Assembly (NCBI GenBank): GCA_900320955.1
Contig: ONUN01000023.1
Coordinates: 1-40,185 of the forward strand
Source: an uncultured Methanobrevibacter sp.
GTDB lineage: Archaea > Methanobacteriota > Methanobacteria > Methanobacteriales > Methanobacteriaceae
Direction: 5' to 3'
DNA: 40,185 nt
Positions 1-40,185 of this stretch are shown piece by piece. Position 1 is the stretch's first letter. Every line of letters begins with the position of its first letter. A program made the position numbers and the translations under genes. The notes beneath the pieces were generated by a model that was not told the origin of the DNA, ran no database searches, and saw only the letters and a list, made by a program, of their open reading frames with translations.

Positions 1-529
1 CGATGTTAAATACGGCATAATATTTTCCATTTTCTATTTTAATTGTCACATTATTGATTTTAACTTTTTTTAATTTTTCACGATATTTTTTACTTGTCCG
101 GCAATACACCTCTCCCAATTTTGGTAAAATAATCATATTGTCTTTGATTTTTATATTGCCATTGTTTTGTATCCTAAATGATTTTTTATCATGATTTTTG
201 GATTTAAATCTCGGATAAGCACCTTCACCACTGAAAAACTTATTATAAGCATGTATAAGATCTCTATAAACTTGTTGCAGGCCTGATGATTCACTTAAAT
301 ATAAAAAATCATACTCCTTTTTGAGCATATTTAACATGACATTAAAAGTAGTCATATTGCACTTCAGCTTACTGTAACCATGGAGTTTGAATAATTTATA
401 GGTTTCTTTATAGTATTCCAAGAGTTTATTCCATGTAAACCTGGAATTACCAATATTCTGATTAATTTTATTCACCATATCCTCATCCGGATACAACCTA
501 ACCTTTAAACCTTGATTAACACATTTCAT
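1..529 (-). CDS. tnpB: TnpB-type protein of an IS200/IS605-family element (5' part only)
   Basis: Reading the minus strand from the ATG at 527-529 gives 176 codons without a stop, running off the left edge. The start reads MKCVNQGLKVRLYPDEDM, followed by NSRFTWNKLLEYY and a YPRFKSKNHDKKSFR segment. This is the usual N-terminal helix-turn-helix and start of the beta-barrel region of the OrfB/TnpB family (RNA-guided nuclease of IS605-type transposons). The RuvC-like catalytic part and the zinc finger lie outside the window, so activity cannot be judged. No tnpA is seen upstream, which suggests a tnpB-only (IS1341-like) element or one whose tnpA is elsewhere. The guide (omega) RNA would be expected past the 3' end, also outside. 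Confidence 0.85.
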   Translation of the reverse strand, partial: MKCVNQGLKVRLYPDEDMVNKINQNIGNSRFTWNKLLEYYKETYKLFKLHGYSKLKCNMTTFNVMLNMLKKEYDFLYLSESSGLQQVYRDLIHAYNKFFSGEGAYPRFKSKNHDKKSFRIQNNGNIKIKDNMIILPKLGEVYCRTSKKYREKLKKVKINNVTIKIENGKYYAVFNI

Positions 530-664
530 AAAAAAACACTTAAAATTCCATTTTAGAGACAATTTTAATTATATAAACTAATTTAATATAATAAATAATA
601 TATAAAGAAATAGAGAGAGCATTTGAAAACTAATATCTTATAGATGCCTTTTTGTGAAATTCAT

Positions 665-687
665 CTCCGACCTTAAAGAGGTCGGAG
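665..687. other. Perfect hairpin, possible left-end structure of the TnpB element or a terminator
   Basis: CTCCGACC at 665-672 and GGTCGGAG at 680-687 are perfect inverted copies. One more T-A pair extends the stem to 9 bp around a 5-nt loop. It is the only GC-rich patch in the AT-rich 530-742 gap. It sits 136 bp upstream of the tnpB start, where IS605-family elements carry subterminal hairpins. A short T-rich run follows on the plus strand, so a plus-strand terminator is an alternative. Confidence 0.5.
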
Positions 688-742
688 TATTCTTTCACTA
701 TTAAGATAAATATTAAGAAAAACAAAACTTTTTAGTGATAAA

Positions 743-1966
743 ATGAGTTATGAAGACAATGCCAGAATAATTAATGATGATATTTTTGATTTGGTAAATT
801 CATGTTTCGATGAGGAAAAAAGTACTCGAAATAATGAAGAAAGGATTAATTTTTTTGACACTTATAAAAATTATTTTGTTTTAACGGATGATGGATCTTA
901 TTCTATTAATTCAAAAGAAATAAATCATAAAATTGAAACATTGCATACATCTACCGGTGCAATAAGTGAGTCATTTGAGAAATTTATTAAGCCAATGAAG
1001 TTCAACTATGAAGAGGACGTTGCCATTTTAGACATTTGTGCCGGACTTGGATACAACTCATCAGCGGCAATAGAAGATTTCATGAAAAACTCTTCAAAAT
1101 CCAGTTTAACAATAGATATGGTGGAAATATCCCATGCAACACTCGCATGTGGTCTTTTGGTTCCTTCACCCATCAAAGCACATGACATTACAAAAAAATC
1201 TATTGAAGATGAACTCATCAAACAGGATTATGCAACATTAAGTCTGGAGACTTGTGAAATCCCTGAAAATATTGACATTAATGTATACATTGAAGATGCA
1301 AGACAAACCGTTCAAAAACTGAAAGACAACACATACGATGCGATATTTTTAGATCCATTTTCACAGAACATGGCGCCGGAATTGTTTTCACTCGAATTTT
1401 TCAAAGAATTCAGAAGAGTCATAAAAAATGATGGGATTGTTGCAACATATACTTCATCCGCACCGGTAAGGGCAGCATTCATTGAAGCTGATTTCTATAT
1501 CGGTCAAGGCCCAATTTTCGGAAGAAAGCAGGGAGGAACACTTGCAAGCCCAAATCCACTGATGCTTGACACAGCATTGCCAAAAAATGATGAAATAAGA
1601 ATTGCACTGTCCGATGTGGGAATTCCATTTAGAGACCCTGATTTGAACAGCAGCAGCGATTACATTCTAGATAAAAGAACAGAAGAAAGGCACAATGCCC
1701 GCCACACCACAAAAATATCATCTGCAGTTAAAACACCCATATTTTTAGCATGTGAAATGGATGATGAAAAATTAAAGAGACGTGTAGAGCGCAATTTAGC
1801 AAAAATGAATATACCTTCAACAACTTCAGATGAAGCATTTTACATTGTTGAATGTGAAAACAGCTATTCAAAAAAACAAGACGAAAAAAACAATTCTAGA
1901 AATAGAATTTTAGATATGGAAAAAAAATTAAAAAAAGTTAAATCAGGAAATTATGATAATACATAA
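743..1966 (+). CDS. MnmC-like SAM-dependent methyltransferase (DUF752 type)
   Basis: A 407-residue soluble protein. Residues 95-105 (ILDICAGLGYN) match the glycine-rich SAM-binding loop. Further on, AIFLDPFSQNMAPELFS and the glycine-rich GRKQGGTLASP segment are typical of the MnmC methyltransferase domain, which in bacteria finishes 5-methylaminomethyl-2-thiouridine at the tRNA wobble position. The FAD-dependent oxidase half of bacterial MnmC is absent, as in archaeal homologues, so the exact tRNA substrate is inferred. The start at 743 follows an AGTGAT ribosome binding site. The C-terminal tail is Lys-rich, and its A-rich coding strand doubles as a T tract for the opposing gene. The last 16 bp overlap the 3' end of that gene. 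Confidence 0.75.
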   Translation: MSYEDNARIINDDIFDLVNSCFDEEKSTRNNEERINFFDTYKNYFVLTDDGSYSINSKEINHKIETLHTSTGAISESFEKFIKPMKFNYEEDVAILDICAGLGYNSSAAIEDFMKNSSKSSLTIDMVEISHATLACGLLVPSPIKAHDITKKSIEDELIKQDYATLSLETCEIPENIDINVYIEDARQTVQKLKDNTYDAIFLDPFSQNMAPELFSLEFFKEFRRVIKNDGIVATYTSSAPVRAAFIEADFYIGQGPIFGRKQGGTLASPNPLMLDTALPKNDEIRIALSDVGIPFRDPDLNSSSDYILDKRTEERHNARHTTKISSAVKTPIFLACEMDDEKLKRRVERNLAKMNIPSTTSDEAFYIVECENSYSKKQDEKNNSRNRILDMEKKLKKVKSGNYDNT

Positions 1967-1971
1967 TTTCC
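1946..1971. terminator. Bidirectional hairpin inside two overlapping convergent gene ends
   Basis: GGAAATTATG (1946-1955) and CATAATTTCC (1962-1971) form a perfect 10-bp stem with a 6-nt loop. On the plus strand a T run follows. On the minus strand the A-rich end of the MnmC-like gene supplies a long T tract. Both stop codons (plus 1964-1966, minus 1951-1953) lie inside the palindrome. Confidence 0.7.
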
Positions 1972-3843
1972 ACTTTTTAAAGCGTATGCTTCTTCTTTTG
2001 ATGATTTATGCGGACCATCCAATATTTTTAAATGCATAGGATTACTCCAAACATGTTCATTACCGAATATTGAAAAGTCACAGTCACAATCCTTACAGAA
2101 AATATTTCCTTCAGCACTTCCGGTTTCATATATTCCGGTTGCAGGGAAAATTCCTCCATCAGCATATTCGTTACCTGCCCAGAAAATGGACCAATATATA
2201 TTATGGCCTCCACAATAAGGACAAGTTCTCTCAAAGAGAGTTTTATAAAATGTATATCCATATTTGGATTCTTCACCAACAGCAGATGGTCTACCAACTA
2301 CCAAAAGCATAGTTCCATCTTCAGAAACACCATACTTATTAAATTTAATACCTACAATAGGACCGTAAACATTGACTGTACAAGTTTTTGTGTAGTCTGT
2401 ACGTAAATCCTTACAGACTATTTTATATTTTCCTTCTTTTAATTTGAAAGTAATACTTGCAACACCGTTTACATTGGTTTTTACATTATAGGTTTTACCA
2501 TTTAATTTCATTTGCATTTTGGTATTCTTTGCAAGACTACCATCCTGATTCAAAAGAGTTGCAGTATATGTTGTCTCTGAATCTTCATAGGTATTTTTAG
2601 TATAAGCCCTAATGGAAGCTAATTTAACAACGACCTTAGTACTAATGGAATATTCAGTATACGGATCGTATGATACGAAATTATAAGTTCCTTTAGCTAA
2701 CTTAAAATTCACACTTGCAATACCATTGGCATCTGTCTTGGCAATATTTCTAACGCCTTTGATATAAACATACACTTTTGAATTCTTAACTAATTTATCA
2801 TTCTTGTAAAGTTTAACTTTAAATGTAGTTGTCTTATCTGAAAATGTTGTTACCTTACTGGCAGACATAGTAGATAAGATTGTTACAGTTCTACTTACCT
2901 TTTGACCTGTTTCAGGGTTTATTGAAAACATTTTAAAGGTAGTAGGTTTTGAAATAATAGTAATTGAAGCTACACCCTTCGAATTAGTTTTTACATCAAA
3001 ATATTCTCCGTTACGATAAAATTTAACATATTTATTAGATAATAATTTCCCATTGCTTCCATAAAAGGTTGCTGAGAATTTTTTAGAACTTAAATAATGC
3101 TTTTTAACATCGGATGCAACAACTGAGCTTTTAATGACAATCCTATTGGATTTTTTATATCCGTTTGGATGAATTGCATAAATAACATGACTGCCAACTT
3201 TTAAATTGGAAGTTTCAAATATTGCATACCCTTTAGCATTAGTTTTTTTAGAATATGTTTTATCGTTAACTTTAAATTTAACTGCAGCATCTTTTAAAGG
3301 CTTGCCCTGACCATCTAAAAACTTAGCCATATATTTTGCTGTGCTTTTATAGGTTGTAGTGACATCCTTAGCTGTAATAACAGGCAATACTTTAATAGTA
3401 TTCCTAATTTTGAGATTATCATAACTTGCTGTAGCCAAATAACTACCTGAATTTAAATTAATTGGAATTGATATCTTACCTGATTTATCAGTGACCTTAT
3501 CATATGAAACTCCATTGATATTAATGGACACAGATGCACCTTTAACAGGTTCAAAATTTTCAAGCAAAGTCACGTCATAACTAGATCCATTTTTATAATA
3601 CATCTTTACGTTATCGGCCTTTAGCTCATATAAAATTCCAATTTGACTTTTATCATCATTATCAGTAACTTCAAGATTATTATCAGCAGAAATATTTTGA
3701 ACTACACCCGAAGGAGGTTCTTCATCTACTTCCCCAATAAGCATGTCATCACCAGTAGTAGTATTTTCTACTGCCGCCACTGCGGAAATTGACAACATGA
3801 AAATTAGAGTTACTAAAAATAATTTTATTTTATTATTAAACAT
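1951..3843 (-). CDS. Secreted Ig-like repeat protein (adhesin-like) with C-terminal zinc-ribbon-like module
   Basis: From the ATG at 3841-3843 the protein has 630 residues. This start has a GGAG site 8 nt upstream; the open frame continues 33 nt further, but that start has no comparable site. Residues 1-25 (MFNNKIKLFLVTLIFML...) are a signal peptide. An acidic linker follows, then about five Ig-like/Big-type beta-sandwich repeats of roughly 80 residues between residues 80 and 495. Each contains a pattern like NGKTYNVKTNVNGVASITF. The last ~120 residues differ: they carry CPYC (541-544) and CKDC (583-586) spaced as in a zinc ribbon. There is no sortase signal or C-terminal membrane helix, so attachment may be to pseudomurein or other wall polymers (inference). 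Family: methanogen adhesin-like proteins; the ligand is unknown. Confidence 0.75.
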   Translation of the reverse strand: MFNNKIKLFLVTLIFMLSISAVAAVENTTTGDDMLIGEVDEEPPSGVVQNISADNNLEVTDNDDKSQIGILYELKADNVKMYYKNGSSYDVTLLENFEPVKGASVSININGVSYDKVTDKSGKISIPINLNSGSYLATASYDNLKIRNTIKVLPVITAKDVTTTYKSTAKYMAKFLDGQGKPLKDAAVKFKVNDKTYSKKTNAKGYAIFETSNLKVGSHVIYAIHPNGYKKSNRIVIKSSVVASDVKKHYLSSKKFSATFYGSNGKLLSNKYVKFYRNGEYFDVKTNSKGVASITIISKPTTFKMFSINPETGQKVSRTVTILSTMSASKVTTFSDKTTTFKVKLYKNDKLVKNSKVYVYIKGVRNIAKTDANGIASVNFKLAKGTYNFVSYDPYTEYSISTKVVVKLASIRAYTKNTYEDSETTYTATLLNQDGSLAKNTKMQMKLNGKTYNVKTNVNGVASITFKLKEGKYKIVCKDLRTDYTKTCTVNVYGPIVGIKFNKYGVSEDGTMLLVVGRPSAVGEESKYGYTFYKTLFERTCPYCGGHNIYWSIFWAGNEYADGGIFPATGIYETGSAEGNIFCKDCDCDFSIFGNEHVWSNPMHLKILDGPHKSSKEEAYALKSGNYVLS

Positions 3844-3893
3844 AACGTTAACTCCATCTAACATTTGTTCGTACATTATCTTATCACACTTTT

Positions 3894-3937
3894 CTTATAA
3901 AAAGCTTTTGATTTTGAAAAAAAGCATAATCAAGCTT
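3894..3937 (-). promoter_or_regulatory. Probable promoter with overlapping inverted repeat, upstream of the Ig-like protein gene
   Basis: On the minus strand CTTTTTATAAG (3894-3904) is a good archaeal TATA box; a start about 25 bp on would leave a leader of about 30 nt. AAGCTTTTGATT (3902-3913) and AATCAAGCTT (3928-3937) form an inverted repeat, imperfect by 2 nt, that overlaps the upstream edge of the TATA box, where a regulator could block or help TBP. The rest of the 3844-4229 gap is AT-rich with no gene seen. Confidence 0.4.
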
Positions 3938-4229
3938 AATTTTGAAAAAATAAGTACAAAAACTATTATAAATGAAATAAAAACCTTAAAATAGTTAAAA
4001 TTATTATCAAAAGACTAATTTTAATTAAAAATCAGATAAATAATATTTATAATAGTAAAAAAAAGTTATAATAATTCATTTAAGTTACAATTATAAATTA
4101 ACATATAATTATTCTCAAAAATAACAAAACATAAACTTTAACAAGCCCATGATAGAAAATATTTGATTATAACTTGTTAAATAAAAAAATAAGATTAAAT
4201 AATGAAGATAGAAAAAGTTTTTAAAAAAC

Positions 4230-6014
4230 TCATTCTACAGTCACACATTTTGCTAAATTCTTAGGTTTGTCAGGGTCATGTCCCTTTTCAACAGTAATAT
4301 AATATGCTATCAACTGCAACGGCACAATATAAACCAGCGGTGCAATAATCTCTTTCACATCAGCATTGATTGCAATTACATCATCCGCTTTAGCTTTTAG
4401 TGATTCATCATCAGCTGACCCGATAGCCAGTACATTTGCTCCACGAGATTTAACCTCTTCCAAATTGCTCATAGTCTTTCTGTAATTATCTCCAGGAGGA
4501 ATAATAACAACTACAGGTATTCCTTCATCAATCAAAGCCAAAGGACCATGCTTTAACTCACCAGCAGCATATCCTTCACCATGAATATAGGTAATTTCCT
4601 TAAGTTTTAATGCACCCTCCAATGCTGTAGGGTAGGAATAGCCTCTTCCCAAATAGAAGAAGTCACGAGCATAATTGTATCTTTTTGAAAACTCTTCGAT
4701 GAACCCAACTTCCTCAAGAGCCTCATCAATGAAATCAGGAACCTTTTCAATTTCTTTTAAAAGCTCCACATTCTTAGACAGCAATGCTGCAAATAGATAA
4801 ATGGAAGTTAACTGAGCGACATATGTTTTAGTTGCTGCCACCCCAATTTCAGGGCCTGCCTGAGTCTGAATTACATATTGGGCTCTTCTTGTAATTGATG
4901 AACCTGCAACATTAACAATTCCCAAAGTCTTGGATGTCTGATTTGCCACATCCAATGCCTTGAGTGAATCTGCAGTTTCACCGGATTGAGAAATGAATAT
5001 AACTAGAGTCTTATCATTTAAGGTATTGGCAGAATATTTGAACTCGGAAGCAAGAATAACATCTGTTGGAACACCAGCCAATGATTCTATTAAATATTTT
5101 CCGGTTAATGAAGCATGATAGGATGTACCACATGCAACAAAGCATATCCTTTGAATTTCATCAATATCATCAATGATTTCCTGAATATTATCCTTTTGAG
5201 TCAATGTATTTCTAACTGCTGTTGCCTGTTCATTGATTTCTTTTAACATGAAATGGTCATATCCCTCTTTTTCCGCCATTTCAGGAGTCCAGTTAATGGT
5301 ATCTATTTCCTTGTTGACCACATTGTCAAATTCGTCATGAACCACAACACCATCCTTATCAAGAATTACAATTTCACCCCTTTCAGGATAAATTATGTCA
5401 CGTGCATATTTTAAAATGGCCGGAGAGTCAGATGCAAGATAATAGCCTTCTTCACCTATTCCAACAATCAATGGTGAATCCTTACGTGTTGCAACAATCT
5501 TGTCCGGTTCATTTTTGCTGATTGCAGCAATCGCATAAGCTCCTTCAATAACATCAATGGTTTTCCTGACCGCATGCTCAAGGTCGAATTTTTCACCCAT
5601 GAACTTTTGAATTAAATGAGGAATGACTTCTGTGTCAGTGTCTGATTTGAATACATGACCTTCAAGAGTTAATTTTTCTTTAATTTCCAAATAATTCTCA
5701 ATAATACCATTGTGAACAACAGCAATACTGGCATCTTCATCAACATGAGGATGTGAATTTAATTTTGATGGATCACCGTGTGTAGCCCAACGGACATGAG
5801 CTATGCCGAAATCGCCAGGCATATCTGATAAATCTAATTTCTTGTCCACTTCTTCAATTTTACCTTTATCCTTTTTGATATGAATATTATCATCTGCAAA
5901 TGTAGCAAGTCCGATTGAATCATATCCCCGGTATTCCAGCTTTGAAATACAATCAAAAAGAATCGGCGCCACATCTTTATCTTCTTTCAATATACAACCT
6001 ACAATTCCACACAT
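4230..6014 (-). CDS. glmS: Glutamine-fructose-6-phosphate aminotransferase (isomerizing)
   Basis: A 594-residue cytoplasmic enzyme that makes glucosamine-6-phosphate from fructose-6-phosphate and glutamine, the entry to UDP-GlcNAc and to the amino sugars of wall and surface glycans. It begins MCGIVGC, so Cys2 becomes the N-terminal nucleophile of the class-II glutaminase domain (about 1-220). Two SIS sugar-isomerase domains follow (about 270-400 and 440-580), with CGTSYHAS, SQSGETADS and GRGYSYPTALEGALKLKE. The end LAKCVTVE keeps the conserved active-site Lys. Length is normal. The start abuts the cobA stop with no gap, so it is the last gene of the purC-purS-purQ-cobA run. No ribozyme-like leader is possible in that arrangement. 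Confidence 0.97.
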   Translation of the reverse strand: MCGIVGCILKEDKDVAPILFDCISKLEYRGYDSIGLATFADDNIHIKKDKGKIEEVDKKLDLSDMPGDFGIAHVRWATHGDPSKLNSHPHVDEDASIAVVHNGIIENYLEIKEKLTLEGHVFKSDTDTEVIPHLIQKFMGEKFDLEHAVRKTIDVIEGAYAIAAISKNEPDKIVATRKDSPLIVGIGEEGYYLASDSPAILKYARDIIYPERGEIVILDKDGVVVHDEFDNVVNKEIDTINWTPEMAEKEGYDHFMLKEINEQATAVRNTLTQKDNIQEIIDDIDEIQRICFVACGTSYHASLTGKYLIESLAGVPTDVILASEFKYSANTLNDKTLVIFISQSGETADSLKALDVANQTSKTLGIVNVAGSSITRRAQYVIQTQAGPEIGVAATKTYVAQLTSIYLFAALLSKNVELLKEIEKVPDFIDEALEEVGFIEEFSKRYNYARDFFYLGRGYSYPTALEGALKLKEITYIHGEGYAAGELKHGPLALIDEGIPVVVIIPPGDNYRKTMSNLEEVKSRGANVLAIGSADDESLKAKADDVIAINADVKEIIAPLVYIVPLQLIAYYITVEKGHDPDKPKNLAKCVTVE

Positions 6015-6734
6015 CTAATCACCTTGATAATCGTAAATATCTTTATAAAGGTTTACAACATCCCCAATTATTAAAATAGCTGGAGTGTTAATTTCCTTAT
6101 CCGAAATGTCTCCCAATGTTCCAAATACAACATTTTCATCAGGAAGTGTTCCGCTTTCAACAGCACAAACCGGTGTGTCGGCCGAACGGTATTTCATGAT
6201 TTCAGATGTATTTTCTTTTATATTTCCAATTCCCATTAAAATAATTAATGTATCGGCAGTATAATCCCAGTGAACTTGACTTTCTGCTTTTGTTGGGTCT
6301 TCATGACCTGTTACAATAGTCACTGATGTTGCTACTGCCCTGTGAGTAACCGGCAGTCCTAATGAAGTTGGTGCTCCAATAGCTGAAGTTACACCTGGAA
6401 TTACTTCAAATTTGATATCATGTTCCATCAAAGCCAATATCTCTTCGCCGCCACGACCAAATACAAAAGGGTCTCCGCCTTTAAGCCTTACAACATTTTC
6501 ATGATTTTGGGCTTGCTGGATAATCAGTTCATTGATTTGATCTTGTGTTTTATAATGCTCCCCTGCCTTTTTACCGACATAAATTTTTTCTGCTGTATCA
6601 GGAGCATGAGCCAATATTTCTTCATTAGCCAAATAATCATACAATACGACATCAGCTTTGTTTAATGCTTTAACTGCTTTAAGAGTTATTAAATCAGCAT
6701 CTCCAGGTCCCGCACCAATTAAATAAACTACCAT
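6015..6734 (-). CDS. cobA: Uroporphyrinogen-III C-methyltransferase
   Basis: A 239-residue SAM-dependent enzyme that methylates uroporphyrinogen III at C2 and C7 to precorrin-2, the branch point to cobamides, coenzyme F430 and siroheme. The N-terminal [14 protein letters not shown], the [13 protein letters not shown] loop and [22 protein letters not shown]-like core (residues about 85-135) are diagnostic of the SUMT family. It is the single-domain form without a fused CysG or HemD part. It sits between purQ (10 bp upstream) and glmS (abutting), an odd neighbourhood for a tetrapyrrole gene. The next enzyme backward, HemD, is encoded 23 kb away at 30177. Confidence 0.95.
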
Positions 6735-6743
6735 CTTATCACT

Positions 6744-7388
6744 TTATAAAAATCCTTTAAAAAAGTTTAAACCGTCATCGGAACCAAACAATTCTTCACA
6801 AGCCCTTTCAGGGTGAGGCATCATAGCGCAAACTAATCCGGACTCATCACAAACACTTGTAATGGCTTCCATTGAACCGTTAGGGTTTTTACCTTCAAAC
6901 TGCAATACAATCTGGTCCTGATCTTTTAAAAGGTCAATGTCTTCAGTGTAGAACCTTCCTTCAGCATGAGCAATAGGAAGAGCGATTGTTTGGTTATTTT
7001 TGAATGCTTTGGTGAAAGGAGTTCTGTTGGTTGCCACTTTCAAGTCAACCCATTCGCAGTTAAATTTAGGATATTCATTTGTGATGAAAATTCCTGGAAC
7101 AAGGCCTATTTCACCTAAAATCTGTGCTCCATTACATATTCCCAAAACTGGTTTTTCTTCTTTAACCAATTCTTTGATTCCATCAATTACAGGTGTGATA
7201 GAAGCCATTGCACCTGCTCTTAAGTAATCCCCATAAGAAAATCCTCCAGGAATCACAATACCGTCAAAATCAGTTAATTTTTCCTCGCTCCACCAGATGT
7301 ATTCTGGAGTAAGGCCAGCCAATTCAATAGCCTGTGCAACATCCCTGTCACAGTTGGTTCCCGGAAATCTAATTACTCCGATTTTCAT
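6744..7388 (-). CDS. purQ: Phosphoribosylformylglycinamidine synthase, glutaminase subunit
   Basis: A 214-residue class-I glutamine amidotransferase that supplies ammonia to PurL for the FGAR to FGAM step of purine synthesis. The triad is visible: Cys85 in LGICNGAQ, and His192 and Glu194 in MPHPERA. The oxyanion-loop segment [16 protein letters not shown] is also present. Length fits the archaeal and Gram-positive small PurQ, which works with separate PurS and PurL. It lies 10 bp behind purS; purL itself is not in the window. Confidence 0.97.
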
Positions 7389-7398
7389 TTAAATCCCT

Positions 7399-7665
7399 CT
7401 ATTTACCACATGACATGTTTTGTGGAATAACATTAATTTTATAATCATGAATTACAGGATTACAGAGCAGTCTTTCACACATGTCAGTGACGTTATCTCT
7501 GATTGCTTCCCTGTCTTCACCTTCCATTTGGAATTTGATGATTTCAACAGTTTTTACATTGTTTACATCATAACCAAGTAATTCAAGAGATCTTTCAATA
7601 GTTGTTGCTTCAGGGTTCAACATTCCGCTTTTAAGAGAAATTTTTACTTCAATATCAAATAACAT
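7399..7665 (-). CDS. purS: Phosphoribosylformylglycinamidine synthase subunit PurS
   Basis: An 88-residue protein, normal for PurS, the small dimeric bridge between the PurQ glutaminase and the PurL synthase. The start MLFDIEVKISLKSGMLNPEA and the LLGYDVNNVKTVEIIKF segment match the family pattern of a short alpha/beta fold. The C-terminal NPVIHDYKINV is also typical. The start abuts purC's stop (7666), so the two are translationally linked. The context purC-purS-purQ confirms the assignment. Confidence 0.95.
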   Translation of the reverse strand: MLFDIEVKISLKSGMLNPEATTIERSLELLGYDVNNVKTVEIIKFQMEGEDREAIRDNVTDMCERLLCNPVIHDYKINVIPQNMSCGK

Positions 7666-8394
7666 CTAAATCACCTTTTCGTCATCAGGAATAATTCTAT
7701 TATACACTTCAATGTAAGCATCCATAACTTCGTCATCTTTTCCTTTTCTAAACAGTTCCTTATCAAGCATTTCCAATGTTTCACTATCCCATAATCTGCA
7801 TCCGTCAGGAGAAATCTCATCACCTAAAAGAATGTTTCCATCCTTATCCTTACCGAATTCAACCTTGTAGTCAACCAGAATAATTCCTGCATCTGCAAAG
7901 AATTTGGTTAAAACTTCATTGATTTTTAAGGCTTTTTGGGTTAGGATATCGATTTCCTCTTGGGTTGCTATTCCCAATGCTTTGATAATGGAATCATTTA
8001 ACATAGGGTCATGGTATTCATCATCCTTGAAATCCATTTGAACAATTGGAGGTTCTAATTTAGTACCATCTGCAATTGGATATTTGCGAACCAGACTGCC
8101 TGTAGCAATGTTTCTTACAATCACTTCAATTGGAATCATTTCAAGCCTTTTTGCAAGCATGACATTAGGTTCAGGCAAGTCAATGAATTGGGTTTCAACG
8201 CCGTTTTCTTCCAATACTTTAAATATTTTAGTGGAGATCACTGCATTGTAAGCTCCCTTATTGTTCATTACCTCTTTTCTTTCACCATCACCAGCAGTCA
8301 TATCATCTCTAAACTCGATAATGACCTGATTTTCGTTATCGGTAGTAAATACACTTTTTACTTTTCCGCCATTAATTAACTCTTTTTTGTCCAT
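7666..8394 (-). CDS. purC: Phosphoribosylaminoimidazole-succinocarboxamide synthase
   Basis: A 242-residue enzyme that joins aspartate to CAIR using ATP, giving SAICAR in purine synthesis. Family marks are GKVKSVF near the N-terminus, AGDGERKEVMNNKGAYNA, VIVRNIATGSLVRKYPI, LVDYKVEFGKD and LGDEISPDGCRLWD. Length is typical. Only 16 bp separate it from the unknown gene upstream, but that spacer and the end of that gene are very AT-rich with TATA-like runs, so an internal promoter is possible. First purine gene of the run. Confidence 0.97.
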   Translation of the reverse strand: MDKKELINGGKVKSVFTTDNENQVIIEFRDDMTAGDGERKEVMNNKGAYNAVISTKIFKVLEENGVETQFIDLPEPNVMLAKRLEMIPIEVIVRNIATGSLVRKYPIADGTKLEPPIVQMDFKDDEYHDPMLNDSIIKALGIATQEEIDILTQKALKINEVLTKFFADAGIILVDYKVEFGKDKDGNILLGDEISPDGCRLWDSETLEMLDKELFRKGKDDEVMDAYIEVYNRIIPDDEKVI

Positions 8395-8410
8395 GATATC
8401 AACAAAATTA

Positions 8411-8707
8411 TTAAATTATTATATTATAATTATCGATAAATTTTTCATCACCATCATTCTGGCCGAATTTCATTCCGTTCAAATTTCCGTTAGGAAGTTT
8501 TGACATTATGATTACCGGAAATTCATCATTTGGCCTTATATACATTTGATGAGTAACGTTTTGACGTGTAGTAACCTCTATTTTATAATCATTGCCATCC
8601 ATTGTCAAGTTTCCATCCAAAAAGACTTCATTGAATGGATGATTTAAAAGATAATCGGGAAGATTATCTTCAATATTAAAATAATCAAGCAAATCCTTTA
8701 ATATCAA
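8411..8707 (-). CDS. Unknown small acidic protein
   Basis: 98 residues, no signal peptide or membrane helix, rich in Asp, Asn and Ile. I do not recognise the family. Its start overlaps the stop of the upstream gene by 4 nt (8704-8707, ATGA type), indicating translational coupling, and purC starts 16 bp after its stop. The pattern of alternating hydrophobic residues (about 30-80) suggests a small beta-rich fold. No function can be assigned. Confidence 0.75.
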   Translation of the reverse strand: MILKDLLDYFNIEDNLPDYLLNHPFNEVFLDGNLTMDGNDYKIEVTTRQNVTHQMYIRPNDEFPVIIMSKLPNGNLNGMKFGQNDGDEKFIDNYNIII

Positions 8708-9021
8708 TCGAAATCCCCTTTATTCAATTTTGCCTGATCAGAGTCATAAGAAGAACCTATCAGTTCGCCCGTATTAGAATCATATTGACGGAATCCTCCA
8801 TCACTATAGGATACTTCCTTATAGGAGCCTCCACCTGCCTGACCGTTTTCCTTAATTTGTTCTTTTACAACATCAGAAGATCCACTATTACTTACTTTAT
8901 CTACAACCTTATTCAAAGCAGAGCCCCCACCATCAGAGTCTAAAAACTTATATGCTACAGCACCGCTGCCGATGACAAGTATCGCTGCAATAACCAATAT
9001 TGCTATTATAAAGCCTTTCAT
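8704..9021 (-). CDS. Unknown small membrane-anchored protein
   Basis: 105 residues. Residues 3-24 (GFIIAILVIAAILVIGSGAV) form a membrane anchor or uncleaved signal. The rest is hydrophilic, rich in Gly, Ser and Asp, probably outside the cell. It has a good GAGGTGA ribosome binding site just before the ATG at 9021 and overlaps the next gene by 4 nt. It heads the run leading into purC. Such short anchored proteins are common in Methanobacteriales; the function is unknown. Confidence 0.75.
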   Translation of the reverse strand: MKGFIIAILVIAAILVIGSGAVAYKFLDSDGGGSALNKVVDKVSNSGSSDVVKEQIKENGQAGGGSYKEVSYSDGGFRQYDSNTGELIGSSYDSDQAKLNKGDFD

Positions 9022-9068
9022 ATTTTCACCTCTAAAAAAAATATTTCGCTAATAAGTATGAACAAAAG

Positions 9069-9078
9069 TTATAAAAAT
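9069..9078 (+). promoter_or_regulatory. TATA-like box, likely for a leaderless transcript
   Basis: TTATAAAAAT lies with its centre about 28 bp upstream of the ATG at 9102. No ribosome binding site precedes that ATG. The spacing fits transcription starting at or next to the start codon. Its complement also reads TTTTTATAA, so it could serve the divergent gene at 9021 as well. Confidence 0.4.
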
Positions 9079-9101
9079 ACTTTTCTATAATATATATTAT
9101 T

Positions 9102-9308
9102 ATGGATATGAAAAATACCACAATACTTCTCATGTTTTTATTATGCATAATAGGTCTGATTGCTGGAGTTTACTATAACGAATCAAGCGACAGCACTGCA
9201 ACATTTAACAAGTATGAAGAAGTAGTTCATGAAGATCCAAATGGAACCATTACCATCCAATTGGAAGTGAAGCAAAACGAAAACGCTTTAAATAAATTCT
9301 TTACCTGA
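9102..9308 (+). CDS. Small single-pass membrane protein
   Basis: 68 residues. Residues 4-24 form a membrane helix (NTTILLMFLLCIIGLIAGVYY), followed by a hydrophilic, acidic tail of about 44 residues. An ATG two codons further (9108) is an alternative start. It is divergent from the 105-residue anchored protein and convergent with the symporter gene. No family recognised. Coding status rests on the clear helix-plus-tail design, the promoter spacing and the lack of any competing frame. Confidence 0.6.
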   Translation: MDMKNTTILLMFLLCIIGLIAGVYYNESSDSTATFNKYEEVVHEDPNGTITIQLEVKQNENALNKFFT

Positions 9309-9335
9309 AAAATCTATTTTTAAAAAATTAGAAAA

Positions 9336-9364
9336 GAATATAGAGTTAATTATAATCTATACTC
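9336..9364. terminator. Imperfect hairpin between convergent genes
   Basis: GAATATAGA (9336-9344) pairs with TCTATACTC (9356-9364) in 8 of 9 positions with an 11-nt loop. It includes the symporter stop codon (9357-9359). T-rich sequence follows on the plus strand. Confidence 0.45.
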
Positions 9365-10844
9365 TTTCTTCAGTATCATCCCATTCAGGATTTTTAGCAG
9401 GCATAATAGTGAAAATGCCTGTCGCAATTAAAAGCAGCAAAGCAGTAACGATTGTAAAGTTAAGCTGATCTATAGTTCCTGCATTGATAACATCAATGAG
9501 TCCTCCAATCCAGATGATTGAAATGAAAATCGGAAGGATATACTTAACAATTACCAGCCACCATTTGCCCACTTTGATTGTTTTAGACCTTGAATTGAGA
9601 AAATCAATGAGCTTTTCAGCTTTGAATATCCATGCAAATATTATGCACTCTAAAATCACACCGAAAAGGAGTGCAATTTGATTGATGAATGTATCTACAA
9701 ATCCAAGCAGTTCTCCCCCGTAAGCGGTAGCGTAAATCATTGACATTGCCGCACCAACTATTACCAGTATTGTCATTGTCCTGGACCTTGTAAGGCCAAA
9801 CTTGTTTTGAATGGAAAATGACAACGGTTCGATTGTTGATAAAATGCTTGTAAGTCCTGCAAGATAAACTGTCAAAAAGAACAATGGTCCTAAAACGTAA
9901 GCCCACTGACCCAATACATTAAATACTGTAGGATAGACTACAAATACAAGACCGGTTCCCTGAGTTACAAGGTCCGCTACAGCTGTTCCGGACTGAAGTG
10001 ACATGTATCCTAAAATTGAGAAAACCCCTAAAGCGGCGAAGTTTTCAAAAAGTGAATTAGCAAGAGCAATTGAGATTGTATTTGTAATCAAATCAGCATC
10101 ATCGCTTGTATAGCTTGCATATGTAAATGCTATTGACATTCCCAGGCTTAATGAAAATACAATCTGTCCGAATGCAGCCATCCATATTTCAAAGTGTGTT
10201 AAAAGTGACCAGTCAGGGTTGAAGAGTTCCGCAAGACCTATTGAAGCACCAGGCAAAGTCAATGAAAACCCAACAATAATTACCATAATGATAAAGAGTG
10301 CAGGTACCAAAACTTTTGAAACCTTACCCAAACCTTCTTCCAAATCCCTGTGAGATATAAACCAAATGATTACCCAACCGATAAGCATTGCAACAGCAAT
10401 GATTGGAATGAAATGGGTCAAACCGGACATTGATTCTGATGATTGAAGAAGAGTGGTTGCAAAGAAAGTGTCCGGGTTTGCGCCCCAACCCTTGGTGAAA
10501 CTCAAAATCATGTAAATTCCATCCCAGCCAAGAATAGCTGAGTAATAAATCATAATCATAAAAACAGCAACCGGCAAAAGCCAGCCTAAATATTCCCAAT
10601 TGGAGTGAATCTTCCTAATCGCCTTTGGAAAGGAAGACTTAAAATTATATCCGACACCATACTCCAAAATCAAAAATGGAATTCCCATCAAAAGAATAGC
10701 CACAATATAAGGGATATAAAATGCTCCCCCACCATTAGAGTAAAGTACATACGGATATCTCCAAATGTTTCCAAGTCCAACGGCAGAACCAATCATTGCA
10801 AGGATGAATGAAAGGTTGCTGCCCCATTCATTTTTATCTGCCAT
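9357..10844 (-). CDS. Sodium:neurotransmitter symporter family (SNF) transporter
   Basis: 495 residues from the ATG at 10842-10844, preceded by GGAAATT. The frame can be extended 9 nt to a TTG, but the internal ATG fits the ribosome site better. The first helix carries SAVGLGNIWRYPY, the sodium- and substrate-binding signature of the LeuT/SNF fold. About 11-12 membrane helices follow, with an unwound helix-6 region (FGQIVFSLSLGMSIAFTYASY). Family members import amino acids or related amines with Na+. The substrate cannot be told from sequence alone. A monocistronic unit is likely, with about 175 bp of AT-rich spacer upstream. Confidence 0.93.
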   Translation of the reverse strand: MADKNEWGSNLSFILAMIGSAVGLGNIWRYPYVLYSNGGGAFYIPYIVAILLMGIPFLILEYGVGYNFKSSFPKAIRKIHSNWEYLGWLLPVAVFMIMIYYSAILGWDGIYMILSFTKGWGANPDTFFATTLLQSSESMSGLTHFIPIIAVAMLIGWVIIWFISHRDLEEGLGKVSKVLVPALFIIMVIIVGFSLTLPGASIGLAELFNPDWSLLTHFEIWMAAFGQIVFSLSLGMSIAFTYASYTSDDADLITNTISIALANSLFENFAALGVFSILGYMSLQSGTAVADLVTQGTGLVFVVYPTVFNVLGQWAYVLGPLFFLTVYLAGLTSILSTIEPLSFSIQNKFGLTRSRTMTILVIVGAAMSMIYATAYGGELLGFVDTFINQIALLFGVILECIIFAWIFKAEKLIDFLNSRSKTIKVGKWWLVIVKYILPIFISIIWIGGLIDVINAGTIDQLNFTIVTALLLLIATGIFTIMPAKNPEWDDTEERV

Positions 10845-11019
10845 AATTTCCAATTTCCTATATTTATACTAAATAACTTTATAGTTAAAAGGTTAAATAG
10901 GTTTAGATTTAAGAAAAAATGAAAATTATTAAGAAAAATAGTAAAATACCGAATAAAATAAGATTAAAAAATATAAATTTTATAAATGTTAAAAATAAAT
11001 TTCAAAAATTATGAAAAAA

Positions 11020-12027
11020 TTAATCTTCATCATTTATGGACTTGTCAAGCTGTTCAGCAGATGAGCCGACAGATATCTTTTCCAAAACGGATGAACCGTA
11101 ATAAGGCAAGATCACCAGACCGATAATTGTAGCCATCCAAAAGGAAATCAGCCTTTCAATCAATGTTACAGGTCCTGCAAGTGAAAGTGAAATACCTGCT
11201 TTTGAGTAAAAACCAATCATTATACCGTCAACTGCTCCAAGACCTCCAGGAAGAAGCGGAATCATACCTACAAGAGAAGCAATAATGAATACTTCACCTA
11301 TGACAATCACATTCAGGGAAGCTCCGAATGCCAAAAATACAATATATACCCTTAAAATCTCAAAAACCCAAATCAAAAAGGACAATGGAATTGTATAATA
11401 CAAAAGCTTCTTGTTTAAAAGCAGCATAGACATGGTTTTCTGAAAACCGAAGATGTTGTCATGAATGCTTTTTTCCAAATCCTCGGAACTTTTCTTATAG
11501 AATCTGTTGACGATTCTGAAAATGAATTTCTCAAGACGGCTTCCAAAACCGGGATTTATGCACAGATAAATAAGAATTCCCAAAACCACAAGAATTCCGA
11601 TTACTGACAATACCAATACGACAACCAGCCATGTTGGAATCTCAAAGTACAAATCCAAAACCCTATCTGCCACAACCCCCGCAAAGGTGTCCTTTAAGTC
11701 ATAACCCGCTTCACGGGATAAAATGTAAGCCCTTACAGGTTCACCGCCTCCACGACCGGAAGGAGTGATGTTGTTGACCGCAAGTCCAACCATCATCATA
11801 GGAAGCAGACTTCTGAAACTGGACCTGATATTCACTGAATCATTGACCAGTTTCCAACGCAAAGTGTATAAAAAATAAGTGAATATCTGTATACCGATAG
11901 CTAGTGCTATCAAAGCTAAGTTAGCTGTTTTTAAAGCATCCAGAATATTTTCAATTCCAATGAAATAAAACATCACTATTAAAATTAAAAAACTAACTAT
12001 GATGAAAATAGCAGATTTTTTATCCAT
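11020..12027 (-). CDS. LPG-synthase-type transmembrane protein (flippase-like, UPF0104)
   Basis: 335 residues with about 8 membrane helices. The segments LRWKLVNDS, NNITPSGRGGGEPVRAYILSREAG-like core (about residues 85-110) and LLPGGLGAVDGIMIGF are hallmarks of the lysylphosphatidylglycerol-synthase membrane domain family. The soluble aminoacyl-transfer domain of bacterial MprF is absent. Stand-alone members are thought to move lipids or lipid-linked precursors across the membrane, but this is unproven in archaea. It is followed at 48 bp by the membrane glycosyltransferase on the same strand, suggesting a shared role in lipid-linked glycans. Confidence 0.85.
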   Translation of the reverse strand: MDKKSAIFIIVSFLILIVMFYFIGIENILDALKTANLALIALAIGIQIFTYFLYTLRWKLVNDSVNIRSSFRSLLPMMMVGLAVNNITPSGRGGGEPVRAYILSREAGYDLKDTFAGVVADRVLDLYFEIPTWLVVVLVLSVIGILVVLGILIYLCINPGFGSRLEKFIFRIVNRFYKKSSEDLEKSIHDNIFGFQKTMSMLLLNKKLLYYTIPLSFLIWVFEILRVYIVFLAFGASLNVIVIGEVFIIASLVGMIPLLPGGLGAVDGIMIGFYSKAGISLSLAGPVTLIERLISFWMATIIGLVILPYYGSSVLEKISVGSSAEQLDKSINDED

Positions 12028-12075
12028 ATAATAAGTTATCTGATATTCCTATAAATAATATTCGTTTTATGAAGG

Positions 12076-13785
12076 TCATTTTTCATTTCCGTAATAATAT
12101 AATGACACCTCACCACTCTGATATAGCTTGGTGTAAGGATGACCAGCAGTATTATTGTAATTTGCAATATAATAGGTAATATTATTGTCCTTTAATTCAT
12201 CTGTAAAATTGTTTTCTTTTGAAATTTTTTCAACAGGCAGAATATCCTTTTTCAATAAAAATGACATGTCCTCTCCACGATCAGCCCAGATTGCCTTATT
12301 CATATATTGAGAGTCATGTTCCATCAGCCAATTGCACACATCCTTTTCTTCAGACGAAGCGGTCATGAAATTGTCATGCATTTGATTATCATAGGTATGA
12401 GGAGAATTTGAAAGTGCATAAACTCCAGAACACAGTAAAATAACACATACCAATGCAATAGGAGCGACAGTCTTGATTTTATCCATATATTTTACATTTT
12501 TGAGCACGTCAAATATCAAATCAAGAGACAAGATTATTGAATATGCAAAGAAAGGCAGCATCGGTATGAAGTACCTGTCCACTTTGATGCTGTAATAGGT
12601 AAAAAAGATGAAATTAACCATAAACCAATAAAGCATTACAAAATCCAAAGTAAAATAATCCATTTTTGTCTTGTTTAATATATAATATAAAGCCAAAAAA
12701 GCAATTGAAGCAATGATTTCAGAGTAAACAACTGATATCTTTGTATATGCTGCTGAAAATACTATCAAACATATTAAAATCACCAAAAGTTTTAATTTTT
12801 TATTTTCCTGCTTTAAGATTGCCCTATTTTCCTTGTTGAACAGTTTTTTCACATATAAAATAAATCCAATAGCTAAAATTACTAAAAACAGGTTGGATAT
12901 TGGTGAAGGTTTACCTCCAGCCCATCTCATTTCAGATATTAAATAAACTCCAGGTTTTAAGGAATAAGGTATGAATTTACCGCTTCCAAGATAAATCGGA
13001 ATGTTATTGACATAATATGTGAAGTAATGCAGTACTTTTGATGTGTTTTGAGCCTGTGATATTCCTTGTCCCTGAGATACGAAAAACAAGCTGATATCCA
13101 AATAATAGTAAATTCCTATAAAAATTGCAAAGACAAGTCCTCCAGAACAGATTGCTATGATAATGTGCTTTAAATTCTCTTTAATGTATTCCAAAGGATT
13201 TTCAACAAGCAAGTATTGAATCAATAAAACTGGAACCATTAAAATGCAAGTATATCTTGTAAAAAATCCAAGACCAACCAATGCAAAGGCAAGATATGAG
13301 AATTTCGGATTCCTTTTAAATGACAATCTCATGAAATAAACAGCCCAAATCGACACACACATCCCCGGAATATCAATCATTCCTTTTGTAACCCAAACTA
13401 AAATCAAAGGAAATGTTGCTAGAATCATGGATCCGGTAAAGCTTAAAACTTCGCTGAATCTTAATCTGAATAAGAAATAGATTCCTATTCCGGACAATAT
13501 GTAAAATACGCTGCTTACAACAAGTATTGTAAAATCAGATATGAATCCCATCCTGAAGAACAATGATGTCAACATGGGAATGAAAGGAGACAAGCCCCTA
13601 GTGGCATTAAATCCAGTATCATAGCCTGCATAAAATAGAGCATTATTTAAATAGAAAAAAACATCCCTTACATAATAAACTCCTGCTTTTCCATCGATAT
13701 TAAGCAATAATAATGTGATACTGACTAATATTACAGTTAAAGCTGAAATTGCAATTATGTCATTTTTATGCTGTTTAAAATCCAT
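12076..13785 (-). CDS. GT-C type membrane glycosyltransferase (GT39/PMT-like)
   Basis: 569 residues from the ATG at 13783-13785, which has GGAGAT five bases upstream; a GTG four codons earlier is less likely. About 12 membrane helices. The first outer loop contains YVRDVFFYLNNALFYAG, with the acidic residue that GT-C enzymes use. A C-terminal soluble part (about residues 470-569) includes a loop with CNWLMEHDSQ. GT39-type enzymes use polyprenyl-phosphate sugars as donors on the outer face of the membrane. The acceptor here is unknown: protein or lipid glycan. It precedes the flippase-like gene by 48 bp. Confidence 0.8.
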   Translation of the reverse strand: MDFKQHKNDIIAISALTVILVSITLLLLNIDGKAGVYYVRDVFFYLNNALFYAGYDTGFNATRGLSPFIPMLTSLFFRMGFISDFTILVVSSVFYILSGIGIYFLFRLRFSEVLSFTGSMILATFPLILVWVTKGMIDIPGMCVSIWAVYFMRLSFKRNPKFSYLAFALVGLGFFTRYTCILMVPVLLIQYLLVENPLEYIKENLKHIIIAICSGGLVFAIFIGIYYYLDISLFFVSQGQGISQAQNTSKVLHYFTYYVNNIPIYLGSGKFIPYSLKPGVYLISEMRWAGGKPSPISNLFLVILAIGFILYVKKLFNKENRAILKQENKKLKLLVILICLIVFSAAYTKISVVYSEIIASIAFLALYYILNKTKMDYFTLDFVMLYWFMVNFIFFTYYSIKVDRYFIPMLPFFAYSIILSLDLIFDVLKNVKYMDKIKTVAPIALVCVILLCSGVYALSNSPHTYDNQMHDNFMTASSEEKDVCNWLMEHDSQYMNKAIWADRGEDMSFLLKKDILPVEKISKENNFTDELKDNNITYYIANYNNTAGHPYTKLYQSGEVSLYYYGNEK

Positions 13786-14009
13786 AAATATCTCCACAAT
13801 AACCTAAAATTGAAAAATCTTAACATCTCTCATCAAGCAAGATACTTTAAAATCACTATACAAATATTTGAACTCAAAGCAATTTAAAGTTATCTATAAA
13901 GACAATAGTTGCCCATAATCTGTTAAAAACTATGCAAAACAACATGATTAAGTGGTGCAATGAATCTATGTTAAAATCAAGTTTCTATTTATTATTCCTT
14001 TTCGAAAAT

Positions 14010-14828
14010 TCATATTTGATTTGAGGGAATAACGATTGAGAATCTAAAACCGATTACATAAATCAATGGAATTTTACGGTCACTGATTAAAATAGGTTTT
14101 TCCTTAACTTTTAACTGATTTTTTTTAATATATACATTGATTAGTCTTTCAGACAAAAATCCTAAAATTCTTCTTTGGTTTTCAGGATACTTTTCAAAAT
14201 CAATTTCGGACTCCATCTTTTTTAAAATATCAAATACCCATTCAAAATAGTCATCGGCCAATTCCTTTCTACAGATGAACATGTTAAACCAGTAACATGT
14301 CTTTTCATTTAACATTTCATCATAATAGGGAAGATAGTCAGGATAATCTTTTTCTAAAATATTTCTTAATTTGCAATAATCTTCAATATAAGGACCATAA
14401 TCAAGATATTTCCTTGTCTTTTTAATGTCATCGACATTTGTCATGCCCATGCGAACCCTATTCGGCATAATGATGTCGTGATCCTTTAGAATTTCCTCAA
14501 TGTCATTTCTTTCTAGTATCTTCAAGGAAATGTTTTTGGCAAAATATCTTCTGTAATGGCAAAATCCAATGATGTCTGCATCTGAATTTTTCCATGCCCA
14601 ATATTCACCGGTCATTTCAGCATAATATTTGTTTAAATCAGAGATATTGTCTCCAGAGTCATCTCTCAAATATCCAAAATCATCATTGTAATTAATACTT
14701 CCATTTAATAATGGCAAATACATTTCATCGATAGGGCAATCAAATTTTTTATGAGTTAAAACATAAATAGAAACATTATTAGAATTATCAGACTTTATTG
14801 AATCAATCGAGTTATTCTCGTTTATCAT
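14010..14828 (-). CDS. DUF4422 protein, probable glycosyltransferase
   Basis: 272 residues, soluble. Marks of the DUF4422 family: [11 protein letters not shown] near the N-terminus, [10 protein letters not shown] at about residues 88-97, the DHDIIMPN segment and [10 protein letters not shown]. Such proteins are common in capsule and surface-polysaccharide loci and are taken as glycosyltransferases on context. The start lies 17 nt inside the end of wecB, with a GGAATGATG-like site, so it is translationally coupled to it. It ends the minus-strand half of the glycan island. The 13786-14009 gap downstream has no gene I can see. Confidence 0.8.
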
Positions 14829-16134
14829 AAATAATCATCATTCCATTTAAATTTAGTTCATCACTAGGGAATACCATTTTTTCACCATCGAATACCATAT
14901 GAATTAATGCATTTTCAATATCCTCAAAATCATTGACAGATATATCTTCAGAAATATTTTTCATTTTTCTAGCAAATGAACCCATAATATCTTCAGGAGC
15001 AGTAATATTTAGTAATCCTTCACCATAGTATTTTTCAATAGCATCGACAGTATTTTTGGCAGCATCGCCTTGACCATATGGATTTGGTGCATTTTTCATT
15101 TTATCTGCAAAACCATCATCATTTAAAATTTTACGGGAATTATCTAAAATAGCTTTTTTATCTGAACCAACTAAAATATTTCCACCAGCAGTTACAGTTT
15201 CTGGCCTTTCAGTATTATATCTTAATGTCAATGCAGGCACATTGAGAGTTATTGCTTCTTCTTGAAGACCACCAGAATCTGTTAAAATTAATGTTGATTT
15301 TGAAGTCAAAAGTAAGAAATCCAAATATCCTATTGGTTTAATAATATGAACATGTTCCAGATTATTTAATTCATCGAATAATCCAAAATTTTCAAGAGTA
15401 TTTTTAGTACGTGGATGTATTGGGAAAATAATGTTCATTTCTTCCAATTCTTTTAAAGCATCAACAATATTCTTCACTCTGCTTTTTACATCAACATTTT
15501 CAGCCCTATGCATTGTTAATGTTAAAATATTTTCCATATTCTCAATATTCAAATCTTTTAGAGAATTCTCACCAAACCCTCTTTTTTCAGCTATTTTTAA
15601 ATGTCTAAAACAAGCATCAACAACAGTATTTCCAGTTATGATTAAATTTTTTCTAGAAAACCCTTCAGCTAACAGATTAATTGCTGATTCTTCAGTAGGG
15701 ATAAAATACATTGCAGAGCAGATATCTGCAACCTTCCTATTAATCTCCTCAGGCATTGTTAAATCAAATGATCTGAGGCCTGCTTCAACATGACCCACAG
15801 CAATATGTAATTTAGCTGCAACAAGAGCACCTGCAAGTACTGCATTAGTATCTCCTTGAACAAGCACAATATCTGGATTTTCTTTTAGCATGATTTCTTC
15901 AATACCCTCCATCATATTTCCAGTTTGCTTACCATGACTGCCGGAACCAACATGAATATTATAATCAGGAGCAGGAATTTCTAAATCTCTAAAAAAGTTA
16001 TCAGACATCTCTTTATCATAATGTTGTCCAGTATGTAGAACAACCTGATTAATTCCTCTTTGATTGATTTCAGCAATGATGGGTGCCATCTTAATAATTT
16101 CGGGTCTTGTACCTATAATACTCATTATTTTCAT
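14812..16134 (-). CDS. wecB: UDP-N-acetylglucosamine 2-epimerase (non-hydrolysing), with C-terminal extension
   Basis: 440 residues from the ATG at 16132-16134, so that the protein begins [20 protein letters not shown] as in the family; the open frame extends 51 nt further without support. It converts UDP-GlcNAc to UDP-ManNAc. Visible motifs: [60 protein letters not shown] and DSGGLQEEA. The standard enzyme ends near residue 373. A 67-residue tail follows, including [20 protein letters not shown], with no counterpart I know. It supplies sugar nucleotides to the neighbouring glycosyltransferases. Confidence 0.95.
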
Positions 16135-16243
16135 CCTATCCACAACCATTATTTTAATAAATAATACACTTATTAAAAATTCCAATGAATTCTAGTGTTT
16201 TAAATTGTTAATCTGAAACTTATACACTACCAACGTTAATCAT

Positions 16244-17299
16244 TTAATATTGGGTTGAAATTAAAAATGAAACTTTACGCATCATCTTACGTAAAACCGG
16301 ACTATCATAAACACGACCCAATATTTCAGAAATAAAAGCTGCAATAGAATAGTGTTCATTTGCAATAAAATAATTTAAAATTTTAAAATGAATTACATCA
16401 AAATCTTTAATATTTAACTCCTTTTCCAGTTCATGGATTTCTTTAAAGAAAATTTTTCTTTTATTCCATGAAATTCCCGGCATTAAAGTATAAGCTTGAT
16501 AAATTAAAACTCTCATTTCATCATAAACAACAAATAAATTATTTTCAGCATGGTATTTTTTTAATAAATTATACATTAAATAAACTGCATTTATTCTGGA
16601 TTTAAATTTTTCTTCATCGCGAATATTTGTTATTGAAGTTTTTTCATCAGTGTCTCTTAATTTATTATAATACCCATAATATTCAATGAATACAATTTTT
16701 TTAGCATTAAATATTGTTTCTAAAGTAAAATATCCATCTTCCCCTAATTCATTAGGACATTCAAGATGATGATTCAATACAAATTGTTTATCATATATTC
16801 CAGCACACATTCCTGGACGGTAATATTTATGATAATTAATTATATTATCTTTATTATCATCAAAAACATATTCTTTTTCTTCTTTTAAAAAATTATGAGA
16901 TGTTTTAGATAATTTATCTCCCGCAACAAAGGTCCAATGTGAATAAACTAAATCAGCACCTGTTTCGACAATCTTATTATAATATACTTCACAGGCATCT
17001 TTTTCCCATTCATCATCAGGATCAATGAACATTAAATACTTTGATGAAGCTTGTTTTATTCCTACATTTCTAGGAATTCCCGCTCCACCATTATTTTTCT
17101 CTAAAAAGATTCCTTTACAATTATCATATTTATTAGTATATTCATTAATTATTTGCCTAGTATTATCCGTAGAACAATCATCAACTATTATTACTTCAAT
17201 ATTTTCAAAACCAATTGTTTGATTAATTATAGAATCCATTGCAGTATCTAAACAGTCATCAACATTAAAAGCAGGAATTATCATTGTTAAATAATACAT
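16244..17299 (-). CDS. Family 2 glycosyltransferase
   Basis: 351 residues, GT-A fold. N-terminal LTMIIPAFNVDDCLDTAMDS, then VDDCSTDN (39-46), GGAGIPRNVG and the metal-binding DPDD (93-96). The C-terminal ~150 residues are less conserved and lack clear membrane helices. It transfers a sugar from a nucleotide sugar in the cytoplasm; donor and acceptor are unknown. The ATG at 17299 has a TTGGAGATAAT ribosome site. It lies 109 bp upstream of wecB on the same strand. The same architecture recurs at 30910. Confidence 0.93.
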   Translation of the reverse strand: MYYLTMIIPAFNVDDCLDTAMDSIINQTIGFENIEVIIVDDCSTDNTRQIINEYTNKYDNCKGIFLEKNNGGAGIPRNVGIKQASSKYLMFIDPDDEWEKDACEVYYNKIVETGADLVYSHWTFVAGDKLSKTSHNFLKEEKEYVFDDNKDNIINYHKYYRPGMCAGIYDKQFVLNHHLECPNELGEDGYFTLETIFNAKKIVFIEYYGYYNKLRDTDEKTSITNIRDEEKFKSRINAVYLMYNLLKKYHAENNLFVVYDEMRVLIYQAYTLMPGISWNKRKIFFKEIHELEKELNIKDFDVIHFKILNYFIANEHYSIAAFISEILGRVYDSPVLRKMMRKVSFLISTQY

Positions 17300-17427
17300 A
17301 TATTATCTCCAATATGATATCTAATAATAATTTGGTATATAATAATATAATATTTATATCTTTTTATAAAGATAAATTTGAACTATTTATGCCTACAAAT
17401 TTAAGTAAAATATTTTTAGAATTTTAA

Positions 17428-18456
17428 TCAATTTTGTTTAGCTTTTTCAAATTCCATTTCCATTTCTTTAACCGCATTTTTATTAATTACATTTTTAACT
17501 AAAAAATATGGTGTCAAACCTAAAATAAAATCACCAATTTTATTTTCAGATAATTTTTGGAATAATCTTTGTTTGCCATTAAAGTTTGCAGTATAATCAA
17601 TAACAGATTCAAAATTCGCTAATTTGGCATAATGTTTGTATACTTCTGCATAAGGATGTTTTTCATTTTGCCATGGCCTAAAAAAGTCTGCTGCACAAAA
17701 ATGTAAAAATATGGGATTTTCTCTAGCATCATCCATGATTTCTTTAGAGTAATATTCATTATCAATACAAGAAAACTTTTTGGACACCTTATAAGACATG
17801 TACTGGAAATATCCTTGAAGATTATATCTAGGCGAAATAATTTTAATTTTATTTTTAAATGTATTGTTGATTATTCCTTGATCGTGTTGGTAAAATCTAT
17901 TTTGATTATTCATTATAAATTCTATGAATTTATCTTCAACATTATCTTCACGCCATTTCTTTAAATTAATACATAGCATACCTGCATTAATATAGTTATC
18001 TTCTTCAGAAATGCCCAACATTTCTTGAATTGTAGTATTGCAACAGTCCAATATCGCAGCACAATAATAATCGGAGATATCCTCATTCCATAAATGTTTT
18101 AATGAATCAACATTGAGAATATCACAGTCAATATATATTATTTTATCAATATTATTTGGAATTAAACTTGAAATAAATAATCTTGAATAAGTAGTGAATG
18201 AAGAAATATTGTCTCTTTCAAGAGAAACTATCTTAGAATTTAAATTTTCAATATTTTTTGTTTTTATAAACGATACATGACAATCATATTTATTTAATCT
18301 ATTGTTTATTTTTTCAATGTTTTGATTAGTAATGCCATCATTCAAAATAAATACATTTATCTCTTCAAAGTCATTTTGATTATTCTCTAAAACTGACACT
18401 ATTGATATAGTTAATAAAGGAACATAATTATCATCAGAAGCTAATACTATATTCAT
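17428..18456 (-). CDS. Family 8 glycosyltransferase
   Basis: 342 residues. The start MNIVLASDDNYVPLLTISIVS and the YIDCDIL motif (Asp110-Cys-Asp112, the metal-binding DxD) with INAGMLCINLKKW and QHDQGIINNTF are typical of retaining GT8 enzymes (LPS glucosyl/galactosyl-transferase type). The C-terminal part includes HFCAADFFRPW. The start follows GGTGATAACA-like sequence (AGGTGATAACAA). It is divergent from the flippase gene across the 18457-18678 AT-rich gap, which probably holds both promoters. First gene of the minus-strand glycan run. Confidence 0.93.
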   Translation of the reverse strand: MNIVLASDDNYVPLLTISIVSVLENNQNDFEEINVFILNDGITNQNIEKINNRLNKYDCHVSFIKTKNIENLNSKIVSLERDNISSFTTYSRLFISSLIPNNIDKIIYIDCDILNVDSLKHLWNEDISDYYCAAILDCCNTTIQEMLGISEEDNYINAGMLCINLKKWREDNVEDKFIEFIMNNQNRFYQHDQGIINNTFKNKIKIISPRYNLQGYFQYMSYKVSKKFSCIDNEYYSKEIMDDARENPIFLHFCAADFFRPWQNEKHPYAEVYKHYAKLANFESVIDYTANFNGKQRLFQKLSENKIGDFILGLTPYFLVKNVINKNAVKEMEMEFEKAKQN

Positions 18457-18678
18457 TTGTTATCACCTAACACAAATAATGTTTATTAATCATAATTTTT
18501 AAAAGTTTTTAATCAAAAAACCGATATCTTAAGAATTTAATTTTTTCATATGGTTAAACAATTCTAATATCAAAGACATATGGAATGGTTCTTTTTGAGA
18601 TTGAGAAAATCATGATAAAAATTATATATTGGTTAATTTATAATTAATTAATAAATTATATTGATTAAAGAAGATACC

Positions 18679-20109
18679 ATGAATCAAATTCGTACAATAT
18701 TCAACAATATGGGCTGGTTAATGATTTCACAGATTGTCGCTTCTGTTTGTGGATTTATTTGGACCGTTTTAATGGCCAGGTATCTTGGAGTTGAAAAATA
18801 CGGTCTTTTTGGTTTTGCAACATCTTTAACTGGTATTTTAGCAATTACTGTGGATTTAGGCATTAGCACTCATATTGTAAGACATATTGCAACAGATTAT
18901 GATTCTGCTCCCACTTATTTGGGTAATGCCATTCCCTTGAAAAGTATTTTTGCAATTGGAACACTTATTTTAACATTAATTGTACTAATACTTATGAAAT
19001 CAGATGAACTTACCATAACTGTCACATTACTTTTTACACTTGAGATGATTATTAGATCATTTATTGGATTATTTAATGGTTCTTTCCAAGCATTTGAAAA
19101 GGGAAAATATCAGGGAATTGCCAATACTGCATTACATCTAATTTTATTGGCATTTATTTTGATTACAATATTCAGTGATTGGGGGATTATTGGAATTGCA
19201 CTTTCCTACATACTGGCCAATGCCATTATTATGGCTTATATGTATTATATCCTTGAAAAAAATGTCTCCAAACCAAAATTTGACTTGGATATAGAGTTTT
19301 GTAAAAAAATCACAAGATATTCCTTGCCTTTTGCAGTAACTAGTTTGTTATATATCATCTATTATTCAATTGACGTGGTCATGCTTCAAAATATGATTGG
19401 AAATTATGCTACTGGTATTTATAATGCCACATATAAATTAATTTCAGTTTTAACATTATTTTATTCTGTTTATACTGCAGTCATCTTTCCAGTTATGAGT
19501 AGATTTTTCAAAGATGATGAATCAATGCTTTTAATAAGTTTTGAAAAATCAATAAAATATTTAATGCTTGTAATAATCCCTATTGCTGTTGCAACAATGT
19601 TTTACTCATTAGACATAATACAACTTATTTATGGAAATAAATATGACCCCTCATCATCGGTTTTATCTATTCTAATTTGGACCGTCTGTTTATTATTCAT
19701 TAGTGGAGCCTGTAATACACTGCTGAATGCATCACACAAAGAAGTTGCCGTGACAAAAATTTACACCATAGCCGCAATATTTAATATTATTTTAAACTTA
19801 TTTATGATACCTTACTTATCATATAACGGTGCAGCAATAACAACTGTTTTGAGTGATATCCTAATTGTTATAATAGAGTGTTATGTGATTTATAAACTTG
19901 GCCATAGACCAAATAAAAAACTATATTTGGATTTAGGAAAAATAATTGTCGGGTCTGTAGTTTTAGGAATTACACTTTACTGTCTAAACCTGAACATGTG
20001 GGTTGCAATACCTGTTGGAATAATAATTTATTTCATAACCCTTGTTGTTATAAAATTATTTGATGACGATGACAAATATATTATTAAGGAAATTTTAGGT
20101 AAAAACTAA
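18679..20109 (+). CDS. Wzx-type flippase (oligosaccharide flippase family)
   Basis: 476 residues from the ATG at 18679. A TTG 18 nt earlier keeps the frame open, but the ATG gives the family-typical start MNQIRTIFNNMGWLMIS. About 12-14 membrane helices. MARYLGVEKYGLFGFA is the usual first-loop motif of polysaccharide-biosynthesis flippases. It would move lipid-linked oligosaccharides across the membrane. A decayed second copy lies at 25245-26642. The licD-methyltransferase-licC genes follow on the same strand, so the exported glycan may be the one they decorate. Confidence 0.92.
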   Translation: MNQIRTIFNNMGWLMISQIVASVCGFIWTVLMARYLGVEKYGLFGFATSLTGILAITVDLGISTHIVRHIATDYDSAPTYLGNAIPLKSIFAIGTLILTLIVLILMKSDELTITVTLLFTLEMIIRSFIGLFNGSFQAFEKGKYQGIANTALHLILLAFILITIFSDWGIIGIALSYILANAIIMAYMYYILEKNVSKPKFDLDIEFCKKITRYSLPFAVTSLLYIIYYSIDVVMLQNMIGNYATGIYNATYKLISVLTLFYSVYTAVIFPVMSRFFKDDESMLLISFEKSIKYLMLVIIPIAVATMFYSLDIIQLIYGNKYDPSSSVLSILIWTVCLLFISGACNTLLNASHKEVAVTKIYTIAAIFNIILNLFMIPYLSYNGAAITTVLSDILIVIIECYVIYKLGHRPNKKLYLDLGKIIVGSVVLGITLYCLNLNMWVAIPVGIIIYFITLVVIKLFDDDDKYIIKEILGKN

Positions 20110-20163
20110 TAATTAAATCAAAAAACACGATGCTTATTTAAATTATTAAAAAGAGAGGACACT

Positions 20164-20994
20164 ATGCAAGAATATGATAAAAATACTTTAAAACATCTAC
20201 AAGAAGTGCAATTAATGATTTTAAAAGATTTTATAGACATCTGTGAAAAACACGATTTAGAATATTGTGCCTATGGAGGAACTGTAATCGGTGCTATACG
20301 CCATGAAGGATTTATTCCCTGGGATGATGATATTGATGTGCTGATGTTAAGAGAAGATTACGAAAAATTTTTAAAAATTATGGATGAAATGCAATCCGAA
20401 AAATATGAATTATTGAACATAGATAAATACGAGGATTACCATTACATGTTTTCCAAATTGTCCTTAAAAGGAACAAAATTTAAAAACCATTGGTGTTTGA
20501 AAAAATCGTTTAATGTTGGAATTAACATTGACATATTTATATTCGATTATATTGCTTCAGATAACTTCATGTTTAAGATTTTTAAAAAAAGAGTTAAGAT
20601 TTTAAAAAAAATAGGATATATACTGGAAATTATCCAAAATGACTATTACAACTCAACATATAAAAAAATAATTATTTACTGCATAAAATTTATTTTCTCT
20701 TTATTAAACATCAATAATAAGACTTATAAAAAATTCTACAAAAATTTACTAAGCAAATTACCTAATAAATCAAATTCATTAGTTTACGACTTAGCTGCAA
20801 TATCTTATGATGAACCTCTTAGTATAGATACAATAATGCCTCCAAAAAAAGCCAAATTTGAATCAATTGAAATCAACATTCTTAACGACTATGATACTTA
20901 TCTAAAGATTAATTTTGGTAATTATATGGAGATCCCGCCAAAAGACAAACAGATAAATCATTCCCCGCTCGAACTTGATTTTGGGAAATATTAA
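20164..20994 (+). CDS. licD: LicD family phosphotransferase
   Basis: 276 residues. Core motif GGTVIGAIRHEGFIPWDDDI at 38-57, followed by DV, is the nucleotidyltransferase-fold signature of LicD/fukutin-like proteins (GGT, then RHEG and DDDID metal ligands). In bacteria LicD moves phosphocholine from CDP-choline to cell-surface glycans; other members move different phosphodiester-linked groups. The Lys-rich middle (about 130-195) is poorly conserved. A GAGAGGA ribosome site precedes the ATG. The LicC-like gene two places downstream supports use of a CDP-activated group. The identity of that group is not visible. Confidence 0.88.
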   Translation: MQEYDKNTLKHLQEVQLMILKDFIDICEKHDLEYCAYGGTVIGAIRHEGFIPWDDDIDVLMLREDYEKFLKIMDEMQSEKYELLNIDKYEDYHYMFSKLSLKGTKFKNHWCLKKSFNVGINIDIFIFDYIASDNFMFKIFKKRVKILKKIGYILEIIQNDYYNSTYKKIIIYCIKFIFSLLNINNKTYKKFYKNLLSKLPNKSNSLVYDLAAISYDEPLSIDTIMPPKKAKFESIEINILNDYDTYLKINFGNYMEIPPKDKQINHSPLELDFGKY

Positions 20995-21084
20995 TATAAT
21001 GGAACTTGAAGTCAAGTAGTTCGAAAAAGTTAATAATACCTTAAATAAATATGATTATTATAATAAAATATATTGGTGTTTAAT

Positions 21085-21795
21085 TTGACAAGGCTGTATG
21101 GTGAGAAAGAAGATATAAACAAAGAGAATGTAAAGGAATTCTTCGATAAAAGAGCAGATAAAGAAGTTGAGAGTTTAATGACAATCACTTCCTTTCAGGA
21201 TAAGGAAAATTTAGACCAAAGACAAATTGAAGAATCAGAAATATTATTGGAAAATATTGACCTGACCGGCAAAAAGATTATTGAGATTGGTTGTGGACTT
21301 GGAAGATGGGCAGAAGTATTTCACGACAAATGTGAATGTTATCTTGGCCTGGACTATGCTGAAAATCTTATAAAACTAGCCAATGAATACTACAATTATG
21401 AGAACTGCGAATTTCAAGTAATGTCCGCACTAGACGTCAACACTGACAAACTGCTTATACAACCTCCTTTTGACATCATCTTCATAGCGGGTGTTTTAAT
21501 TTATCTTAACGATGAAGACATTTTAAAGATGATTAAAGAAATTAATAAAATAGCTTCAAAAGATAAAATAATATATATTCGTGAAACAATTTCAGTAATG
21601 GACAGGAGATTGACACTAAAAGACTTTTATTCACAAGACTTGGATGCCGAATATAATGCCATTTACAGAACAAAAGACGAATTATTAGAATTTTTTAAAG
21701 GATTTGAAGATATAACTGATATCAAAAGCGATAAAATTCATGAGACTTTAAATAAACATGATGAAACCGGTTATAGATACTTTATTTTAAAATAG
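21085..21795 (+). CDS. Class I SAM-dependent methyltransferase
   Basis: 236 residues if it starts at the TTG at 21085-21087, which has GGTG seven bases upstream (21075-21078). The TTG at 21073 is an alternative but has no site. IIEIGCGLGRWAEVF (SAM-binding motif I) and LGLDYAENLIKLANEYY (motif II) are clear. IIFIAGVLIYLNDEDI corresponds to the post-motif. The substrate is not predictable from these motifs. Its place between licD and licC, 12 bp before the latter, suggests it methylates the activated group or its precursor, for example an aminoalcohol or its phosphate, or else the glycan itself (inference). Confidence 0.85.
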   Translation: MTRLYGEKEDINKENVKEFFDKRADKEVESLMTITSFQDKENLDQRQIEESEILLENIDLTGKKIIEIGCGLGRWAEVFHDKCECYLGLDYAENLIKLANEYYNYENCEFQVMSALDVNTDKLLIQPPFDIIFIAGVLIYLNDEDILKMIKEINKIASKDKIIYIRETISVMDRRLTLKDFYSQDLDAEYNAIYRTKDELLEFFKGFEDITDIKSDKIHETLNKHDETGYRYFILK

Positions 21796-21806
21796 GAGGA
21801 ATTATA

Positions 21807-22454
21807 ATGAAAATTAAACATGCAGTTATCTGTGCAGCAGGACTGGGATCCAGATTAGGCAAAAATATGCCCAAGACATTAGTCAATATCACTGAAGATA
21901 AACGAATTATAGACCACCAATTGGAGTTGGTTGAAGATTTTGAACTTGTTTCCATCGTTGTTGGTTATAAATGTAAAGATGTGGTCGATTATGTTAAGGA
22001 CAAAAGAGAAGACATAAGAATCATACATAACCCAGGTTTTGAAAATAATTCAACCGCATTTTCAATAGACTTGGCAACCAAAGATATAAATGAACCTTAC
22101 GTTTCAATAGATGGGGACTTGTTAATTAATAAAGAAGAATTTGATAATTTCGTTAACTCCTTTGATGGCGAAACTCTTCTTGGAATAACTCCCTCTAAAA
22201 CCGAAGACGGAGTTTATGTCCACTTAAATGAAAATCAGGAAGTAATCTCCTTTCAAAGACAACCGAAAACTGATTTTGAATGGGCAAATATCGCCTGCAT
22301 AAATAAACCAGTCATAATTGACAAGGATGAAGACTACGTTTATCCCCAATTCATAAAACATTTACCTTTAAAATCATTCATAATCGAACATCTCTACGAA
22401 GTGGACACACCTGGAGATTATGAAGTTGCATTAGCTAATTTAGATAAATTATAA
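21807..22454 (+). CDS. LicC-like NTP transferase (CTP:phosphocholine cytidylyltransferase type)
   Basis: 215 residues. N-terminal CAAGLGSRLGKNMPKTLVNI (about 9-28) is the nucleotide-binding loop with the catalytic Lys. IDGDLLI (101-107) holds the metal-binding Asp. Lack of the C-terminal beta-helix and the short length fit LicC or similar small nucleotidyltransferases rather than GlmU or RmlA. It has a strong AGGAGGAATTATA ribosome site. Together with licD it suggests formation of a CDP- (or other NDP-) activated alcohol and its transfer to a glycan. No LicA-like kinase or LicB-like permease is in the window. Confidence 0.85.
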   Translation: MKIKHAVICAAGLGSRLGKNMPKTLVNITEDKRIIDHQLELVEDFELVSIVVGYKCKDVVDYVKDKREDIRIIHNPGFENNSTAFSIDLATKDINEPYVSIDGDLLINKEEFDNFVNSFDGETLLGITPSKTEDGVYVHLNENQEVISFQRQPKTDFEWANIACINKPVIIDKDEDYVYPQFIKHLPLKSFIIEHLYEVDTPGDYEVALANLDKL

Positions 22455-22717
22455 CAAGATTAATTGAAACTTATATTAATAATTGAAGATTGAAGGTTAT
22501 GATTTTAATTTCATATATTAAAAAATGAAGATATGTAACAAATAATTTTAATTGTGGTTTTAAACTTATAAAAACAAATACTATTCCTTAAATCATGTTT
22601 TTCTACAAAGTTTTAAATATCACATAATTATTACATTATATAAATTAAATTTTTTGATTAAAAATAAATAATTCAAATTATATGTTTAAAATAAAATTAA
22701 TTAAAAACTAAGTGATA

Positions 22718-23428
22718 ATGTTGATTGATGAATCAAAGAATAGAGAAAAATTAAAATTTACTGAAATTAAAAAATTATCTAAAAATATTGAGTTTAAAAT
22801 TAAAGAATTCTAGATTGGTGAACTTCAATTTTATCGATATAGAATGGATAAAATATTAAAAGAATATGCTAATTTTCCACAGGATAATAAAATTCATACT
22901 ATTCTTGAATATGGAATTATTTATACTGACCTCTGTTACGGAGCATATAGAGCTCATGAATATGTACCTACTATAGTAACATCAAAATAGAGTAAGTGTT
23001 CTAGAAAAATAAAAATATTATAATGGAGCATATGCAATTGGCCCATATATCCATTATGCAAAATCTTTATTATCCAAAGAAATCATTAAAAAGTGAAAAA
23101 GAAAGATTTGGAAAAACATTCTTAGTTTTTCCAAGTCATTCTATTGAAAGTTTAGTTACAGATTTTAAACTTGAGCCTTTTTAGATGAAATTGACACAAT
23201 ATCCGAAGATTTTTACTCTGTGAGAATATGTATATACTATCAAGATATTACATTAAACAGATTCAAAGAATATCAAAAAAGAAGTATGAAGTTGTAACTG
23301 CAGGACATTATTATGACTATAATTTTTTACCTAGATTACGGAGTATTATCGAAACTTCAGACATCACTATGTCAAATAACCTTGGAAGCCATTTAGGGCA
23401 GTGTATTTATTTAAATAAACATTTTTAG
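22718..23428 (+). pseudogene. Decayed polysaccharide-locus protein
   Basis: Starting at the ATG at 22718 (AGTGAT site), the frame meets a TAG at about 22811 and another at about 22988, and then needs at least two frame changes. Recognisable pieces in order are FYRYRMDKILKEYANFPQDN, then GAYAIGPYIHYAKSLLSKE, then GKTFLVFPSHSIESLVTDF, then CIYYQDITLNRFKEYQKRKY and TMSNNLGSHLGQCIYLN. They line up as one protein of a type I associate with capsule and surface-polysaccharide loci; I cannot name the enzyme. The end is truncated after CIYLNKHF. Clearly non-functional as a single product. Confidence 0.75.
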
Positions 23429-23591
23429 TCATATAATCAATGATATTAAACAGTTGGTGAAAAAAATGGTGAAAATGTTGGAGATATGATTAATAATGAA
23501 AAAATATTCAAAAAAAACAAAGAAAATAATGAAAATATAATAATATCTGAGTCATTCAATCACAAAAAACTGAATACCCTATACAAAACAG

Positions 23592-23987
23592 ATGATAAAA
23601 ACCTATGAAAAATACAAATCATCAACCATTGCAATCACAGAAGTCTCAAATGTAATAAAAAACAGAGCAATCGAAGGAAATAAAATTGAAAACGCCTACA
23701 ATATTACAAACATCACTGAAAGGCTTCAAAACGGAACCCCTCCCATCCAATCTTATGGCCATTGGTCACTGAATCCACATACCAGCCATATTTGATAAAA
23801 TTTGTGAAACTGAAGATGGCATCAACCGTGAAATCCATCTCACCAATGCACTCTTAAAACTGGATTCAATGTATGGCGTTGTCTTTGAAGGCGAAACCTA
23901 TTATCTGAAAACCGACTTGAATGGCTCAAGGCATCAATCGAATTCAGCATTGACGATAAGGATTTGAGGGTTATAATCAATATATGA
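23592..23987 (+). pseudogene. galU: C-terminal remnant of UTP-glucose-1-phosphate uridylyltransferase
   Basis: Three frames carry successive parts of the C-terminal half of GalU. First TYEKYKSSTIAITEVSN and ENAYNITNITERLQNGTPP; then, after a shift and a stop, IPAIFDKICETEDGINREIH, LTNALLKLD and YGVVFEGETYYL; then, after another shift, RLEWLKASIEFSIDDKDL. These match the GalU pattern of a substrate-loop EVS, the PAIFDKI...GEIQLTDA segment and the terminal WLKA.IEF. The N-terminal nucleotide-binding half is missing. The preceding 23430-23590 stretch has open bits but nothing I recognise. The gene is dead here; the functional copy must be elsewhere. Confidence 0.8.
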
Positions 23988-24380
23988 AAAGTTACATTTA
24001 AAAGATTCCAAAAGAGTTAATCTTCTTAAATCTCTAATTTTAAGGAATTTAAAATTATAATTCATGCATTTTATCTATTCCCTACTTGATTCTTTAAAAA
24101 TAATAACATTAAGACTCATTCAGAATTTTCAATCATTTAACATTATAGTGCATTTAAAATGAATTTATGTATTAATTGTAATGAAAATCAAACTCAATTA
24201 GATTAACAAAAAATTTGAAAGAACTCCAAAGTTACCAAGATAATATTTATAAAATACGATAGATATAATTTACATAAGAGCAATACAAAAAAATAATAAT
24301 AGAATAGGTGAATATCTTGTTTAAAAAAGTTTCATATTTTAATAGATTATTTTAAATATATTGAGAATCCTTTTGAAGCA

Positions 24381-25220
24381 TTGAAATTTAAATTCGGTTT
24401 AACTAATACTTGTGATTTAAAAATTAAAAACAGCAATTATCCTCTTACATTATATCATGTTGATTCCATTAATAAATTAATGAATTATATACCTATACTA
24501 TTAACTGAAAAAGTAGATGAGTTTTTAAAATATATTGACAACATTGATAAAGATAAAGAGTATGTAGTAATCAATGACATTAATTTCATAAATGTTCACA
24601 ATTCCAATTTTATTAAAAATAAGAAGAATGATTATAATGTGCATTTAGAAGAATTTTTTACAGATGATGAATGGAACATGATTGATTTTGAAGGAAGGCA
24701 CATTATTGATATTGGAGGGAATGTTGGAGATACTCCATTATATTTTGCCAGTAAAGGAGCAGAAGTAATTAGTTTTGAACCTGTTAAGCATTTACATGAA
24801 CTCGCTGAAAAAAATGTGGAAATTAATACACGTTATTCAGATAAAATTACTTTAGTCAATAAAGGTGTTGGAGGAAAAAGAGGATTTTTAACTTTCGAAT
24901 CAACATCTGTTAAAGGATATGCTAATGAAGAGTCCTATGAAATGGAAATTATCTCAATGGAAGATTTATTAAATGAGTATGAATTTACACCAGACATTTT
25001 AAAAATGGATTGTGAAGGATGTGAATTTGAAATAATCCTTAATGATGACCTAACCATGTTTAATGACATTATCTTTGAACATCACTCCAAAATTACTGGA
25101 AAAGATTACAAACCACTTATAACAAAATTAAAAAATGAAGGATTTAAAGTAGATACATACCCAATTAGTGCAAGCATCTTCCCCTTCGAAGATATTGGAA
25201 TAATACACGCATATAAATGA
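24381..25220 (+). CDS. FkbM family methyltransferase, probably frameshifted at its 5' end
   Basis: The longest intact frame gives 279 residues from a TTG at 24381. IIDIGGNVGDTPLYFASKGA and VISFEPVKHLHELAEKNVEI form the SAM site, and ILKMDCEGCEFEII is the conserved FkbM motif. Members O-methylate sugars or other polar groups. The TTG at 24381 has no ribosome site. A better start is the TTG at 24317, 5 nt after GGTGA. It reads MFKKVSYFNRLF and then stops at 24353-24355. Removing one T from the TTTT at 24350-24353 would join it to KYIENPFEALKFKFG. So either the gene is freshly damaged or a late start is used. Methylation domain itself is intact. Confidence 0.8.
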   Translation: MKFKFGLTNTCDLKIKNSNYPLTLYHVDSINKLMNYIPILLTEKVDEFLKYIDNIDKDKEYVVINDINFINVHNSNFIKNKKNDYNVHLEEFFTDDEWNMIDFEGRHIIDIGGNVGDTPLYFASKGAEVISFEPVKHLHELAEKNVEINTRYSDKITLVNKGVGGKRGFLTFESTSVKGYANEESYEMEIISMEDLLNEYEFTPDILKMDCEGCEFEIILNDDLTMFNDIIFEHHSKITGKDYKPLITKLKNEGFKVDTYPISASIFPFEDIGIIHAYK

Positions 25221-25244
25221 AATTTATTTATGATTAAACAGGAG

Positions 25245-26642
25245 TTGAGTAAAAACTATATTTAAAAATATGAGTTAGCTACTCATCTCATAAATAATTA
25301 CTAGTGTTTGTGGATGTATTTGGGCAATTCTCATGGCGAGATATCTTGGAGTTAGTGATTATGGTATTTTAGGATTTGCAATATCTTTTACTGCGATTTT
25401 AGGAATTCTTGACGATATGGGAATCCATACTCATATTGTTCGTCATATTTTCAACTGATAAGGATTCCGCTCCTAAATACGTAGGTAATGCATTACCTTT
25501 GAAAGTAATCTTTGCATCATTGAAAACCATTTTATCAATAATTATCATAATTATACTTGGGTGTAATGAACTCACAATAATAATTACACTGCTTTTTACT
25601 CTTGAAATGATTTTTAAATCATTTATTAATTGTATATTTGGATCTTTTCAAGCATTTGAAATGGGAAAATATCATGGTATTGGAAATACAATAATGAACA
25701 TAACTACATTATTATTCATTTTAGTTATACTGATTTAGGAATATTTGGAATAACTATTTCTTATATTCTAGCAAATTTAATCGCTTTTATTTATTTATAC
25801 TATGCTTTAAACAAACATATTTTTAAACCAAAATTGAATTAGATATTGAATTTGTAAAAGAATTACATTATTATTCCTCCCTTTTGCAGCAGCAGGAATA
25901 TTATACACAATATATTATTCAATTGATGTTATAATGCTTGAAAATATAGTTGGTAGCTATCCAACAGGGATTTAAAATGCAACATACAAATTGATTTCTG
26001 TTTTAACATTATTTTATTCCGCATACATAACAGTTATTTTCCCAGTAATGAGTAAATTTTTCAAAAATAATGCGAATCTGCTTTTGATTAGTTTTGAAAA
26101 ATCAATTAAATATTTAATGATTATAATGATTCCAATAGCTGTTGCAACAATGTTTTATTCATTATACATCATCCAATTAATTTATGGTCATGGATATGAT
26201 GCGCTTCATCCGTTTATCCATTTTGATCTAGACAGTTTGTTTATTATTCATTAGTGGAGCTTGCAATACTTTATTAAACACATCATATAAAGAATTAACC
26301 ATGTAAAATTTATGCAATAGCTGCTGCATTTAATGTAGTAAACTTTTTTATGATTCCACATTATCATACAACGGTGCCACAACACTACTGTTTTAAGCGA
26401 TATTTTAATTGTAATCATACAATGCTATGTAATTTACAAACTTGGCCACAGGCCTAACAGAAAATTATACTTAGATATCGTTAAATCATAATATGATTAA
26501 TCATTCTAGGTATTGCACTCTACTTCCTAAACCTAAATATGTGGGTTGCACTGGAATAATAATATACTTTGCATCTGTTTATTTATTAAAAATCTTTGAT
26601 GATGACAAGTACAATATTAAAGAAATTCTAGGTAAAAATTAG
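25245..26642 (+). pseudogene. Decayed second copy of the Wzx-type flippase
   Basis: It follows the intact flippase at 18679 along almost its whole length. MARYLGVSDYGILGFAI, GSFQAFEMGKYHGIGNT, SVLTLFYSAYITVIFPVMSK, SFEKSIKYLMIIMIPIAVAT and the end KEILGKN all have close partners there. Lesions include Trp to TAG and Gln to TAA codons near the start, frameshifts around 25440 and 25740, stops near 25840-25975, and further frame changes after 26250. Overall length (about 1,400 bp) is nearly that of the intact copy, so decay was by point changes and small indels rather than deletion. Confidence 0.9.
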
Positions 26643-27111
26643 CTCAAAAGAGATTTGAGGAGAATATTTTTCCGAAAAAATGTGGAAATTGGGACAATCA
26701 CTTCTTTTAATCCTTTGTTATTCTAATATATTTAGGAGGCATTTTTGTTACAGTCGATTTGATGTATCAAAATCTATTTGTTGTTTTAATGAGAATTAGA
26801 CAGTATCTGTTCATAGTAATATCACGATAATAAAAATAAATTCGATTCAATCAAAAACAACATCATCGGAAAGACATCAATTCAATAATCCTTTGTAGCT
26901 AGAGGAGGCATTTTTCATATATCACCGTAATCATGTTCATGTCAAAAATCAATCCCCATTCCACATCATTATTCCAAGTGATGTTATTGCTACAATTTTC
27001 CCATCCTGACTTCAACCACATATTTTCTCAAAAATTCATTATGTCAAGACATTCAGTGGAGTAAAAATTATTTCAAAAAATGTTAAATAGAAGTTACGAG
27101 TTATTACTCTT
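26643..27111. other. Intergenic stretch with a short direct repeat and possible coding remnants
   Basis: No intact gene. AATCCTTTGT followed by AGGAGGCATTTTT occurs at 26709-26746 and again, closer together, at 26887-26915. Short translated pieces such as KNVEIGTITSFNP (before the first copy) look like hexapeptide-repeat fragments, so this may be the wreck of an acyltransferase-like gene, but the evidence is weak. The 3' part is the upstream region of the beta-helix protein gene. Confidence 0.3.
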
Positions 27112-28641
27112 ATGAACAGAAAACTTTTGATTGCAGCAATTGCAGTCGTGATAATTATTGTAGGAGCATTTGCACTTTCAAACAATACATCATCACAAAT
27201 AGGAAATTCTGTCAATATCGATGCAAATACACTAAAAGATATGGGAAATATTGTAGTAAACGATAGTAAAGATTCAAAGGAAAAGGGATTGGCATCTGCT
27301 AGTTCAAGTGATTTGAATTCTATTTTAGTAACAAATAACGGCAAATTAACTATAAAAGATTCATTGGTTAACAAAACAGGAGATACCGCAACTTCAGGAG
27401 ATGATGCTGACTTTTATGGTGTCAACTCCGCTATTTTAGTCAACACCAACGGAACATTGGACATTTCAAATGTTGAAATAAATACAAATTCAAAAGGTTC
27501 AAACGGTATTTTTGTAACCAATTCCGAAGCTTCAGCCAGCACGTCCCCACAGGGAGGGTCTTCTGAAGGCTCACAACCCCCTGAAGCAGCCGGTGGAAAT
27601 TCATCCCAGGGCGGCGATGGAGGACAACCTCCAGAAGCAACCGGAAATGGTGGCGACAACTCACAGGGTGGAGCCGGAGGACAACCTCCTGAAATGCCAT
27701 CAGGTGAAGGCAGTCAGGCTCCTGGAAACGGTGGCGGAGATCCGTCAGGTGCAAGTGACGTGAGCGGAAATACCGAAGCGACCATCAAAAACGTTAAAAT
27801 CACAACACACTCAGACAAGTCAAGAGGTCTTGATGCAACCTACAAAGGTAAAATCAATGCAGAAAACGTTGTCATCAATACCGACGGTCAAAGCTGTGCT
27901 GCTCTTGCAACCGACAGGGGTGAGGGTGAAGTGCACGTCAAAAACTCTGAAATCAATACAGGCGTCAGCAAAACCAGCGGCAGAGGATCACCTTTAATTT
28001 ATTCAACCGGAAACATTACCGTTGACAATACCAAAGGAACATCCTACGTATCACAAATAGCATGTATTGAAGGTAAAAATTCTATTGGAGTGACAAACTC
28101 CGATTTGACCGGTTACAGTGAAGGTAACAGAAAAGACGGGGACAACTATGTTGATTTGGGCGGAATATTCATCTACCAATCAATGAGCGGGGACGCTGAT
28201 GTTGGAACATCACTTTTCACAGCAAAAGACTCAAAGCTCACAATCCCTCAGGACTCATCAGTCTACAAGGAAGCACCGATGTTTCATGTAACCAACACAG
28301 CATGCGTAATCGATTTGAAAAATACCGAATTCAGCTTTGGAAGCGGGACATTTCTAGAAGTTTCAAGCCAAAACCAAAAAACAGACAGTGAAAAAATAGA
28401 CGGGAATGTTATTGTCGACAATATCAGTTCCCTCAACTGGACCATGAAAAATACCGAATTCAAAGGTGCCATCAATTCAACCGGAAACACTACAGTCAAT
28501 GTTGCTGACGGGTCAACCTGGACATTGACCGGTGACAGTTCACTATCTTCTCTAGCAGTATCCGGTAAAATTGACTACGGCAGCTATAAGCTAACCGTCA
28601 ACGGCAAGACCTACGACAGTTCAAACCCATTTAAAGGATAG
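27112..28641 (+). CDS. Secreted or anchored beta-helix-like surface protein with Gly/Pro-rich insert
   Basis: 509 residues. Residues 4-22 (KLLIAAIAVVIIIVGAFAL) form a signal or membrane anchor. The rest is built of short beta-strand repeats of the type SAILVNTNGTLDISNVEINT and GEVHVKNSEINTG, as in right-handed parallel beta-helices. Residues 141-218 interrupt them with a Gly/Ser/Pro/Gln-rich stretch holding three QPPE units (155, 172, 191). Similar proteins occur in Firmicutes as putative carbohydrate-binding or adhesin-like proteins; no catalytic motif is visible. There is no good ribosome site before the ATG. The base composition is clearly richer in G and C than the preceding 5 kb. A strong terminator follows directly. 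Confidence 0.75.
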   Translation: MNRKLLIAAIAVVIIIVGAFALSNNTSSQIGNSVNIDANTLKDMGNIVVNDSKDSKEKGLASASSSDLNSILVTNNGKLTIKDSLVNKTGDTATSGDDADFYGVNSAILVNTNGTLDISNVEINTNSKGSNGIFVTNSEASASTSPQGGSSEGSQPPEAAGGNSSQGGDGGQPPEATGNGGDNSQGGAGGQPPEMPSGEGSQAPGNGGGDPSGASDVSGNTEATIKNVKITTHSDKSRGLDATYKGKINAENVVINTDGQSCAALATDRGEGEVHVKNSEINTGVSKTSGRGSPLIYSTGNITVDNTKGTSYVSQIACIEGKNSIGVTNSDLTGYSEGNRKDGDNYVDLGGIFIYQSMSGDADVGTSLFTAKDSKLTIPQDSSVYKEAPMFHVTNTACVIDLKNTEFSFGSGTFLEVSSQNQKTDSEKIDGNVIVDNISSLNWTMKNTEFKGAINSTGNTTVNVADGSTWTLTGDSSLSSLAVSGKIDYGSYKLTVNGKTYDSSNPFKG

Positions 28642-28674
28642 GAAAGATTGATTTCTTTCCTAATTTTTATTTTT
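28639..28674. terminator. Strong hairpin terminator with T tract
   Basis: TAGGAAAGA (28639-28647) pairs perfectly with TCTTTCCTA (28654-28662), 9 bp with a 6-nt loop, followed by AATTTTTATTTTT. The first three bases are the stop codon of the beta-helix protein gene. It separates that gene from the convergent Isf-like gene. Confidence 0.75.
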
Positions 28675-29188
28675 AGCAGTTCAAACCTGCATCATATACT
28701 TTTTTCAAAGTGTCATTTTGTGATTTTGCATTTCCAAAGACTTCAAAGACTTCTTTTATTGTCGGATTTTTGGCAAATCCTATGAAACTCTTAAGTCCTG
28801 TCAGTGCATCGCCACAACTGCTTCCTGCAGCCAGAATTACATAAAAATCCTTGTTTTCAAGATGCCTGAAAATCGGATAGCACCTGTCGAAAAACATTTT
28901 AAGTGTTCCGCACATCTCATAGTAATATACTGGAGTCGCATAGACTATCACATCAGCATCCATCATGTCATCAAGGATTTCTGCTATGCCGTCATCCTGA
29001 AAGCATTTCATTTCGGGAGTCTTGCATTTGTAGCATGCCTTGCATGATGAAAACTCGATGTCTTCAAGGAAATATTTGACCGCTTCATGGCCTGCATCCT
29101 GAGCGCCCCTTAAAAATTCATCGCATAATGTATCTGAATTTTGGCCCTTTCTGGGAGATGAACTTATGATTACTACCTTTTTACTCAT
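28673..29188 (-). CDS. Isf-like flavoprotein (NADPH-dependent FMN reductase fold)
   Basis: 171 residues from the ATG at 29186-29188; a TTG two codons earlier is less likely. The N-terminal VVIISSSPRKGQNSDTLCDE is the FMN-phosphate loop. Cys49, Cys52, Cys55 and Cys62 form a CX2CX2CX6C motif like the compact 4Fe-4S motif of archaeal iron-sulfur flavoprotein. ATPVYYYEMCGTLKMFFDR is typical of the family. It probably moves electrons, perhaps in oxygen or oxidative-stress defence. The start overlaps the stop of the upstream flavodoxin gene by 8 nt, so the two are coupled. Whether the cluster is really assembled is not visible. Confidence 0.85.
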   Translation of the reverse strand: MSKKVVIISSSPRKGQNSDTLCDEFLRGAQDAGHEAVKYFLEDIEFSSCKACYKCKTPEMKCFQDDGIAEILDDMMDADVIVYATPVYYYEMCGTLKMFFDRCYPIFRHLENKDFYVILAAGSSCGDALTGLKSFIGFAKNPTIKEVFEVFGNAKSQNDTLKKVYDAGLNC

Positions 29189-29645
29189 CTTCAATCCACT
29201 CCTTTGCTTTTGAGACGTTTCCCATGAACCTCATACCTTTTGCAAAGTCAAGTTCAGGATATGCATCCTGAAGATCACTTACGCATTTGTCAACGCCTGA
29301 TCCGCAAGAGGTGCAGAAAACCTTAATTGTCTTTCCTTTCAGGTCAACACTTTCTATGAATGTGTTGATTATTGTCGGTGCGGTGTACCACCATACGGGA
29401 AAACCGATAGCTATAATGTCATAGCCTGAAACATCACATGTTTCGGCAATTGGAGGTCTGAAGCTTTTATCGTTCATTTCAATGGTCGACCTTGAGTTTT
29501 TATCCATATAGTCCAAATCAGCTGCAGTATACTTTTCCACAGGAGTTATTTCAAAAATATCATAGCCGTTTTCATCTGCTATATTTTCCGCTACGCTTTT
29601 TGTTACCCCACTTGCTGAGAAATATGTTATCAATACATTGCTCAT
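29181..29645 (-). CDS. Flavodoxin
   Basis: 154 residues. ITYFSASGVTKSVAENIAD is the FMN-phosphate loop (Ser/Thr-rich, as in Flavodoxin_4), and IGFPVWWYTAPTIINTFIES surrounds the flavin ring. FCTSCGSGVDK near residue 110 is the third loop. It has a textbook GGTGAT ribosome site 4 nt before the ATG. It overlaps the Isf-like gene by 8 nt. The pair looks like an electron-transfer unit. The 29646-30176 gap upstream is AT-rich; it has only a weak 6-bp inverted repeat (ACTTGC/GCAAGT) and no gene I can support. Confidence 0.9.
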   Translation of the reverse strand: MSNVLITYFSASGVTKSVAENIADENGYDIFEITPVEKYTAADLDYMDKNSRSTIEMNDKSFRPPIAETCDVSGYDIIAIGFPVWWYTAPTIINTFIESVDLKGKTIKVFCTSCGSGVDKCVSDLQDAYPELDFAKGMRFMGNVSKAKEWIEDE

Positions 29646-30176
29646 CTTATCACCTAGTTAAAAATAAGATAATTATATTATATAATTGGACAAATAACTT
29701 TAATTAAATGGATGTTGAAAAAAATTGATTGAAATATATTACCCAACATTGGCATTAACATCAAGCATTTGAAAAACTGGATTAGATTGAAAATGAGAGT
29801 ATATAGCAGTTGAAAATATAGTACTTGCCAAGCCTTACTTCTTTTTAGCAAGTTACTATTACATTGTTAGCAATTAAACTGTTAATGGCATGACAATAAT
29901 AGATATAATTTTATTTAAAACTTCAATCAAATAATAATTAATATCCTAATCCATCAACGCTTCAAAATTTCTTAAAAGGCAAATTATAGTTTATATTTCA
30001 ATAAATATATATTTTTTCATATTTATAACCTAAATTAACTAATATAAAATCAATTTAATAAAATCAAAGCAAATTTATAATATCAAATCAATTTTAAAAA
30101 TAAATCAAATTAACAAACATTATTAACAAATAAAAACAAAATATAAAACATTATAAATTAATGAAGGTAATATAAA

Positions 30177-30917
30177 ATGTCAAAACCTGTTGTTGCAATA
30201 ACAAGGCCAAAGGATAGGGCAAAAAAGGCTTGTGATCTTGCACCGACACTTGATTTGGAGCCAGTCAACACAGAATCTCTAAAAAATCTGGTAGCCAGAA
30301 AGGATGAACTTGACTGGATCATATTTACATCTCCAACAACTATCGTTTCACTGAATAAATTCTATCCTGATTTTATTCCAACTTTAAAGTGCAAATTAGC
30401 TGTTATTGGCAATAAAACCGGGAAGTTAGCTGAAAAAAATGGACTGACTGTTGATTTGATGCCTGAAGACTTTACAGCCGAAGGCCTGATTGAAGAGTTT
30501 AAAAAACGTGAAATCACCGATAAAATCATAGGCATTCCAAGGACCGCTTCTGCAAGGCCAGTTCTTCCGCAGGAACTTGAAAAACTTGGAAATGAAGTTA
30601 TTTTGGCTGAAGCATATAAATCACTGTTCCCGATGGATGAAAATGCAGTGCAGGAACTGATAGGAAAAATTGAAAATAAGAAAATTGATGCAATCACTTT
30701 TACAAGTCCTCTGACTGTTGAAAATTTCTTCCAGATAGCTGAAAATAAAGAAAAACTTGCACAGCTTTTAAATGACAATCTGTTAGTTGTCTGCATTGGC
30801 CCGATTACCGCAAAAGTCCTTGAAAAATATAATATTACCTACATTTACCCTGACACTTACACAGTTCCAGACATGATGGAATTATTATTCAAGACATGGA
30901 GAAAAGAAAATGAATGA
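30177..30917 (+). CDS. hemD: Uroporphyrinogen-III synthase
   Basis: 246 residues. It closes and inverts ring D of hydroxymethylbilane to give uroporphyrinogen III, the substrate of CobA. Marks: VAITRPKDRAKK at the N-terminus, DWIIFTSPTTIVSL, ITFTSPLTVENFF and CIGPITAKVLEKY, the usual two-domain HemD pattern. AAGGTAAT precedes the ATG, with a TATA-like AAATATAAAAC at 30138-30148. The last 8 nt overlap the start of the GT2 gene, an unexpected partner. cobA is not adjacent but lies at 6015. Confidence 0.93.
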   Translation: MSKPVVAITRPKDRAKKACDLAPTLDLEPVNTESLKNLVARKDELDWIIFTSPTTIVSLNKFYPDFIPTLKCKLAVIGNKTGKLAEKNGLTVDLMPEDFTAEGLIEEFKKREITDKIIGIPRTASARPVLPQELEKLGNEVILAEAYKSLFPMDENAVQELIGKIENKKIDAITFTSPLTVENFFQIAENKEKLAQLLNDNLLVVCIGPITAKVLEKYNITYIYPDTYTVPDMMELLFKTWRKENE

Positions 30918-32013
30918 TAAGATAAGCATTATCCTACCAATCTTTAATGTTGGAGACCATCTTAGAGGTGGAATCGACTCTCTTATAAACCAGACAATAG
31001 GAAATGAGAATCTGGAAATAATCATGGTTAACGATTGCTCTACAGACGGATCAGATAAGGTAATTGAGGAATATGCTGAAAAATATGACTGCTGTGTTGC
31101 AATTCATCATGAAACCAACAGCGGCGGCGCTCACACCCCACGTAACACAGGCATTGAAGCGGCCACCGGCGATTACATAATGTTTTTAGACCCTGACGAC
31201 AGATACACTCCAGATGCCTGCGAGACACTATACAATACAATTAAAAAATACGATGTGGACATGGCATTTGCAAGATTCAGAAGAATATTTGAATATGGAG
31301 GATATGTCCAAAAATCCTACTCTCCTTATGAGGATGAGCTTGAAAAGGCATATCCCGATGAAACCTTTGAGTCTGCAAACTTTTTAGACATTCCTGATGT
31401 CGTTTGGGACAATGTCGTTGAAAGGGTTCTTTACGGCAAAACCTTGGAGATAACCTATCCTCGTGACGGACCGATAGACATCATACATGTCGACAGCATC
31501 GAACAGGAACCTGATATGCTGAAAATGCAGCCGTCAGTATGGTGTAAAATCTACAAAAGGGAACTGATAATGGACAACAATATCAGATTCAAGAAGTTCG
31601 TTTCAGGAGACGACATGGCATTTACTCTGGAAGCTCTCCTGAATGCCAATGGAATCGTATACCTGAATAATTTCATTTCATATGACTACTACATCAGGGA
31701 TTTACCTGACGACAAATCCATTACCAATAACGTCAATGTAAGGCTTCTTGATGAACTTATGGAGGCATACATCTACTGCAGAAAACGTACTGAAGGCTTT
31801 TCAAAGAATGTGCAGACAGTATCCCTAAATCCTCATCTGCTTCACTGGATGCACACCTGGAAAAATTCACCGTTTACCAAGGATGAGAACAGATTATTGT
31901 TGAAAAAGGTTAACAAGCTCAAAAAGATTCACAAAACCGATTTCAAATCAAGAATGCTTTTGAGTTCAATGACAACAGCAATAGAAACCAAGATACAACT
32001 TTCAAAGGAGTGA
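30910..32013 (+). CDS. Family 2 glycosyltransferase
   Basis: 367 residues, GT-A fold: ISIILPIFNVGDHLRGGIDS, VNDCSTDGS (40-48), GGAHTPRNTG and the metal-binding DPDD (94-97). It resembles the GT2 at 16244 in its N-terminal half, with a longer middle region (about 115-200). The ATG lies inside hemD with GGAG 10 nt upstream, an ATGAATGA overlap that implies coupled translation. glf follows after 4 bp. The partner enzyme suggests a galactofuranosyl- or galactosyl-transferring role, but this is only inference. Confidence 0.92.
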   Translation: MNDKISIILPIFNVGDHLRGGIDSLINQTIGNENLEIIMVNDCSTDGSDKVIEEYAEKYDCCVAIHHETNSGGAHTPRNTGIEAATGDYIMFLDPDDRYTPDACETLYNTIKKYDVDMAFARFRRIFEYGGYVQKSYSPYEDELEKAYPDETFESANFLDIPDVVWDNVVERVLYGKTLEITYPRDGPIDIIHVDSIEQEPDMLKMQPSVWCKIYKRELIMDNNIRFKKFVSGDDMAFTLEALLNANGIVYLNNFISYDYYIRDLPDDKSITNNVNVRLLDELMEAYIYCRKRTEGFSKNVQTVSLNPHLLHWMHTWKNSPFTKDENRLLLKKVNKLKKIHKTDFKSRMLLSSMTTAIETKIQLSKE

Positions 32014-32017
32014 AATC

Positions 32018-33112
32018 ATGGCAGATTATAAATACATAATTGTAGGTGCCGGCCTTTCCGGTTTGACAATAGCTGAAAGGATAGCAAATGAACTGGATGA
32101 AAAGGTACTTGTAATAGAAAAGAGAAACCATATCGGCGGAAACGTATATGACTTTTATGACAACGGCATCCTAATTCAAAAGTATGGACCCCACATTTAT
32201 CATACAAACGACAAGAAGGTCCACGATTACCTTTCACAATTTACAGAATGGAACGATTATGTCCACAGGGTTTTAAGCTGCGTTGACGGAAAGCTCGTGC
32301 CTATGCCGATTTGCATCGATACAATGAACGCATTATATGACCTTGATTTGGATGAAGACTCAATGCGCCAATGGATTGATGACCACAAGGAAGACATTGA
32401 TGAAGTGAAATCTTCAGAAGACGTGGTTTTAAAGAATGCTGGCCGTGACATTTACGAAAAGTTATTCAAAAACTACACAGAAAAGCAGTGGGGAACATCA
32501 GCAGCAAACCTGAGCTCCAGCGTCATTTCAAGAATACCATTCAGATTCAACCATGACGACAGGTACTTCGCAGACACCTATCAGGGAATGCCGAAGGAAG
32601 GTTTCACAAAAATGTGTGAAAATATGGCAAAAAACGACAATATCCACATAGGACTCAAGTCAGATTATAAGGACTATATCGACAAGATTAATTATGAAAC
32701 CCTAATCTATACAGGTCCTATCGATTACTTTTACGATTACAAATACGGAGAATTATTGTATAGATGTTTAAACTTCGTATATGAAATTTTAGATGAGGAT
32801 TCATTCCAGGAGGTTGCTGTAGTCAACTATCCGAATGACCCTTACTTTACAAGAATTACAGAGTTCAAGAAATTGACCTGGCAGGATGTGGAAGGAAAAA
32901 CCGCAATCATGAGGGAATATCCGGGATTCAACGGTGAGAAATGCTACCCTTATCCTACACAGGAATATCTGGACAAATTCAAATTATATGAAGCTGAAAT
33001 GGAAAAAGAGGAAAATGTAATCTTTGCAGGCAGATTAGCCAAATACAAATACTACAATATGGATCTGGTTGTTAGGGATGCATTGGATATCTTTGAAAAT
33101 CAAATTAAATAG
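32018..33112 (+). CDS. glf: UDP-galactopyranose mutase
   Basis: 364 residues, an FAD enzyme that converts UDP-galactopyranose to UDP-galactofuranose. YIIVGAGLSGLTIAERIANE is the dinucleotide-binding loop; EKRNHIGGNVYDFYDNGI, YGPHIYHTND and the substrate-binding NFTEKQWGTSAA-like segment (here KNYTEKQWGTS) are diagnostic. AGRLAKYKYYNMDLVVRDAL is the conserved C-terminus with the FAD contact. GGAGTGA ribosome site. Galactofuranose does not occur in eukaryotic host animals but is found in many microbial surface glycans. It completes the hemD-GT2-glf run, followed 8 bp later by SRP19. Confidence 0.97.
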   Translation: MADYKYIIVGAGLSGLTIAERIANELDEKVLVIEKRNHIGGNVYDFYDNGILIQKYGPHIYHTNDKKVHDYLSQFTEWNDYVHRVLSCVDGKLVPMPICIDTMNALYDLDLDEDSMRQWIDDHKEDIDEVKSSEDVVLKNAGRDIYEKLFKNYTEKQWGTSAANLSSSVISRIPFRFNHDDRYFADTYQGMPKEGFTKMCENMAKNDNIHIGLKSDYKDYIDKINYETLIYTGPIDYFYDYKYGELLYRCLNFVYEILDEDSFQEVAVVNYPNDPYFTRITEFKKLTWQDVEGKTAIMREYPGFNGEKCYPYPTQEYLDKFKLYEAEMEKEENVIFAGRLAKYKYYNMDLVVRDALDIFENQIK

Positions 33113-33120
33113 GTGAAAAT

Positions 33121-33390
33121 ATGATTACTGTATGGCCACAATATATGGATAAAAACTTAAGTCTTTCTGAAGGCCGTAAAATCGCAAAAGACAATTGCGT
33201 TAGCGAACCGACAGTTAAAGACATAGAAACCGCATTAAAAAGACTTAACTTAAAGTATAATGTACAAAAAGAGTTTTCATATCCTGGAAAATGGTATGAA
33301 AAATCCGGAAGAGTATTAGTAGAATGGGAAGGAACAAAATTAGACCTCATTCGTGAAATAAGTTTAAAAATTAAAGAAATAAGAAACTGA
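33121..33390 (+). CDS. srp19: Signal recognition particle protein SRP19
   Basis: 89 residues. It binds the SRP RNA and prepares it for SRP54 in co-translational protein targeting. VWPQYMDKNLSLSEGRKIA is the conserved first part, with the basic patch, followed by KYNVQKEFSYPGKWYEKSGRVLVEW. Length is normal for archaea. GGTGAAAAT ribosome site. It lies directly behind glf (8 bp) and ahead of the RecJ-like gene (5 bp), so a housekeeping gene sits in the same transcription run as glycan genes. A bacterial origin of the window is excluded by this gene. Confidence 0.95.
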   Translation: MITVWPQYMDKNLSLSEGRKIAKDNCVSEPTVKDIETALKRLNLKYNVQKEFSYPGKWYEKSGRVLVEWEGTKLDLIREISLKIKEIRN

Positions 33391-33395
33391 TTACT

Positions 33396-34802
33396 ATGGA
33401 AATACCACAATTAATGTCTGAACAATATCTGAAAGCCAAAGAGATAATTGAAAACTCAGAAGACATCAAGATATACTCCCACATCGACTGTGACGGAATC
33501 TGTTCAGGCGCAATATTATCAACCATCCTAGACAGACAAAACAAAGAACATGACATCGAATTTGTTAATTTGGATGTCCTGGACGATATTGAACTAGACC
33601 ATGAACTCACAATATTTTCAGATTTAGGGTCCGGTCAGAGAATTGATACGAAAGCACAAAACGACCAGAAGATAATTATCCTGGATCATCACCCTCCCTT
33701 AAGAGACCTTGACTATGGAGAAGATAAGGACTACACTTACCTTGAAATCAATCCCATTCATCATGGAATTGACGGGTCATACTATGTCTGCGGTGGAGGA
33801 TTATGCTATTTTCTTGCAAAGGAATTCGGATATGATGATTTGAGTTGGATTGGTGTTCTTTCAGCTATTGGAGATATGCAGAATACAAAAACAGGTCATT
33901 TTGAAGGTTTGAATAAAATAATTCAAAAAGATGCAATCGACGGAGGATATCTCCAGTTAACTGAAAACGACATCAACATTTACGGAAGGAACACACGCCC
34001 GTTATTTGTTGCGCTTTCATATTTCAGTGACGTCAAGCTTCCAATTACAAACAACACAACCGAAACCATGGCAATACTTGAAGAATTGGGAATAGATGAA
34101 AAGCACAACCGAAAAACCTTAAACGAACTTACGATGGATGAAAAAATCAAACTATTCCAAAAACTTCTTGAAATGATTTCAAAAGTTGTTCCGGGAAGAT
34201 ATGTTAAATATATACCTCAACTGATTATTGGAGACTCATATACCTTTTTAAAAGAAGATGAAGACAGCTTTTTGAGAGACGGTTCTGAATTTTCAACCGC
34301 AATGAATGCATGCGGAAGAAACCATGAAGAAAAAGTGGCTATGGAAGTTTTAAAGGGAGATAGAATTGAAGCTTTAGATGAACTTGAAGCAATAAGCAAA
34401 ACCCATCGCTACAATCTGGCAACCTCAATTACACAGATTGCAGAAAGTGACGAAGCCAATATCATAGAGCTTGAAAACCTTCAATATTTTGATGGAACAG
34501 GAATCAAACCTGAAATTGTCGGGACTGTTGCAGGAATGATATTGGGATACTGCAACTGGAAAAAACCGGTTATTGGATTTGCGCAAACTGATGAGGATGG
34601 TCTTAAAATTTCACTTAGATGTTCCAGACTCCTATCCTATGATGGAATTCATTTCGGACATATAATCCGAAAGATTTCCGGAGAAGTTGGAGGAAGTGGC
34701 GGAGGGCATGCGATGGCATGCGGCGCATACATTCCAATCGATAAAAAAGATGAATTTATTAAATTGTTTAATCAGGAATTGGAAGGAAAATTAACAAACT
34801 AA
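33396..34802 (+). CDS. DHH family phosphoesterase, archaeal RecJ-like
   Basis: 468 residues. IKIYSHIDCDGICSGAIL (motif with the first Asp pair), IFSDLGSG, and IILDHHPP (the DHH motif) form the catalytic domain; GGSGGGHAMACGAYIP near the end is the DHHA1 domain. Archaeal members associate with the GINS/MCM replisome as GAN-type nucleases or act in repair or RNA turnover; which of these applies is not visible. All metal ligands appear intact. The start lacks a strong ribosome site (TGATTACT), so translation may depend on srp19 just upstream. Confidence 0.9.
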   Translation: MEIPQLMSEQYLKAKEIIENSEDIKIYSHIDCDGICSGAILSTILDRQNKEHDIEFVNLDVLDDIELDHELTIFSDLGSGQRIDTKAQNDQKIIILDHHPPLRDLDYGEDKDYTYLEINPIHHGIDGSYYVCGGGLCYFLAKEFGYDDLSWIGVLSAIGDMQNTKTGHFEGLNKIIQKDAIDGGYLQLTENDINIYGRNTRPLFVALSYFSDVKLPITNNTTETMAILEELGIDEKHNRKTLNELTMDEKIKLFQKLLEMISKVVPGRYVKYIPQLIIGDSYTFLKEDEDSFLRDGSEFSTAMNACGRNHEEKVAMEVLKGDRIEALDELEAISKTHRYNLATSITQIAESDEANIIELENLQYFDGTGIKPEIVGTVAGMILGYCNWKKPVIGFAQTDEDGLKISLRCSRLLSYDGIHFGHIIRKISGEVGGSGGGHAMACGAYIPIDKKDEFIKLFNQELEGKLTN

Positions 34803-34860
34803 TATATACTAATAACAAAATAAATATGTATATCATATTAAATTAGAGAGATGAAAAAAT

Positions 34861-35664
34861 ATGAAAGCATTTAAAAAACGAGGTGCACTTACACATTTTC
34901 AAATTTTAAGTGAAATATCAAAACAAGATCCTCACCTCAAACAAAAAGATTTGGCTAAAAGTTTGGGAATAACAATACAGGCAGTTTCTGAAAATATCAA
35001 AACATTAATGGAATTAGGTTATATCACCTCCAAAGACGGCAGGTCTCCCTACAAAATAACTCAATCAGGTATTGATAAAGTTAAAAGAGATGCCATTAGT
35101 TTAAGAAAGTATACCGATTCCGTTTTGGAAACTATGAACCATTATAAAACCATATGGCCGGCAATAGCAACTGAAGATTTGAAAAAAGATGATATTGTTG
35201 GATTGTATATGAAAGATGGGGTTCTTTATGCCCATAAAAAAGAGGAAAATGCAACCGGTATGGTTTTAGAAGATGCTGAAGCCAATAGTGACGTGTCACT
35301 ATCCAATCTTACAGGAATCATTGATATGAGTGTTGGGGAAGTTACTGTCATCAATGTTCCTACAATAAAGGATGGCGGTTCAAAATCCTGTGACTTGGAA
35401 TTAATTAAAAACATTTTTAAAAATGGAACAAACAGCGGACACGAAATCGATAAGGTGGCTGTTGCAGGTACCGTTGCACGTGCCGTTGCAAATAAATTAA
35501 GCATACCAATCGACATTGAATTCGCAGCTCCTCAAGCAACTGCAAATGCAGCGCGTAAAGGATTAAATGTTATTGCAATATGTGTTGGGGATATGAGCAA
35601 GGCATTTATCCGTGAGCTTGAAAATGAAAAAATCAAATTTAATATTATTGATGGCGGGAAATAA
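34861..35664 (+). CDS. Winged-helix transcriptional regulator with conserved archaeal C-terminal domain
   Basis: 267 residues. Residues 10-75 form a winged helix: LTHFQILSEISK, QKDLAKSLGITIQAVSENIK (recognition helix) and a wing around SKDGRSPYKITQ. The C-terminal ~190 residues are an unknown domain with a Gly/Ala-rich part (VAVAGTVARAVANKLSIPID) that could bind a small ligand. I know similar whole-length proteins only from methanogens and cannot name a target. GAGATGA ribosome site. Its stop directly abuts the stop of the convergent helicase gene, with a hairpin across both. Confidence 0.8.
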   Translation: MKAFKKRGALTHFQILSEISKQDPHLKQKDLAKSLGITIQAVSENIKTLMELGYITSKDGRSPYKITQSGIDKVKRDAISLRKYTDSVLETMNHYKTIWPAIATEDLKKDDIVGLYMKDGVLYAHKKEENATGMVLEDAEANSDVSLSNLTGIIDMSVGEVTVINVPTIKDGGSKSCDLELIKNIFKNGTNSGHEIDKVAVAGTVARAVANKLSIPIDIEFAAPQATANAARKGLNVIAICVGDMSKAFIRELENEKIKFNIIDGGK

Positions 35665-35675
35665 CTAATTTTCCC
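35656..35675. terminator. Hairpin across two abutting convergent stop codons
   Basis: GGGAAA (35656-35661) pairs with TTTCCC (35670-35675) around an 8-nt loop that contains the stop codons of both genes (35662-35664 and 35665-35667). With zero bases between the genes, the terminating structure must be formed from coding sequence. Confidence 0.5.
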
Positions 35676-36948
35676 TTATCATCTTTAATAGTCCAGCAGC
35701 CATCTCATCAACAGAAAACTCTTTTGAAGAATTATTTTTTATTGCCTTTAGATATTCATCCAGATTGTCATTTTTTATTGAACTTTTAACCTTGTCAAGA
35801 ATTATCTGATTTTTCAATGCATTCATTTCCTTATCTGTGGGCAGATTTTTTTGCAATATTTTTACCTTGCTTTTATTTTTTATATTTTCAAATAAAACTG
35901 AATCCCTGGAAGTGACTAGAGTGAATGCGAAACCTGCGTTTCCCGCTCTGGCAGTTCTTCCAATTCTGTGAATATAATCATCAAAATTTTGAGGAACATC
36001 ATAATTGACAATGACATCAAGATTAGATATGTCCAATCCTCTTGCCGCCACATCCGTTGCAGCCAGATACTGGACATTGCCATTTCTGAATCTGTTCATT
36101 ACCTTATCACGCATCTTTTGTGTCATGTCCCCATGAAGTGCATCAGAGGAATACCCATTCTTTTTTAAATTTTTAAATACAAAATCAACGCCTTTTTTAG
36201 TATTGCAGAAAATCAATGCTGATTTGACGTCATAAACTTCCAATAGCCTGCACAAATCCTTGAATTTATATTTCGGATTTGTCTTGAATGAAAATTGGGT
36301 GATTTTTGGAGTGGTGTTTTTATTGGATTTTATTTTGATAAATTCTGGATTTTTCTGATAGTTTTTAGCGATTTTTTTAATTTCGGAAGGTATTGTAGCT
36401 GAGAAAAGCAAAGTTTGCCTTTGATGAGGAGTATTCTTTAGAATTGTTTCAATATCATCCCGAAAGCCCATGTCAAGCATTTCATCCGCCTCATCCAGAA
36501 CAACACTTTCAATACCGATCAAATCAAGGTTGCCTTTTTGAATATGGTCAATAACACGTCCCGGTGTTCCAACAACAACATGGACCCCTTTTTTAAGGAC
36601 TCTTGTCTGTTTTCCAATAGGCTGGCCACCATAAACCGCAAGAACTTTAAATTTTTTAATGTATTTCGCAAGTTTTTCAATTTCGCCAGCTACCTGAATG
36701 CATAACTCCCTTGTTGGACACAATATGATGGCCTGTGGAGATTTATCTGCTATAAAAATCTTTTGAAGAATTGGAATTGAAAATGCAAGGGTTTTTCCGC
36801 TTCCAGTTTGTGCCTGGGCAGTAATATCTCTTCCTTTTAATCCGAGAGGAATTGCCTTTTTTTGAATAGGAGTTGTATTTTTAAAACCCATTTCACTAAC
36901 GGCTTTTTTAATTTCATCCAGAATATCAAAATCATTAAATTTCATCAT
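35665..36948 (-). CDS. DEAD-box RNA helicase
   Basis: 427 residues. All motifs are present in order: Q-motif NTTPIQKKAIP, I AQTGSGKT, Ia PTRELCIQ, Ib TPGR, II DEAD, III SAT, IV IFCNTKKG, V TDVAARGLD, VI HRIGRTARAG. The C-terminal extension is short (about 60 residues), without the RNA-binding domain of long DeaD/DbpA proteins. Likely role: unwinding RNA during ribosome assembly or at low temperature. An ATG one codon downstream (36945) is equally possible as start. Confidence 0.95.
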   Translation of the reverse strand: MMKFNDFDILDEIKKAVSEMGFKNTTPIQKKAIPLGLKGRDITAQAQTGSGKTLAFSIPILQKIFIADKSPQAIILCPTRELCIQVAGEIEKLAKYIKKFKVLAVYGGQPIGKQTRVLKKGVHVVVGTPGRVIDHIQKGNLDLIGIESVVLDEADEMLDMGFRDDIETILKNTPHQRQTLLFSATIPSEIKKIAKNYQKNPEFIKIKSNKNTTPKITQFSFKTNPKYKFKDLCRLLEVYDVKSALIFCNTKKGVDFVFKNLKKNGYSSDALHGDMTQKMRDKVMNRFRNGNVQYLAATDVAARGLDISNLDVIVNYDVPQNFDDYIHRIGRTARAGNAGFAFTLVTSRDSVLFENIKNKSKVKILQKNLPTDKEMNALKNQIILDKVKSSIKNDNLDEYLKAIKNNSSKEFSVDEMAAGLLKMIREN

Positions 36949-36973
36949 TATTAATATTTAAAAAAACAGTTAT

Positions 36974-37834
36974 TTATATTAACTTAGTCTGATATGAATT
37001 TTGAGGAAAATCCTGCAGATACTCAAATATTTCATTGGGAGTATTTAAAATATTGTTTTCGGAAGTTCTCCTTTCAAATAATCTCATTAACTTATCGCTG
37101 TTTGGAGATGGAATTGAATAGCTGTCGGCATATTCTTTGATATACCTCTCCTTGAGACCTGGAAAATTCTCATCCAGCTTTTCATAAAAATATTGCCTGT
37201 TGCCTTTCCTTAATGTCAAGCCCATTCCAAAGCACAGTATTCCCTTTACGTCGGCTTCAATACAGGAATCCAAAAGAAAATTAATGTTTTCTTCATTATC
37301 GTTGATATATGGCAAAATTGGGCATAGCCAAACAACCGTTGGAATTTCCTCATCCCTTAAGATTTCAAGCACCTCAATGCGTCTTGAAGTATTGCAGACG
37401 TTTGGCTCCAAAAGAGAGCATAAATCATCGTCAGAAGTTGTCAATGTCATCTGAACAACAGCTTTTGATTTGGAATTGATCTTTTTAAGCAAATCCAAGT
37501 CTCTTAAAATCAAGTCAGACTTTGTAATGCATGTAAATCCAAATCCGTATTTATAAATCAGTTCAAGCGAACGCCTAAGATACTTCAAATGCTTTTCTAA
37601 TGGAACATAAGGGTCTGTCATTGCCCCTGTTCCAATCATTGCCTTTGGCCTTTTAATCAATTCTTTTTTAAGCAATTCCAATGCATTTTCCTTTACTTCA
37701 ATGTCTTCAAACTTATGATCCATACCATATACTTCACTTCTAGAGTCGCAGTATATGCATCCATGAGTGCAGCCCCTATAAAGGTTCATACCATTATTTT
37801 TTGAAAGAATGCTTTTTGATGAAACATAGTGCAT
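36974..37834 (-). CDS. SPL-like radical SAM protein
   Basis: 286 residues from the ATG at 37832-37834. The open frame extends another 300 nt, but that part lies antisense to the next gene and is not protein-like. NLYRGCTHGCIYCDSRSEVYG holds the radical-SAM CX3CX2C cluster motif in the form seen in spore-photoproduct-lyase-related proteins (Rv2578c type). GTGAMTDPYVPLEK and ITKSDLILRDLDLL are typical. The reaction is unknown. A TATA-like AAATATTTAAA (37855-37865) is centred 26 bp before the ATG and no ribosome site is present, so the mRNA is probably leaderless. Confidence 0.88.
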   Translation of the reverse strand: MHYVSSKSILSKNNGMNLYRGCTHGCIYCDSRSEVYGMDHKFEDIEVKENALELLKKELIKRPKAMIGTGAMTDPYVPLEKHLKYLRRSLELIYKYGFGFTCITKSDLILRDLDLLKKINSKSKAVVQMTLTTSDDDLCSLLEPNVCNTSRRIEVLEILRDEEIPTVVWLCPILPYINDNEENINFLLDSCIEADVKGILCFGMGLTLRKGNRQYFYEKLDENFPGLKERYIKEYADSYSIPSPNSDKLMRLFERRTSENNILNTPNEIFEYLQDFPQNSYQTKLI

Positions 37835-37854
37835 GAAAATATTTTTGGATAAAA

Positions 37855-37865
37855 AAATATTTAAA
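37855..37865 (-). promoter_or_regulatory. TATA box of the radical SAM gene
   Basis: Read on the minus strand it is TTTAAATATTT, centred 26 bp upstream of the ATG at 37834. This is the distance at which archaeal transcription starts, so the transcript would begin at or next to the start codon. The GC-rich patch at 37866-37884 lies just upstream, where BRE and regulators bind. Confidence 0.5.
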
Positions 37866-37921
37866 GCATGCCCGAGAGCGGCTGTAAAGTAATAAGTATT
37901 AGGAAAACATAAAATAAAATC

Positions 37922-38614
37922 ATGCAACAAAAAAACATTACAGGATATGGAAAAGAATATGAAATTAAAAACCATCCTGACATAAAAGGCGTTCAAATAA
38001 TTGAAGGTAAAAACAATTTCCCCATTAGTTGGCTCAACCAACAGGGATATTGCGAATATCAGATATATCTCGAATACATGAAAGGTATAGAAACTGCACC
38101 TACAAAGGCAATGACCCATGGAAGCGAAATCCACAACCAGCTTGAAAACATATTCAAGCAGGATGCAACACCTGCAACATTTGAAGAAGTGATTGAAACA
38201 TCCAAAAGCGAAGCAAGCATGTCCCGAGAATGCTTTGTAATTTCACCAAGCTACGGAATAAGAGGATACATCGATGAAATCTGGATGACACCGGAAGAAA
38301 TTGTGATAATTGATGACAAACCCGGCAGAACACCATATCACTCAACAATGAATCAGGTAAGAGCATACTGTTTAGCATTCAAGAATATGACAAACGATTC
38401 AAGGATGATTAAAGGAGCATTAAGAGAACGTGGAACAAACAACCTCTTTTGGATTGAAATATTTACTCCCGAAATTGAAAAGGAAATTGAATTTACAATC
38501 AATAGAATGCAAGGATTATTGAGCGGTTCAAAACCGTTTATTCCAACTAAAAATCCAAACAAATGCAGGTCCTGCAGATACAAAAGGTATTGCGAACACT
38601 ACAAAAAAGGATAG
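37922..38614 (+). CDS. Cas4-like PD-(D/E)XK nuclease with Fe-S cysteines
   Basis: 230 residues. Residues 115-120 (GYIDEI) with Asp118, then Asp131-Asp-Lys133, form the PD-(D/E)XK core; Gln145 and Tyr149 give the QxxxY motif of the Cas4/RecB group; His66 and His71 lie in a THGSEIH helix. Cys44 with Cys215, Cys218 and Cys224 (CX2CX5C) match the Cas4/AddB iron-sulfur cluster. It is therefore probably an active DNA nuclease. No CRISPR repeats, cas1 or cas2 are in the window. The next gene starts 2 bp after the stop. Role: repair or recombination is more likely than spacer acquisition. Confidence 0.85.
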   Translation: MQQKNITGYGKEYEIKNHPDIKGVQIIEGKNNFPISWLNQQGYCEYQIYLEYMKGIETAPTKAMTHGSEIHNQLENIFKQDATPATFEEVIETSKSEASMSRECFVISPSYGIRGYIDEIWMTPEEIVIIDDKPGRTPYHSTMNQVRAYCLAFKNMTNDSRMIKGALRERGTNNLFWIEIFTPEIEKEIEFTINRMQGLLSGSKPFIPTKNPNKCRSCRYKRYCEHYKKG

Positions 38615-38616
38615 AT

Positions 38617-39084
38617 ATGAACAAACAAAAAATTTCCCTGATATTTTTAATAATATTCATTTTAGGCATTTCACTGACAATAGCCAACTCCCTAATGAAT
38701 GATACCAATACAATCGAAAACAAAACGGGAACACTTGCAATTGCAAACAAGACAGTAAACTACGAAAATGCAGGCAAATGCGTTGAAGTGATAGACGGCA
38801 ACACCATACAGGTTTACGGCGTTGGAAAGGTTCAGCTGGCCCAAGTGAAAACCCCTCAAAAAAATGAATCAGGGTTTAGCGATGCAAAGAAATTTGTTGA
38901 AGACAAATGCCTTGGAAAAACAGTATATCTGGATATAGACAATGCACAACCTAAAGACAAATACGAAAGAACCCTAGCTATCGTATACACTGATTCGGAA
39001 GACATCAACAAGGCATTGATTGAAAATAAGCTGGCTGAAATATCATATTTCGAGCCAAGTGAATTTAAAAAGGGAGAAATATGA
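38617..39084 (+). CDS. Membrane-anchored SNase-like domain protein lacking catalytic residues
   Basis: 155 residues from the ATG at 38617, which has AAGGATAG upstream; the longer frame from 38563 runs inside the previous gene. Residues 5-25 are a membrane anchor or signal. The rest follows the staphylococcal-nuclease fold: EVIDGNTIQVYGVGKVQLAQ, VKTPQ, LGKTVYLDID, KDKYERTLAIVY and INKALIENKLAE. Against the classic enzyme the calcium and catalytic positions Asp21, Arg35, Asp40 and Glu43 read Asn, Gln, Lys and Gln; only the Arg87 position is kept. So it is probably a binding protein outside the membrane, not a nuclease. Confidence 0.8.
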   Translation: MNKQKISLIFLIIFILGISLTIANSLMNDTNTIENKTGTLAIANKTVNYENAGKCVEVIDGNTIQVYGVGKVQLAQVKTPQKNESGFSDAKKFVEDKCLGKTVYLDIDNAQPKDKYERTLAIVYTDSEDINKALIENKLAEISYFEPSEFKKGEI

Positions 39085-39096
39085 GTTAAACAACTC
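39083..39096. terminator. Short hairpin between convergent genes
   Basis: GAGTT (39083-39087) and AACTC (39092-39096) pair perfectly around a 4-nt loop. Both stop codons (39082-39084 and 39086-39088) fall within or next to it. The stem is short and weak. Confidence 0.3.
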
Positions 39097-39724
39097 TATT
39101 TAAACCCAAATATATTTTATTTTTATTATAAACTTTTTCTAAAATTTCATTCCACTCTTCAGTAGTGATTCGACCCTTTTTTGGAATCAAATTGTCCAGT
39201 GAAGATTCATTTATGTTTAAGATATCTGCAAGAACATAAGATAAAGTTTTACCGGTTAACGATAAGTCATAAGGATCATAGCCAGTTACTGCCAAAACCC
39301 ATAATTTTTCACGGGTTAAAGTTTTATATTCCTTTTTAAGTGAATCAAACCAGCTGACAATCCTATTGCCATCACAGCCAATTCCATTACCAATGGAGAT
39401 ATAATAATCTTCACCTGTGAACTCGACAGACGCAATAGCATTTTCAATCTTGGATTTGAGTTCCGGAGAATCGAGACTCAAATCAAATTCATTATTGATT
39501 ATAAAATCAGAAACATAATTTTCTATTTCTTTGTTGTTTTTAAAAAATCCGATAGGTTCCAGCCTATCAGAATCAATATCACACAAATCATAGATTAAAT
39601 CTTCATCGACATCACAGATTTCATATCCTTCAAGTTTATGTGACTTGTATTCCTTAAAATCAATGCAGTAATTTTCCAAATCTTCTTTATTTAAATACCA
39701 CAAAACCTGGACTTTCTTAATCAT
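39086..39724 (-). CDS. Unknown acidic soluble protein
   Basis: 212 residues, no signal or membrane helix, rich in Asp, Glu, Asn and Ile. I do not recognise the family. A segment in the middle, YYISIGNGIGCDGNRIVSWF (about 118-137), is Gly-rich and might be a loop of a binding site. The C-terminal part has RITTEEWNEILEKV, which looks helical. TTTGATAAG before the ATG is a weak ribosome site. It is the downstream gene of the RDD protein (29 bp gap) on the same strand. Confidence 0.75.
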   Translation of the reverse strand: MIKKVQVLWYLNKEDLENYCIDFKEYKSHKLEGYEICDVDEDLIYDLCDIDSDRLEPIGFFKNNKEIENYVSDFIINNEFDLSLDSPELKSKIENAIASVEFTGEDYYISIGNGIGCDGNRIVSWFDSLKKEYKTLTREKLWVLAVTGYDPYDLSLTGKTLSYVLADILNINESSLDNLIPKKGRITTEEWNEILEKVYNKNKIYLGLNRVV

Positions 39725-39753
39725 CTTATCAAATAAAAAATAAAGTATAGAGC

Positions 39754-40161
39754 TTATCTAAGCTCATCAATCACAATAGTTTTTGTAATGCTTCCAAGGA
39801 ATCTATTATTCTTAGCACCTAACAATTTACCGATAAGCCAATCAAAAATGATTGGAACCCAATAAATTTTAGATAAATTACGAACAATAGCCTGAGCCCA
39901 ATTTATCTTTGCACCATTTCTTGATCGGACTTCCAAATACATTAAAGCCTTACCGACAGTAGCGCCTTTGGATTTTTCCAGTAATATGAAATATACCAGA
40001 ATTATAACAGGCAATACTATTGGGAAAAACTGATAAACTGCAAATGTATCATATGGATTCATTAAGAAATAACATAAATATGATATAATCCACATGAATG
40101 CGGAAACAACAAAAAAATCAAGAATATATGCAATCACTCTTCTTGTAAATATACTTGCCAT
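39754..40161 (-). CDS. RDD family membrane protein
   Basis: 135 residues with three likely membrane helices (about 8-32, 42-62 and a weaker one near 95-112). The start ASIFTRRVIAYILDFFVVSA carries the Arg...Asp pair that names the RDD family, and KSKGATVGKALMYLEVRS is the conserved central loop. Members are of poorly known function; some have been linked to ion or solute exchange and stress. A GAGGTGTTTAA ribosome site precedes the ATG. Nothing else fits in the last 24 bases of the window. Confidence 0.88.
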   Translation of the reverse strand: MASIFTRRVIAYILDFFVVSAFMWIISYLCYFLMNPYDTFAVYQFFPIVLPVIILVYFILLEKSKGATVGKALMYLEVRSRNGAKINWAQAIVRNLSKIYWVPIIFDWLIGKLLGAKNNRFLGSITKTIVIDELR

Positions 40162-40185
40162 TTAAACACCTCAACAAACTCTTGG

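Follow-up and report, generated by a model that had tools for sequence, protein, structure and literature searches.

The known systems that most resemble the genes discussed here modify bacterial flagellin. NMR showed that the tag on the flagellin of C. difficile 630 is GlcNAc joined by a phosphodiester to N-methyl-L-threonine (PMC4441256). Tags without the methyl group result when cd0243 is disrupted, and only GlcNAc remains when cd0241, cd0242 or cd0244 is disrupted (PMC10714395). The tag of Pseudomonas aeruginosa PAO1 contains N,N-dimethylthreonine according to MS, with a marker ion of its dehydrated form at m/z 130.086, and mutants in pa1088, pa1089 or pa1090 retain only the deoxyhexose (PMC11833859). 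It has been proposed, as a hypothesis, that CD0242 and PA1090 are CTP:phosphothreonine cytidylyltransferases, that CD0241 and PA1089 act as a phosphoserine:threonine phosphotransferase and that CD0244 and PA1091 are the transferases (PMC4441256, PMC10714395, PMC11833859). A 2014 paper found the CD0241-0243 cluster, besides C. difficile, only in PAO1 (PMC4441256).

The genes analysed here lie in a 40,185-nucleotide stretch of DNA, referred to as the window, from an uncultured Methanobrevibacter sp. (contig ONUN01000023.1). An earlier note had read positions 20164 to 22454 as a trio of LicD, methyltransferase (MT) and LicC-like nucleotidyltransferase (NT) genes, and had suggested that their product might be a methylated phospho-aminoalcohol of the phosphocholine type, placed on a surface glycan without choline uptake. 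Nothing relevant on phosphocholine or LicD in methanogens came up in the literature searched.

Organization of the locus

Three intact, consecutive ORFs on the plus strand occupy this interval, and their matches to the three expected families are well beyond chance (Table 1). The LicD carries the canonical GG...RHEGFIPWDDDIDV motif. The longest MT ORF (21073-21795, 240 aa) starts at a TTG; an alternative TTG start at 21085 is favoured because the orthologues suggest it. The NT begins 11 bp past the MT stop. The flippase directly upstream has an orthologue that also precedes the trio in the Methanobrevibacter genome G040, and the opposite strand of the window encodes glycosyltransferases, a UDP-GlcNAc 2-epimerase and a PMT_2-type (mannosyltransferase-like) membrane protein. 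The setting of the trio is a Methanobrevibacter surface-glycan cluster. No flagellin gene was noticed in the window, and among its annotated proteins there is neither a HAD of the PSP/ThrH-like CD0241/PA1089 type nor a TagF-like transferase of the CD0244/PA1091 type (PF04464), whose place is taken by LicD.

The stretch that separates the NT from a gene of the FkbM methyltransferase type looks like decayed sequence. Beyond that gene lie a second copy of the flippase, decayed and in pieces, and an Acyl_transf_3 remnant, the intact counterpart of which directly follows the NT in genomes G040 and G015; these are traces of duplication or cassette turnover. A region of raised G+C follows over a gene with a 509-aa secreted-looking product.

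Table 1. Features of the window and of related loci (G, C and L numbers denote genomes, contigs and loci)
Feature	Position	Strand	Remarks
Polysaccharide flippase (Wzx/MOP type)	window 18676..20109	+	PF01943 4.5e-39; directly upstream of trio; context, not core
LicD family phosphotransferase, 276 aa	window 20164..20994	+	PF04991 5.5e-41
MT, class I SAM methyltransferase, predicted N-methyltransferase	window 21085..21795 (favoured)	+	SAM methyltransferase 1.4e-11; PA1088/CD0243-like
NT, nucleotidyltransferase, 215 aa	window 21807..22454	+	NTP_transf_3 2.5e-07; PA1090/CD0242-like
Stretch with no ORF >=70 aa	window 22455-24380		1.9 kb
FkbM-type methyltransferase gene	window 24381-25220
Decayed second flippase copy	window 25249-26639		about 50-64% to intact flippase
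Acyl_transf_3 remnant	window 26714-27063		after decayed flippase
Region of raised G+C	window 27000-29000		about 0.41 vs about 0.27
Gene for 509-aa secreted-looking product	window 27112-28641		without Pfam match
NT-CobD-like fusions	L068:10295-12118, L077:10581-12404, L103:9537-11357, L104:9432-11285, L113:9007-10821		600-617 aa
LicC-LicA-like fusions	L106:9410-11008, L107:9709-11286, L108, L109, L110, L111		NT-choline/ethanolamine kinase
PhnW-like aminotransferase and G3P-cytidylyltransferase/oxidoreductase fusion, with LicD and MT	L066:5802-8200		with its equivalents, in about 13 genus genomes
Phosphonate cluster, source genome	L112:8063-13145 (G000:C196)
Decayed second MT copy, G040	L065 about 9260-9750		directly upstream of intact MT
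MT with internal TGA	G007:C1:1533932-1534648
Rhizobium oryzicola locus	L127:3126-6738		beside fliP and flgH

Ancestry of the nucleotidyltransferase and the methyltransferase

Two separate searches of 72,556 plasmids, one using an MT relative and one using the window NT as query, returned a single record each. It was the same record, a P. aeruginosa megaplasmid, with both matches in one operon of its b-type flagellin island; a phage collection gave no NT or MT matches. The megaplasmid operon lies beside a b-type fliC and contains an NT, an MT, a HAD and a CDP-glycerol-phosphotransferase-type gene, which were assigned by gene order and annotation as PA1090, PA1088, PA1089 and PA1091 (the transferase), respectively. 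The window NT is 34% identical to this PA1090 across 208 aa and the window MT 32% identical to this PA1088 over its full length (246 columns, E 8e-44), identities of about 33% that do not fix substrate specificity. The MT and PA1088 have RLTL..F(Y/F)S..L..(E/D)Y.A(I/V)YRT in common.

In a tree of 24 NT domains, in which some outgroup branches are long and the LicC side consists of LicC-LicA-type fusions from the genus, the window NT forms one clade with PA1090 and the NTs of Rhizobium and rumen bacteria (support 100/100), and the LicA-fused, CobD-fused (decarboxylase) and PntC-like NTs all fall outside it. The NT shares ancestry with PA1090, and the MT with PA1088. The description of the NT as LicC-like is borne out to the extent that its closest solved relative is LicC (1jyk, 7.9e-10; a partial match of 111 aa). 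With the NT-family profile the nearest solved structures are LicC and PntC (1.7e-15 and 6e-15), above inositol- and sugar-phosphate enzymes; the structure model of the NT is too poor to analyse its pocket (pLDDT 72, weakest at residues 130-171). We predict from its sequence that the NT, which is of the PA1090/CD0242 type, is a CTP:phospho-amino-acid cytidylyltransferase. Since the tree puts it with PA1090, a phosphocholine route via LicC is demoted from first choice.

The four best PDB matches of the MT profile are phosphoethanolamine N-methyltransferases (PMTs; 1.3e-18 to 1.9e-10). Eukaryotic PMTs methylate phosphoethanolamine. The invariant Y198-R199 of the MT aligns with the THYR of nematode PMT1, in a part where the alignment is weak. 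Unlike the eukaryotic PMTs, the MT is a single short domain; the homology is remote, and the sequence similarity is mostly confined to the SAM-binding core. A Foldseek search with the AF2 model of the MT (pLDDT 88) gives DhpI, a phosphonate O-methyltransferase, as the best match (TM about 0.65), and ToxA, NTMT1 and PMTs fit about as well; the fold alone therefore cannot settle N- versus O-methylation. DhpI is absent from the sequence-profile matches of the MT.

Distribution in Methanobrevibacter

Full-length MT orthologues (46-91%) are present in 22 of the 67 genomes of the genus, and LicD lies at most three genes from the MT in 19 of these 22 loci. Close relatives of the window NT are found in three genomes, the source genome, G040 and G015, always directly after the MT. 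According to the earlier note a failure of the three genes to co-occur elsewhere would refute its proposal; the trio recurs in G040, in G015 and in rumen bacteria.

Elsewhere in the genus the MT has other neighbours. In two genomes these are an NT fused to a CobD-like PLP decarboxylase, in most others a PhnW-like aminotransferase with a glycerol-3-phosphate-cytidylyltransferase/oxidoreductase fusion, and in one a PntC-like NT-AEP-transaminase with PEP mutase; the MT is an orphan in G038 and G026 and stands at a contig end in G057. The activation context switches at least six times in the MT tree, and in nearly all related loci the neighbours resemble makers of activated amines. An amine on an activated phosphate is common to the neighbouring modules, and N-methylation is therefore favoured over sugar O-methylation. 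The MT alone cannot name the amino acid, because its homologues also adjoin modules with other amines.

The NT-CobD-like fusions, found in Methanobrevibacter and Lachnospiraceae and often next to LicD, might convert phosphoserine or phosphothreonine into CDP-ethanolamine or CDP-aminopropanol within a single protein. The cytidylyltransferase in loci of the L066 type is a glycerol-3-phosphate cytidylyltransferase fused to a Gfo/Idh/MocA oxidoreductase, and this module is possibly a CDP-serinol-type route. LicC-LicA-like fusions occur in several Methanobrevibacter genomes, some of them beside an IspD-like cytidylyltransferase and LicD. The decayed MT copy in G040 and the MT with an internal TGA in G007 are instances of decoration-gene turnover.

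The source genome encodes its PepM (PEP mutase) on contig C196, apart from the trio, in a phosphonate cluster that comprises an NT, a cytidylyltransferase-PEP mutase fusion, a TPP decarboxylase, an Fe-alcohol dehydrogenase and an NTP transferase. Because it has the Fe-alcohol dehydrogenase and no aminotransferase, hydroxyethylphosphonate is suggested as its product. In G015, which has the trio, the PepM match is below the cut-off, and G040 gives no PepM match; as G040 nevertheless has the trio, phosphonates are not needed for it. For the HAD, 56 of the 67 genomes give only a generic match to PA1089 (about 30%); the source genome, the assembly of which is 84% complete, gave none. All genomes of the genus give CobD (TIGR01140) matches below the cut-off and none above it, so that no source of an amino-alcohol phosphate is identified.

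Distribution outside the genus

Among 84,980 species genomes scanned, those with relatives of the MT (30-41%) belong to Lachnospiraceae, Synergistaceae, a spirochaete and Rhizobium. In six of these loci outside the genus the MT adjoins a window-type NT (about 30-35% identical); a SerB/ThrH-like HAD is present in five of the six, and LicD in four of them. The MT-NT pair, usually with the HAD, occurs in Lachnospiraceae, Synergistaceae, Rhizobium and Pseudomonas. The Rhizobium oryzicola locus has a CDP-glycerol-phosphotransferase-like gene, the HAD, the NT and the MT in this order and is likely a b-type-like flagellin modification island.

Proposed function and alternatives

We consider it probable that the trio represents an archaeal form of the pathway behind the Type A / b-type flagellin glycans of C. 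difficile and P. aeruginosa, a form that uses LicD. The gene identities, the ancestry of the NT and the MT and their repeated co-localisation argue for this, while the lack of a HAD in the window and the presence of LicD instead of a TagF-like transferase count against it. The NT would form a CDP-amino acid from CTP and O-phosphoserine or O-phosphothreonine, and the MT would N-methylate the amine, before or after CDP activation. LicD, which is predicted to move a phospho-amine from a CDP donor to a glycan, would then transfer the phospho-N-methyl-amino acid to a surface glycan, and the neighbouring flippase would export that glycan. The enzyme activities, the amino acid and the glycan that accepts it are all inferred, and the target is probably an exported glycan rather than flagellin. 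Phosphoserine is an intermediate of serine synthesis. Its direct use is the simplest guess, because the archaeal loci have no HAD, the proposed phosphoserine:threonine phosphotransferase.

Like the trio, PA1088-PA1091 of PAO1 combine this NT and this MT in one operon, and their product, a phosphodiester-linked N-methylated amino acid on a sugar, is of the type proposed for the trio. PAO1 differs in having the HAD PA1089, the fused GT/TagF-like PA1091 and flagellin as the target, where the archaeal locus has LicD and neither a HAD nor a flagellin. CD0240-CD0244 of C. difficile 630 share the MT and NT types through the published orthology of CD0243 with PA1088 and CD0242 with PA1090 (PMC4441256), and differ in the HAD CD0241, the TagF-like CD0244 and the flagellin target. 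Because two of the defining genes are found (NT, MT) and two are not (HAD, TagF-like transferase), we take the trio to work like the Type A / b-type pathway but do not class it as a member of that pathway itself.

A route closer to the earlier note would have the MT methylate phosphoethanolamine, the LicC-like NT make CDP-(methyl)ethanolamine or CDP-choline, and LicD transfer the product. It would account for the PMT matches of the MT profile and for LicC as the nearest solved structure of the NT, and the nearest NCBIfam equivalog of LicD is a cholinephosphotransferase, at a score well below the cut-off. Lic-1 (LicA/B/C/D) indeed resembles the trio in its LicD transferase, its LicC-related NT and its CDP-activated small alcohol. 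However, an N-methyltransferase takes the place of choline uptake in the trio, the NT groups with PA1090, apart from the LicC-LicA-type fusions found in its own genus, and LicC itself aligns only partly. There is no match to LicA (PF01633) in the source genome (84% complete), in agreement with the earlier note; a source of phosphoethanolamine is not obvious, and no NT-decarboxylase fusion was seen in the three genomes that carry the window-type NT. Moreover, the PMT similarity mostly concerns the SAM-binding core, and PMTs do not stand out in the fold search. We regard this route as unlikely. What stands of the earlier proposal is the kind of product, a CDP-activated, N-methylated phospho-amine placed by LicD on a surface glycan without choline uptake, which the PMT matches and the amine-activating neighbours would suit; a phosphocholine-type substrate is probably wrong given the clade of the NT with PA1090 and the homology of the MT to PA1088.

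Activation and N-methylation of another small phospho-amine (aminopropanol phosphate, serinol phosphate or 2-aminoethylphosphonate) is suggested by the relatives, in which the MT family adjoins NT-CobD fusions, a PhnW-like aminotransferase with the glycerol-3-phosphate-cytidylyltransferase/oxidoreductase, or PntC with PepM. None of these modules adjoins the trio, though. PntC tailoring (CMP-AEP) shares with the NT a related cytidylyltransferase fold and an amine-bearing substrate, but no PEP mutase or AEP transaminase accompanies the trio, and the PepM results for G040 and G015, as well as the want of an aminotransferase in the phosphonate cluster of the source genome, also speak against it, so that we think this quite unlikely. 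The earlier note had named O-methylation of the glycan as the simpler alternative. The MT would then act on a sugar or phosph(on)ate oxygen, unrelated to the substrate of the NT, and the three genes would be mere neighbours in a glycan cluster. DhpI as the best structural match is in keeping with this, but it is missing from the profile matches, MT-NT adjacency is kept from archaea to Lachnospiraceae, Synergistaceae, Rhizobium and Pseudomonas, and disruption of the C. difficile homologue removes an N-methyl group (PMC10714395); this conserved pairing and the mutant phenotype make O-methylation very unlikely. Judged by neighbours alone, a MeOPN (Cj1416-like) route was rejected, as no glutamine kinase or amidotransferase partner lies beside the trio.

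Implications

Phospho-N-methylthreonine was previously known from two bacterial flagellins. The NT-MT core is present both in a methanogen and in rumen bacteria, where LicD is likely to be the transferase. If the proposed pathway variant is correct, this extends the chemistry to archaeal surface glycans and separates it from flagella, and a so far unassigned archaeal gene set gains a concrete list of substrates that can be tested. More tentatively, we speculate that host-associated methanogens possess a swappable kit, in which one MT family serves at least four activation modules and LicD transfers the products as variable, zwitterionic, N-methylated phospho-amine caps to their surface glycans. 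The modules would supply a CDP-amino acid, the product of an NT-decarboxylase fusion (possibly CDP-ethanolamine or CDP-aminopropanol), that of a TagD-oxidoreductase with an aminotransferase (possibly of the CDP-serinol type) and CMP-aminoethylphosphonate, and the trio would be the first archaeal case of a CDP-N-methyl-amino acid, perhaps made from phosphoserine. The prediction is that gut methanogens bear zwitterionic caps resembling host mimics, which would bear on immune recognition and virus attachment.
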